Shown piece after piece: positions 1 to 64,000 of a DNA stretch of 64,000 bases. The number at the start of each line of letters is the position of its first letter. The first letter of the stretch is position 1. The stretch lies in contig NC_079879.1 in assembly GCF_029227915.1 (NCBI RefSeq), positions 10,230,001 through 10,294,000 on the forward strand, written 5' to 3'. Both the position numbers and the translations under genes were made by a program. Below the pieces are notes generated by a model. The model did no database searches, had not been told where the DNA came from, and saw only the letters and a program-made list of their open reading frames with translations. This DNA comes from Hydractinia symbiolongicarpus (Eukaryota > Cnidaria > Hydrozoa > Anthoathecata > Hydractiniidae).

Positions 1-42
1 GTTCTGTAAAACTTTGTCTTTTCTTCAAAAAAATTGTATTTG

Positions 43-63
43 TTAAGCAATCATCATCTTTAG
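43..63 (+). promoter_or_regulatory. 3' splice acceptor just upstream of the transporter start codon
   Basis: A pyrimidine-rich stretch ending in TTTAG at 59-63 lies 20 bases before the ATG at 83. It could be the end of a 5'-UTR intron, the acceptor of a coding exon outside the window, or a spliced-leader trans-splice site as used in hydrozoans. The sequence alone does not separate these. Confidence 0.4.
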
Positions 64-82
64 GTTGCGATACGGAGGTGAT

Positions 83-3000
83 ATGGACTTCTCGGAAAAA
101 ATTAAAGAGATAGTATATGGTGACCAGATGACACCTTTACCAGCTGGAATTACAGCTGTGTTGTTTATCATGCTAGTAAGTTATTTATTTACAGTCCAGT
201 TACAACTATGTATAGTTTACATGTCAAAACGAAAAACATGGAATACACCTTTCCCGAATGAGTTTTCTTTGATGTAGATACCACTGCTATTTCTCAAATT
301 TGTCAAACAAAATATAAATGTGATTTTGGAATCCTCGCCTGAAACCTGATAAAATGTGAAATATTTAGATTCACCCAGCAAACAAAAACCTGCTAAAACA
401 GTTATTTTTAATTTTGTACTAATTGACCTCTGCTTGAAACAGAAGCTTATTAGTACAGGTAGAAAATTAAAAAGATTTATACCGTAAAAGACATTAGTTT
501 ACATTATAATACCCGTATACGTCTGTCTGTCTGTCGCGCAAAATGGTACCGCAAGTAGCGAGGGGGACGCAATGTGGTATAAGGCAACAAGTATAATTTA
601 GCAGGTGGTAAACATCATGCAGTTTCGCCACTGTTACCTTGACTCCCCGTTACAAAACACAATAGGAAATGCTCTTATAACAACTGATTTTGTCAATTTA
701 GCTCATTGGATCTATGACAGTAACGATGGTATTCTCCTTTCTTCCACAATTAATCAAAGTAAGACGTCAGTACCCTTTTATACTAGCTGTTGCAGACTTA
801 ATACCATAATCAAATGATGTTATTCTTTTGTAGTCGTTTGGTGTATCAGAGGTGGATACAGGTGGGTTGAACTTGTAATTTTTTTTGCTTACATTTTTGT
901 TCATTTTCACAACAACAAAATGTGTCATGCAATGAGTACTAGCTGATATAAAAAAGCCCTTGTAGATTACCGGACATTACATTTTTTATTTTATTAAGGT
1001 CGCTATGCTGGTATTATTGGTTCATCTTTGTTTGCTGGTCGTGTGTTATCGAGGCAAGTGTTACAGCTAAATTAATAAAAGCAAAAAAGTAGAATATTAG
1101 CGGCAGGGGGCACATTTTCATGCGCGTGCTATGCAATAATCCTCCATTGTACGCGCATGACGAATATTGCTTGTGGCTCATACCTACTTTTTACTGCGAT
1201 GGAGCAAAAAAATGTTGCATAGAGCAAAAATTTTGCTTCACGATTTCGGGGACAAAATAGATGTGAATCTATTTTGTGCCTGTGCTCCGGGGACAAAATT
1301 TGATGAATAGTTTGTTGCATCGCAAATGCTGCTCGTGTCGTCACCTTCGTCAACATGTCCTGGGACAATATTATTTGTTGTGGCGCATTTGTGCCCCGTG
1401 TCCCCATATCATGCAACAAATATTTTGTAGAACCATTTGAGGCATAGTGTCATTAGCCAATGAAAATGCAAGAAACTGGTAACATTGCTTTTCTTGAGAA
1501 GTCGAACATCAAATGAAAAAATAGGGAGAAAACCAAAAATATCTGACGAAAAGAAAAAGATATCCGATGAGGAAAAGACAATTTTAATCGACTTTTATAA
1601 AACAGATTCTGCGTTATAGGATAATAATGATGTAAGCTTCAAAAGTAAAAACACAAAATGTTCATCTGTGCATACAGCCCTGATAACCTCGAAAAAACAT
1701 TCCACTTTCCCCACATCCATGCTTCGGGAGGTGGAAACATCTAAATTTAAGACTATTCTGCGGCAAATAAGAAGTGGCGCTACGAGAAACATTTTCATGC
1801 GCATGCTATAGGAATTGTTGCATGGCGCGGGCGTGAAAATATCCCTCGTGTCCGCTTACTTTAAGATAAACATATGATTTGTATATTAGCTACGCATTTT
1901 TAATAGTTGAAAGCAAATACAGCTTCCAAATGTAACACGTGACCTATCGTTTTATCGCGTTACCATGATTATTTTCTTCTGGTAAACACGTGACAAACTT
2001 ATAAAGCATGCTTACCGTATAGTTGATTTCATCACAGTGTGTGAAGGGTTGTTATGGCTGTGTAACTTACAATGTCTTTCTAATACTAATTCTTCAATTA
2101 GCTAAATAAATGCCTAAATACCTAGATAAATGCCCAACTAGCTACAGATGAAGCAGGTTATTATTTATAATTTACGTCCATCAACTAGTTTAATACACTT
2201 ATTTAGGTCTTAACTTTTACATTAAAATTTTAAGGATTACCAAACCAGTATATGTAATGGTTTTTATAACAGCAGAAAAATACATTTGTAAAGTTTTCTT
2301 CTTTTTATAGCATGCTATGGGGATATTTAGCTGACATAAAAAGCAAAAAAATGACCACTATTGCATCTGCCACAACTTTGTCCTTTGCTACGCTGGCTTT
2401 TGGATTTAGCTCACACTTCAATTGGGCGTTAATAGCGCGACTGTTACAAGGTTGCTTCATGGGTAATTTATTCTTTTTTTGATTTTAAAAATTCTTATTG
2501 CTACATGTATATACAAACGCAGAACGTAGGGCTAGAGCACTTTTTACACGTTGCGAAAATCTTCTCTATCTATATTATAATACCCGTATACGTCTGTCTA
2601 TCTGTCTGTCTGTCTGTCTGCCTGTCACGCAAAATGGTAGCTTAGCTGCGCAATAGCGAGAAGCACGCAATGCGGTATAAAAAGGACGGGCGAACCCGTG
2701 GATTTTCCAGCGGCTAACGACTAGTTCTAAATATTTTTTTAGGAATTAATGTGGTAATCAAGGCTTTCATGGCTGACATTTGTGATGACACTAATCAAGT
2801 AAAATATTTTTGTTGCAAAGCTAGAACTACATGGTTTTTTTAAAAAAAAATGGAATTGTATTGTTTTTAATTTTTAAAGTCACATTTACCATTTGTCACA
2901 CTCCCGAATGCGTAAACTATAATAAGCCACTCAAAATAGTAGTATATAATACGATTGTTCAATATAAAGTTAATTTTACAAGAAAAGCGTGTTTGTTCTC

Positions 3001-6000
3001 TTTGCAAGGTAAAGCTCTCTGTCTTCTCGCGTGACAACACATCCTTTATTACAGCACTGATACATCATTAAATTGATGTGTTAATCTTCAACTTCATCCG
3101 GCATTGAAAATTCCTGCTTTGATAGCATTATTAGAATAAAAAAACACCTAAATTTTTTGACTTCTACTAATAAAGGTTGTTTTTAGCTTAAGTAGAACAA
3201 AATTTAACGTGTAGAAGCTTCTTGGTTTGTACTCATTAGTTATTTCTGCTTGGTGTATATCTCTGATCAAAAACCGAAATTTTTTTGATTATATTATTGT
3301 CAAATACATATTTTTTGAGCAATTTCTAATCAAAATCATGTCATGAATGGAAAGGAAAGACGCATTGTTTTTTTCTACTCGATACTGTTATTCAGGGATT
3401 TGGAATGACATTATTGATGTGTTCTTATTCCACTGGACTCATCCTTGGACCAAGCATTGGAGGTAGTACTTTAGTACCAAAATCGAACTGTTCTTGTTCC
3501 CCAAGAAATATGCAACAGCTTTGTTATAGCATAAACGCCGTGTAAAATATCACACATTTTGACAAACGTTACAATTATACTTTTTAGCATTTTTAGCATT
3601 TCCTGCACTTCAGTATCCAAAATTGTTTTCAAAAGGTAAGTGTTTATCTGTTTTGGAACTTCCAATAAACATCATTAAAGTTGAGTTCAGTTTTAATGGT
3701 TCGTGAACAGTTTAAAGGAAACACCAAAGCGACGATATAATACGACTAAAAAATGATGGAATAAAACAGAATTTGAATAACAAAAAGACATCATCTGAAA
3801 TGTTGTTTCTTAAACCGTCATCTTATTGTTTTGTAAAATTTTGCAAAATCTCTGTGCTAGCTTTGTTTTTTACCGTAGTGTACATTTATTAAGCAGAGCT
3901 TTTTACAATATTGTGTTATTCTCGCCTTAGAATCTTTCTTTGGTCGCTTTGCTATTCTTCTTCCTCACATTTTTGTAGTGGTTTGTTTTATCGTTGTCAT
4001 TCCTATGGCAGTTTACATCTTACCAGATGATAAGAGGTAAAGCAATTTTCTAACCATTTATAATTGAAAAGAAGGCTGCTGTATATGAAAGGTGTATGTT
4101 ATGGACAGAAATTATTTGCAAATTTTGGCCTGAATGGACTGAAATTATTTATACTTTTTTTGGGACAGTCGCTTTATTAGATGTAGCTAAATATATTACT
4201 TTGAAATGAAACGTTCTTTCTTCTGATTTACGCTTGAATTTGCGATTTTTTTTGTTCATTTAATATAGTTACAGAACCAATTCACCAAAAAAGTAATATA
4301 GAAAAAATAAGTAAAAATAAATATAATTCTTGCTCCATAAATATCAGACGAAGTCAAGCAAAGCTGTAGCAATGCTTACATTGACTTCGTCTGTTTATCT
4401 AAAAATCTATTTATAACGTGAACAAATCTTCATTGACAAAAAAACTTTTTCTATATTTCTATGCATTTACTAGCAAACAAAATAAAACTGCTCGCAAACA
4501 AAGCGTGGACCTTACTGAAAAGATTAAAGAAATTTCCCAAGATAATGGATGTGATTTAAAAGATGCGGACGAACATTATTATACAACTTCTTTCACTGAA
4601 AACGAGCAGATTTTGAACAGAAAAAGCAAGAAGAAGCAATACCTGTCTATAAATACATTAGAACACAGCACAGAAGAAAACAATTGCTACAATGGCACTC
4701 TTTTAAGGGAATCAAAGCTGGTGAAGTGTATGTAAGATTTTCTTTTTTATTTCTCCAGATGTTCAAATTATAGCTTAAAAATGACCGTACACGTCATTAT
4801 GTTCAATTACTTGGTCGTATACTGAAACAAAATAAAGTTTTATGAAGACTTGTTTCCCCAGAATAATATTTTCACTAAAACATACAACGTATTTTATTAT
4901 CTTGTCTCCATTTGTGTCTTATTTATATTTTTGAAGTATTGGCATATGACTTTAACTCTCAGATATCTAGTTTAAAGACCCTTGTATAATCCTTATTTTA
5001 TTCAGTCAAAAACCTTGTCTTCTGTCTTGTCTACTGTATGGATCTTACGCAATAATTGCCATTGGTTATGATGAACTTTTTCCAATATTTGCAGCAACAT
5101 CGAAAAAATACGGTAGGTTGAAATTTTGAATCTTTTATGAGATAAATAATCATTTATCAAGTTGCGAAACTTTCTAAAACAAACTGAAAAATGATTAAAA
5201 TGGCGCACTAACAGCAGTGAAATTTACCGACATTTACGATAAATATGTTTTATAACACTTGTAGTTAAGTTTACAGACACAGCAGAGTAATTTTTGTAGT
5301 AAAATCCTACATGTACTGTTACAGGAGGTTTCGCGTTTACTACTTCAAATATTGGTGTGTCTTTACTTGTTGTTGCAGCAGTCAGCGTTGTTTTGGAAAT
5401 ACCTTTAGCGACCAAAGTAAGTTATATTATATCTGCGGCTCCTTTATCTTTAGGACATTTATTAAAAGGCGCTGTATATTCAAAAATGAAAATTTAGAAA
5501 TATTAGAAACTGATTCAGACATCATTTGTGGAAATTTCCTTTATATGTCATTAAGTAAGGCATTAACAGCATTTATATTTTCTAAAAGTTTAATCGATGG
5601 TACGTTTGTATTACTGTAGCACGTAAAAACCCATGTGTGTTTCCTTTTTTTATATATGCACAAGTTCTGTTATCTTTACCCACAGCGTGTGGCGATATGT
5701 CTAATAAAAAAACTCATGACTGAAATACTAAACTTTAATATTCTTTTTAAATTTTGATTCTCCCCCTACCTTTAACAGGGTTTTAAAGTTCTTCGCTTCT
5801 GATTTGAAGTCTAGGAATCTAAAATTTGAATTTATATTGGAGAAATCACAAAAAGGCGATGAGAATACGGCATAATGATTGGAAGATTTAAAAAAAATTA
5901 TAATGGAGGATATACTAAACACGATTTGTAAATTCCTTCTGATAAAATTTTTTTCTGTTTAGCTAATTGCAAAGTACGGTGCAAAGAGGGTAAGGATAAA

Positions 6001-8007
6001 TAGATCAACGTAATGCAAAGAGTTATTTTTAACATGAAAGATCAACATCTGCTTGTTTTTCCAGGTCTTCATTGCATGTACAATGCTGCAGTCATTTCTG
6101 TTTCCAATGCATGTAGTATTAACACAAATTTCCAACACGTACGTATATTTAAGTCCTAAAAGCACCAGTAATACTGAAACAGCTAATCTGCAATATTCTG
6201 CCGTTTCATTTCCAGCCAATCAATTCCGTTCTTTTAAAACATTTTGTATCATATGTAGAATTTGATTTACATGACGATAGTTACTAGGGCTAAGACAGAT
6301 ATTTTTATAATATAGGACTTTATTTTGGTTTTTGCTGATTTTTACTCTAATCGTTACACGTTTATGCATTGAAGGATCATTAATAACTGTTGCTGTATTT
6401 TTAAACAATTCTGTGGAAGCTGAACTACTTGGAACAGCAAATGGTATAGGCATGACTGTCTCAGCGGTGGGAAGGTAAATGTTGTTTTGTTTTGTTTTTT
6501 TCTTGTTTTGTTTTTGTTTTGTTTCTTGTTTTTTGTTTTTTGTTGTTGTTTTTTTGTTTTTTTGTTTTTTGTTTTTTGTTGTTTATTTTTGTTGTTGTTG
6601 TTTTTTGTTTTTGTTTTTTGTTTTTTGTTCTTGTTTTTTTGTTTTGATTTTCTGACTTATTTCAAATAAAAATTTTATTTCTTAATAAAAGTTAACAAAG
6701 TGAAGAAAAATTTTAAACATGGAACTTAAATATTGTCACACCACTCTTTTCTAGACTAAATTGGAATCGAAATAAAAATCTTTGTTTCTGACTGCAATGG
6801 ATATCCAAGGATTTTATTATTAAAGCATATGTACCTTACAGGGATAAATTTTTCGGGATTTAACCCTAGATTCTACAATTGTCCCGATACTTTAAAAGCA
6901 AATATCTGGATTTTTTTTTTTTTAAATTTGGTAATTTATATTCGCATACTGTAATTCCAGTTAAATACTTTCAAGTTTGCTAGTCGTTAGGACCTACGGA
7001 AAATACGTTGTTTATAAGGTTACAGCAGACAGGATCTAATAATTTTAACTATAAAGTCCGACGAGACGTTATGAACATTGTTTCTTGGATTTAGGGAAAG
7101 TAAAATCAAAGCATATACGATGTGACCTTATCAAAGCATTTACGATTATCAACAGAGAATTCGTTTCAATTAAAAATTCAAAAGTTTTATACGTGTTGCA
7201 TACAAAACCGGCCAAAAGTATGATTTTTGTAAAGTTCATTAACAACGATCTGAAAAAGAATACGAATTTTACAAATATATCAGAACAAAAATAATGAGCA
7301 ACAAACAGAAAGTTTTTAGCTTGTCTTGTTTAAAGATATCAAACAAAACTTTGCTTATAAGGCATATCGTACATCTCCAATCTCACGTTTGTATTTATTT
7401 TAAAATTTGGCGTGAACTACCTAGGTCTACTATAATTATATGGAAGTGAAGCACATGATACAGTTTCATTTGTCCCCCCTGCCGCGAGAGTGGAATTCAT
7501 GGTTGCTTTTGCGCGAATCTTGTAGAAAACAAATCCACAAATGCAAATTGGATATTCACAGTTATTTTGTGGAAATGATTTTTTTGATTTTTTTTTGCAT
7601 AGTGCACTCTTTTTCATACTATTTTTACGATAAATTTTTTTGTGAACCCCCTTTTACGAAATACTTAGAATTAGGTCCCAAATATAATTTTATGAGACTT
7701 ATTTTTCCTTTTTACGAATATTAACCAAGCTTGCAAGTACGTGGAATGAAAAAATTAATCCTGAAAGTTTCAAAGCCTAATTTAATCATGTTATTTTTTC
7801 ATATTTAGAATGATTGCTCCATCGTTATTTGGAACTTTATTTTCTTGGTCGTTAAAAAACGTTACGAATATCGAAGAAAACAAACATCCATTTGGTTTTC
7901 CGTTCAACCAATATTTTGTGTTTTACCTTATGTCTTTTATTGGAATACTTAACGCTGTGTTTGTTGGGTCATTCCCAGATAGCATAAATTATAAGAAAAA
8001 ACTTTAG
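83..8007 (+). CDS. ZIFL-type major facilitator superfamily transporter, 16 exons
   Basis: Joined exons: 83-175, 702-758, 834-861, 999-1053, 2311-2462, 2743-2798, 3396-3462, 3588-3635, 3931-4036, 4474-4731, 5006-5112, 5325-5416, 5963-5989, 6065-6138, 6316-6474, 7809-8007. All phases agree, giving 525 aa. A membrane transporter of the 12-helix MFS fold; plant ZIFL relatives move metal chelates, potassium or auxin, but the substrate here is unknown. Seen: TPLPAG near the N-terminus, GRYAGIIGSSLFAGRVLSS, the loop-2/3 motif LWGYLADIKSKK (Lys where Arg is usual), STGLILGPSIGAFLAFPA, ALQYPKLFSKESFFGRF, and in the second half SYAIIAIGYDELFPIFA and FLNNSVEAELLGTANGIGMT. Exon 10 is an 86-residue charged insert, the usual central cytosolic loop. 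The start ATG at 83 lies 20 bases after an AG acceptor-like site. Intron 4 uses a GC donor. Family assignment is firm; upstream coding exons before the window cannot be excluded. Confidence 0.85.
503..592 (+). repeat. Partial Helitron-like repeat, 5' part
   Basis: This 5' fragment starts near TATAATACCCGTATACG, followed by (GTCT)n and CGCAAAATGGTA. It matches the start of the copies at 2569, 28534 (reverse) and 32689 (reverse). The 3' hairpin and CTAG end seen in those copies are missing. It lies in intron 1 of the transporter. Confidence 0.6.
1100..1855. mobile_element. MITE-like element with inverted ends and TTA target duplication (PIF/Harbinger-like)
   Basis: The left end (GCGGCAGGGGGCACATTTTC) and the reverse complement of the right end (GCGGACACGAGGGATATTTT) match imperfectly over about 45 bp. 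Both continue into a shared CATGCGC...GCATG stretch. The element is flanked by TTA at 1097-1099 and 1856-1858. A 3-bp TTA/TAA duplication is the habit of PIF/Harbinger elements. It has no transposase, so it is non-autonomous. It sits in intron 4 of the transporter. The superfamily call rests only on the ends and the TSD. Confidence 0.6.
2569..2724 (+). mobile_element. Short Helitron-like element
   Basis: Begins TCTATATTATAATACCCG and ends ...AACGACTAG. The flanks are A (2568) and T (2725), the A/T insertion site of Helitrons. The body has (GTCT)n, then GCAAAATGGTAGCTTAGCTGCG. A GTGGA/TCCA hairpin remnant lies just before the 3' end. No coding capacity. Its 3' end lies 18 bases before exon 6 of the transporter, inside the acceptor's pyrimidine/branch region. 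Confidence 0.55.
6481..6657 (+). repeat. T/G low-complexity tract, (GTTTT)n-like
   Basis: About 175 bases of almost pure T and G (GTTTT, GTTTTT, GTTGTT units) directly after exon 15 of the transporter. It produces an artefactual Phe/Leu/Val-rich reading frame. It is a degenerate microsatellite in intron 15. Confidence 0.9.
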
Positions 8008-9300
8008 CTGCCCCAGTGGCTATTTATTGCTTGTAGCTAGCAGTAACGGTATGTGTTAATACGTCTTACTGTAAACTCATTACCACAATCTTCTAAGTCT
8101 TTCCAAAGGCGCATATTTTTTTTTCAGCTCTATTTGTTTGTCTGCTCGAGAATCTAAATTTTGTGAAAGGACGCACTATGTAGCAAATGTGGTATTTTTT
8201 ACTGACTTTATTATGATAAGGACGAGGGCCATACACTGAAAATTGTTGAGTTGAGACGTTGCAAAGTTTTTTTATTTAAAAATAATTCTTTTTTATTTAG
8301 GAATAATATTCTTTTATAAGTACCTTTGACCTTCTCACAAATCCAAAGTAAATTTATCTTAGCTATATCACTAAAATTATAATCTTACAGGCTTGAACTT
8401 AAATGGTTGACTAAGCTATTTGGCTTAGTGATCCTCCTCTACATTTTTTGCTCAAGATTATTTTTGAAATTTCAGCGGGACTTCCCTTATTACCAGACCA
8501 TCGGAACGTTTGCTCATCACGACCACATTAGTAAACACACAAGGTACAGGCGCGAAAGCTAAACATCCACTACTGGTCAAAGTTGTGGAATGGGCTAGAC
8601 TTTCGGTCTGGCACTTGGATTCAATGCAACTTTGTCCCACATGACCATAGGGACGATGAAACGCACACGTGACACGAAAAAAATTTAAAAAAAAATGCAA
8701 AAAAAGATAGAAGAAACAGCGGACCTTTCACCCTTGATGATAAAAAGAACTTTACATGTCCTGTGGTTGGGGTTGAAATTTACGCAAACGCGCAGAGGCT
8801 CAGGGGGGGGGGACGGTCCGGAAGCAGAAAATAGAATGCAAGGCAAAACACAAGCCTGTAAAATCCTGCATCGTACCAATATAATACAGAAGCCCTATGT
8901 TTAACGTAAAAGACGAGCGTGTACTGAATTTTGTGCAGGACCCGTACTCAAATGCAAGGAGTCGGTGGACTGAGATTAAAAATTGCCACAAGATTTCTGC
9001 CAACGTTGGTCAAAACATCTGGTGAAACGTGTTCATATTATTTTAAAACTCGATTTAAAAGAGTACTACCTTATCACCAAGAGTTCTTGCCTTTTTGACA
9101 TCGAGGCCAGGCCCTAGCGTCTTTGACGTCAGGGAACAAATCTTGGGAATTGTCGTGGTCCGCGCAGCTTGTTTCTTGTTTCTTACATTAAAGCGCATCG
9201 CACCAAGTTAAGTAGTGAAGAATTTGACACAGTTCACCAGAACTACCAATTTTAGTCACCGCTTCTCAACTGTGGTTGTTAATTATGGCTTTCATCATTA
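8008..9300. other. Intergenic stretch, no gene seen
   Basis: Between the transporter stop codon and the BEL/Pao relic. Short open frames occur on both strands around 8458-9003, but they resemble no protein I know and overlap antisense. A run of ten G lies at 8803-8812. No other feature recognised. Confidence 0.5.
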
Positions 9301-10530
9301 GGTTTTTTACAATCTGATTTGTTGTATCAAGGAGCATCAGACGTTTACTTCAAGTGAGCTCAGCGAAGAGAAAATATTGTCTGCTAAATCTTCAGAAAAG
9401 GAACCAAAAATGTCGAAAGGTTCCATCATCGCAAAATGTGAAAGAACACTGCAAAAAAAAAAGATGGTATCTTGACGTATTAATCTCATTTGTTGCGAAA
9501 TTCACAGATACTGAATCTTGCTGAATCTACCTTCTGCGTTCCAGTGCTGGAGAAAGATTCACCTCTTCCATATAGTATCGTCATGGACATTCACCGGAAT
9601 GATATGACGGCAAAGCATGCTTGAATTGAATCCACATGTCATTTTGCTCTTAAGAAAGTTTCATAATTGATGAACGTTTAGTGGACAAGTTCATGAAAAG
9701 TTTTCTAAGAGATATCGATATCTTGCAAAGGGAACTTTATAAACTGCTGTGGGTCCTGTATCATGATATAATCTAACAATATCTCTTGCCTTTTACTTCA
9801 CGCAGGCATACTCACTTGATCTACATTAGCAGTGTCAATCAAGATCATGGACGAACTCAAAGACTTCTTTCGTACAAGCATTCATGAGACTCTCCTGTGA
9901 AGTTAAATTTCAAAAGCGTTTGCTTTGCGACGGAGGAAGCCAGTTGTTGAAAGGTTGCATGCGTTTTTTTTCGCGATATGAGCAGCAAGCTACATCGTGA
10001 TGTTACAGTGGAGTTTGAAGTTTTCCCAGTTCAGGGACATAATATGCATGGCAAAGTTAAACGTAAGATGAAGGAGATTAATCTGTCAAAAAAAGCTTGC
10101 TTATAATAAAAGATTGTCTTTGTTACAATGGGAGACGTTAGCTTCGATGATCGCTAATTCTATTACCAACTTGTAACTTGTTGTTGGAAGTATCAAAGCT
10201 GACTTGGAATGTGTTGATTTTATTACCCCAAATATATTACGTCTCAGCATGAAAAATAATCGTAGTCCGTCAGAACAAATACTTATCTCCGAAAATCCAT
10301 GTCGTATTTTGTTTGAAAATACAAAGATCTTTAACGCATGGTTGAATTTTGGCTACTTGTCCTGAAACAACGGATGAAATGGTTTTTCGTATTGATAATG
10401 CTAACGTTGGAGATGCGGTTTTATTTCTTATTATGACTCAGCAATATTATTCACTTACACATTCGGCATCATCACTGACCTCGAGTACAGCAACGACAAT
10501 ACAGTGAAAGAGAAAAGCGGAAGATAAAGA
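9300..10530 (+). pseudogene. Decayed BEL/Pao-type retrotransposon, integrase region
   Basis: Not translatable as one frame, but consecutive fragments in shifting frames resemble the C-terminal part of BEL/Pao polyproteins. In order: an LP-YSIV-DIH motif from the zinc-binding start of integrase (about 9560-9620), LCDGGSQLLKGC around a catalytic Asp (about 9925-9960), WETLASMIANSITNL (about 10130), GSIKADLECVDFITPN (about 10190), FENTKIFNAWLNFG (about 10312) and NVGDAVLFL (about 10400). Many stops and frameshifts separate them. It is an invertebrate genomic retroelement fossil with no functional product. I found no LTRs. Confidence 0.7.
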
Positions 10531-10631
10531 TGCAAGCGCAAGCGACGAAGTTTTTTGAAAAACATTTTGTTCGTTAAGGAGTTTGGTTACTATTCAACGT
10601 GTTGACGAAACAGACATTATGAAGGGAATTG

Positions 10632-10850
10632 GACGATATGGCTCAGTGGATTAGAGCCTGTGGCGCATCAAATGCTACAATCCCGGTTTTCACGGGGTTA
10701 ATTCGTGAAAAAGTAACATTGGTAGCGGAATCATCAATTGCTTTTTTTTCTGTTACTTTCAAGGTGTGTGCATTTCAAGTGCAATTTGTATCGTATTGCA
10801 TTCAAAATGCTAGAAGTTTGTCATACCGAATACCGAAGATACATTAACGA
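10632..10850 (+). repeat. Possible tRNA-derived SINE
   Basis: The stretch from 10635 (GGCTCAGTGGATTAGAGC) looks like a tRNA D-arm with an A box. It is followed about 50 bases on by a degenerate B-box-like segment (GGGGTTAATTCG). It does not fold as a complete tRNA by eye. Most likely an old tRNA-headed SINE downstream of the BEL relic. Confidence 0.4.
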
Positions 10851-11542
10851 AGAAGTAATATATACAACATGATTGTTAACGACGCCACCCCGAGACGATT
10901 GAAATCTATGGTATTCATCGAATGTGTGAAAAGATATTATCTAAAGAACAGGCCTTGATATTAATTTAGATTTCGAAGTCAGCAAATTTTAGTACCAGCT
11001 TAATCCTATTAGCACAACTTAGTTTAGTTAAATAGGATCATTTTGTATTTTATGGACACGTGATTAATCCGATCTTCCGATTTTTCATGTTTTACCGCAA
11101 CATCGGATAAAACAGAAATTCCGGTCATTTTTTTGAAACTTTTATATTACTGGGTTGTAGTTAACAATTTTTTAAGGATATGAAAGTGAAAAGACGCCAA
11201 AGTTAAAACACTCTTTTGTTGGCGAGTGTATGACAAACTGATGCTCTTATATGCTTGGCGTGGTTCAACTTCTCTAAATGTTGTCATTATAATGCAACAT
11301 CACAGTTGGTATTATAATTTGCTGCATGAAATGTTGTAACAGTTATTGTTATAAATATAATTAGCGTCGTTTGATACGTAGGTTGTTAACATTCAAATTT
11401 TACAAATGGAGATAAAAATAGTACTTGAAGTAATCAGATGGAATTTGGTCTTTTATTGACTATAGAAGAAATCGCGTCGACTTATGAAACAACAAAAAGG
11501 GTCGAAAGATAACACATATTTCACAGATAATATCTTTAAGAC
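10851..11542. other. Intergenic stretch, no gene seen
   Basis: AT-rich DNA between the SINE-like repeat and the left edge of the avidin duplication. I see no coding exon, RNA gene or clear repeat. Confidence 0.5.
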
Positions 11543-11580
11543 AAAAAAGTTAATACAGGAAAAAAATTTTCATTTAAATT

Positions 11581-12253
11581 TTAGAACTTGCATGTTTGAT
11601 CAGGTTTCACTCTATGAAAGTTGTCTTGTCCAATATTAGTTGATGCCCATATGGCGTTCTCCTTTTTAGCTGGCGCCGTCAAGGTCCATGTAGTGAGTAT
11701 GACTTGTTTTCCAGCTTTTAAACGATACTGTCCTGACCATGCCGCTGTAGAAGTGGAAATTTTGTCTTTGCTCTAGAATTAGAAAAATTGAAATTTATGT
11801 GTCTTTTACAGCGTTGGTGCGATTTAGCAAAAATTCACTCATATTTGTCTATGAACGGCACAACCAAAATTAATTTAATAACAAATGTATTTAGTGTATC
11901 TACCGTGTAGGTCACAACCCATCCAATTGAGGTTGGTGTACCAAGCCCAACGAGTCCCACTAAATCAAATGTCGGGCGTTTCAAAGGATAGCGACTCACT
12001 GCTGTACAATACTTCCCGACCAAATTTCTTCCTTTTTGTTTAATAACCATTGTTGATCCGAGTTCATTCTTCCATGTTCCTGCAATCGCTGGTGCGTCTA
12101 TAATGTCAACTATAGTTATAAAACAAATTTTCTGAATCTTGGTTTTATTCTTTAATTTATAATAAATTTCTTACTGAGTGTGTTGTTTGCTTTCTGTCCA
12201 AGCGCACACACGCTTAAAACAAGAACAAGAAAGATGTTTAACTTGGACATCAT
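11581..12253 (-). CDS. Avidin-family biotin-binding protein, copy A
   Basis: Exons (minus strand): 12175-12253, 11904-12097, 11581-11772; 154 aa. Residues 1 to about 20 are a signal peptide (hydrophobic LNIFLVLVLSVCALG), so the protein should be secreted. The rest is one avidin/streptavidin beta-barrel, which binds biotin as a tetramer or dimer. Seen against known biotin contacts: N37 and S41 (WKNELGS), Y56 and T58 (GKYCTAV), S99, W103 (AAWSGQY), W120 (LTTW), W133 (NAIWAST) and D141 (GQDNF). Two contacts differ: Tyr90 replaces the Trp equivalent to streptavidin W79, and Ala101 stands where T90 would be. C57 and C152 are the only cysteines in the barrel. A TATA box lies 79 bases upstream. Its translation is identical to copy B. 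Biotin affinity is unproven. Confidence 0.9.
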
Positions 12254-12331
12254 GTAGATTTTCTGTTTTCTTCAGATCAACTTTCTAAGTAAATGACGGT
12301 AAAGAATTTACTCTAAAGACAATCCGACCCG

Positions 12332-12339
12332 TATTTATA
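12332..12339 (-). promoter_or_regulatory. TATA box of avidin gene A
   Basis: TATAAATA on the minus strand, 79 bases upstream of the ATG. This suits a transcription start about 30 bases downstream and a 5' UTR of about 50 bases. The same box is at 15824-15831 before gene B. Confidence 0.65.
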
Positions 12340-14470
12340 CTCCCTGGCATACTTAAGCAAGCGAAAAAATAATAAAAATAAATTTTTGTTTTTCGAAAGT
12401 AAACAAAAGCTGTGATATTTTTAATTATTAACTCAAGAGGAAATTACTCAGAACTTTAGTATATTTTTATCACCTAGGAAGTTTTAGTTTCTCTTTCATA
12501 TTTTCTTATTTGTGTAAACCATTTACGGTAAACTAACATTTTTAAAGTTTCTGATCAAGGCTAACCTGCCTGACCAAGATTGACTTGCCTTAATCGTCCT
12601 TAATCACTTAAATTCAGAACGATTCGGTCAACGTCGCTTGTGACTTTTGTTATCTTTTTTTACCTTAAGAAAATGATCTGTAAAAACGCGATTAATTAAA
12701 TGACTAATCGATAAACCCCTAAAAAATCCACTTAGGCAGAAGAACAATGGATAAAATACAAGTTTTTTAGCAATTTTGATGACGTCAGCATACATATACA
12801 GAAAGAAAAAAACTTGTTTACCTGTAGCCTCTTAAAATTCTGATCAAAGCAATGTATAGAATCCAGTGATATGGACCAAAAAATAAGGAGATATAGGGGT
12901 TTAATAATTTTGCCTACGTCAGCAAAGATCTGTCAATGTACCAATTTTTTTAACAAAATTAGTTTGACAGTTACTCCTGTTACATAGAGATCGAAACAGT
13001 GATCAAGAAAATGTAAAGGATCATATGCTTTTGACGAATGTCTTTAGTGTTTAAATGGGTTTTGATGACGTCATAAACCCGTCCATTCCGAAACAGATTG
13101 GTGGTGACTCAGGTGTGAGAAACTTACCCAATTCGGTCGCATTTTGCTGGTCACAGAGGGAAAGATTTCGTATTAATATTTTCTTTGTGCTTTGATGGCA
13201 TTTTTAAACCGTTATATCACCTTAACCTGTGTTTTTACCTACAAAAAATGTGTGCACATTGACAAGAATCTGCAAAGTTTCATAAACTTTTGTAAACATC
13301 AACAATACACCGGCAGCTTCTATTTTTTTATTATTATTATTAAGAATGATTTGTAACATCTTTTCATCGACGGTCTCTATTTTCTATCAAAAAGACGTAG
13401 AGCAAACAATTCTGTATTTTTTCATTATTTATTCTACAATCTCTGACAAAATAAAAAAGACAAATTTGCAATTTTCGAAGTTCGTAGCTACAGGTAGTTG
13501 TTATATAGGCCACATCTACCCTTCTTGAGATACACGCAATTTGAACTTGTCAACTTGTTATTGTTTATAGCAGGCTTTGGACTTAGAATCACTTACCCTA
13601 ACAAACATTATTAAACTATAAAGTTTTTACCAGAGTAAGATTTGACCAAGCTTGGTAAGCAACTCACAAATAAGTTAAAATGGCCTCCGAAGCGATTAGA
13701 CACATTGTTCAACTTAAGCTCGGGGTTTCCGCTGGGTCATTCGTTTGCGTCTAAGCTTTTGTTTGAGAGATCAACTCGAAGAAGAAAGCTTAGTTAACTA
13801 GGCTAGCTTTCTACTAGAGAAATTAAATTTTATTTGCACAGGGAGAGAGTACATAAAAATGGTTTTAGTATAGTCTTAGGTTTGCGAAAGTAACACTTTT
13901 GCTTTCTGTTCAGCTTAAAAGAGATCTAAAATCCTCCTCAGGAGGATCTTAAAAAAAACCTACGAAACAAATCTTGTTTAATGTTTTTATGGCCCTTAAT
14001 ATGCTCGAACTATATTTGGTACATATTTATTTACTTTAGAAATAAAGTTTTGTAGCTTTAGGAGACCAGCAAAATAAGGGTGGGCTTCTTAGTTTCATCT
14101 TTGTTGAATAAAGAAGAAAATTTTGTTAAATAATTAAGGAATAATTATTGGAAGCTTTACCATTACAATGTTTTTCACAATAGGCATTTTTGTACCTATT
14201 TTGGAAATATGAGTTTGCTGTCTGCAATAGAAGTCTCTGGTTGCATCTACCGATATGTCATGAATTGGAAAGGGCTTCTATAAAAATATTATATAGAACC
14301 CGAAGTTGGTACTTTTGATGTAACTGACTGGTAACTAGCTAGCATGAAAAATCCCTTTTTTGGCAGCGGTGGAAAACGTCGAAGAAATATACTTTTTAAG
14401 CATATTTTATTTAAAAAAATAACAAAAATAGACAAGAATACAATAGACAAAGAAAACAATGTGATTTGAT
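12340..14470. other. Spacer between avidin gene A and orphan exon C
   Basis: No coding sequence recognised. It contains dispersed-repeat segments: about 12720-13110 (shared with 43480-43620 and 49340-49700) and about 13735-13805 (shared, inverted, with 63835-63905). The whole spacer recurs in unit 2 at 15832-18140 with scattered substitutions and three visible indels. Confidence 0.7.
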
Positions 14471-14662
14471 CTAAAACTTGCAGGTGACGTCTGACTGTAT
14501 TTTGTGAAAGTTATCCTTTCCAATTTTAGTTGATGCCCAAATAGCATTCTCATCAGCAGGTGCATTAGTTAACACCCAAGTGGTCAGGATAACAGGTTTA
14601 CCATTTTTGATGCGATATTGTCCAGACCAACCAGTGGTAGAGAACCAAGATTGGTGCTTACC
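14471..14662 (-). pseudogene. Orphan avidin last exon (copy C), 5' exons missing
   Basis: A clean exon: AG acceptor at its 5' edge, 63 codons, stop TAG. It encodes the second half of an avidin barrel: GWSGQYRIKNGKPVILTTW, then NAIWASTKIGKDNF, ending TCKF. It keeps W103-, W120-, W133- and D141-equivalents. It matches exon 3 of gene D. The duplication break in intron 2 (about 15035) removed exons 1 and 2, so alone it has no start. The frame is intact and the acceptor is phase 0, so gene B upstream on the same strand could splice into it. Confidence 0.85.
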
Positions 14663-15072
14663 CTGTAATGTAAAAATTTTAAAAGTAATTAATTTTTAGA
14701 TAATAACTTAGAATGCATTTTTTAAGCAACGTAAGATGGTTATTTTTGTTCATATCTACACGTTTTCAAAACCTTATTGGAATAAATGCTTTTTTAAAGA
14801 TTGTTCTCACAAGCAATGATTTACAGCCTTTTCATTTTAGCCTTGCATTAAAGCGGAATGCCGGATTTTTGGTTAATCAAGCTGTGATAATTCTTGCTGA
14901 AGTCAGCGTGACCCATTTTTTTAAATTCATTTGATCTTTCTGGCCGCTATCGCAGAAATTGCGATTAGCAAATTTGCACCATTTCTTACCCACCCTAAAC
15001 TGCCAAAGTAGAACTTTACAACTACAAAAAAAGAAAAAAAGTTAATACAGGCAAAAAATTTTCATTTAAATT

Positions 15073-15745
15073 TTAGAACTTGCATGTTTGATCAGGTTTC
15101 ACTCTATGAAAGTTGTCTTGTCCAATATTAGTTGATGCCCATATGGCATTCTCCTTCTTAGCTGGCGCCGTCAAGGTCCATGTAGTGAGTATGACTTGTT
15201 TTCCAGCTTTTAAACGATACTGTCCTGACCATGCCGCTGTAGAAGTGGAAATTTTGTCTTTGCTCTAGAATTAGAAAAATTGAAATTTATGTGTCTTTTA
15301 CAGCGTTGGTGCGATTTAGCAAAAATTCACTCATATTTGTCTATGAACGGCACAACCAAAATTAATTTAATAACAAATGTATTTAGTGTATCTACCGTGT
15401 AGGTCACAACCCATCCAATTGAGGTTGGTGTACCAAGCCCAACGAGTCCCACTAAATCAAATGTCGGGCGTTTCAAAGGATAGCGACTCACTGCTGTACA
15501 ATACTTCCCGACCAAATTTCTTCCTTTTTGTTTAATAACCATTGTTGATCCGAGTTCATTCTTCCATGTTCCTGCAATCGCTGGTGCGTCTATAATGTCA
15601 ACTATAGTTATAAAACAAATTTTCTGAATCTTGGTTTTATTCTTTAATTTATAATAAATTTCTTACTGAGTGTGTTGTTTGCTTTCTGTCCAAGCGCACA
15701 CACGCTTAAAACAAGAACAAGAAAGATGTTTAACTTGGACATCAT
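15073..15745 (-). CDS. Avidin-family biotin-binding protein, copy B
   Basis: Exons: 15667-15745, 15396-15589, 15073-15264; 154 aa. It encodes the same protein as copy A. The exon differences I can see are synonymous (for example around 15146 and 15157). Signal peptide, single avidin barrel, Tyr90 in place of the usual Trp, and Ala101. The promoter TATA box is at 15824-15831. In transcription order it lies between D and orphan exon C, so a read-through transcript could use exon C as an alternative last exon. Identical proteins plus near-identical introns point to a young duplication or to gene conversion. Confidence 0.9.
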
Positions 15746-15823
15746 GTAGATTTTCTGTTTTCTTCAGATCAACTTTCTAAGTAAATGACGGTAAAGAATT
15801 TACTCTAAAGACAATCCGACCCG

Positions 15824-15831
15824 TATTTATA
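15824..15831 (-). promoter_or_regulatory. TATA box of avidin gene B
   Basis: TATAAATA on the minus strand, 79 bases upstream of the ATG of copy B; same position as in copy A. Confidence 0.65.
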
Positions 15832-18140
15832 CTCCCTGGCATACTTAAGCAAGCGAAAAAAATAATAAAAATAAATTTTTGTTTTTCGAAAGTAAACAAA
15901 AGCTGTGATATTTTTAATTATTAACTCAAGAGGAAATTACTCAGAACTTTAGTATATTTTTATCACCTAGGAAGTTTTAGTTTCTCTTTCATATTTTCTT
16001 ACTTGTGTAAACCATTTACGGTAAACTAACATTTTTAAAGTTCCTGATCAAGGCTAACCTGCCTGACCAAGATTGACTTGCCTTACTCGTTCTTAATCAC
16101 TTAAATTCAGAACGATTCGGTCAACGTCGCTTGTGACTTTTGTTATCTTTTTTTACCTTAAGAAAATGATCTGTAAAAACGCGATTAATTAAATGACTAA
16201 TCGATAAACCCCTAAAAAATCCACTTAGGCAGAAGAACAATGGATAAAATACAAGTTTTTTAGCAATTTTGATGACGTCAGCATGCACATACAGAAAGAA
16301 AAAAACTTGTTTACCTGTAGCCTCTTAAAATTCTGATCAAAGCAATGTATAGAATCCAGTGATCTGGACCAAAAAATAAGGAGATATAGGGGTTTAATAA
16401 TTTTGCTTACGTCAGCAAAGATCTGTCAATGTACCAATTATTTAACAAAATTAGTTTGACAGTTACTCCTGTTACATAGAGATCGAAACAGTGATCAAGA
16501 AAATGTAAAGGATCATATGCTTTTGACGAATGCCTTTAGTGTTTAAATGGGTTTTGATGACGTCATAAACCCGTCCATTCCGAAACAGATTGGTGGTGAC
16601 TCAGGTGTGAGAAACTTACCCAATTCGGTCGCATTTTGCTGGTCACAGAGGGAAAGATTTCGTATTAATATTTTCTTTGTGCTTTGATGGCATTTTTAAA
16701 CCGTTATATCACCTTAACCTGTGTTTTTACCTACAAAAAATGTGTGCACATTGACAAGAATCTGCAAAGTTTCATAAACTTTTGTAAACATCAACAATAC
16801 ACCGGCAGCTTCTATTTTTTTATTATTATTATTAAGAATGATTTGTAACATCTTTTCATCGACGGTCTCTATTTTTCTATCAAAAAGACGTAAAGCAAAC
16901 AATTCTGTATTTTTTCATTATTTATTCTACAATCTCTGACAAAATAAAAAAGACAAATTTGCAATTTTCGAAGTTCGTAGCTACAGGTAGTTGTTATATA
17001 GGCCACATCTACCTTTTCTTGAGATACACGCAATTGGAACTTGTCAACTTGTTATTGTTTATAGCGGACTTTGGACTTAGTATCTCAGGTCATTCAGTTA
17101 GATCTCAACTCTTAAAATGTTTTAATTGTTGCTGACTTACATTACGCTGGGTCTCAAACGATTTTTCTGCAGCCAAAATCTGACCGCGCTTTTTGATTGG
17201 CTAATTCTATTGTTCTTTGCTCACGTGGTCTATGTTTGGGAAAGCTCTTTTCATCCGAATATTCCAGCGAGTAGTTTCACTTACCCTAACAAACATTATT
17301 AAACTATAAAGTTTTTACCAGAGTAAGATTTGACCAAGCTTGGTAAGCAACTCACAAATAAGTTAAAATGGCCTCCGAAGCGATTAGACACATTGTTCAA
17401 CTTAAGCTCGGGGTTTCCGCTGGGTCATTCGTTTGCGTCTAAGCTTTTGTTTGAGAGATCAACTCGAAGAAGAAAGCTTAGTTAACTAGGCTAGCTTTCT
17501 ACAAGAGAAAATAAATTTTGTTTGCACAGGGAGAGAGTACATAAAAATGGTTTTAGTATAGTCTTAGGTTTGCGAAAGTAACACTTTTGCTTTCTGTTCA
17601 GCTTAAAAGAGATCTAAAATCCTCCTCAGGAGGATCTTAAAAAAATCTACGAAACAAATCTTGTTTAATGTTTTTATGGCCCTTAATATGCTCGAACTAT
17701 ATTTGGTACATATTTATTTACTTCAGAAATAAAGTTTTGTAGCTTTAGGAGACCAGCAAAATAAGGGTGGGCTTCTTAGTTTCATCTTTGTTGAATAAAG
17801 AAGAAAATTTTGTTAAATAATTAAGGAAAGAATATTAAACATATTGGAAGCTTTACCATTACAATGTTTTTCACAATAGGCATTTTTGTACCTATTTTGG
17901 AAATATGAGTTTGCTGTCTGCAATATAAGTCTCTGGTTGCATCTACTGACATGTCATGAATTGGAAAGGGCTTCTATGGTACTTTTGATGTAACTGACTG
18001 GTAACTAGCTAGCATGAAAAATCCCTTTTTTGGCAGCGGTGGAAAACGTCGCAGAAATATACTTTTTAAGCATATTTTATTTAAAATAATAACAAAAATA
18101 GACAAGAATACAATAGACAAAGAAAACAATGTGATTTGAT
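15832..18140. other. Spacer between avidin genes D and B
   Basis: Unit 2 copy of the 12340-14470 spacer. It has the same dispersed-repeat segments, plus the block 17081-17275 absent from unit 1. That block contains TTTTTGATTGGCTAAT, a CCAAT-like sequence. No open frame of note. Confidence 0.65.
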
Positions 18141-19263
18141 CTAAAACTTGCAGGTGACGTCTGACTGTATTTTGTGAAAGTTATCCTTTCCAATTTTAGT
18201 TGATGCCCAAATAGCATTCTCATCAGCAGGTGCATTAGTTAACACCCAAGTGGTCAGGATAACAGGTTTACCATTTTTGATGCGATATTGTCCAGACCAA
18301 CCAGTGGTAGAGAACCAAGATTGGTGCTTACCCTGTAATGTAAAAATTTTAAAAGTAATTAATTTTATAGATAATAACTTAGAATGCATTTTTTAAGCAA
18401 CGTAAGATGGTTATTTTTGTCCATATCTACACGTTTTTAAAACCTTATTGGAATAAATGCTCTTTTAAAGATTGTTCTCACAAGCAATGATTTACAGCCT
18501 TTTCATTTTAGCCTTGCATTAAAGCGGAATGCCGGATTTTTGGTTAATCAAGCTGTGATAATTCTTGCTGAAGTCAGCGTGACCCATTTTTTCAAATTCA
18601 TTTGATCTTTCTGGCCGCTATCGCAGAAATTGCGATTAGCAAATTTGCACCGTTTCTTACCCACCCTACACTGCCAAAGTAGAACTTTACAACTACAAAA
18701 AAAGAAACTGTCATTTTGCAGAAAAAATATTCTTACAATTGTAAATATGAAGTTGTCTAATGCTTGCTTAATTTTATTCAACTAATTTTCGTAATTTATG
18801 TAAGAAAGAAAAAGAAAATAAGAAATTATAGTTTTTGAAAATAAACTGAAGTGTGCAACAAAGAAGTTCTTCAATGGGGACAAAAAATCAAGACATTATG
18901 TTACAGATTGCAAAACTTACCGCAAAAGTCACAACCCATCCAATTGATGTTGGTGTACCAAGCCCTACGAGTCCCACCAAATCAAATGTCGGGCGTTTTA
19001 AAGGAGAGCGACTCACTGCCGTACAATACTTTCCAACCAAGTTTCTTCCTTTTTGTGTTATAACCATTGTTGAGCCCAGTTGGTTTTTCCATGTCCCTGC
19101 AATAGTTGGAAGACCTAAAAACAAACACTGAGTAACATTCCTGGGTAATAATTTTTATTTTTTAAATTATAATAAATTTCTTACTTAGTGTGTTGTTCTT
19201 TGCTTTTTGTCCAAGCACACATACGCTTAAAAGGAAAATACCAAAGATGCTGAACTTTGACAT
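18141..19263 (-). CDS. Avidin-family biotin-binding protein, copy D
   Basis: Exons: 19185-19263, 18921-19114, 18141-18332; 154 aa, the same exon lengths and phases as A and B. Signal peptide MSKFSIFGIFLLSVCVLG, then one avidin barrel. Biotin-site residues seen: N37, S41, Y56, T58, S99, T101, W103, W120, W133 and D141. Position 90 (streptavidin W79) is Phe. D differs from A/B most in the loop and strand at the start of exon 3 (GKHQSWFSTTG against SKDKISTSTAA), where D keeps the Thr that A/B lose. It is the 5'-most gene and the probable source of orphan exon C. Family call is firm; binding strength unknown. Confidence 0.9.
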
Positions 19264-19334
19264 CTTGGACCACAAATAGTTTTCTGGGTCTAACTCAAAA
19301 AGAAAAGACTTTCCTCTGCAGAAAATTCGACCTA

Positions 19335-19342
19335 AATTTATA
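19335..19342 (-). promoter_or_regulatory. Likely TATA box of avidin gene D
   Basis: TATAAATT on the minus strand, 72 bases upstream of the D start codon, matching the TATA spacing of A and B. The surrounding promoter differs from A/B. Confidence 0.5.
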
Positions 19343-21429
19343 AGTTGTATATTTACATTTTCGTCCCTAGAGCTGCTTAAGATAAATTTTTACTTAAAAG
19401 TGAAGGTTCATTTGAAAGAGCTTTGGGAACGAGAATGGTATATTTGTATTAGCAGTTCTCTCTGTGGCGCGTTTTATAATTATAAACGAAAGAAAAAAAT
19501 AGGAAGTAATTTTTGTAATCAGAAAGTAAGATAAGTATTTGCGTCAGTCGAGAAAGAAGGATTATTTTAAAGGCGAAAGATAATCCACATGAAAATAACA
19601 TTTTCTCAGAATGCTAACTGTTACAGCTTTTCAAAATTACAATCCGGTTTCGAATCGTGGAACAAAACAAAGGCCTAAGGCTTTAAAAGTTGAATCTCGA
19701 TGAACAACAGTTTTCTTCCTTCGTTCTAAGGGAAAAAATCAAAACAATCATATAGCACATTTATCAAGCTTTATATGACTCAAGGATGAGGTTTTTAAGG
19801 ATTGCTTAGACATAAAGAAAACATTACTTGAAACCTTCATATACAGGCATGTTTAGAAAATGTCATAGTCGCAAGTTATTACGCTGGAAAGTCGTTGCCG
19901 ATGTCAAATTTCACAAACCTGTTAAAGTCATGCTCCGAAGGATAGGGGTATATAAATTGAAACGGTATCCTAGGTTCCTGCGGTAAAAAGATCATTTTTC
20001 CTCAGTTTTAATCATATCCCTCGTTTGCACGAGCTCTTTTCCTATGTAGCATATGTCCCAGATGGTTTTTGGATCTGACTTCACTAACTGGGGCTCGTTT
20101 TCCTTCTACACAAAATTTAAAGAAACAAATCATGCTGAAATCAAAATGTTGATTTTTGTCACCTTAATTAATACCTCTTTAAATCATTTGATGTCTTAGC
20201 TAATACCCAAAATGTCTGTGCGAATATCAGGACACATTTTCAAACAAGTGACCATCAGACAACAAATTTTTTAATTTTCTTAAAGCTGGAAATCGATTGG
20301 TTAAAGACGCTGTTAGAAAACCTTTCAACTTTATTTTTTTCCTTATCGTTCGCCGAAAACACATAATCGTACACGTAATTTTGATCAGCGTTTCAAGGCC
20401 TACGTTAAATTCTTTATTTTTTAAAAAAAATTTCTTTTCGATAATGTTCACCTCTCTTCGCAATGGATAGGATGTTTCCAAAGATCATACAATTATTAAC
20501 CTTCTAATAATAATACACTATTTTTTTTGTATAGTGGATTGTATTTGTTACAATTTTTTATAACAACATGCATAACACATCGCCTATGAAACTGTTTTGT
20601 TGTTTACAAAACCGTGATGGCAAAACAAAATTGACGTCAAAGATTCTTCTTAGAATTATAGGGATTAGTATTTCCGTAACTTTTCGCACTTTTCGTGGAA
20701 ACTTATTTTGTACAAAAGTCAATGAAACACGAAAAGGGAACGGTGCAGTTAACCTGCAACATATTAATGCCACACTGTATATTCTTTGCTCGTAACAAAG
20801 AAAACAACTGATATCAAGAAAATAAATGGAACAAAAATATATTATCATCATTTCACATAGTCCATTTTATATACAATACATTTAAACTAAATCTTCTCAA
20901 AAATCAGTAACAAGAAAATAAACACTTCTAACAAATTGATCAAACTCCGCTGTTAATTAAGTGTTCCAAGTTTATCAACTTTATTGATTACATCATTAAT
21001 GAAGAATGTACGTGGTCAAACTCACATAAAGAAACAGTTAACGTTTTTTAGCGCGTTGTAATGAGACGCCGGATTATGGTGAAAAAAGGGAGATGGTAAT
21101 TATTACAAATCTTAAATTTAAAGTTCGTTTAGAGTAAACATATCAAGATATATTTTCTAAAGGTGAAATCTATAAATTTGCATTTCTCAAGAGAAAAGAC
21201 AAGCCAATACCCTCACACCAATCACCTAGAATTTGTTCGAACACAACATGCCTTGAAATTTTTTGAAACAAAACTGAGGACCTAAGAGGGACTTTCAAAA
21301 GAGGGGATATTCTCCTAACTCGAAGTTTGATCGAACATTGATGCTATTCCATACGCCAACCTACGTAAAAAAACATAAATAACGGAAATTATCGAGGAAA
21401 CACGTCAAAACTTCAAACAAAGGGGATGG
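19343..21429. other. Intergenic stretch between avidin D and CFAP43
   Basis: Two kilobases with no gene I can support. Open frames at 20227-20481 (-) and 20558-20851 (both strands) match no family I know and lack clear splice or start context. No RNA gene or clear repeat noticed. Confidence 0.5.
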
Positions 21430-24400
21430 CTATCTTGGGTCCAATTGAACAAGTGCGGGGAACGTCCGCATTCGTAACCGTTCAACCTCAGCTCGTAACA
21501 TGCTAATTTCGGATGCTTGTGCTTTCGCAAGATCGACAAGTTTACGTCTTGTTATAATGTCCTGCATTCGTTTCGATGCACCGTTATCACTGCGATTATC
21601 AGCTAAAAAAAAAAAAAAAATCAACAACAATATTAGATTAGTACTTCCAACTAAGATAATCGAGTATAAACAAGGATTCTTAAACCAAACAGGGCGAGTG
21701 TTAGCAACATGTTGTATATTTGTATCTTGGGTTAGCGAAGCAACATGTATATATACACACGAACCTACCTGTAAATAATTAGTTATAACCAAAAATATAG
21801 TACGACAACAAACAAACCAATTTTTATAACAAAGCAGAGCTTGGGATTAAGTGAGTTAAGTGCCTTTCTTCGTGATAAAAAATTCAATCATTTTAAAAGA
21901 AGATGCCACCAGTCTCGTATCTCATCTCCATTACGCTGACTTCAGTACTACGACAGTGCTACGAACAAGACAGGTCAAAGTTCACCGTACACCTACCAGT
22001 GACGTCATGAATGTTTTTTCTTTCAGCAACAGATAACGCCATTTTTTCCAAATCAATGTCCAACTGTTCATTTTCTTCGACCTTTGACACAATTTGGTGT
22101 CGTAACTTGCGGATTATTCGTTTTCTATCCTGTACGTTGCGACCATGCATCTATAAAAAGTGAGAAGACAGTGAGACAGATTATTATACTCGCCCGTCAT
22201 GATCAGAGCTCTGATCGGGGTGAAACATTTTCTGTTGAGAATGAAATACGGATGTGCTATGATAAATATTCACCTATATGTATACACACCATCCGGATAA
22301 ACTATCTGAGTTCATCACTAAGATATTACCGCACGTAGTGTAGTGGGTTCGTCTGCGGCTCCCAGTTCTGGGGACCGCGGATCGAATCCCGCTCACTGCT
22401 TGGCAGTAAGTTAGTGATGAACAAAGTAGTTCTTCTTCAATATGACTGTAATACTTGATGTATTTTTTCTGCGCCAAACCTTTAAAGTTAATACCTAACC
22501 TTATTACACATATCCAACGTTCTTTCTAACGTCGCGATCTCTTGTTGTTTACTTTGTCGCCGGTCAGTCTCACCAAGATAAACTTGCAATTCCTTGGTCA
22601 CACGCAACATTTGTAAATCATGTGCAGTCGTTTGATAATCTTCAGCACGCATGAACATTTCCTTGAGTTCCCAAGCTAGTTGGTGTATACCCTTTCGAAA
22701 GTCTTTACTTTCTCTCATACTGGCTAATTTCATTTCACCCAATGTCTAATAAAAAACAAAATATATACAAATCAGAGAGATTTTGTGATGACAATAAATC
22801 GCATGCACTGCAAAAAAAACTTGCTAAAACACAGACTGTGAAGCATAGATGCACAAAATACGATATGCACAGTCTAGGAGGAAGAAATTTGTATTTCTTT
22901 CTCCAAGATACAGCAAAGAAAAATAAGAATGTGATTAAACTACCTTAATGGTACTATTTAAGTCCTCAACAGCAGATCTATGGATCAGCACGGAATCCGT
23001 GTAACTGGGCACGAAATCACACGATCCTACTTCCACTTGACCTTGCTTCAGTAACAACTGGACTTCGAGATTCATGTTAAACCTGACTCTTTCTTCACGA
23101 AGCCTACACACAAGGAAAAAAAGATATATTAATCTAACATAGCAAGAGATAAAAAAGGCTATTGTTTTGAATATGCACTTGAATTCAGAAAATTATATTT
23201 TCAAATTTTCAAGGACGTCCGCCCTTAGAGTCTGCGGGGAAATGCCTCGTTTTTTACGCCACAGCAGGCCTTCCAATTTTTCAGTCATGCTGACCGGTGT
23301 AAAGTATAGGAGTCGTACTGTCGAGTATTTAGGATCTAACATGCAGTAAGGAAAGCTGTAAAAAAACCCGTTTTTTAATAATTCCTGCATACTTTAGATT
23401 TGTTTAGCTCGTCATGAGTTTTTTTAAATAAATAAAAATGCAAATTTTATCGTTTAAGAGTATCAATACACAGAAGAATTAAAAATTTTAAACAAGCCGA
23501 AGGTGTTGAGAAGACTACACCAGATATCGTATTTATATGAGAATTACAATTTTGTTGCAGCCAGCTACATGATAGAAAATCATAAAAAAGTAGTGCAGGG
23601 AGAAAAAACTAGCCTGGTTAACAAACTTTACAGATAAAAAATGTTCGCAAATGCATTGTGTGAAAGAATGTCTCTAGATGTTTTGAGGTAGCTAGTCCTA
23701 AGTGTGAAAATCAAATTATATGTAACGAATCCTTCTGTACTTTATTTCGCGAGAGCGGAGTCCATGTTAGTTTTTACGTAAAAAAATATGGATAAAAAGA
23801 AACCAAAAAGTAGTGCTAACTAGGACTGGACGGCTGTAATAAGCAAATTTTAACTATTTGTTTGAATATCATAAAATTAAGCAACAAGCAGCACATTTCA
23901 AGGTTTCAAAGCCAAGACAAAAACCCTTGAACTGGGCAATCCAGACAACTAGTTTGATTTTTAGATTTAGTTATCTCATACTGCAATCTTACACCTAAAA
24001 TTGAATCTTATTTCTATAAAAGCACACAATTTCACTCCAAATACGTCGGTCTAATTTTAGGAGGTTACTTGTTAACATTAAAAACAACAGTAAAAACAAA
24101 TAAATAAAAAACCTCTGTATATCTTCGAAGGTCTTTTCAATGGTCATTTTCAAGTCTTCGTCGCGATCAATTTGATGCTGTAGATAGTCATTCATGTCTG
24201 CCAGAACAAGGGCTTTAGCTTTTAACTAAATGGTAAAGTGAAGAGAAGATATACCTAACAATCAACCACACAAACAAAAGACACATTTTTCATGGTATCA
24301 TAGTCGTGGAAAACAGGTCGTAATTCCTATGTAAAAAATAAACGGGTTGGGAAGACAAATTACAACTGACAGGTTTATTTGACAAAAGCTGGATAACATA

Positions 24401-27400
24401 GTTGGAACCCCCTTTGCAAGGGGTTCGACTTTCCGAAATTTTGCAAAAAGTAGGGGGTTTGATAATTTCGGGTTGTTGTAAAAAGAGTGGGGTTGTTCTA
24501 TATTCTGAAGGGAATTATTCCTTCTTAATAATTACTATGAAATTATTACTTCAAGTAAGACAGATCAGTTAATTTAGCCTTAAAACAACAATAGCTCATT
24601 TTTTAAAACTAGATGTAAAGGAGGCACTCGATCAAAATAAACTTGCTAACATCGTCATTGTAAACCACCTGAACGACACTGACTTTTGTTGAATTTTTTT
24701 TTTCTTACTGAAACTGAGTGTGTAGTTATTGCTCTGCTTTGTTCACTCAAACTAGGGTTGTGGCAATTTTCAAAATTAACAACACAAGAGAAGTCTTAAA
24801 TGAAGAAGGATAGGTTTTTAATAATAGTGGATTCTTTGAAAAATAGGGGGTTCTGTAATATTCCTCTGCCAACAATGGGATATCGGAGATTGTCAATTGG
24901 AGATTGTCAAAAACAAATAAAATAGTTCAAATTTAACATTTCATTTTTTTTACCTGCTGTTCTCTCTCCACCTTATTTCTTCTCAGCATCACCATTCTCT
25001 TCCACACTTCAACGTCCATGTGTTCTGGCATGTGGTGTTCACTATCTAACTCTTGCATAGCCTTCTCCAGATTATGCGCAGCAGCAGAAGCAGCTCGTGA
25101 AGAGGAGGGACGTGTCTTACTTTCAGCAGAGAAAGCATCCTTGTGAGATTCAGTAGCAGCTTTTAAGGTACGTTGAGCTCTAAAGGAAAATATCAAAATA
25201 TAAGTGAACTCTATCTCTGATGTTATATTTGTTTATAATGCTTAAAAATACACCTTTTCCAAATTTTTCATAAATTATAAAAATTAAGACGTCATCCAAA
25301 ATTTGATAATGGTTCTATGCTTTTCAAATAAGGATATTCAGATAGAATATCAAATTACCGTCACAAAATTGAAGTTTTTAAAGCAATTTACATTCTGGTT
25401 GGATATTATTTAGATTTGAAGAAAATAATTATTTGAAAAACGAGGCTATTCTTAGAAAGATCAGCTCTATTAAGGGTTTGACTGTAACTTTTAGTTCCCA
25501 ATTTAGGAGGCACCTAAAAAATAAAAATATTTATGAATTGAGGTATTTTGTTCTACCTTTTGATAAGGAACTTCAAGATGCGAATCATTTTAAGTATCGA
25601 CCTCTTTAATTGAGTTTAGCATAATTAGGAAATTCGGAAATTCGGGAATGGTCTAGTATACACGTGATTCAACATTTCATCGTGTTTACTCTTACCTGGG
25701 CCTTTTCTTAAACAGTTTATACAAAACATCAACGGTGAATGAATCCAAATCTAAAAATTCTTTCCGAAACATTTTATCCAACGTGCGATCATCAGCTATA
25801 AGAGTCTCATACATATCACGAAATGCTTCCACATCTCGCTTCGCATCTCCAACCGCTAACGAACTCAGTTGCTTTTCTTCTTTTTTGATCTCCAAAAAGT
25901 TGAACAGCTCCAACTCTCTAGCTTCGAGTTCTTCTTCGAATAAAATTGATGCATTCAAACGGACGATTTTTAATTCTTCCTAAATAAACCAAATGTTTTT
26001 GGTATAAAGCTGTCTGCTGAGATAGTTAAGTATTTCGTTGGAAACACATTTCCTTGGTGGTCTATGATCCATGACTGCCTAAATTCGAATTTACAGGAGG
26101 CGTAAGGCCGAATCTCCACGGGGAAAAAATGTAGAGGCAGGCAATTTTTTCCGAGGCGCCACAGGCGCAGTGTCATAATATTGCACAATACACTGCAAGA
26201 AAGAGAGGAAATAATCGCTACATGATCAACAAAAACTATCGTCAGTCGCTAAAAAAATACAACCAATCAAAACGCGGGAAATTGTAAACAAACTTGTTTT
26301 TAAACACGTTTTTTAAATCTGACCGAAAGATGGCGTCAAACAAAATTCTTGCCCACTTTCTGACTGAAAAAACTGAAATAAATCCATCATACAACTGAAA
26401 CAAATATTCCCTGATTGTGTACATCGCTTCGTTACTTTAACAACAAGGATTAAAACGTACAGTAACGCACAGTAGCATCTTTCTATTTTTACTTGTTCCA
26501 TTTGCACACCAAATGTAACGCCACTAATACTAATACTAAATAGCGCGCTTTTTCTAGTGCAGATTAAAAATGTATCAAAAATATTCAGCACCTGAAAAAA
26601 GTCGCCACGGAAGAAATCTGTCTCTACATTTCATGTCTCATGAAGAAGATTCGGCTTAACAAACATAGGAAGGGTGCCAGGGGACTGGGCAGGGGGGGTA
26701 ACCTCTTACTCAAAAAGCATAATGCTAGTCACTACGACAACGGTTGGAGATTCTCGTCTGCAACCACATCAGTGATGACAAGATATTATAACGTACCTGC
26801 AAAATCACCATTTCTGTTTTCGTTCTTCTTTGAAACAGTTGATTTAATCGCTCGTCAAAATTTGTTGTAGCTTCAACATTTGTAGTTTGCAATTTGCGTA
26901 ATTCTGTTTCCAATGATTTGCGGTACTTTTCGCGATCCTCGTGTAACTAAACAGATAGCATGTTTTTATTGTTTTTTAAAAAGTGTATATATGGTATGTA
27001 TGATTTATTTTCTATACATAATATGATTTAACCTCTAGACTTCGTATGGTAATTGTCTAATTATGCTATGGTATCTCATCTTGGCACGGTTTAGACTTTA
27101 TATGGACCTGTGTCTAAAAACGTTGAGAAACTCAATTCACTTCTTCCAAATCCGTTTGATAAAGGTTTTCAGGCTTCAAAAAGCAAAAAATTATGTTTAA
27201 AGGGGGATTTTCACAAAGCGAATTGAACGGCGAATACGACGGCGAATTCGCTTTTTAATTTTCACGACAAAATAAATTAGACGCCAAATTCATTGTTTAC
27301 ATTGGTTAATCGCGTTCTGATTGGTCTAAATCTAGCAGCGAAACCTTTAGCCGCGAAAAAGTAGGAACTGTTTCTACTTTGCAGCGAGGCGAATATTTCG

Positions 27401-30400
27401 ATGGAAAATCATAACAAACAAAACTGCGCATGCTCAGATACAATTCGCCGTCGAATTCGCTTCGTGAAAATCCCCCTTAAAGTCTTAAAGACGTCTAAAG
27501 GCTTTTTAAAGGTTCGATGTTTTTTTATATTTAAACCTAAATTGTTTTGAATCCATTCGAAATATAAAAGTGTATAGACTAAATGAAGATAAAAAACAGA
27601 TTACATTAAAGTAATACCTTATTCCATGAAATTACCGAATTAACGCAAATAAAAATAACGGTCATGAATTTAACTCGGTTCAATAAAATTATTTTGTAAA
27701 AGGCATTTAATTAACGCGGTTCAGATAGATTCATTTTCCAAAATGCATTTAATGAAATCGAATTAGGGAATATGCAATATCATACGAAGCAAAAATTACA
27801 GCAAGAGTAGAATCAACGGTGGTGACGCGGTCTTCTCTATTACAAGGTGGTTTGGAAATCCAAATAAATGTTTTTGTTGTTTGGAAAGACAATGTTAAAA
27901 TTTTTTGAAGAAAATGTGCTTTCAGTTAATTTTCCACTTGGATCAGAGTATGATGATGATACGAAAGCTATTTTAAAAAAGATCGCTGAAAAAGAACACC
28001 GTTGAGCTATCTCCGATGGAGGAAATAAAAGAAAATTTGTAAAAAAAAATGTATTTTTATGTTTTTTAGGCTTTTATATCTTATAAAAAAGTCACAAAAT
28101 TAACATTATTTTAATTAACGAGTCATGAAATTAACAGCCTTTAAATTAACAATGCATTTAATTAACGGTCATTAAATTAATGCGAATTTTGAAAAACCGC
28201 GTTAATTTCATGACTCGTTAATTTTATTGAATAAGATACACAGTGATACAAAAATTCTTCAATAATAACGATTATTTTATTTCCTTCTCATATCACATGC
28301 CTACCTGAGTAGTTTTAATCTCGTACTCTTTAGCCAACTTTTGTTCTTCTTCATTCCATTCATTATCCGGTTTAACATTCATAAATTCTGGTCGTTCTAT
28401 CTCTTGCTTGAGTTCGTCTTCCAAATTAGTTTCCAATCTTCCAGCCATCATCATTTCTAACGCTCTACCACGTGCATTATCCGCCATTTCAGCAAGTCGT
28501 CTTTCTATTAGAAAAATATGTAATTTTAAAACATTAGTCGTTAGCCCGTGGAAAAATCCACGGATTCGCCCGTCGCAGCTAAGCTACCATTTTGCGTGAC
28601 AGACAGACGGACGGACACGGACGGACGGACGGACAGACGTATACGGGCATTATAATATAATTTTTTTTTCCTTTAGGGCTACATATATTCTTTTCTTTTA
28701 ACGTGAAGAAGATTTTCAGATTTAGCCTCTAATCTCCAACCTCTCTTGACGAGATATTTTAATCATTGAAATTGTTGAATCAGAAGGCGGTTAATTGGCA
28801 GGGGCGCACGAAAATAATTTCACTTTAATTCCGACCTGGCGCTAAAAGGTCATTTGCTATGGTTAGCCTGAAAAAGAAGTACTAAAACCAAAAACTATTA
28901 CACTATCTTCAAATTACTGTGATTTTTTTGATGCATACCGAAAACAAACGCGTAAAGTTGTGCTTTGTCACACGCGTTTATTATTCCCCGCGTAAATTTA
29001 AAAAGGCGTAAAAATAATAACCGAGTTAATTCTATGAATAACAGCATCAAAAAAACCAAACAAACATGTCGTAGAATGGATGTGAAAAATGTTGGAGGAC
29101 TTACCTTCTTCCAAGCGCGCCAACTCATCTAACCGTTTTTGTTCTTCTTCACTGATGTATTTCTCAACCAAGATCTCCTCCTCATTTACAACTAGCAGCA
29201 TTTCGGGTTGTTCACTGTGATCTAAATGAGCGTCTATCAACTCCTCCTGCAAATGCATGTCTCGTAAAATCTTCTTGATACGTGTATTGCGTTCGTTGAT
29301 CTTGCGAATCTCCTGTATCTTCGCATTGTAAACCTCTTCGAATGTTTCGTTAAATGCTTCTTTAATTCGAATTATACAATCCTAAAAAGTAGAACATCAC
29401 AACATAAAATTTCAATCTGCAGCGAGTAAACGTGATATTCAAAACATTTTTTTTAAACTAAAATAGCGAGTCAAAAGATGAGTGAATGAGAGAAAAGGTA
29501 CTGTAGAGGGGAAATAAAAACAAGTTAATAAATCTTGTGGTTTTTATCGAAAGGAGAAAGTTAGGGTTTTCTCACTCCAGACAGACAGAGTCATTGTAGA
29601 GATTATTGCAAAAATGAAATTCATACCTTTAAGAGCACGATTTGATTTCTCTTCTGGTTCTTTGTATGTAATTCAAACTGAGTTTGCAGCAAATCATTAT
29701 AGCCGCCATACAGAAAACCAAGACTTCCATACGTGGCCACACTCTCTTTCCTGAGATATTTGTCCACTTCTGTAAGTTCTTCATCGTAGTCGATCTCCCT
29801 TTTCTCTAGAAATAAAACAATTGAGATTTATAATTTTTTAAATAAAAAATTCAGCGCGAAATTTTAGAAAGAAATCTAAAATAAAGTCTAACATCGATTT
29901 CTAACACAAGAGCTATAGCCATTAAAATTAAAGCCGATTTTCATCTAATAAAAAACTGAAAACATTGTGGGGTAAATAAAGGCATCAATGATGGCGTTTG
30001 ACTTGTTTTTATTTTTATCACCTTCATATTTTGTCGTCAGAAGGTTTTTTCCTTCTTGTCTTTAGGAAAATTAAACGATGCCGAAGGTTTCAGCAGAAAG
30101 ATGAAAAAAATATAGAAAATTTCAGTAGGCGGTAAATCGGGGTAATGCATTGTTTTTAGTTAGTTTTTGTTTTGTGTTTGATCTCAATAACGTTAGATCA
30201 CTCAGATTGACTCGTGTTCCCAAATCTCTAAAAACTATACAAAGTAATTTTTCTCTCTTTTTTATTCCCAAATAGCAGCCACAACAATAGCGTTTCTTTT
30301 CTTTTTCGCAGTTTTTACAACAAAATTATTTATTATTTTCTAGTTTCAAAAGATTTCGGTGGTGTTGACCACAGAAAATAAAATCTAGGACGAGATTCGA

Positions 30401-33400
30401 GAACAACATTTTAAGATTTTTTTTCTTAATTTTCCAAGAAAAATTGTAAGATTTCAGGACAATTCCAGAACACAGCGTAACCATACCAAATATCCAGGCA
30501 TTCCAGGAATTAAGAAAAAATTAACCTTGTACTTTTCAAAGGAATATTTATATGAGTTTGTAAAAAAATTAACTCAGCCTGATAACTTTGCAGGATAAAT
30601 TCAAGATATTTTCAGTTTTTTCAGTCAAAATTCCAGGATTTTTTCAAGGCAAATTGGTCACCGTGCACATCACGTTACCTGATGAATGTTAGATATCTTG
30701 TAGCAAAATACAGCTAATTAAACATCTCACCAACTATGGAAGAAAAGGAGCCAAAACCATCTGGTAAAACACTATCCCTCAATTCACTTTGAATCTTTTC
30801 TATCTTTCTTTGACAAACAACCATGTCTAATTCTTCAAGTTCGCTTTGACTTCTTTCTCTCATCGGGTAATTGCATACCTCAATATTGGTAGCAAAACTT
30901 TTTAAACTTTTTCCCTTGGTCTTCATGTTGTCCCAACATTCAGTTTTGATTAAATGACGTGTATACTGGGTGGCAGCATCCTGCAGCTCGATTTCTGAAC
31001 GTAACTATGTGAATAATTAACATAATGATTACTGTGAATAATTAACTTAATTATTACTGTAAATAATTGACTTAATTATTACTGTTGCATACTTTAACCT
31101 GATACAGGGTGGAACTTATTGACTATGTTTCGTCTGAAAAAGAGTTTTTGCTACATTCACCAGACACTTTGGGCGTTTAATAACAATGACTTCTAATGTC
31201 AAGTAAAGAGTATAACATATAAGAGATCGAAAAAGCAATCCAAGTCTCAAAATAGTGATTTATGCGATTCTTATGTAGCCTAAAATAAGATGCAACCAAA
31301 GATTAAAAATAAATAAAAAGTCGCTTATATAATTGGTGTGCCAATACTATCAGATTGGTTTGAAAGCATCTCGCCACAAGTTGTGAGTCAATAGCTCTAT
31401 ATTTTCTACAGTTATTTCTTTCTATGATCATGAAATTAAGCGATAGGAAACGCACCCATGTGTTAACCTCACTACTTGACAATCTATTTTGTCGCACAGT
31501 ATAGCGATATTTATAGATATAGGGGGTAAAACTAACAGAAAACAAGAACTGAAACGAAATTGAAAACCTGTATTTTAATTGTTTACCACAAAAAAGGAAT
31601 CAATGGACTGCTTCTCCAAAAAGAAAGGCCCAATCCTAATAAATCTAAACTTCACGATCTATAAAATTCAAAACTAAAATAACGTAAATGTCACCCCACC
31701 TTTTTAAAATGGGATTCCATTTCAGCGACCATACTCTGTCTTTCTTCCACGTCCATGTTGAATTCATATCGATCTAATTTCTCAATGTCAGGAACTTCTT
31801 CGTTAGTTCTAATTAGCTCGAGCACTTGATTGCGTAAATCGTTGATTTCATTTCTTAACGAATTCTTCACCTCAGCATACTTTTCATCTTCTTTCTTGTG
31901 GGCCTAAATATATATCAACTGCTTGTATGAGAGAAATTATTTCATAGAAAAGAAAAAAAACAAACCAAAATGGTGGAGAGATATTTATTCTGCAGTACCA
32001 CAACCGGGGTGATGCCGGTTCTCGGCTAACATTAAAAAAACACACACGCAAATAAACATGCCATGTTTATTTAGCTGAACAGCTTCTTGTATTAGGGGAA
32101 TATTACATTCAGGAACAAAAATGAACAAGGGGATAAAAAATACAGGTAACATTCGGAACAGCAAGATTTAATGTCAAGTATCATTTCTTAATTTTTTTAA
32201 ATAAGTTTGATGTGAAATATTAGATCAAACTTTGGTGTTCTGAAGTTTTAAAAAGTATAGTAGGAATAGAGATTACCTTATCAACCGCTTCTTCTAACCA
32301 AGTAGTTGATGAGCCAATCTTTTCTGAAAAAAAAACATGATGCATCGTGAAATAAGGAAAGACAGTTAAATAGAAACATTTTGGTACAGCTCTGTATTTT
32401 TCGCAGCACAGTGAACAAGGAAAATACGACGTGTGGGGACCAAGTTTTTTTTCATATTGTCGCATTAAAATAGTTTTTTTATCCACCTTAAACCCTGTGA
32501 AGCAAGTTCCTAAAAAAGGAGGTGATTTTTTAAGTTGCATAAATTTACTGTTCTCCGTCGATTTTTTACATATGTTAAGAAACTTGGAAAGGTGGTACCA
32601 GCATTTTCATATAACATTGAGAATTATCAATGTTAGGCAATTTGTAAAAATTTAAGTTGAAAAGGTTAGCGTAAACTAATATAACAAACTAGTCGTGAAC
32701 CCGTGGAAAAATCCACGGGGTCGCCCGTCGCGTTCGCTCGTCCTTTAAATTTACCCGTCGCAACAAAGTGGATAAAAATATATCGCATTTGATACTCGTG
32801 GGCATTTTAAAAGTTTCGTGTTTCCGTTACGGGACGCCGCTTTCGCGGACACACAGACAGACGACGGCTATCATTAAAGAGACACAAAACCAAGCAAACA
32901 AAAATGTTATACCAGGTTTTAGAGTTATTTCAGGTAACTTCGATAAAATTTCATCTTCAGTATTTTTAATGCTTTTGACCATTGCTGTGTTCGAAAGGTA
33001 TGTTTCAATAGCTCCAGCTGCTTTGGATCTACCCAATGAACTAAAATTCCACGACCAGCTTGATATGCAGCCATCATTACCAACTGTTAAAATCATTTGT
33101 GCATCTGAACTAAAGCAAGCATGGCTAAGACCACCAGCACGGTAGTTACCTGCTTGTATTTTCACAATGTTGTTCTGCAAATAAAATAATCAGAAGTTGA
33201 TAATGTAAACTCAACTATCACAACTATTGTTGTGATGTCAAAAAAAAATAGAAAACCTGGTTTACATTTGTCACCAGTCACATTTTTGTTACTCCGCAAA
33301 CCAGGTTTTCAGACTGCAGCAATAATTACTCTGCAAGAAGGTTGTGTATATGCCCATTTGCATTTTCATCGGTGTTATTTAAAAAAAACTATAGATTTGA

Positions 33401-36400
33401 AATGAATGTCAAAGCCTGAGCAAACTCAAACCTAAATAATTAGCAAAAACTACAAGTTAAGTTGCTCGCAATCTGGAATTGCAGAAAGAATACTACATGG
33501 TAGTAGAGGGGAACCAGTGTACTATCACAAAAGTTGTCAATATTGTGACATAGAACTAGAGCACATGAAATGCACATTCCTGCATATATTTAAACAGCAA
33601 AAACGCACTAGATCGACCAATTTTGTCAAATCTTCAACAGTCAGAGTGTAAAAAACACTAAATGCAGTCTAATTTTATCTGACATTTTTTCAAATAAAAA
33701 AACAGATTACATATGACAAAATAATTTGTGTAATATATGTACGCTTTATGTAACTTTTTTATAAGAATATTTCCTGAACAAAGAGACATACCATTGCTCC
33801 AACTGCTCTGGCAATTAGATATCCATCAGGAGATGCTGACACTAACCATTTGAAGTGACAAGAAGAGGAAATGCAACCACCATTAACACCATGACCTTCA
33901 TATGTATATGTAGGTTCCAACACCAGGTTCGTTTGTGAATCCTAATGAATGCAAAATGATAATAAACCTTACCTTTATCTCTGTTGCAGTGGTGGAAGAT
34001 TAATTCTTATTGAACATTAAAACAACTAAAAGCAACACTGCTGCAAACAAGCACTGCAGCTATGGATACCATTTAGGTAACCTTTGCGTGTTGCGTGCAT
34101 CCTTTGGATGAAACCAAAATTTTCTTGAAATGAGATTTAAGAAACGTTTCCAAAATTGGATAGCAGAATAATATTTTAAAACTATAAATGAAAGCAATTA
34201 TGTTATATTCTAGTAATCAGTGGCATTTTATTAAAAATGTGATTTGTTAACAATTTGTATAGCATTATTATCCAGTTATTTAAGCGGGCATAATCTTAAA
34301 ATAATCTAAAATATCAATTGTACAAGCGTCTATAGCATGGTAAGATTTTTTAACAAATATAAAAAGGCAATGGAATTGGATATTAAAACAATTTTATCAG
34401 CTGTTTATATGCTGATTTAACTTAATGCTTTTATTCATTCTTTCCAACTATAAATAAATATTGCAATGAACATTAAGGAAAGTAAGAAAAGTAAGGAAAC
34501 TTGAGTCACTGAGAGTTATGCTAGTCATGAAGGTCTCTCTTTTTTAATACATGACTGTCTTTACCACGTGTATTGCCTACCTGTTGCGTTTGAACAAGAC
34601 CGCAGTTGGTATCCAACAAACTGAGATTGTGAATGTGTCCAAATACGGTTACATTTCCATACTGTTATTGTTTTAATAACTCGTTTATCTGAATTTACAT
34701 ACAATAGTAAGATAATTTGGACGAGTTAGTATTTATTTAGATTACTCCAAGAACCAATAAACTCTTAATTAATCTCTTAATAAAGACAATCTTGATCAGA
34801 ACTTCATGTTGTCTGCTGTTAAATTGCTTGATAAAGGTTTCAGAATCTTACTCAGAACAGAAAAAGCTGTTTTTACACACTGTTACTTCAAAACGTAACT
34901 AACCTCATATTCATTGAAGACGAACTTTGCAATTTTCTTGCCTTGATGAACGACACCAAATGCAACATCGTTTGAAATGATGCATATATCATAAGTAAAC
35001 GCCTTCAGAAGGTAGGTTTGCTTTGAAATGGACACATCTTTCAATAATCTTGTACTGTCCATGTACAATGAACTCTTTTCTATTAATTTGAAAAAAAAAA
35101 TCGCAACTTTTATGCACAAATGTAGCGTTTGTTTATATAAAAAATGTTAATAGTTTGAAAACATATTTCCACATGCTAAGTAGAAAACAATCTAAGGAAA
35201 TAATCTTTTGGATATACATCGAGAAGAACTTACAAATAATGAGACTTACTTTTAATTAAATCACTAGTAATTTCGAATAGGATCAACTGGTTACAACCAG
35301 GCTGGTGATCGGAAGCACTGACACCAACTAACACTTTATATATATCAGCTTGACTAATATGTAAACAGGATGAACATAATACAGAACCTGGAACATCTAA
35401 AAATAAAACTATTTATCATTTTCTTCAGAAGAGATACTTAAAAGATTATCACGTTAAAGCTAAAAAATAATATTATCTCAGAAGAGGAATTGTGAACAAT
35501 AGTAAGGCAACAAAAAGACACTTCAGGATGATAAAAATATCTACATGTTATTATGGTAAAATTATAAAGTTACTCCAAGTTTACCTACAAAATGCAAAAA
35601 AAATTATAAATTTTTGGTAATTTCACTAGCATTCTTTTAAAAAATTGTACATATTTACTTAGTTTTACTTGAGCCCTAGAAGACATTTTTTGCTAATCAC
35701 ATTTGCAAATATTGTACAGTCCAAGTAATTCTTGCTGTTGCTCCTTCACTAAGCATCCATTTTAACAGTCAAATAGTGCTCTCCATCATTGTACTTAATT
35801 CGAAGAAAATAATGAAGTTCTTGTATATGTAAAATTGTGTTCAAAAATTAGATACTAAATTGTATCTAGGCATATCTCCTTAAAAGTTGACATTATCCTA
35901 AAAAATATTAAACAAATAAATATTTTGATTTTTCAAAAAAATTAACAAAACGTTGTTTTTGTGCCTTTTTTGAAATGTCAAAATATTTTTGAATGCAATA
36001 TTTACTTATAGGCTTAAATAATGATTTAATTATTTAATGATGGCTGTATGATTAGGATTTCTTTCAAATTATAAGTGATTTCTGCTAGTTATTTCATTGC
36101 TCGTGTTTGTTATGACTATTTAGATTACAAAATATTTCCATCCAAATCATTTTACCTGTATGGCCCAATACTTCAAGTTGTGTGGATAGTCTAGCATTCA
36201 ACAAAAATATTTTAGGATCACTTGAGCTGGTGATGAGTACTGATCCAGTATTATCAAAACTAAATACAACAATATCAATCAGGATTCTAAAATACTGACA
36301 AATACTATACTAATTTATTTTTTTTCAATGTTGTGCTAACTCACCATAACTTTGTCAAAGCAGTTTTATAAAGAAATTGTTCACAAACACAACGTAGTTC

Positions 36401-39400
36401 ATTAGATTTTTGTGCATCAATTACAACAATGGAGCCTGCCTTTGTGCCCAGAAAAACAGTGGATGAAGTACAAGGTGAAGCTATACAACTTATCTAAAAT
36501 AATAAAAACATTACATAAAACCAAATTGCACTGAATAAAATTATATTATAATACTCAACTTTTCGTCTGAAAGCCCAAGATGGTAACTGCTACTCGCACA
36601 GGGGAATTTCTGTGGAATTACCAAATTGGCGAATTGTTACAGATATTTAAAGGCATACAACAAATTATTTTTAAAATTTATATTATTTACAATTGAACGA
36701 TAAAGAATGCAAATACGTACATCATAATTTAGATGCAAACTGCCAATGCAATGCATATCTTTCACAGTCCAAACTTGTAACAAACCAGTTGATTTGCATG
36801 TCTAATAAAAACAACCAACATCAATAAATTGATGTACAATTGTACGTGCTACTAAAAAACACCATAGCATTCGAAAATTAGTATTCATACTTCTACCAAG
36901 TGGAGAAAAAATCTTCTTGGTTTTTAGGTTAGACAAGAGCAAAAAAAACACAATACCACAATGTGTTGATTTCCCGGTAAGCAAGCAATACCAATAACTT
37001 TACCAACAAAATCTTCACTCATATTTGTAACAGAGGAGTTGTTTAATGAATATGTACAAATTGTTCCCTAAAATTACAAAAAAATATTAAAATTTACTGT
37101 CAGTGTATTAATATCATATATTCTATCAGTAAATCTTTTACAAAGATTATTTCTTCAACCTACTAGTGAAGTAGGTATGACATAAACAACAGTTAGCAAA
37201 AAAAGAACATTTGAGCATCTTCTAACATATATGCAATTACAAATTCATGCAGTTTTTTTTTACTTATACAGACCTAGTGTAATTGGAAAGAAAAAAAGAA
37301 CGCTTCGCATCTGATGTCAAATATACTGAAAAGATGGTGAGAAACATAGTGTTTGATTGTTAATGAAACCCTGGGGTGACAGTGACCAAGTTTTTTTGCA
37401 TGTGACAAAAGACATGAACGACTTTACCTCTGAGCTACCAATAACAAGACTTTGATAATCTGAGGAAAAGTGTAAAGATGAAATTTGTCTACCAATATTA
37501 ACTTCAAGTTTAGTTGAAACTTGTTTATCCTTGATTTTAAGACATCTAAGTATACCATCCTAAAATCAAAAAAGTAAAAAAAATGCAAATTTTATAATTT
37601 TGTATATAGTCCTCTTTCAGATCAAATAGAGTAGTGGTTGTAGTAATTATATCATGAGAATAGAAGCAGAATTATTTTAATCTACTTTATAATTTTAGAT
37701 AATTTTCATATTAATGTTTTCAGTTGACATCTCAAAAACAGCCCTTCCCTCTTTATGATTCTCAAAATTGTAGTTAATTACACTTGTCCCGGAGGACAGG
37801 AGTGTATTGGTTTCGGCTTGTGCGACCAATAGTGACATGCGATCTGACCGAATATCGTAACTTACCCGCTCCCCCGCGCCTGCACCCGCTGAACTACGGC
37901 CGTAAAGCTATATGTCCATTTAGCGATTTTGTCGCTATTTCGCAAAATATAAGTAATAGAATACTCATGAACATGCACATATACAGAAACGACGAGTGTT
38001 TCAAACCGTCAAGGCTTCTTGTTTCTTCTAATGTGGGAATAGGTTTGTAAAACAGGCCTTTTTAAATTGTGTGCAATGATGAGCGAGCACACAATCAATG
38101 TGCACATGTAATAGCGTACATGAAATAATCTGCACTTCCTTCAAATTTGACATTACAAATAATAAATGTCAAATATATTGCACCCACATTAAACTTGCGT
38201 TTATAGAACACTTCCTTCTGTTTTAATTATTTTGTGATTACAAAAAAATTCAGTGATAAATCAATTTTAAATTTGTGTAAGAAAAAACAGTGATAGTTAA
38301 AGCTATTTGTTGTAAGCATGGATGACCTGTGTGATTTACACATAATTTGGGTTCACAATGACAAGCTTGCATACACAAAAATTATCGTCACACCTAACAA
38401 TAAGGGAAGAGCAATGGCTCTAGCTCACACAAAGACTCGCCCAACTCTGTGAAATGAGAAACTAGCTGACTGATTGTGCAATATTAATTCATTTCACATG
38501 GAATTCAATGTTATCTATCAAATATAAAAAAAGAAAAAAAAATAGATAAAAAATATTTTGTAATAAAATATGTGTTTATAACTTTATTCTATTCACTCAG
38601 GTTGCTCGCCCGGTCTAAATTATTAAAACCTTGGGCGAGCGATTTATTGCTTGGGTATTATTTTCTTATTGATAGACTTGTATCATGCATAAATGTATGC
38701 AAGTGTTGGAAAAAAGAAAAAAAAGAACAATCAAACACAATGTGGATCCATTAACAAAGAACCAAGGATGTAGTTAATATGGCACTTTTATAAAAATAAA
38801 GTTACACAGCTGTGTTTTGCTGTATTAAGGGCAAGGTTGGATTTTAACCCTGCAAGGAAGTACAATGTGTGAAATTATAATGCTGTATTGATGATTGATA
38901 TTATATAGAACCGAAATGCTGTGTTGAAGTTTGATGTTGTATTGAAGTGTAATGCTGCGTGGAATTGGAATTTTGTGCAAAAGTGTAATGATGCGTGAAA
39001 GTACAAAGCTGTATAGAATTGTAATGCGTTTGGAAGTGCAATTTTGTGTGAAAGTGTAATGTTGTGTGAATGTGTAATGCTGCATAGAAGTGTAATGTTT
39101 TGTGGAAGTGTAATGTTGTGAGGAAGTGTAATGTTGTGCACAAGTGTAATGTTGTGTGGAAGTGTAATGTTGTGCAAAAGTGTAATGTTGTGAGGGAGTG
39201 TAATGTTGTGCAGAAGTGTAATTTTTTGTGAAAGTGTAAGTTATATGAAATAAAATGTATGTAGCGCTAAAATGAAAATTAACCTTTTTGACAATGATTA
39301 ACCAAAAGGGTCAAAACAGTTCCATTTTTAAAACACGTTTTAAACCAAGTATACCACCTGATTGATCATTTAGTTGTTAGTTTGTTTTTGAAACAGAAAA

Positions 39401-42400
39401 TAAAATTATGGTTATTAGTTAAAGAAGAAAATTTTAAAATAGTGCAGTCAACCAACCAAAACAAATATTAAAAAGTCAAAATGATAAAAAAAACGTGGGT
39501 TTTATCCATGTGAACCCACTGGAATTTTCTGTTGTTGATCATTTTGAAATTTTAAATTTATACTTAAATTTAAACTTAAATTTATACTTATCCATCAATT
39601 GTCATTTATTATATGCAAAGTATGTCTTTTAGATAGGCCAACCACACTGCTGCTAAAAGAAGTCTTACTTTTCCTCCAACAAATAAACCATCACTGTGAA
39701 GCTGCATGCAGTCAAAGTGTAGATATGGATCATCTTTTTCTAAATCATCTAAAAAGATTAAAGAATAATGATGGAAAAAAACCACAGTATTTTCTTAAAA
39801 ATTGCTAGGTAGTATGGGTTGACCGATCTTATAATTCTGTGTGCCACATTTAATACCATACTTAATCCTGTATGCGCTAAAAAGAAATAAGATCAGGCTC
39901 AAAAAAGGTTTTTTAGTGGATACTTGGATTTTCTTAATTCAAACTCATCAATATAATGGATGTTATCTGTAATACCAACCCTGTCCAACTGGCTTACAAA
40001 TGTAAAAATCTAGCTTTCAAGACCAAAAGAATGTTTTAGATATGGAAAATCAAGAAGACATATTTTGTATGCCTCTTTATAGCTTTTCTCACGTGTTTGG
40101 CATTTTTATTTTTTCCATATTTGTTTTTTTTTCTAAAAGACTTTTTTTGACTGCATTAGTAAGGTAAAGGTTGACATGATAGTTTCGTATTATGCTTACA
40201 GGTTTGAATAAACAAAACTCCAGTTTTTGAAAAAGAAATAATGCATGGCCAAATGTATTTAATGCTGAAAAGCATTATTAAACTTTACCATCATAATAAT
40301 TACACAACACAGTTACATATCCAGTCTCGATATCAGCACATAATAACTTGTTTCCAGAACAACCCACATATATTTGATTTGCAGACGCCCAGCAATGGCA
40401 TATGGCAACACAACGAAGTAGAAGATTAGCTAAGAATAAAGGTAGGGCAACAACAAATGCATAGAGTCAGGAAACAAGATAAAGTAAGCACACAACAATC
40501 AAAAGCTGACTGCATGAATAACATCTACACTAACAAACTAGCATACTAACAAGGATCAACATTTTCTTTGCCAGTACCAACCAAGCCAGCCATTGATGCT
40601 TTTGTCAAGTGAAGGCCACCATGACCAGTGGTTGGACGACTTCCACTAGGGGCTTCATTAACAAATTCAAGCCCAAAAGAACCATCTTCAAATGGTAGTA
40701 TAATGTCTCTGCATAGGAATAAAAGTATAAGCACTGTGAGAATTGTTCACATTGTACATTTTACATATTATTGCATATCTTATATCACATTAAGGAATCA
40801 CAAAATAAGATAAAAATTAAACTTAAACAGGTTCACACCAGGAAAGATTAGCACTAACAGGTGCCATTTAGTGATAACTGGTCTTAGCTAGTGCTAATTT
40901 GCATTCACTTGTTTTAACTTGCACTAATTAATTCCTTGAAAATGAACCCCAGGAAGTAACAAGGGCATGAAAATTAGGTTAGGTAAGTTAATTTAACTAA
41001 GTGGCAACTGTAAATAAACCTTAACAATCACTTTGAATCGATTCAAAATCATGTTATAGTTGCAAACATTTTAAAGAAACTTCATGACTGTATTTTTGAA
41101 CCTTAAAAATAAAACTTATGACTATCAGGAAAGTTAAGTTTTGAAAAAATTCACCGAAATAATGGTGAAAGTTATTTTTTATGAAGGATTTTAAAAGTGG
41201 CCACAAAAGTTAATTCCCTTGGTGTCACAAGTTTTATGACTCATTAAAGTTTTTTCTTTATAATATAACTTACCTGAAAAGAATAAACTTAAAAGTAATG
41301 AGTCAACTAATTGAAAACTGGCAAAGATCACAAAACACTTACCTTCTTTGAAGATCATACTTTTCATTAACTTGTCTGATATTCCAAACTGTAAAACCAT
41401 TCTCAGTTGAACAACAGAATTGTCTCCAGTTAAGCGGGTTGAAAGTAAGACTTAAAGGGGGTGCATTCAGATCTACATAACACAAATTCTCTTCAGTAGC
41501 CCAATTCCTACAGTAGAAAGTTTTGGCTAAGTAAATGCACGTAACGAGATAAAGAACATTATCCTGTTCTAAACAACCAACTTGTTTTCAACACAGCAAA
41601 ATAAAAATAATGCTATGCTATGCATGTCCGTGAAAGCTACTCAGCATGTTTCATTAAGTTGTGAGGTCTTATTTTGCATTGCATAGATATTATGAATTGT
41701 TCAAACAGTAATAAAAATTTGCTTACACACCATATGGTCAGTGTCACTTCAGGTATATTAGAACATGACACCAGTATACTACCATTGTTTGCAAATGATA
41801 AACAAACATAACCAAGGCTATTAATATCTAAAAAGAAATTAAAGCTGCTTATATTGAAACCAAAAAAACTACATTACAGATTCCCTTAACAAGAAGCCTT
41901 TCTCTATTTTACTAATATTGTAATATCAAAATAATACCATACACATGCATTTTCATGTCAACAAACATTAAAGTCTTATGATTCAAGATCTGGAATGAAT
42001 AAAGAGCAGATTGAAAACACTAAGATAGAAAGGTAAAGACAAAAATACGAAACCTGCTTTTAAAGTGGCTACTGCACTGTTTAAGTTCTGTGTACTATAT
42101 ACATATATTTGGGCATGAAGACCATCATCAGCAAAAGCAAGGTAGCCATATGATTGATTGACAGCCAGCGCTGTGATACCATCTCCTGGCGCATTCAAGT
42201 ACTTAGTGCTGCCACTACTTATATTAATAACTTTTAAACAATTTGAGTTGACATAGCAAATAGCATCTGTGTCTGTGTAGTACACAGGTGTTCCATTGTA
42301 TCCAACTGATGAGCTAAGTTAAACAAACAAAAAAAATTAAAACACAGTAATTTATGGCAAATAACTATGAACTAGATTTATAAGTTATAATCCAGCATTC

Positions 42401-43363
42401 TCAGTTGCCATTAAACAGCTATATCCCAATTTATCTAAATTTCCAATTCATTTAACTCAAACCAATATATTGCACATAAAGGGATTAAAAATCATTCATG
42501 ATAGGTCTCTATTTACATCAAATGGCCACTGTTTTAAGTTCCTGGATTACACTCTGACTGTACTATTCTTAACAATGCATAAAATGTTTTAGATACCTCA
42601 AAAAAAGTTCACCAAACTGATCCATCTGTAAACATCTAGATGTTGAAGAATCTTTGTTTCACATAATTTAAGCTATAATACATTATAATTTCATTAAAAC
42701 TGCTTGCTCTTTCGTTGCGCTATTTTTTATTTCTGATTTAAATGGTATTCATCTTAAGCAAATACATGAAAATTCCAAACTTGCCCGTCCTGTTTATACA
42801 GCATTGCATGCATCTCGCTATTTGCGGTACCATTTTGACGACAACGAAAATATTTTTGATTTTAAAAAAAAAAAAAAAAAATAATTATTTATATTCAATG
42901 GCGTTATTCTCTCATGACATTAATTAAGAGTTATTATAATGTTTAAAGATGTATCATGACCTTCGTGAGGTGAATCTTGAAAATCATGATGCATCGTACA
43001 GTCAACCCCACAATGGATCTCAACTTTCACAATGGTAAAAATTTTTACTATAACGACAGCATTGCGAATCATACACGAAATACACGATATGCGATCCCTG
43101 ATGTTAGGTGTCCTGATTCCAGTACTGTATATGTAATAAGAGGATGGTTGGGATTTACCTGCCTTTTTTTTAATTATCTTTGCCTGGCAATGCGTAATCT
43201 CCTGCCTTTTTATATTTTTTACAATGACCCAATAACTCAGGATCTGCAATATGGTTTACAATTAAATTTGCCGGGTAAGCTTGTATAGGCCTTATATGTT
43301 TACTCACCAAATTTGATTGCAAACCGCCGTTGGGTTTAAAGAAATGAAGCCATTACAATGCAT
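21430..43363 (-). CDS. CFAP43: Cilia- and flagella-associated protein 43, 31 exons
   Basis: Exons from the 5' end: 43308-43363, 42054-42313, 41731-41827, 41343-41507, 40551-40708, 40289-40429, 39669-39748, 37428-37559, 36957-37067, 36721-36801, 36345-36493, 36156-36259, 35250-35396, 34904-35079, 34581-34661, 33792-33941, 32913-33174, 32277-32323, 31700-31903, 30731-31004, 29627-29805, 29105-29381, 28305-28504, 26797-26946, 25696-25979, 24954-25179, 24113-24225, 22944-23103, 22500-22745, 21997-22150, 21430-21602. All phases fit; the sum is 1679 codons with stop, close to human CFAP43 (about 1665 aa). The protein sits in the axoneme at the tether/tether-head of inner dynein arms with CFAP44, and is needed for ciliary and sperm motility. 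Diagnostic stretches: LPFEDGSFGLEF with a downstream SMAGLVG, YKLFKKRPR, and a C-terminus with LRAEVERLRMRTFPALVQ. Exon 1 is the weakest call (no homology; chosen by phase and donor GTGAGT). Confidence 0.92.
22310..22422. repeat. tRNA-like core inside a 12-bp perfect inverted repeat
   Basis: GTTCATCACTAA (22310-22321) and TTAGTGATGAAC (22411-22422) are perfect inverted repeats; pairing continues imperfectly inwards for about 30 bases. The loop holds TAGTGTAGTGGG (A-box-like) and GGATCGAATCC (B-box-like). It lies in CFAP43 intron 29. Most likely a tRNA-derived SINE/MITE remnant; it does not form a canonical acceptor stem. Confidence 0.6.
24385..24870. repeat. Possible decayed repeat in CFAP43 intron 26
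   Basis: Short G-rich phrases recur: AGGGGGTTTGATAATTTCG near 24452, and TAGGGGGTTCTGTAATATTCC near 24844, with a CCCCCTTTGCAAGGGG palindrome-like start at 24409. This suggests an old element or satellite-like remnant. I could not define its ends. Confidence 0.3.
27190..27486. mobile_element. MITE with about 30-bp terminal inverted repeats
   Basis: The left end (GGGGGATTTTCACAAAGCGA then ATTGAACGGCGAAT) and the reverse complement of the right end (GGGGGATTTTCACGAAGCGA then ATTCGACGGCGAAT) match with few mismatches. Both ends border TTTAA(A), so a TTAA-type target is possible but the exact boundary is ambiguous. About 290 bases, no coding capacity, in CFAP43 intron 23. Confidence 0.7.
27610..28240. 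mobile_element. Probable non-autonomous element rich in TTAACG motifs
   Basis: AATTAACG and CATGAAATTA motifs repeat at the left (27628-27720) and in inverted form at the right (28115-28230, including GCGTTAATTTCATGACTCG). Between them lies a coding-like remnant around 27830-28005 (protein family not recognised). The inverted ends suggest a DNA transposon derivative in CFAP43 intron 23. Confidence 0.45.
28534..28660 (-). mobile_element. Short Helitron-like element, reverse orientation
   Basis: On the minus strand it ends CCCGTGGATTTTTCCACGGG, then CTAACGACTAA. This is a hairpin with 8-bp arms about 10 bases before a CTRR end, followed by T. The body has GCAAAATGGTAGCTTAGCTG and a (GTCC/GTCT)n tract at 28597-28640. 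Same family as 2569-2724. It lies in CFAP43 intron 22, about 30 bases upstream of exon 23. Confidence 0.6.
32689..32872 (-). mobile_element. Helitron-like element, diverged, reverse orientation
   Basis: On the minus strand it ends with a perfect CCCGTGGA/TCCACGGG hairpin, then TTCACGACTAG, followed by T: a CTAG end with A/T flank. The body differs from the other copies (CGGACACACAGACAGACG, GACGCCGCTTTCGCGG). It lies about 40 bases downstream of the CFAP43 exon 17 donor and creates an artefactual open frame on the plus strand. Confidence 0.55.
33249..33315. repeat. Short inverted repeat in CFAP43 intron 16
   Basis: GAAAACCTGGTTTAC and GCAAACCAGGTTTTC form a 15-bp near-perfect inverted repeat around a loop of about 35 bases. 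It could be a small MITE end pair or a structured intronic RNA. Confidence 0.55.
37780..38050. repeat. GC-rich island in CFAP43 intron 7, possible tRNA-derived repeat
   Basis: GC content is much higher than in the surrounding intron. On the minus strand it contains GGCCGTAGTTCAGCGGGTGC, which resembles a tRNA D-arm/A box; no good B box follows. The plus-strand frame 37784-38050 matches nothing I know. Likely an inserted SINE-like repeat. Confidence 0.35.
38875..39240. repeat. 18-bp minisatellite in CFAP43 intron 7
   Basis: Tandem copies of an 18-base unit, typified by AAGTGTAATGTTGTGTGG, drifting in sequence towards the left. Because 18 is a multiple of three, the minus strand has long open frames in all phases (His-Asn-Ile-Thr-Leu-Pro repeats in one). 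These are by-products of the repeat, not genes. Confidence 0.9.
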
Positions 43364-44393
43364 ATATAACTCGAAACAGGCTTGTGACTTAAGTCATTTT
43401 TAACCACATGGATAACTAGGGACAACCTGGGACTAAATTTGTAAAGTTTCCCAAACCTTGGTCCCCAAATCCATTTCGGAATGAACGGGTAGATCACGTC
43501 ATTAAAAATTCTTTCAAGGCCAATATTTCTGTAACTGTTTTCAGAATTACATGATCTAATACATTTTCTTGATCAAGATCTATATCATGAAGGCAAACTG
43601 ATATACAAAGTTTGTGTGTGTTGCATGCAGTTCCTTGCCGATGTCAAATAATTAAAAACAAACAAACATTTTTTTTATCCCATCTCGTGAAAAATTATTT
43701 ATATAACGCTTGCTAAAATCTAATAGTGCAAGACTTTTACCGTATTCTCTCTAAAACGCAATTCTGGAGATAATTTTTTCTTTTGTGTTAAATGTAATTC
43801 TGATCTAATTATATCTTTGCAATTGCATTGAGCACATTATTTGCTTCTGGTGATAGACCAGTTTAACAGGTATCATTTTTAAGTGTTAAGTGTTAAAGTG
43901 TGCCTTTATGGCCTCTTAATAACATCAGCCATACAATATTTTACTGTCAAATCACTATACAAGGAACTAAAACTATAGATAGCTATAGCTATATCTAGCT
44001 ATAGAACATCTAGCAAGTAGCTAACTAATAATTCAGGTGAACAACTCTGGTTTATAATAGTTTAGGCAGATAGCCATAGCTATTTAGTGTCTGTAACTAA
44101 CTACATCCAGCAGCTAGCTAGCTAGTAACATTGAGTTTTTATTGCCGGGATAGCAAAAGCAAGTATACCAGCAGAGCGCCAGCGAATTAAAATAAAAATA
44201 AAACCAAAAAGATCACGAAACCACGATTCGACTGCTACGCTACCATATTTGTTTATACCGATGGCTTGGTGCCAGAGTAATGCTACGCACCGGTTGAATT
44301 GTTATCACACTTCCTCGGCTCCTGGCATTTTTTTGTATCTTTCTAACTTTTCTTAGGATACGGGATCGAGATCATTCTCAATCGCAATTCTCA
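43364..44393. other. Region upstream of CFAP43
   Basis: Should contain the CFAP43 promoter and 5' UTR. About 43480-43630 is a reverse copy of the dispersed repeat also found at about 13000-13110, 16490-16600 and 49350-49460. About 43960-44120 is TAGCTA-rich low complexity. No TATA box stands out. Confidence 0.5.
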
Positions 44394-44585
44394 TTGATAT
44401 TCAGCATCAACGGAGGTATGAGTCGAGAAACTAGTGTTTTTGTATCTAGACTAGCCGATATGATCGCAGAAAAAAGAGATACAACAAAGGGAGAAGTTGT
44501 AGCGTGGCTGGGACGCAAAATTTGTTTAGTTTTGCTGCGTTCAGCAATTTTATGTCTGTTATGTTGTTTTGTCCGTAGTATGTGT
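44394..44585 (+). pseudogene. Retroelement polyprotein fragment, C-terminal end
   Basis: The frame encodes GGMSRETSVFVSRLADMIAE, then AWLGRKICLVLLRSAILCL. This resembles the very C-terminal segment of a reverse-transcriptase polyprotein type abundant in cnidarian genomes. It lies upstream of the matching RT segment, i.e. in the wrong order for one intact element. The element class is not assigned. Confidence 0.5.
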
Positions 44586-45539
44586 GACGAAAATGTGCTG
44601 ATTACAAATGAGTTAGCAATTATCCGTGAAAATTTAATTGTTTTATCGATATTTGAGTTTATGTTGTGTCGTCATAGTAATGTCAACTTTCCATGTTTTT
44701 TGTTATCTTTCCTCCACGTATAACGTCCACGTCCTTTAGTGTTAAATTGTAAAAAAAGTTTATTTAGCTAATACAAGTTGATACATTCTCACCAAAAGAA
44801 AAAATCCCAAGTGTTTAACTGTTATGTCTTCCAAGATTGCCGGCGTGATTTGTTAACGGCAACTTGAATAAAAGAAGAATGGGAACGAAAATATGTCAAA
44901 ACAAATCGTTGCGTAAAGACTGTTATATACGAAAAAGAATAAAACTCGTTCATCCCGTCTATCATTTGTTGATTACGTCATTTATTATTATGTCATCATC
45001 TCTTGGAAATTTCATGCAACCGAATAATAACCAAGAAAGAACGTGTGCATGTGAAAAACGATTTAAAATCAACGCTGTCTTCAATAATAATAACAGTAAT
45101 AACATCAAGCGGAAGCCTTCGGTATAGTTCAATACGAACATTAGTAAAAATCAAGAAAGCTTAGTTGATGATTATAAAAGCAAAGTAAAAGGATGCGCTT
45201 GAAAACATTTATTTGAACAAAGATTTCTTTGGGCTTGCAAAATATATTTCAGGGGAAGATTTCATTCAAGAATTGACAAGATTGATCAATAAATGGCTAG
45301 ATTATTCTATGAATCAAGATGTTTGCCTGACGGCCTTAATAATTATCCCAACCTTCTTTTGACAAAGAAATGATAACAAATTATCAAGCCGCTTTACGCG
45401 TTTAATGTTGGCTGGCAAAGTTAATTCAGCCATACGTTCATTGGAAAATTAATGAAATAATGGCATCCCCCAACTAACGGAAGATACAATGAAATGTCTT
45501 CTTGCGAAACATCCTACGCATAAAACATACTTCAGGAAC

Positions 45540-47060
45540 ATGTTGAAAAGTGCGTGATATTTGATTGCATTAATGGAGATTTGGTCAGAACACGTGCTCT
45601 AACAAAGGGCGCATCTGGTCATTCTTTTTTTTTTCATGCAGATAGTTGGCGAAAAACAATTGGTGGAAATGTGTATTGGTTGGTTTTTGATGATTTGTGT
45701 CATACAATTACCAGAATGACACGCAAAATGTGTTCTATGAAATTGGAGGGAGAAGATTTATCTGTTTTGGCTGCTTGTAGACTTATCCCAATCGATAAGT
45801 CATCTGATTTAAGACCCATTGGAATTAGCGAAGTCTGGTATTAAGCAGGATATGAGGCAACTACTGTTGCAAAAGGATTCTTCGAATGCCTTCAACACGA
45901 TTAGAGCTGTTCTTCTCCATAACTTCAAATTACTGCACCCAAAAATTGCTTCATAACTGTCAAATTTCTATAGCGAATTTGCAATACTTTTCGTTGTTGA
46001 AGGAAAGGAAATAGCATCTAGGAAAGGAGCAACTCAAGGTGACGCTGTTGCAATGGCAGTGTATGCCATCGGGATGATGCTTATGTCTAAAACAGATCCC
46101 ACAGGTGAAAAAATTTTGATCTAGTCGGCTTAGGCAAACGATTTGACTGGGCACAGGTAAAAATGGTGAGAAAAAATGGCGAGTATGTGGGATATTTCGT
46201 GAACAAAAAAAAGTCATTGCTAGTTGTAAAAGAAGAACATATTGGTGAAGGAGGTGAACTATTGGTGAGCTCTTTTCTGGCTCAGCATATTAACTGAAGG
46301 AAATTGACATCTTGGAGAGGCGAATGGTAAAGACGCTTTCACTGAGTTGTTTGTGGAAATGAAAGTAACTGAAATTATTATCACGTATAGTCACAACACA
46401 ACCTTATTTAGCCTACGCCGTCTTCAGCCAGGGTCTGAAGCATAGATGTTTATGTGATGAAAACTGTACCGAGAATTTCGAATCTCTTGAATCCATTTGC
46501 TAATGCCATTGATAACTTCATAAAACATCTTTTATTCAATGCAAAGGAACAGTTGCAAAGGAACAGATGTCAGACGATAAGTATGTGTATTTAAACTAAA
46601 AAACAGAACTGTTGATAACATCAAAAGTTCAAGCTTCAAGCGCAACAATACAATCAAATTGGAAAAGAGGAAAATCAAAGAACACTTGAAGAAAATACAA
46701 GAATCTGTCTATTTTTCGAAAAATTTTAATCGTTAGAAGCATCCCTAGAGAATATATCCTCCATCTGTGTGATGTAATTGCCGTTGAAAAAATATAGATT
46801 TGCTTTTGATAAACAGTCCTTTCAAGATGCGCTATACATAAGATATGGAATCCCTTTTCAAAGATTACTAACACTTTACGTTTGTGGCGTTGCTCTCAAC
46901 GTAGAATATGCTGTTACGTGCCCAAGTGGTGGGTTTATCATTAACCAACCCAATGATATTAGAGATATTACTGCTGAAATACTTAACGAGACGTGCAATG
47001 AAGTGACAAACGAACCAATTTTGCCGCCACTAACTAGTGAATCTTTTTAGGAAATAAACA
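45540..47060 (+). pseudogene. Decayed retroelement: reverse transcriptase plus C-terminal zinc/nuclease-like segment
   Basis: Fragments in shifting frames: LAACRLIPIDKSSDLRPIGI (RT N-terminal part, about 45765-45830), IASRKGATQGDAVAMAVYAI (about 46010-46070, the TQGD motif of RT), and SFQDALYIRYGIPF with CPSGGFIINQPNDIRD (about 46818-46965), typical of the region after RT in the same family. Stops and frameshifts throughout. Together with 44394-44585 it represents one or two broken copies of a cnidarian-type retroelement whose class I cannot settle. Confidence 0.6.
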
Positions 47061-47984
47061 ACGTTGACAGAAGATAATGTACGCGCTGATGTTTCAGCGA
47101 GAGGAACCTACATAGATCCTTAGTCACCTTTCGGCTGAAGACAAAACTGAATTTTTCATTGATTAAAGCTTGCGTGAAATGTATCTGAGGAACACGTACT
47201 GAAAAGTTTTCTTGGAGATTACCGATATCAAACTCGCCGCAATCGATTCAAGAGCCAACAATTAATAACATTGTAACGTCAACTTTTCGTGTTAATTTGT
47301 TATCCTTCCACGTTTAAATGCTGTTTATTATATAATGTTTTTTTTTTCTCAATCCGCGGCCCCTCCGCCGGTTAAGAAAAATATAGTCCTGTGGACGAGG
47401 TTGAGAAAACAAGATTTTTGCCGATAAAAAAATGCACAGCCGCCATACTTCGCACGTCCGTGTAACACCCTGTAAATAACAATACATGCGTGAACATTCG
47501 TTTAAATTGTAAACAAATATGGTTTCCCCCTGATTAATAGATAGCCTGGCCAGCCTGACTTTTCTCTTCTCTACACTTCTTTTAATGACAGTTAGCTATA
47601 GCCAGCTATCTGATGGACCAGAGACGTTGTTTTGTGAAAAGTCAGTTGATATTATATATAGATAGCTAGCTACTACACCTCTACAGCTAGCTACTAGCTA
47701 GCTTGCAATCCAATATATATAGATTGACATATCAACTCAGCCAGATAGCTATTATAATTTTGTCAAAATAAAATAGCTTTAGCTATCCTCTAGGATACTC
47801 AAGTGTTTGACTCGTCATGTACTCTACTAAACTAAATGCATTTAATCGACTCTTCCTGTCACCTGCTGTAACAGTAATTAATAATTGCTCTTACGCACGG
47901 TCAGGGTAGAGATAGATAGATAGATAGATGTGCATATTTTACATGGCTAGCCTCACAAATATCGAGGGATATACCCTGTCTATT
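47061..47984. other. Intergenic, low-complexity stretch
   Basis: No gene seen. TAGCTA/GCTAGC-rich patches lie at 47590-47740 and a (GATA)n run at about 47911-47930. Otherwise AT-rich unique-looking DNA. Confidence 0.5.
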
Positions 47985-48254
47985 ATTTCCAGGAGGGGCC
48001 ATGGCTTAGATGGAGAGTCCTAGAGTATTTAATGCTCATTTTGAGCTACGCAGACCCAATTAGTAGGGCCCACGCTCTACTAGACAACTCCCGGCAACAT
48101 CCAACGGCCCACACAGTGTGCCATCTCCCCAATTTCCCTCACATGGCTTGGTTTAACCCGGGGCTATGGTAACATTCACTCGCCCATGTTAAATCGCCGT
48201 CAAGAGGAATCGAACCCCGGTCTCCCGCACAGAGTACGAAAGCTATAACCACTA
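47985..48254 (-). mobile_element. tRNA-derived SINE
   Basis: On the minus strand the element starts with a tRNA-like head: TAGTGGTTATAGC (A box) and, 40 bases on, GGGGTTCGATTCC (a perfect B box). A body of about 200 bases follows (GCCATGTGAGGGAAATTGGG, then GGGCCCTACTAATTGGG). These internal polymerase III promoter boxes with an unrelated body are the mark of a SINE. Its head abuts the MITE at 48256. Confidence 0.75.
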
Positions 48255-48255
48255 A

Positions 48256-48875
48256 TGGTAAAAACATAATTAGGCGGCATGACCTAATTATTAGGCGAGT
48301 CGTTTAGTTAGGTAACGTGATGTAGTTTAATTAGGCTACCCGTAGTCTAACTAGGCGAACCAAAACTTTTTATTGTAAATACATCGAAATCACTGCGTTT
48401 CGCACTACAATTTTTATGTGAATTAAATCTGTCCACTTTGCAGATAATTTTGAACAATTTTGTCTTATTTGCATCGCGCATTGGTAACTTATGGCCCAAA
48501 CCTTGGGTGGCACTATTTGTTGTTTTAAATAATGGATTTCAGCCATTTACGCCGCAGGGAAAAATTAATATGGCGGACGAAAACGTCACCTAAATAGGTG
48601 ACACTTAACCTAATTAGGTTATATATTTCGTTTAAAATAATTCTTAGTGCAGTGAACATATCGAGGCACGAGTGACAATTTTGGAATCATGGTCACGTAG
48701 ACTATCCATTCTGAACAAAGATTTTTTGCGATTTTTTCTTAGGAATGTGTGAAAAGCCATTAAATATTGTAATGTCTTAACTAGGTTACATATGACCTAA
48801 GTATGGTACAATGAGTCGCCTAAATAGGGTGGTGTGCCCTCATTAGCATACTGTCGCCTAATTACGTGTTTACCA
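48256..48875. mobile_element. MITE with 24-bp terminal inverted repeats and internal TAATTAGGC motifs
   Basis: The left end (TGGTAAAAACATAATTAGGC) and the reverse complement of the right end (TGGTAAACACGTAATTAGGC) match at 18 of 20 positions and continue with GGCA/GACA. Inside, AATTAGG/CCTAATTA/ACCTAAATAGG variants recur at least eight times in both orientations. No transposase. No clear target duplication. Confidence 0.7.
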
Positions 48876-49850
48876 TGACTGTCTTTAATTATTTAAAGTA
48901 TATATGCAATTAAATGTTGATGATACAAATATTTTTTATTTTTTATTTTAAGCAAAACTTCAAAATAAATGACTTTTTGCTTGCAAGAATGAATGTCTCC
49001 ATTTAAATATATATCAGACAAATATAGCCGTTTTATGTGTTTTGGGACTCTAAATATGAGTTGGCTTCCAGTGCCCGGTGGAAGCCAACTTACAGTGCCC
49101 CCTAGAACTCTGTTGTTTTGGCAACTTCGCTCATTGATTGTCAATAAAATCTAAAAACCTTCCACTATGCCTAAGCTCCCCCACTTTGGAAATTGTGGCG
49201 CCGCTCCTGCAATAGATCAGATGGAAAATTTCACTTTGGCAGAGGAAGAGAGCCTTCACGTCGAACTTTGATTATGTCAGCAATGACCCTTGATATTTAC
49301 ATGAAGGAATCAAAAATTTATTTACTTGTTGTGTCATGATGTATAGCGTAGAACTCTGAACGGTCATCAAGAAAATGTATTAAACTGTGTGTTTTGATGA
49401 ACGGTTGAAGATATATTGAAGTTTGAGGTGTCATCAACCCATCCATTCTGAAACAGTCAATAAACAAGCTTTGAAACATAGGTCCAATTTTGGTCTGAAT
49501 ATATTTAGCCCAAAACTTTTATGTGCAATGCAATGGCTTTACTAACCATAATTAGGATTTTAATATCAATCTTATGTATTTAATGTCGGCAAACAGATGA
49601 AAAAGTCATAAACAGACAGGCAATTGGGTAAACACAGTCTTCATATTATTTACTTGCTGAAAAATCCACTTAGGCAAGCAGGAGAAAAATTAAGAGGAGA
49701 ACCATTACTTAAATTTTGACGACCTCTACAAGTACCCATTGTCAATACGCAAAAAGAAATTTTTTCAGAAATTTTTTCATCTGTTGCCTCAAGAGTTGCA
49801 TGTACACATTTTTTTTAATAAGAAACCCAGGTATAAGAAACCCAAAAAGT
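48876..49850. other. Intergenic stretch with dispersed-repeat copy
   Basis: No gene. About 49340-49700 shares phrases (ATCAAGAAAATGTA, CATCCATTCTGAAACAG, AAAAATCCACTTAGGCA) with the avidin spacers and 43480-43630. An inverted pair, GGCTTCCAGTGCCCGGTGGAAGCC, lies at about 49063-49086. Confidence 0.5.
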
Positions 49851-51185
49851 TATCACCATCATCATTCTCAGCTTAACGTCCAATTTCCATGCTAGCGTGT
49901 TAGATCTAAACTTAACTTCCTCTATATCAAGTCTCTTCTTACAACCTCCTGCCAAGTCTTTCTCAATCTGCCTCTGGGCTTTGCCCCAGGAACTATCAAG
50001 TCTCTACACTTTCTTACTCAATTATCCTTTTCCATTCTTTCCAAGTGGCCCAGCCAATTCAATCTTCTTATCTGGATAACATCTTTAATTCTATGGATAC
50101 TTAGCCTGCTTCTTAGCTCATCTGAACTCTTTCTGTCTCTCAGACTGGCGTTACACATCCACCTAACCATCCTCATATCATTCCTTTCTAAACGGTCAAG
50201 ATCTTCCTGCTTCACTGCCCATGTCTCACTACCGTACAACATAACACTTCTTACACAGGCCTCATACAACCTACCTTTTAACTCAATTGAGAAGACTCTG
50301 CTAGTCAACAAAGGAAGTAACTCTCTGAACTTTTTCCAAGCAGAACCTATCCTGTAAATAACACTTCTTCTAACACCTCCTTTACTGCCCAACATATCAC
50401 CTAAGTAACAGAAGTTCTCAACTATCTACAACGAGCCACTGTTGTTCATCATTGAAGCTGGATATAATTCATTCTCTATAATCTCACCTTTGCAACGCTT
50501 ACATACAAACTGAAAGTCAGCTCTTAACCTTCCACCAATACTACTGCACTTCTTATGTACCCAATGCTTGCAAGTCTGACAAAAAATACTACCAACTACC
50601 AACTTGAGTTACTACCAACCCCTTTCCTACAAAATCCACAAGGCCACTTTCCAACTACAAGGTCACACTTGGCTGCAATGCTACTAATCATGACTTTAGA
50701 CTTTGCTGTGTTCACCCTTAGCCCTTTATCTTCTAGTCCTTTCTTCCACTTCTCAAACTTTTCAACTAATTCTTCCATCGACTCTGCTATGAGAACCAAA
50801 TCATCTCCATACAATAACTCCCATAGACAACCTGTTCTGAACTCCATTGACAGCGCTTCTAAGACTAGAACAAACAAAAAAGGACTAAGTAGAGAACCCT
50901 GATGTACACCAACATTTCCACTAAACTCATCACTAAGTAAATCCTTAATCCTGACACGACTTCTAGCATTGCTTTACATAGACTGTACCATCGTAACTAG
51001 CCACTCATCCACACCTAATTTTCTCATAGCTTACCAAATAACTTTATGTGGCACTCTATCAAAATCTTTCTCTAAATCTGCCAAAACAAAATAGAGATTC
51101 TTTCTCTTTCCTAAATACTTTTCCTGTAGCTGTCTGAGTAAAAATCTTGCATCTGTAGTGCCACACCCTGAAACAAAACAAAATT
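49851..51185 (-). pseudogene. RTE-like LINE fragment, reverse transcriptase
   Basis: Minus-strand fragments in order: GCGTTDARFLLRQLQEKYLG, ADLEKDFDRVPHKVIW (RT catalytic Asp block), VRIKDLLSDEFSGNVGVHQG, LYGDDLVLIAESMEELVEKF (the catalytic YxDD box, here YGDD), LRVNTAKSKVM, and at the C-terminus LYGSETWAVKQEDLDRLE with RRLNWLGHLERM. Frameshifts and stops (for example at 51033 and 50980) break it. The 3' end carries a short (ATC)n tail at 49851-49866, typical of RTE-type LINEs. The 5' half with the endonuclease is absent: 5' truncated. Confidence 0.8.
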
Positions 51186-52103
51186 GTTCTAATTGTAAAA
51201 AGTCAAAATTTTTAAGGCCTGAATAGACGGAACAATTTTGCAGATCAATTTTTAAAATAAATATTGAACTAAAATTTATCTAAAATTGTTGGTATATATC
51301 ATTAAAAAATAATAGAACGATAATACTCATGACGTAAAAACACAAATCAATATTCGATGTAATAGTGATGTAATATGTAATTGATGTAATAAAATCAAAC
51401 TGGTTTGATTTTATTTGATCAATTTTTCATCAAAGCAATATTATTTCAAAGAAAACCACCATCTGCTCACTTCCTTTATGCATGTTAAACAGAGTTAATA
51501 GTGGTGCAGAGAAACGCGACTTGAAATTATGTCAGATAATTTTTTATTACCAAGTAAGTTTAGATCGTATCAAAATCCACCAATTTTAGTTTGTTTAGAA
51601 TTGTATTATATGCTCCCCTTTCATTTCTGTAATAGAGTTTCACCCGACAGCTCCTTTTATTCTAACTTTTATTTAATGTGAAAGAATAAAACTGCTTGGT
51701 AAGATTAGGGAGCAAAAATTGTTTCTTCTTCATTGCCGCTTATGCCTGATGTTATGATATATGTTATATTATACAAAAATATTAAATCAATTTAAGAATT
51801 GAACAATTATTGACCTAAAATTTTTACGTGTATTTTTTCAAAAATATTCAAACAAATAATATTTTTCGAAAATCGATTTACAAACTGGAAACAGGAGCAG
51901 GCTGAGAAAATCTCCAATACTAACAATTGAGCACACCTGTATGTCACGTAAAATAAATACACAATGTGTTCTATTTTCGCAATGCAACAAACAATCAATT
52001 TGAAAGAGATATCAATATGGTAAAAAAAATTAAATGTAATTTTAAAAAATTTTGTTAATGATTTTTTAATATTGTTTAGGAAATAATATTAATAATTCAA
52101 AAA
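51186..52103. other. Region upstream of the UBXN11-like gene
   Basis: AT-rich, no exon recognised. It ends with a TTTAG acceptor-like site at 52076-52080, 24 bases before the UBXN11-like start codon. Confidence 0.5.
52060..52080 (+). promoter_or_regulatory. 3' splice acceptor just upstream of the UBXN11-like start codon
   Basis: A T-rich run ending TTGTTTAG at 52080, 24 bases before the ATG at 52104. Either a 5'-UTR intron end or a spliced-leader trans-splice site; a similar arrangement precedes the transporter. Confidence 0.35.
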
Positions 52104-55100
52104 ATGAGTTCACCTTTAAGCAATTTGCAGAAGGGAAAGAAGACACCCTTTACTTCTGGGTAAACATATATACACAAAATTTTTAATTCAAGTTAGCATA
52201 CTTTAATATAGCATATAACAATACTTTTTTAAACCATTATAGGTCCCGTGCAGCTCCATTTAAACAAATACACAAACCAGGTATTGAGAATTTCATTTTT
52301 GCAATTTTGTGTTTAAGAATCATTTCAGTATTTGGTGATATTTTACATTTTTTTCTGTTAAAATTACAGAAATTGATGTGCTGAACCAACTGATGGCCAA
52401 TAATGATCATAATACAAAGAAGACATGTGAGTTTAATTTTAACACAATACAAAACATGAAAAGTGAATCATATTTTAAAGTTGATTACTTATCATAGCAT
52501 TTGTAGTATAGTAGCAGTTTTTAAACTTCTGGATTTTTTAAAGGAGCTTATGCCAGTTGTTTCAATTCTCTAAACGTTTCTTACAGCTAACTAATTTTAG
52601 CAATGCAAGAAAAATTAGGCAAGAATTTGTTCTTAAATCCTTCTTAATCACTAGTTTACTTTACATTTTTTTGCTAAAAAAGTCTATCATCATGAGACAA
52701 CCTGTTAGATTAAAAATCTACAAAAGTAAACTAAAAAAAAGTAAAGTAAAAAAAGAAGCAATGCAAAAAGAAGATGTACACTAATGTACACTACTATATA
52801 TACATGGATAATTCTGCAATTTTTAAGAAAAAAATAATAACAATTAAAGTATTTATTTTCCAATATTGATTTTGAAAACTTAAAATAAATATTTTGACTT
52901 ATTATAGTCAATTTTAGTATAGTCAAATTATGGACTGTGTTATAAGCAAAATTTTTGTGAAATGCTACATGACGAGAATGGCTGCTTATAAGTAAATTAT
53001 GTAACATACATAAATAGTTTCAACCTGGCGTCTTTCTATAATCCATAGATCATGTAAATGTACACATGCAAATAGCTTTTTGACTTTTTTCTAGTTACGC
53101 ACACCAAACAAAAACAATGTTAAAATATAATACTATAAACTTTTTACTTTCACTCACGGTAGAATTAAAGCCTAAAAAATAACTAAAGTGGTAGGCAATC
53201 AATTAAGTAAAAAATAAACAGCACAGCTAAAATGATTTCAGGTGTGTGTGGAGGTGTGTGATTGCATATGCTAATATAAGAAGACTGTTGTTCTGTGGCT
53301 AAATGTTTTTCGATTTTCTGTACACGCTTAAAACTATGTTCACCTTTTTAGCAATATAGTAGGGGTATACTTCAGGGAAATGCTCTACTTCTGATGTATT
53401 TCACTTTAGCAAATGTGTCAGCTAAAAGTGCAGGTTTAATGACCTCTATGGTTAATAGATTATCAGCAGTTGAAAAAAAGCTTTTAGAGTATGAAAATAT
53501 TGTTAAAGAAAAGGTATATATGATTTATTTTATTGATCTTTTTTTGTTACAACTTGTCAACAAAGCAATCATGATCCACTGTAATTATTTTGTTTCACTC
53601 TATGTCTGTGGCTTATTCCTAATAGGTTTCTAATATAATACTATGACACCTGTGGTAATAGTAATAAAGTAAAATGTATGTACTACAATAACTTGAAATA
53701 CTATAAAAACTATTTTACATCAAACAATATTAACTGAGCTACACAAATCACTCAGCACAATATAAAAAATCAAAGTTGCATTGGGTTAAACTTCTTAATA
53801 AAAGCCATAAGTTTAAAGTACAAGGGCATTTGTAGTTTCTGTAATGACCATTTGTCCACCACTTAGAAAATGACCCAGCTTTTGGATAGGTATTATAAAA
53901 ATCTTTATCCTGCCTGATCAAATTTATATTTAGAACGATTCAGACAGAATCAAAAATATGAAATACTCTATAATAGAAATTTCTTTCGTTTTTTTTTGAA
54001 TTTCATCTTATTTAAATAATTCAGGCAACAAAAGAAAAGATGTAATAAAAAAAATTGACCAAATTTTGTGACCTAAATTTTGCTTTGGTAAGTCATTATA
54101 GTTAATAGTATAATAGGCTTTAATAGACAAAAATTATCCCACCAAATGAAAAAGCATGCTGAAGATTACAGTTATTTTTGACACAATTATTTATATATAT
54201 ATTTTGTTGTTGACAAAAATTGTGTCGAACACAAGGTAACTTTAAGGTTTTGATTTTTCGTCACAAACACCAAATTTGTTTTTATTTTTGGCAAAAGGTT
54301 ACATTACTGGCATAAAAAGCTTGCTAAAAAATGTCAGTAATAATTTTGAATTTTTTGACAGAGTTGACGTAATTTAAACTATTCTCAGCACTGCTGCTAG
54401 TTTAATGGTGCTGAAATAAAGCTAGCGGTAACAATAATGGTCTAGCACTATATGTAAAACATGATAATGAGATGTTTTACACAAATGCATAGACCAACAG
54501 TAAAATGGTGGTTTTATTTGCAATGTTTTACTTAGACTGAAAACATTGTTTTTCCTGCCATCTTCACTCTAATGAAAAGGTATTTAAGCAAACTTGAAGG
54601 TATTTTTTATTTTTTAACAGGATAAACGAATACGTGTTTTAGAAGAGAAATGTCAAATCTACAAAAAAGCGCAAGGTGCAAAAATGTTATTTGCTTTACA
54701 CGCTCCCTATTGGCTGACTTCAGTTGATTTTGAAGAATTGATTATTTTTTAGGTTATGAATGTGATCAAGTTGCAGAACTGGAGAGAAAATGTCACAAAC
54801 TACAAAACCAAATTCACAGTATGGAGGTGTGTAAATATTTTAAAGCCATAACAAATAAGAGTAATCTGCAACCTGAAACAACCACAGAAATATTTTTGTA
54901 TGTTGTTACAGCTATAGGAAATTGAAGATTACTTAAAGGAATTAATTTTCGGGGGATTAATTTTTGCGTTTTTCGCAGATTTTTGCAAAAACGCGAAAAT
55001 ATTATTCGCTGGAAAAGTCTAAATACCCCTGATCCGCGAAATAAGTTCCTGCAAAATTTCAAAATCGGCCTGATCTGCGAAAATTTCTCGATATTTTTTA

Positions 55101-58100
55101 AAAAAAAATTGATACAAAATACAACGATATAAATTTTTTTATAATCCATCCATTACAATTTTATTTATTTATTATTTTGGAAGTTGATAGGAAAGATATA
55201 AAGCTAATTTATCTACAATTTATATGCAATATCATTCATTTTTCTTCTATTCTTTCTTTATAGTCATCTGAAAATTACAAACCGCAAAAATAAATTTCTG
55301 CAAAATTTCCAAATCGTTGGACCTGAAACTTACCACAAGTGTTGGCTAGGCATTTATAAACAATTTGAGGAAAAAAAAGTGATGACGTCAGCTTTTTCGG
55401 TAGTGACGTCCTCAAATTCAGTGACATAGAGAAAAAAAGCTCGAACTTTGAATTTTGTTAATTGTTGTATAATTGCAATGAATTTAGTAACAATAATAAT
55501 AGAATCAAAAAATAATATAACAATATAAACTAAGAAGTGACATAGGGCTTTAAAAAGCATGCAAAACAATTTTTTTAGTAACAAGCATTTTTTTAAAATT
55601 CAACTCAATATAAAAAAGTGTTGTCATGGCAACACTTCGGCATAATTCCCCAAAAATTTCTTTTTAGAAATTAAAGCTAAATAAAAGTTAGGAAAAGTCA
55701 CAAAATTTGTAGGTGTAACTATAAACACATAAAAAGTTATTAAAAAAGGTTTAGGAGGGGGGGGGCTGAATCACCCCCTCCCCCCCAGCACGAATAAGGT
55801 TACGGTATTATTCTGAACCTTCTAGCTCTTTTGTTAAATACTATTAAACCTATGCTAGTAATACAGAGGAAAAAAATTTTTCAACATTTCTGGGAGTTTT
55901 GGTGAAAAAAGTCATAAAAAACTTAACCTGATTTCGGTTATTGTTGAAATAACAAAATAAATATTTGTATTTTAAAGCTATACTGAAGAGAAATGGTTAC
56001 TCTAAATAAATATTGAGATTCATTTTTACTTTCTATTACAGGATTTTCTTGAGGATTATGGGATGATATGGATTGGAACTAATAACAGTAGTGACAACGA
56101 AGATGAAAAGGAACGTGAAGATGAAATGTCCCAATTCTTGACTGAGCCCAAATCTTTGTGGAATCCTGGTAGCTGCATTATTACCATTTTGCTCAATCTT
56201 TTGTAATTAGAAACGCTATTTTACAACAACTTTTTTTTCAATCTTTAGATCTATCTATTAGTCATCCTAAATGCTTTCATATGGACTATGATTTAGTATT
56301 AAAAAACATACAAGAATTGAATTTAATAGCTGGGGAAGGTGAACATTTTGTAAAGCATACAAAGGATGGTGCAAGACTTGAGGTGAGTAAGCATCAGTTA
56401 CTATTAACGGTGTCGTGTCTGTTCCCGAGCTAACATGCGTTATCTGATATGGCTAATAAATTTAATTTAAGTTATACTAGACGGTGCTCTTTTTCATAAA
56501 AACGACAACAAACATAAACAAACAGCCCCATGCAAAGTTTCCCAGATATACATAATGTAATGCAATGTACTACCGTAATTCCTCAAATTAGCGTCGCGGC
56601 GCTAATTAAATTTTATGAATATAGATGTGGCGCTTATTAGAGGGCGGCGTTTATTTCAAAGTTTGGAAGTTTTAGTTTTTGAAGGTTTAGGGAACAATAA
56701 AATGTCACAAAAAAGACAATTCCGTTTACTTTTTCAGTATTTATTTCTGAAATACAAATCCATGGAATGAATCAGACCAGATCAGACACCAAGATCATCG
56801 TCGCTATCGCCATCATGATCAATCAGATGAAATGGCTCGCACGCATCTTTGACATCTAAATAAAAATCTGTTCAAAGGGGTTCTCTTGTGAATCCTCATC
56901 GAAAATTAATTTGCAAAGCTTCCTTTAACCTGGCGTCTTCGTTCGGACAAGCTCCTTTTTTTGAAGCAGCGAATCAATATGTTTTCACTGTCATCAATCT
57001 CTAAGTTTAGGGCGCATGTTTGAAAGAATTAATAATTAGCTCTTTAGACACTTTGTTCCATGCTTCAAGAACCCATTCAACAATTGGTGTACTGGTGAAT
57101 TCCAGAGCTCAGCCACGTATCGTATTCGGATATCAAATGAGCTTTAAATGGTTTGTTCCAAGATACGTCAGGAGCTTGAATAAAAGACTTTTAAAATTCC
57201 TTTATGAAGAACTGGGGAAAAAGAAAAAAGAAATATTCTTTTCTTGAACTAAATGTTGAAGATTTTGTTGATAAGAAAAGAGTAGAAATTAAATAATCAA
57301 GTGCGGCGCTAATTAGAGGGCGGCGCTTATTACGAACTATTAACTTCAGGTGTGGCGCTTATTGGGGGCGGCGTTAAGCAAAGGGCGGCGCTAATTAGAG
57401 GAAATACGGTACATTCTTTTTACAAACAGCATTTTAAATATTTTTTGCAAATCGATAGCTTTTAAAAAAATGCACAAGATCAATCAACCTTTGCAGAACT
57501 TGATTTTGGAAATAGGATCAATGACAGTAGAAAATATTAAAAAAATTTAAGGTCAATGTCACTACCTTCAGAAGGCTTTTTTTTAAATTAAAAAAAGACA
57601 TTGTTTATCAATATCAAATTATTTATGGATTCAATCAGTTTTTTTAATATTTTAAAACATTATGCTAATTTTTTATATTTCAGTTAAAGGAACCCATACC
57701 TCTAACACTTTACGCAAATGGTATATACATGTTTGGAGGCCCATTCAGACCATTTGAAGATCTTACAACACAGGTTGAACCAGCTAATCATTTTCTTGTG
57801 TTATTTCTTTCTTTTGCTTTAATTGAATTGAAGAATTAAAAAAAAAAGTTGCAACTCAAGTGTTAACAATGGCAATGTTTTAGGAATGTATGCAGGATAT
57901 TATGGATGGTTACTTTCCAACTGAATTGCAAAAATCATATCCTGAAGGTGTCCCATTTAAGGTAGCTAATTAATGTATGACATCTTTTCCTACTGATTCT
58001 AAGAAAAAAGATCTTTAGCAGAGTTAAAGTTCTTTTTCCTACCAACTTGATTTGTCTTTTGTAATGTAATTGGCATTTATGAATCGCTTTGGGATTTGCA

Positions 58101-59233
58101 AATTTATACTCTTCCAGCCAGCCTAGAATGTGTTTTAATGTTGCGTTTTATTCAGAAAAGTTGATTGATATTATGCCAGTCTAATTCTTAAATTTTCTAA
58201 TTTGAATTTTGATACCTGTTTAGGTTAAAGACAAAAGAAATATATATTTTAAAGACCAAAGACTTGAAAGAATATTTCCTGGTCAAGGTCATGCCCTGTC
58301 GCCTGACAAAGGACACACGGCTCTTTCCGTATCAACCAACGCAGATAACTATATTGACAATAAAACAGAAACGAGTAACCAAGGTATGCTTAAAGACCAA
58401 ATTCTTTTTAAATTGTTCGCATCTCAACTGTAGAATTTTCAAACACTACTTAAAACTACTTGGATTTTTTTTATTACAATCTTGTTTTTCTTTTTTTTTT
58501 CTCAACTTTATTCAATATGTACATTCTCTGATTGAAAAACAACTATTTATGTTCGTTGATTCCATTTTAGGTTATCGACAATCAGTAGATAAATTTTTAT
58601 CAAATCTTCCCTCATCTGTTATTAAAAGTGGTAAGATTGTAGACATTCGGGATGGATTAAGGGAAACTTTACAGGTAATAGACATTGAGATCTAGTTATA
58701 TGAATAGATTTTTAGGTAGTTTTTCGTGTTTATAGATATCTCTTTTTTTAGGGCAATCCGATCTGTAAAAATGACGTTATCATATGCGAAACTGAAGCTG
58801 TAGAAGAAATGAAACTTAGGTAGGATTAATGATTTTTTTGGTTTGTTTTTCTTATAATTTCAGGAGGCTAAATAAATGTAGTTGTTTTAATAATAGGATG
58901 ACTTCATCGAGACAAAGCCGCCCATCAACTGCGATTAGCATTACGACCCTAAGAATTAAATCCGAAACTGGGAGTCAGGTATTGTTTTTAATGGAGTTAG
59001 TTATTTACATTTCTTTCATCTCCTGGCGGTGTTAATGACCAAATTAAGTCAATTTAAGACATCCTTGAAATTGGATTACTTGAAGAGCAAAATATATTTT
59101 TTAGGATTTTACTTTTGCAGATAAAAAAGAAAAAGGCTCTTTCCTGAGTGACAGCCCCAAGGTGATGTTTTACATAAAAAGGGTTTTTTTTTTGGCGACA
59201 AGAAAAAATTGGGACATTAGCTTTCGTAAATAA
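52104..59233 (+). CDS. UBXN11: UBXN11-like protein with coiled coil and SEP domain; UBX domain truncated
   Basis: Exons: 52104-52159, 52243-52280, 52370-52426, 53410-53513, 54621-54675, 54753-54826, 56042-56168, 56249-56382, 57684-57773, 57884-57961, 58224-58383, 58571-58674, 58752-58819, 58897-58978, 59105-59233; all phases agree, 451 aa. UBXN11 (socius) proteins carry a coiled coil, a SEP domain and a UBX domain, the last two being p97/VCP-cofactor modules; human UBXN11 has been linked to Rnd GTPases. Seen: coiled coil in exons 4-6, DFLEDYGMIWIG (exon 7), SEP domain in exons 9-11 (LTLYANGIYMFGGPFRPFED, then YFPTELQKSYPEGVPF), VIKSGKIVDIRDGLRETLQ (exon 12), and TTLRIKSETGSQ, the first strand of UBX (exon 14). 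After that the ubiquitin-like fold does not continue. Exon 15 reads a short charged tail to a stop at 59233. Confidence 0.85.
54936..55325. repeat. Possible element with TTTTCGCG/GCAAAAA motifs in UBXN11 intron 6
   Basis: The left edge (AATTAATTTTCGGGGGATTA, then ATTTTTGCG) and the right edge (CCGCAAAAATAAATTTCTGC) are roughly inverted. TTTCGCAGATTTTTGC / CTGCGAAAATTTC motifs repeat between them. Probably a decayed MITE; ends not exact. Confidence 0.4.
55753..55788. repeat. G-run/C-run inverted repeat
   Basis: GGAGGGGGGGGGCTGAATCA followed by CCCCCTCCCCCCC. A near-perfect G/C hairpin in UBXN11 intron 6, possibly able to form a quadruplex; also prone to assembly error. Confidence 0.7.
56571..57412 (-). 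mobile_element. Decayed pogo/Tigger-type DNA transposon in UBXN11 intron 8
   Basis: The inverted ends CCGTAATTCCTCAAATTAGC and (reverse complement) CCGTATTTCCTCTAATTAGC are flanked by TA on each side, the Tc1/mariner target. Near the ends GGCGGCGCTAATTA-like motifs repeat. The minus strand keeps the C-terminal end of a Tigger-like transposase in two frames: APDVSWNKPFKAHLISEYDT, then TPIVEWVLEAWNKVSKELI. The catalytic part is missing, so the copy is dead. Confidence 0.75.
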
Positions 59234-59655
59234 AGATGTGCAATATTTCTATTATCATTTTTAAATATTTTTAATATTCCATTTTTTAATTATCGTTGGA
59301 TTTTCACCAAAATTAAAATTATGACTAAACTCATAGCAAAAATCCTTAATAAAAACGGCTAAAAATAAGATAACCTGCAAAATCAATATGGTATCAGTTT
59401 TGCTGTTAACCGTTAGTGTATACCTATACACTAACGGTTATGTTAAGATCTTAAAATTGACCGTTTGGAAAAGCTACAAAAAACTTTTATTTCTAATAAA
59501 AATATTTCGCTGTGACTCAGGTTCACAAAATTTAATACCTTTTAGATATTCTACTATTTTTTATCTGTGTATTACAAAATCCTAGTTTAAAATATATACA
59601 ATAGGGAGACAAAATGAGTAGTTAAATCCTTAAATTGAATCTAAATTGAGAGTCT
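59234..59655. other. Gap between convergent UBXN11-like and HSP70 genes
   Basis: Holds both 3' UTRs. It contains a perfect palindrome at 59407-59440. No UBX-domain coding sequence was found here, though it is where the missing domain would be expected. Confidence 0.6.
59407..59440. repeat. Perfect palindrome, 16-bp arms with 2-base spacer
   Basis: TAACCGTTAGTGTATA (59407-59422), CC, TATACACTAACGGTTA (59425-59440). It could form an RNA hairpin in either 3' UTR or act as a transcription stop between convergent genes. Confidence 0.95.
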
Positions 59656-61757
59656 CTAATCGACTTCTTCAACTGTTGGTCCCTGTTGTGTTCCAGCACT
59701 ACCATTTCCAGATTGATGAAGTTTTGTCATAATCGGCTGACAGATTTGTTCCAATTCGGACTTCTTCGATTCATATTCGTATTTTTCTGCCTGTTGGTTT
59801 GAATCCAACCAGTTGATTACTTCCTCACATTTTTTGATAATAACTTCTTTGTCGTCTTCAGATAATTTATCTTTTACGTTGGCATCGTTCACTGTATTCT
59901 TCATTTGATAAGCGTAACTTTCCAAGTTGTTTTTTCCTTCGACTTTTTCTTTTTGCTTGTCGTCTTCGTCTTTGTATTTTTCAGCTTCCGCCACCATACG
60001 ATCTACTTCAGCTTGAGATAATCGTCCTTTATCGTTTTTAATCGTTATTTTCGAGTCTTTCCCAGTACTTTTATCTTTGGCGATGACATTTAAGATGCCA
60101 TTTGCGTCAACATCAAACGTCACTTCAATCTGCGGAACGCCCCTTGGTGCAGGTGGAATGCCAGAAAGTTCGAATCTTCCGAGCAAGTGATTATCATTAG
60201 TCATTGCACGTTCTCCTTCGTAAACTTGAATGGAAACACCTGGCTGATTATCCGAGTATGTGGTGAACACTTGAGTTTTCTTTGTTGGAATTGTTGTGTT
60301 TCGTTTGATAATGGGAGTCATCACACCTCCCGCAGTTTCGATACCAAGAGACAGTGGAGCCACATCGAGTAACAGTAAGTCTTGTACTGCTTCATTTTTA
60401 TCTCCCTTTAAGATAGCGGCTTGAATGGCAGCTCCGTAAGCAACAGCTTCGTCTGGATTTACTGAGTTGCAGAGCTCTTTTCCATTAAAGAAATTAATTA
60501 ACAATTCTTTAACTTTTGGTATTCGAGTGGAACCTCCAACTAAGACGATTTCATCGATTTGTGATTTTTGAAGTTTTGCGTCACTCAAAGCTTTTTGTAC
60601 AGGTTCCAGTGTCTTTTTAAACAAGTCTCCATTGATTTCTTCAAACTTGGCTTTTGTGATAGACGTAAAGAAATCGATACCTTCATACAAGGAATCGATT
60701 TCAATATTTGCTTGAGTGGACGACGACAGTGTTCTTTTCGCTCTTTCGCAAGCCGTTCGTAACCGTCTTACTGCTCGTTTATTTCCACTGATATCTTTCT
60801 TATGCTTGCGTTGAAACTCCTAAAATCATAAAAAAATTCGTTCACAATATTTCCATTTTAGTTTGAAAATAAGAGGATAGAGAATTAAATTGTTTTTTTT
60901 AACACTTACCTTAATAAAATAATTAACGAGATTATTATCAAAATCTTCGCCACCAAGATGCGTGTCTCCTGCTGTTGATTTCACTTCGAAAATTCCTCCA
61001 TCGATACTCAATATTGAAACATCAAATGTTCCTCCGCCCAAATCAAATATTAAGACATGTTGTTCTTTGTTATTTGAAGTTTTATCCAAACCGTAAGCAA
61101 TAGCTGCTGCTGTGGGTTCATTGATAACTCGAAGAACGTTCAATCCTGCAATAACTCCAGCGTCTTTCGTTGCTTGTCTTTGAGAGTCGTTAAAATAAGC
61201 TGGTACTGTTATGACAGCCTCTGTAACTTTATCTCCAAGAAAGTTTTCCGCAGTTTCTTTCATCTTTGTTAATACCATAGAGGAAATTTCTTCAGGGAAA
61301 AATTCTTTGTCTTCATTCTTATATTGGACCTAAAATTTGATACCATACCGCACTTTATTACTATCGAAACGGAAAGTTGCATTTTTGGTTATAAATGTTG
61401 TTTGTTAAATGTAGAAAAATCTTAGACATTTGCTTTTCTTTTTAACCTTACCTTTATTTTTGGCTTTCCATTTCGATTAACAACTGCAAATGGCCAGTGC
61501 TTCTTGTCTTGTTGAACAGTCGAGTCATCAAACTTTCGACCTATCAATCTTTTAGCGTCAAATACTGTGTTTGAGGGATTCATTGCTACTTGATTTTTTG
61601 CCGCGTCTCCGATTAGTCGTTCATTCTCGTTGAATGCTACATAACTCGGTGTGGTCCGATTACCAGAATCGTTGGCAATTATTTCAACTTTTCCGTGTTG
61701 AAAAACTCCAACGCAAGAGTAAGTCGTACCAAGATCTATACCAATTGCCTTCGACAT
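59656..61757 (-). CDS. HSP70: Cytosolic heat shock protein 70
   Basis: Exons: 61452-61757, 60910-61329, 59656-60819; 629 aa. ATP-dependent chaperone of cytosol and nucleus. Seen: the ATP-binding signature [13 protein letters not shown] near residue 5, second signature [14 protein letters not shown], third signature [13 protein letters not shown], linker and substrate-binding beta domain ([20 protein letters not shown]), helical lid, and C-terminal EEVD, which docks TPR co-chaperones and marks the cytosolic type. The GGMP-rich linker of constitutive HSC70s is missing and the C-terminus is short ([10 protein letters not shown]). The start ATG gives [12 protein letters not shown], the usual N-terminus. 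Two introns break the ATPase domain, while many heat-inducible HSP70 genes are intronless. Upstream heat-shock elements suggest heat induction. Confidence 0.95.
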
Positions 61758-61852
61758 TTTTGTACGTCTGTTGATTCTTCTTCTCTCTTGATTTGTATTT
61801 ATATCTTTTTGTTTCAATTTTTTGTTGAATTGTCATCTTTAAATTGAATGCT

Positions 61853-61860
61853 TTTTTATA
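61853..61860 (-). promoter_or_regulatory. TATA box of HSP70
   Basis: TATAAAAA on the minus strand, 96 bases upstream of the ATG, just downstream of the first heat-shock element. Confidence 0.6.
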
Positions 61861-61871
61861 TTATTTTCTAA

Positions 61872-62104
61872 GAATTGTCTAGAACTCATTACAAACTTTA
61901 GCGGGAATTTTCTAGAATACATATCGTTATTTGATTGGCTATTAGGCTACCATTTTGAATAATTATGTACTTAGCCTAACACATAATTTTCTAGAATAAT
62001 TATACTTTGAGGCTACCATCTTGAATAATTACAAGATAGCCGAGCCTGTTGACATAGTTAGTGTGGAAGCGTCTAGATTGTTTTGCCGCAAGAAAATTCT
62101 AGAA
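61872..62104 (-). promoter_or_regulatory. Array of heat-shock elements upstream of HSP70
   Basis: Alternating GAA/TTC units at 2-base spacing, the HSF1 binding pattern: 61905-61917 (GAATTTTCTAGAA, three perfect units), 62092-62104 (GAAAATTCTAGAA, three perfect units), 61989-61996 (TTCTAGAA, two units), and 61872-61884 (GAATTGTCTAGAA, one mismatch). A CCAAT-like ATTGGCTATT lies at about 61934. Positions of about 15, 45, 130 and 230 bases upstream of the TATA box suit a heat-inducible promoter. Confidence 0.85.
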
Positions 62105-62398
62105 AGTAGTTTGACAGTAAAAAGAAAAACATACAAATCTTTGTGTGATTAGATTTTATAAATTTTGTAGACTTAAAAGAACTGGATCTGAAAAAATTTT
62201 TTACATTATTTTATCTTGTGTGCTCAGTCTTATAAAATTGACGTTGGACCGGTGGGATATAACAATTACTTCAAAATTCATGCATAAATTTAAAAAATAT
62301 ATATATATACATAAAAGAAATTTAAATCGCTTTAAAGCAAATAACTTTCAGGTGTTTGTAACATAAAGTTTTAGAAAAAAGGTAAAGTAAAAGTATAG

Positions 62399-62470
62399 TG
62401 GAGGTGCGGGGTTTCGAACCCCGGGCCTCTCGCATGCAAAGCGAGCGCTCTACCACTGAGCTACACCCCC
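62399..62470 (-). tRNA. tRNA-Ala (anticodon TGC)
   Basis: On the minus strand a 72-base cloverleaf: acceptor GGGGGTG/CACCTCC (one G-U) with discriminator A; D-arm AGCTCAGTGGTAGAGC; anticodon arm CTCGC-TTTGCAT-GCGAG with anticodon TGC; T-arm CCGGGG-TTCGAAA-CCCCG-type. A box and B box (GGTTCGAAACC) are intact. No intron. CCA not encoded, as expected in eukaryotes. It lies upstream of HSP70 on the same strand. Confidence 0.95.
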
Positions 62471-62948
62471 GATAGGAGCACATAAACTTCAAGGAATGTG
62501 TTGTAAACATGTATTACACTTTTTTTAAAGATCTCTTTGTTTTGAGTTTTATTAAATATTTCTTGAAAGTGTTTTTACATAGTTGCTGATGCGATTATTT
62601 TTAAAGCATATGACAAAATAATTGACGAAAATTGTAATATATCCATACTTCTACACCGTGGATTTTAATACAGAAAGTTTTGCAGTCTGATACTTGAGCC
62701 TTAGCATTGTTCTTAAAATATTGCTTTTTTTGAACCTAATACAACTTTCCCGCGATTTTTTTTTAAACATAAAAACGAGGCCGAGTGTATCATATTTTTA
62801 AAATATTTAAAATGGCTAGCAAACAGAGTGTAAATGAAAGTTTATTAAAAAGACACTAACATAAATATCAATATTTTCCAGCAAAAAGAAGATATTGAGG
62901 ACAACTAGGGAGTAAAAAAACAGAACTCACTCTTTTTTACCTGTATTT
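62471..62948. other. Intergenic stretch, nothing recognised
   Basis: AT-rich DNA right of the tRNA gene. No exon, RNA gene or clear repeat seen. Confidence 0.5.
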
Positions 62949-63541
62949 ACTATACACTTTTTTTTATATAAGAAACCTGTCGAAGGGACTAGTTCTCAAA
63001 TTTTCCTATTTGTAGGCTGAAATTCCATGTTTTTAGTCCAAAAAATTCGTATTTAGTTTCTTATTTTCCTAGTTAAATAAGGGTTTCTTATATCAAATAA
63101 TTAGCTAGTTCTAAAAGTTTCTTTAATTTTTGGACTAGTTGGTTTCCAAATAAAAACATTTAGCATTTCTCGTTTCAAAGTCTCTTTTATTAAAAGTTTT
63201 CAACAACACAACAGCACAAAATATAAACAATATAACTCAAGAAGAATCAAAAACATAACCCTACTGCTACAAATGCAATGACCTTGTATTTAAAATGCGT
63301 GTTTTATTGATGATTTACTGTGGTGTGTATTATTCCCATTGGGACCTTAGGTACAGTGACGTAATAAAACTACTTACTCCCCAGTGATGATTGTAACATT
63401 TTCTTCAATTAATTGCAAGAATTAATTACAAACAAGTTTCTAATTTCAGAAATAGACATAGAATGTAGTAGTAAAAGTTTCTTAATTTTTGAAGAATTCT
63501 GGTAGGTTTCTTATAAACATGTTTCTTATAAAAAAAACGTA
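62949..63541. mobile_element. Probable MITE with inverted ends and TA flanks
   Basis: The left end (ACACTTTTTTTTATATAAGA) and the reverse complement of the right end (ACGTTTTTTTTATAAGAAAC) match imperfectly over about 22 bases. TA lies outside each. Phrases such as GTTTCTTATA and TAGTTCTAAAAGTTTC recur inside. About 590 bases, non-coding. Confidence 0.5.
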
Positions 63542-64000
63542 TAAAGGAGATTGAGAAGTACTGTTCAAAATGTGGGATGAAAGGGAAAGCGATTATTAAA
63601 ACAATGGACAGGGGACGAAAATTTCAAGTATACACTTCCAACGATTACTTGCTCCAAGCAACGTATTTTGGAAACTTAAATCAATCAATCTTAGTTTTTC
63701 CATATCCGGTTGTAGAGTCTACTCAGACACTCAGGAATACAACACTCAATCCGTTCCCCCAATCAGTAGCCTTGGTCGCGTGTTTGATATACCAGCGTAA
63801 ATCATATTTCTCAAAACACACACATAAGCTCTTACCTAGTTAACTAAGCTTTCTTCCAGGATATCTTATTCAGTTTCTCTCGCACGAAAGCTTAGACGCA
63901 ACCAAATGTCTCGGCAAATCCCTAAAATTCACATCCACCTCATAGCAAACCTCAAATTACAATCATTCTTACATAAAACAAAAGATTTCTCGATATTGAC
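63542..64000. other. Window end, dispersed repeat and unassigned frame
   Basis: An 88-codon plus-strand frame (63577-63843) resembles nothing I know and has no support as a gene. About 63835-63905 is an inverted copy of a segment in both avidin spacers (13735-13805 and 17430-17495), sharing GCGTCTAAGCTTT and GAAAGCTTAGTTAACTAGG. Confidence 0.45.

Follow-up and report, generated by a model that had tools for sequence, protein, structure and literature searches.

The window, the whole 64-kb stretch of DNA that was analyzed, contains no N and carries a cluster of three avidin genes (A, B, and C) and one orphan exon, all on the minus strand (Table 1). Re-derivation of the coordinates and gene models reproduced the arrangement given in the first-pass annotation, with exons of 79/194/192 nt and shared phases in each gene; the introns are GT-AG, in phases 1 and 0. 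The earlier count of three complete genes holds for the gene models but not for their products: the coding sequences of A and B differ at two of 465 nt, both synonymous, and the cluster encodes two distinct proteins rather than three, A and B being one gene present twice. The A/B and C proteins are 75% identical (MAFFT alignment). Intron 2 measures 131 nt in gene A, as against 588 nt in gene C.

Table 1. Coordinates of the avidin genes, the duplicated unit, and associated signals
Feature	Position	Strand	Remarks
Avidin gene A	11581..12253; exons 12175-12253, 11904-12097, 11581-11772	minus	154 aa, identical to P0001
Avidin gene B	15073..15745; exons 15667-15745, 15396-15589, 15073-15264	minus	protein identical to that of gene A
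Avidin gene C	18141..19263; exons 19185-19263, 18921-19114, 18141-18332	minus	154 aa, identical to P0002
Orphan exon (copy of C exon 3)	14471..14662	minus	192 nt; acceptor and stop intact, open frame, phase 0
Duplicated unit, copy 1	11538-15036		gene A and upstream region, orphan exon, part of C intron 2
Duplicated unit, copy 2	15031..18707		gene B and upstream region, C exon 3, C intron 2 (part)
Duplication junction	15027..15041		inside oligo-A run
~194 nt in copy 2 only	17085..17278		ends approximate
First AATAAA after A's stop	11452..11457	minus	124 nt after stop; outside duplicated unit
First AATAAA after B's stop	14406..14411	minus	662 nt past B's stop and 60 nt past that of the orphan exon
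First AATAAA after C's stop	18076..18081	minus	60 nt after stop

Avidin genes and their products

The A/B and C proteins score 86.5 and 86.3 bits against the Pfam Avidin profile (PF01382; E ~2e-24; curated cut-off, 24 bits), and the orphan exon alone scores 42.1 bits. The proteins also match exactly P0001 and P0002, named "streptavidin-V2-like" by NCBI in Hydractinia symbiolongicarpus. With scores this far over the cut-off and exact database matches, the assignment is not due to chance, and by the profile search that the first-pass annotation had proposed, the cluster genes are, on sequence, members of the avidin family. The same matches identify what it had called an invertebrate-type genome as that of a hydrozoan, and its remark that few invertebrate avidins are known agrees with a report that includes sea urchin and lancelet among the known eukaryotic avidins (PMC8033661). 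Because the products are identical to annotated proteins, the finding as such is already catalogued; the annotation, as seen, is silent on the duplication, the orphan exon, and the loss of a poly(A) signal described below.

Exon 1 encodes a hydrophobic, signal-like N-terminus, judged by eye, and both proteins are predicted to be secreted, as the first-pass annotation had suggested. Predicted structures, as monomer models, present the A/B and C proteins as eight-stranded avidin-type barrels, with exon 2 contributing strands 1-5 and exon 3 contributing strands 6-8 with the inter-subunit Trp. The proteins would fold as avidin barrels and probably assemble like other avidins. Two in-frame acceptors lie 12 nt apart before exon 2 (12098-12110, minus strand, in A; 15590-15602 in B), and the upstream one, if used, would add four residues. 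The name of P0001 carries "isoform X1", which implies another isoform; we guess that this isoform is made with the upstream acceptor of A exon 2.

Several other features are present in the window. A possible decayed avidin exon 3 with stops lies on the opposite strand at 10828-10959 (+) (tblastn E 6.7e-4 in the window), scoring 12.7 bits against a Hydractinia profile (best of 20 shuffles, 7.1) and only 6.1 bits (E 0.35) against a broad avidin profile. Pieces of a CFAP43-type gene (PF25828; 21430-21846 and 28998-29381, minus) form the upstream neighbor of the cluster on the same strand. A reverse transcriptase fragment (PF00078; 50596-50973, minus), likely from a retroelement, and an HSP70 gene (PF00012; 59656-60819, minus) lie farther along, with ORFs up to 61832 resembling, by eye, the first part of HSP70.

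The duplicated unit and the 3′ end of gene B

Self-comparison resolves one unit in two collinear copies with one junction, the blocks being 98.8% and 96.3% identical with gaps counted. The copies differ by 37 substitutions over 3422 aligned sites (11581 to 15030), or 1.08%, and together form a seamlessly joined array of 7165 bp. The unit runs from 38 nt past A's stop, on its left, into C intron 2, on its right. With these ends and the single junction, one event suffices to produce gene B as well as the orphan exon; the most likely history is an older A/C pair followed by one ~3.5-kb tandem duplication that is now ~1% diverged. The duplication, joined in an oligo-A run, would have given rise to gene B as a copy of gene A and the region upstream of it; the last exon of C, taken along with a portion of C intron 2, would have become the orphan exon. 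The recent duplication proposed in the first-pass annotation is borne out by the collinear copies; the orphan exon it described is present, not as an independent relic but as part of the duplicated unit. A short inverted match (74%, E 7e-7) also links 13738-13802 and 17426-17490 to 63835-63908 at the window end.

Since the divergence of the copies approaches the 1.33% heterozygosity estimated for H. symbiolongicarpus (PMC11067881), stacked alleles need considering: two alleles of one A-to-C region, placed head to tail by the assembly, would leave only A (or B) and C as real genes and the orphan exon nonexistent. The 6.5% of BUSCO genes duplicated in HSymV2.0 also fits such an error (PMC10411563). 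Against it, the published chromosome assembly, presumably the source of the window, was built from HiFi reads with an N50 of 13.2 kb (PMC10411563), longer than the array, which single reads should span, and the join is seamless in a window free of N. We regard an artifact as unlikely and read the array as probably a genuine tandem duplication.

The older A/C divergence is uneven along the gene. Identity is 82% in exon 1, 86% in exon 2, and 64% in exon 3, with a synonymous divergence of 0.51 in exon 2 and saturation in exon 3 (synonymous differences at 18 of 48.8 versus 32.3 of 40.8 sites; p 1e-4, from rounded counts). A and C look like older paralogues of mosaic composition, close in exons 1-2 and old in exon 3. 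Gene conversion between them is the favored explanation, and replacement of exon 3 would give the same pattern. Intron 1 similarity (0.68) barely surpasses the shuffled maximum (0.65; 20 shuffles) and the 100 nt upstream (0.53) fall below the shuffled value of 0.57, which argues against a long conversion tract.

The breakpoint excluded A's poly(A) signal, so that gene B meets its first AATAAA beyond the orphan exon, in a scan for AATAAA and ATTAAA only. With this signal behind the orphan exon, the B transcript is predicted to take in that exon: gene B transcripts likely run on to the signal, with the orphan exon as 3′ UTR. The orphan exon lies downstream of gene B on B's strand, keeps the reading frame when placed after B exon 2, and differs from C exon 3 at none of 192 positions, the 12 bases before the acceptor also being equal. 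Identity of this extent has a chance probability of 0.09-0.11, and we therefore make no claim of selection on it.

Some gene B transcripts may splice exon 2 to the orphan acceptor, giving a predicted A/C hybrid subunit. Joined in silico, B exons 1-2 and the orphan exon (both phase 0) stay open for 154 aa and yield a protein 84% identical to P0001 and 89.6% identical to P0002, which should form its own 90% cluster, the latter value being borderline; P0002's 90% cluster has one member. The hybrid was not found among the 2 of 28 candidates listed from the protein search. That a chance breakpoint turned B into an exon-choice gene, whose own and captured last exons compete to give A-type and hybrid subunits, is a speculative extension that we consider doubtful.

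Biotin site, possible roles, and ancestry

Biotin-site residues were compared at 18 aligned streptavidin positions. Eleven of the 18 are kept in the A/B protein and 12 in the C protein, and the equivalents of N23, L25, S27, Y43, V47, S88, W92, W108, L110, W120, and D128 are kept in both. W79 is replaced by Y or F, A86 is changed, T90 is A in the A/B protein, and residues 48-50, in a loop, fall in an alignment gap. The changes at W79 and T90, together with the gap, could mean a low affinity for biotin. Binding of biotin by the A/B and C proteins is predicted and probable. The site changes and the altered loop would also suit an avidin fold without a biotin role, as a structural protein or with another ligand, an interpretation put forward for the avidin-like domain in sea urchin fibropellin (in a title cited in PMC3811995). 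The 11 site equivalents kept in both proteins, from N23 to D128, speak against this alternative, and we judge it improbable, preferring biotin-holding proteins.

Secreted avidins would hold free biotin outside epithelial cells, perhaps as an antimicrobial or antinutritive defense at the polyp surface, and antimicrobial biotin sequestration is a plausible, putative function of the cluster proteins. An Avidin-like transcript was reported in 2025 in Hydractinia epithelial cells at tentacle bases (PMC11876637), which favors an external, defense-type role over the egg role proposed in the first-pass annotation. The transcript, which the Hydractinia cell atlas uses to mark Conodipine+/Avidin+ cells, belongs to the same species and family and may come from one of the cluster genes (PMC11876637). 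Zebrafish without zebavidin develop normally and resist one Streptococcus as well as the wild type does (PMC13425791), and the lack of a phenotype in the assays used keeps the defense idea putative.

The first-pass annotation had further proposed selection for dosage behind the tandem copies, with more avidin going into eggs, mucus, or other secretions. In its favor, A and B encode the same protein, and each copy of the unit retains the upstream region. Against it, a single duplication already explains gene B together with the orphan exon; gene B lacks A's poly(A) region; none of the comparisons made here shows dosage selection; and the Avidin+ cells reported so far sit at the bases of tentacles, with few Conodipine+ cells in sexual polyps (PMC11876637). 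Selection for dosage is, in our assessment, very improbable, and a single duplication with exon capture is the preferred account.

The ancestry of the genes was placed on a tree of 51 rows (42 of 238 proteins and nine of 28 loci), with Hydractinia as the sole invertebrate. In the best tree Hydractinia joins the vertebrate rows at weak support values (72/82), where long branches meet, and three other groupings are not rejected: with a nine-row bacterial set (p-AU 0.475), with the metagenome rows (p-AU 0.468), and one at p-AU 0.293. The named sources of the best 120 of 224 matches are Hydractinia, bacteria (mostly Streptomyces and relatives), fungi, and synthetic constructs, and those of the best 120 of 517 matches are Hydractinia, birds, turtles, and synthetic constructs. 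Horizontal transfer from a bacterium or fungus within Cnidaria, with introns gained later, would agree with the bacterial and metagenome groupings and with alignment A3, in which the A/B protein is nearer to bacterial/metagenomic rows (up to 43% identity) than to bird and turtle rows (26-35%). The weakly supported vertebrate placement argues the other way, as does the top fold match of the model, a fish avidin tied with others within one Z unit, and the intron between the signal exon and the domain, a position also suggested by the exon lengths of zebavidin (PMC3811995). Transfer appears, on balance, rather improbable.

Among characterized avidins, streptavidin (Streptomyces) and tamavidin 2 (fungus) have the domain, the barrel, and most of the compared site positions in common with the Hydractinia proteins and differ in the loop after strand 3 and at W79. 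Zebavidin (PDB 4bj8), a vertebrate avidin, is encoded by a single gene with four exons (87/211/120/42; PMC3811995), in contrast to the three-exon Hydractinia cluster. Chicken AVD, AVRs, and BBP-A are clustered paralogues like those of Hydractinia, with high recombination reported in chicken (PMC1082904). The chicken avidins are egg proteins with four exons, and the A/B protein is ~30% identical to chicken avidin.

The joint reading, in which an avidin cluster shaped by a single duplication encodes secreted, biotin-holding proteins, with 3′ read-through or a hybrid predicted for gene B, has in our estimate a probability of ~0.65. The cluster would then be a readable example of how a single tandem duplication can rewire the 3′ end of a gene and capture an exon. 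If true, exon choice in gene B would recombine the biotin site across exons 2 and 3; taken with the A/C mosaic, the cluster would then amount to exon shuffling on a small scale, serving a biotin trap that an early-branching animal secretes to the outside. Hydractinia is experimentally tractable, and an avidin transcript identifies one particular epithelial cell type in it, which opens the function of avidin outside eggs to binding and knock-out tests.
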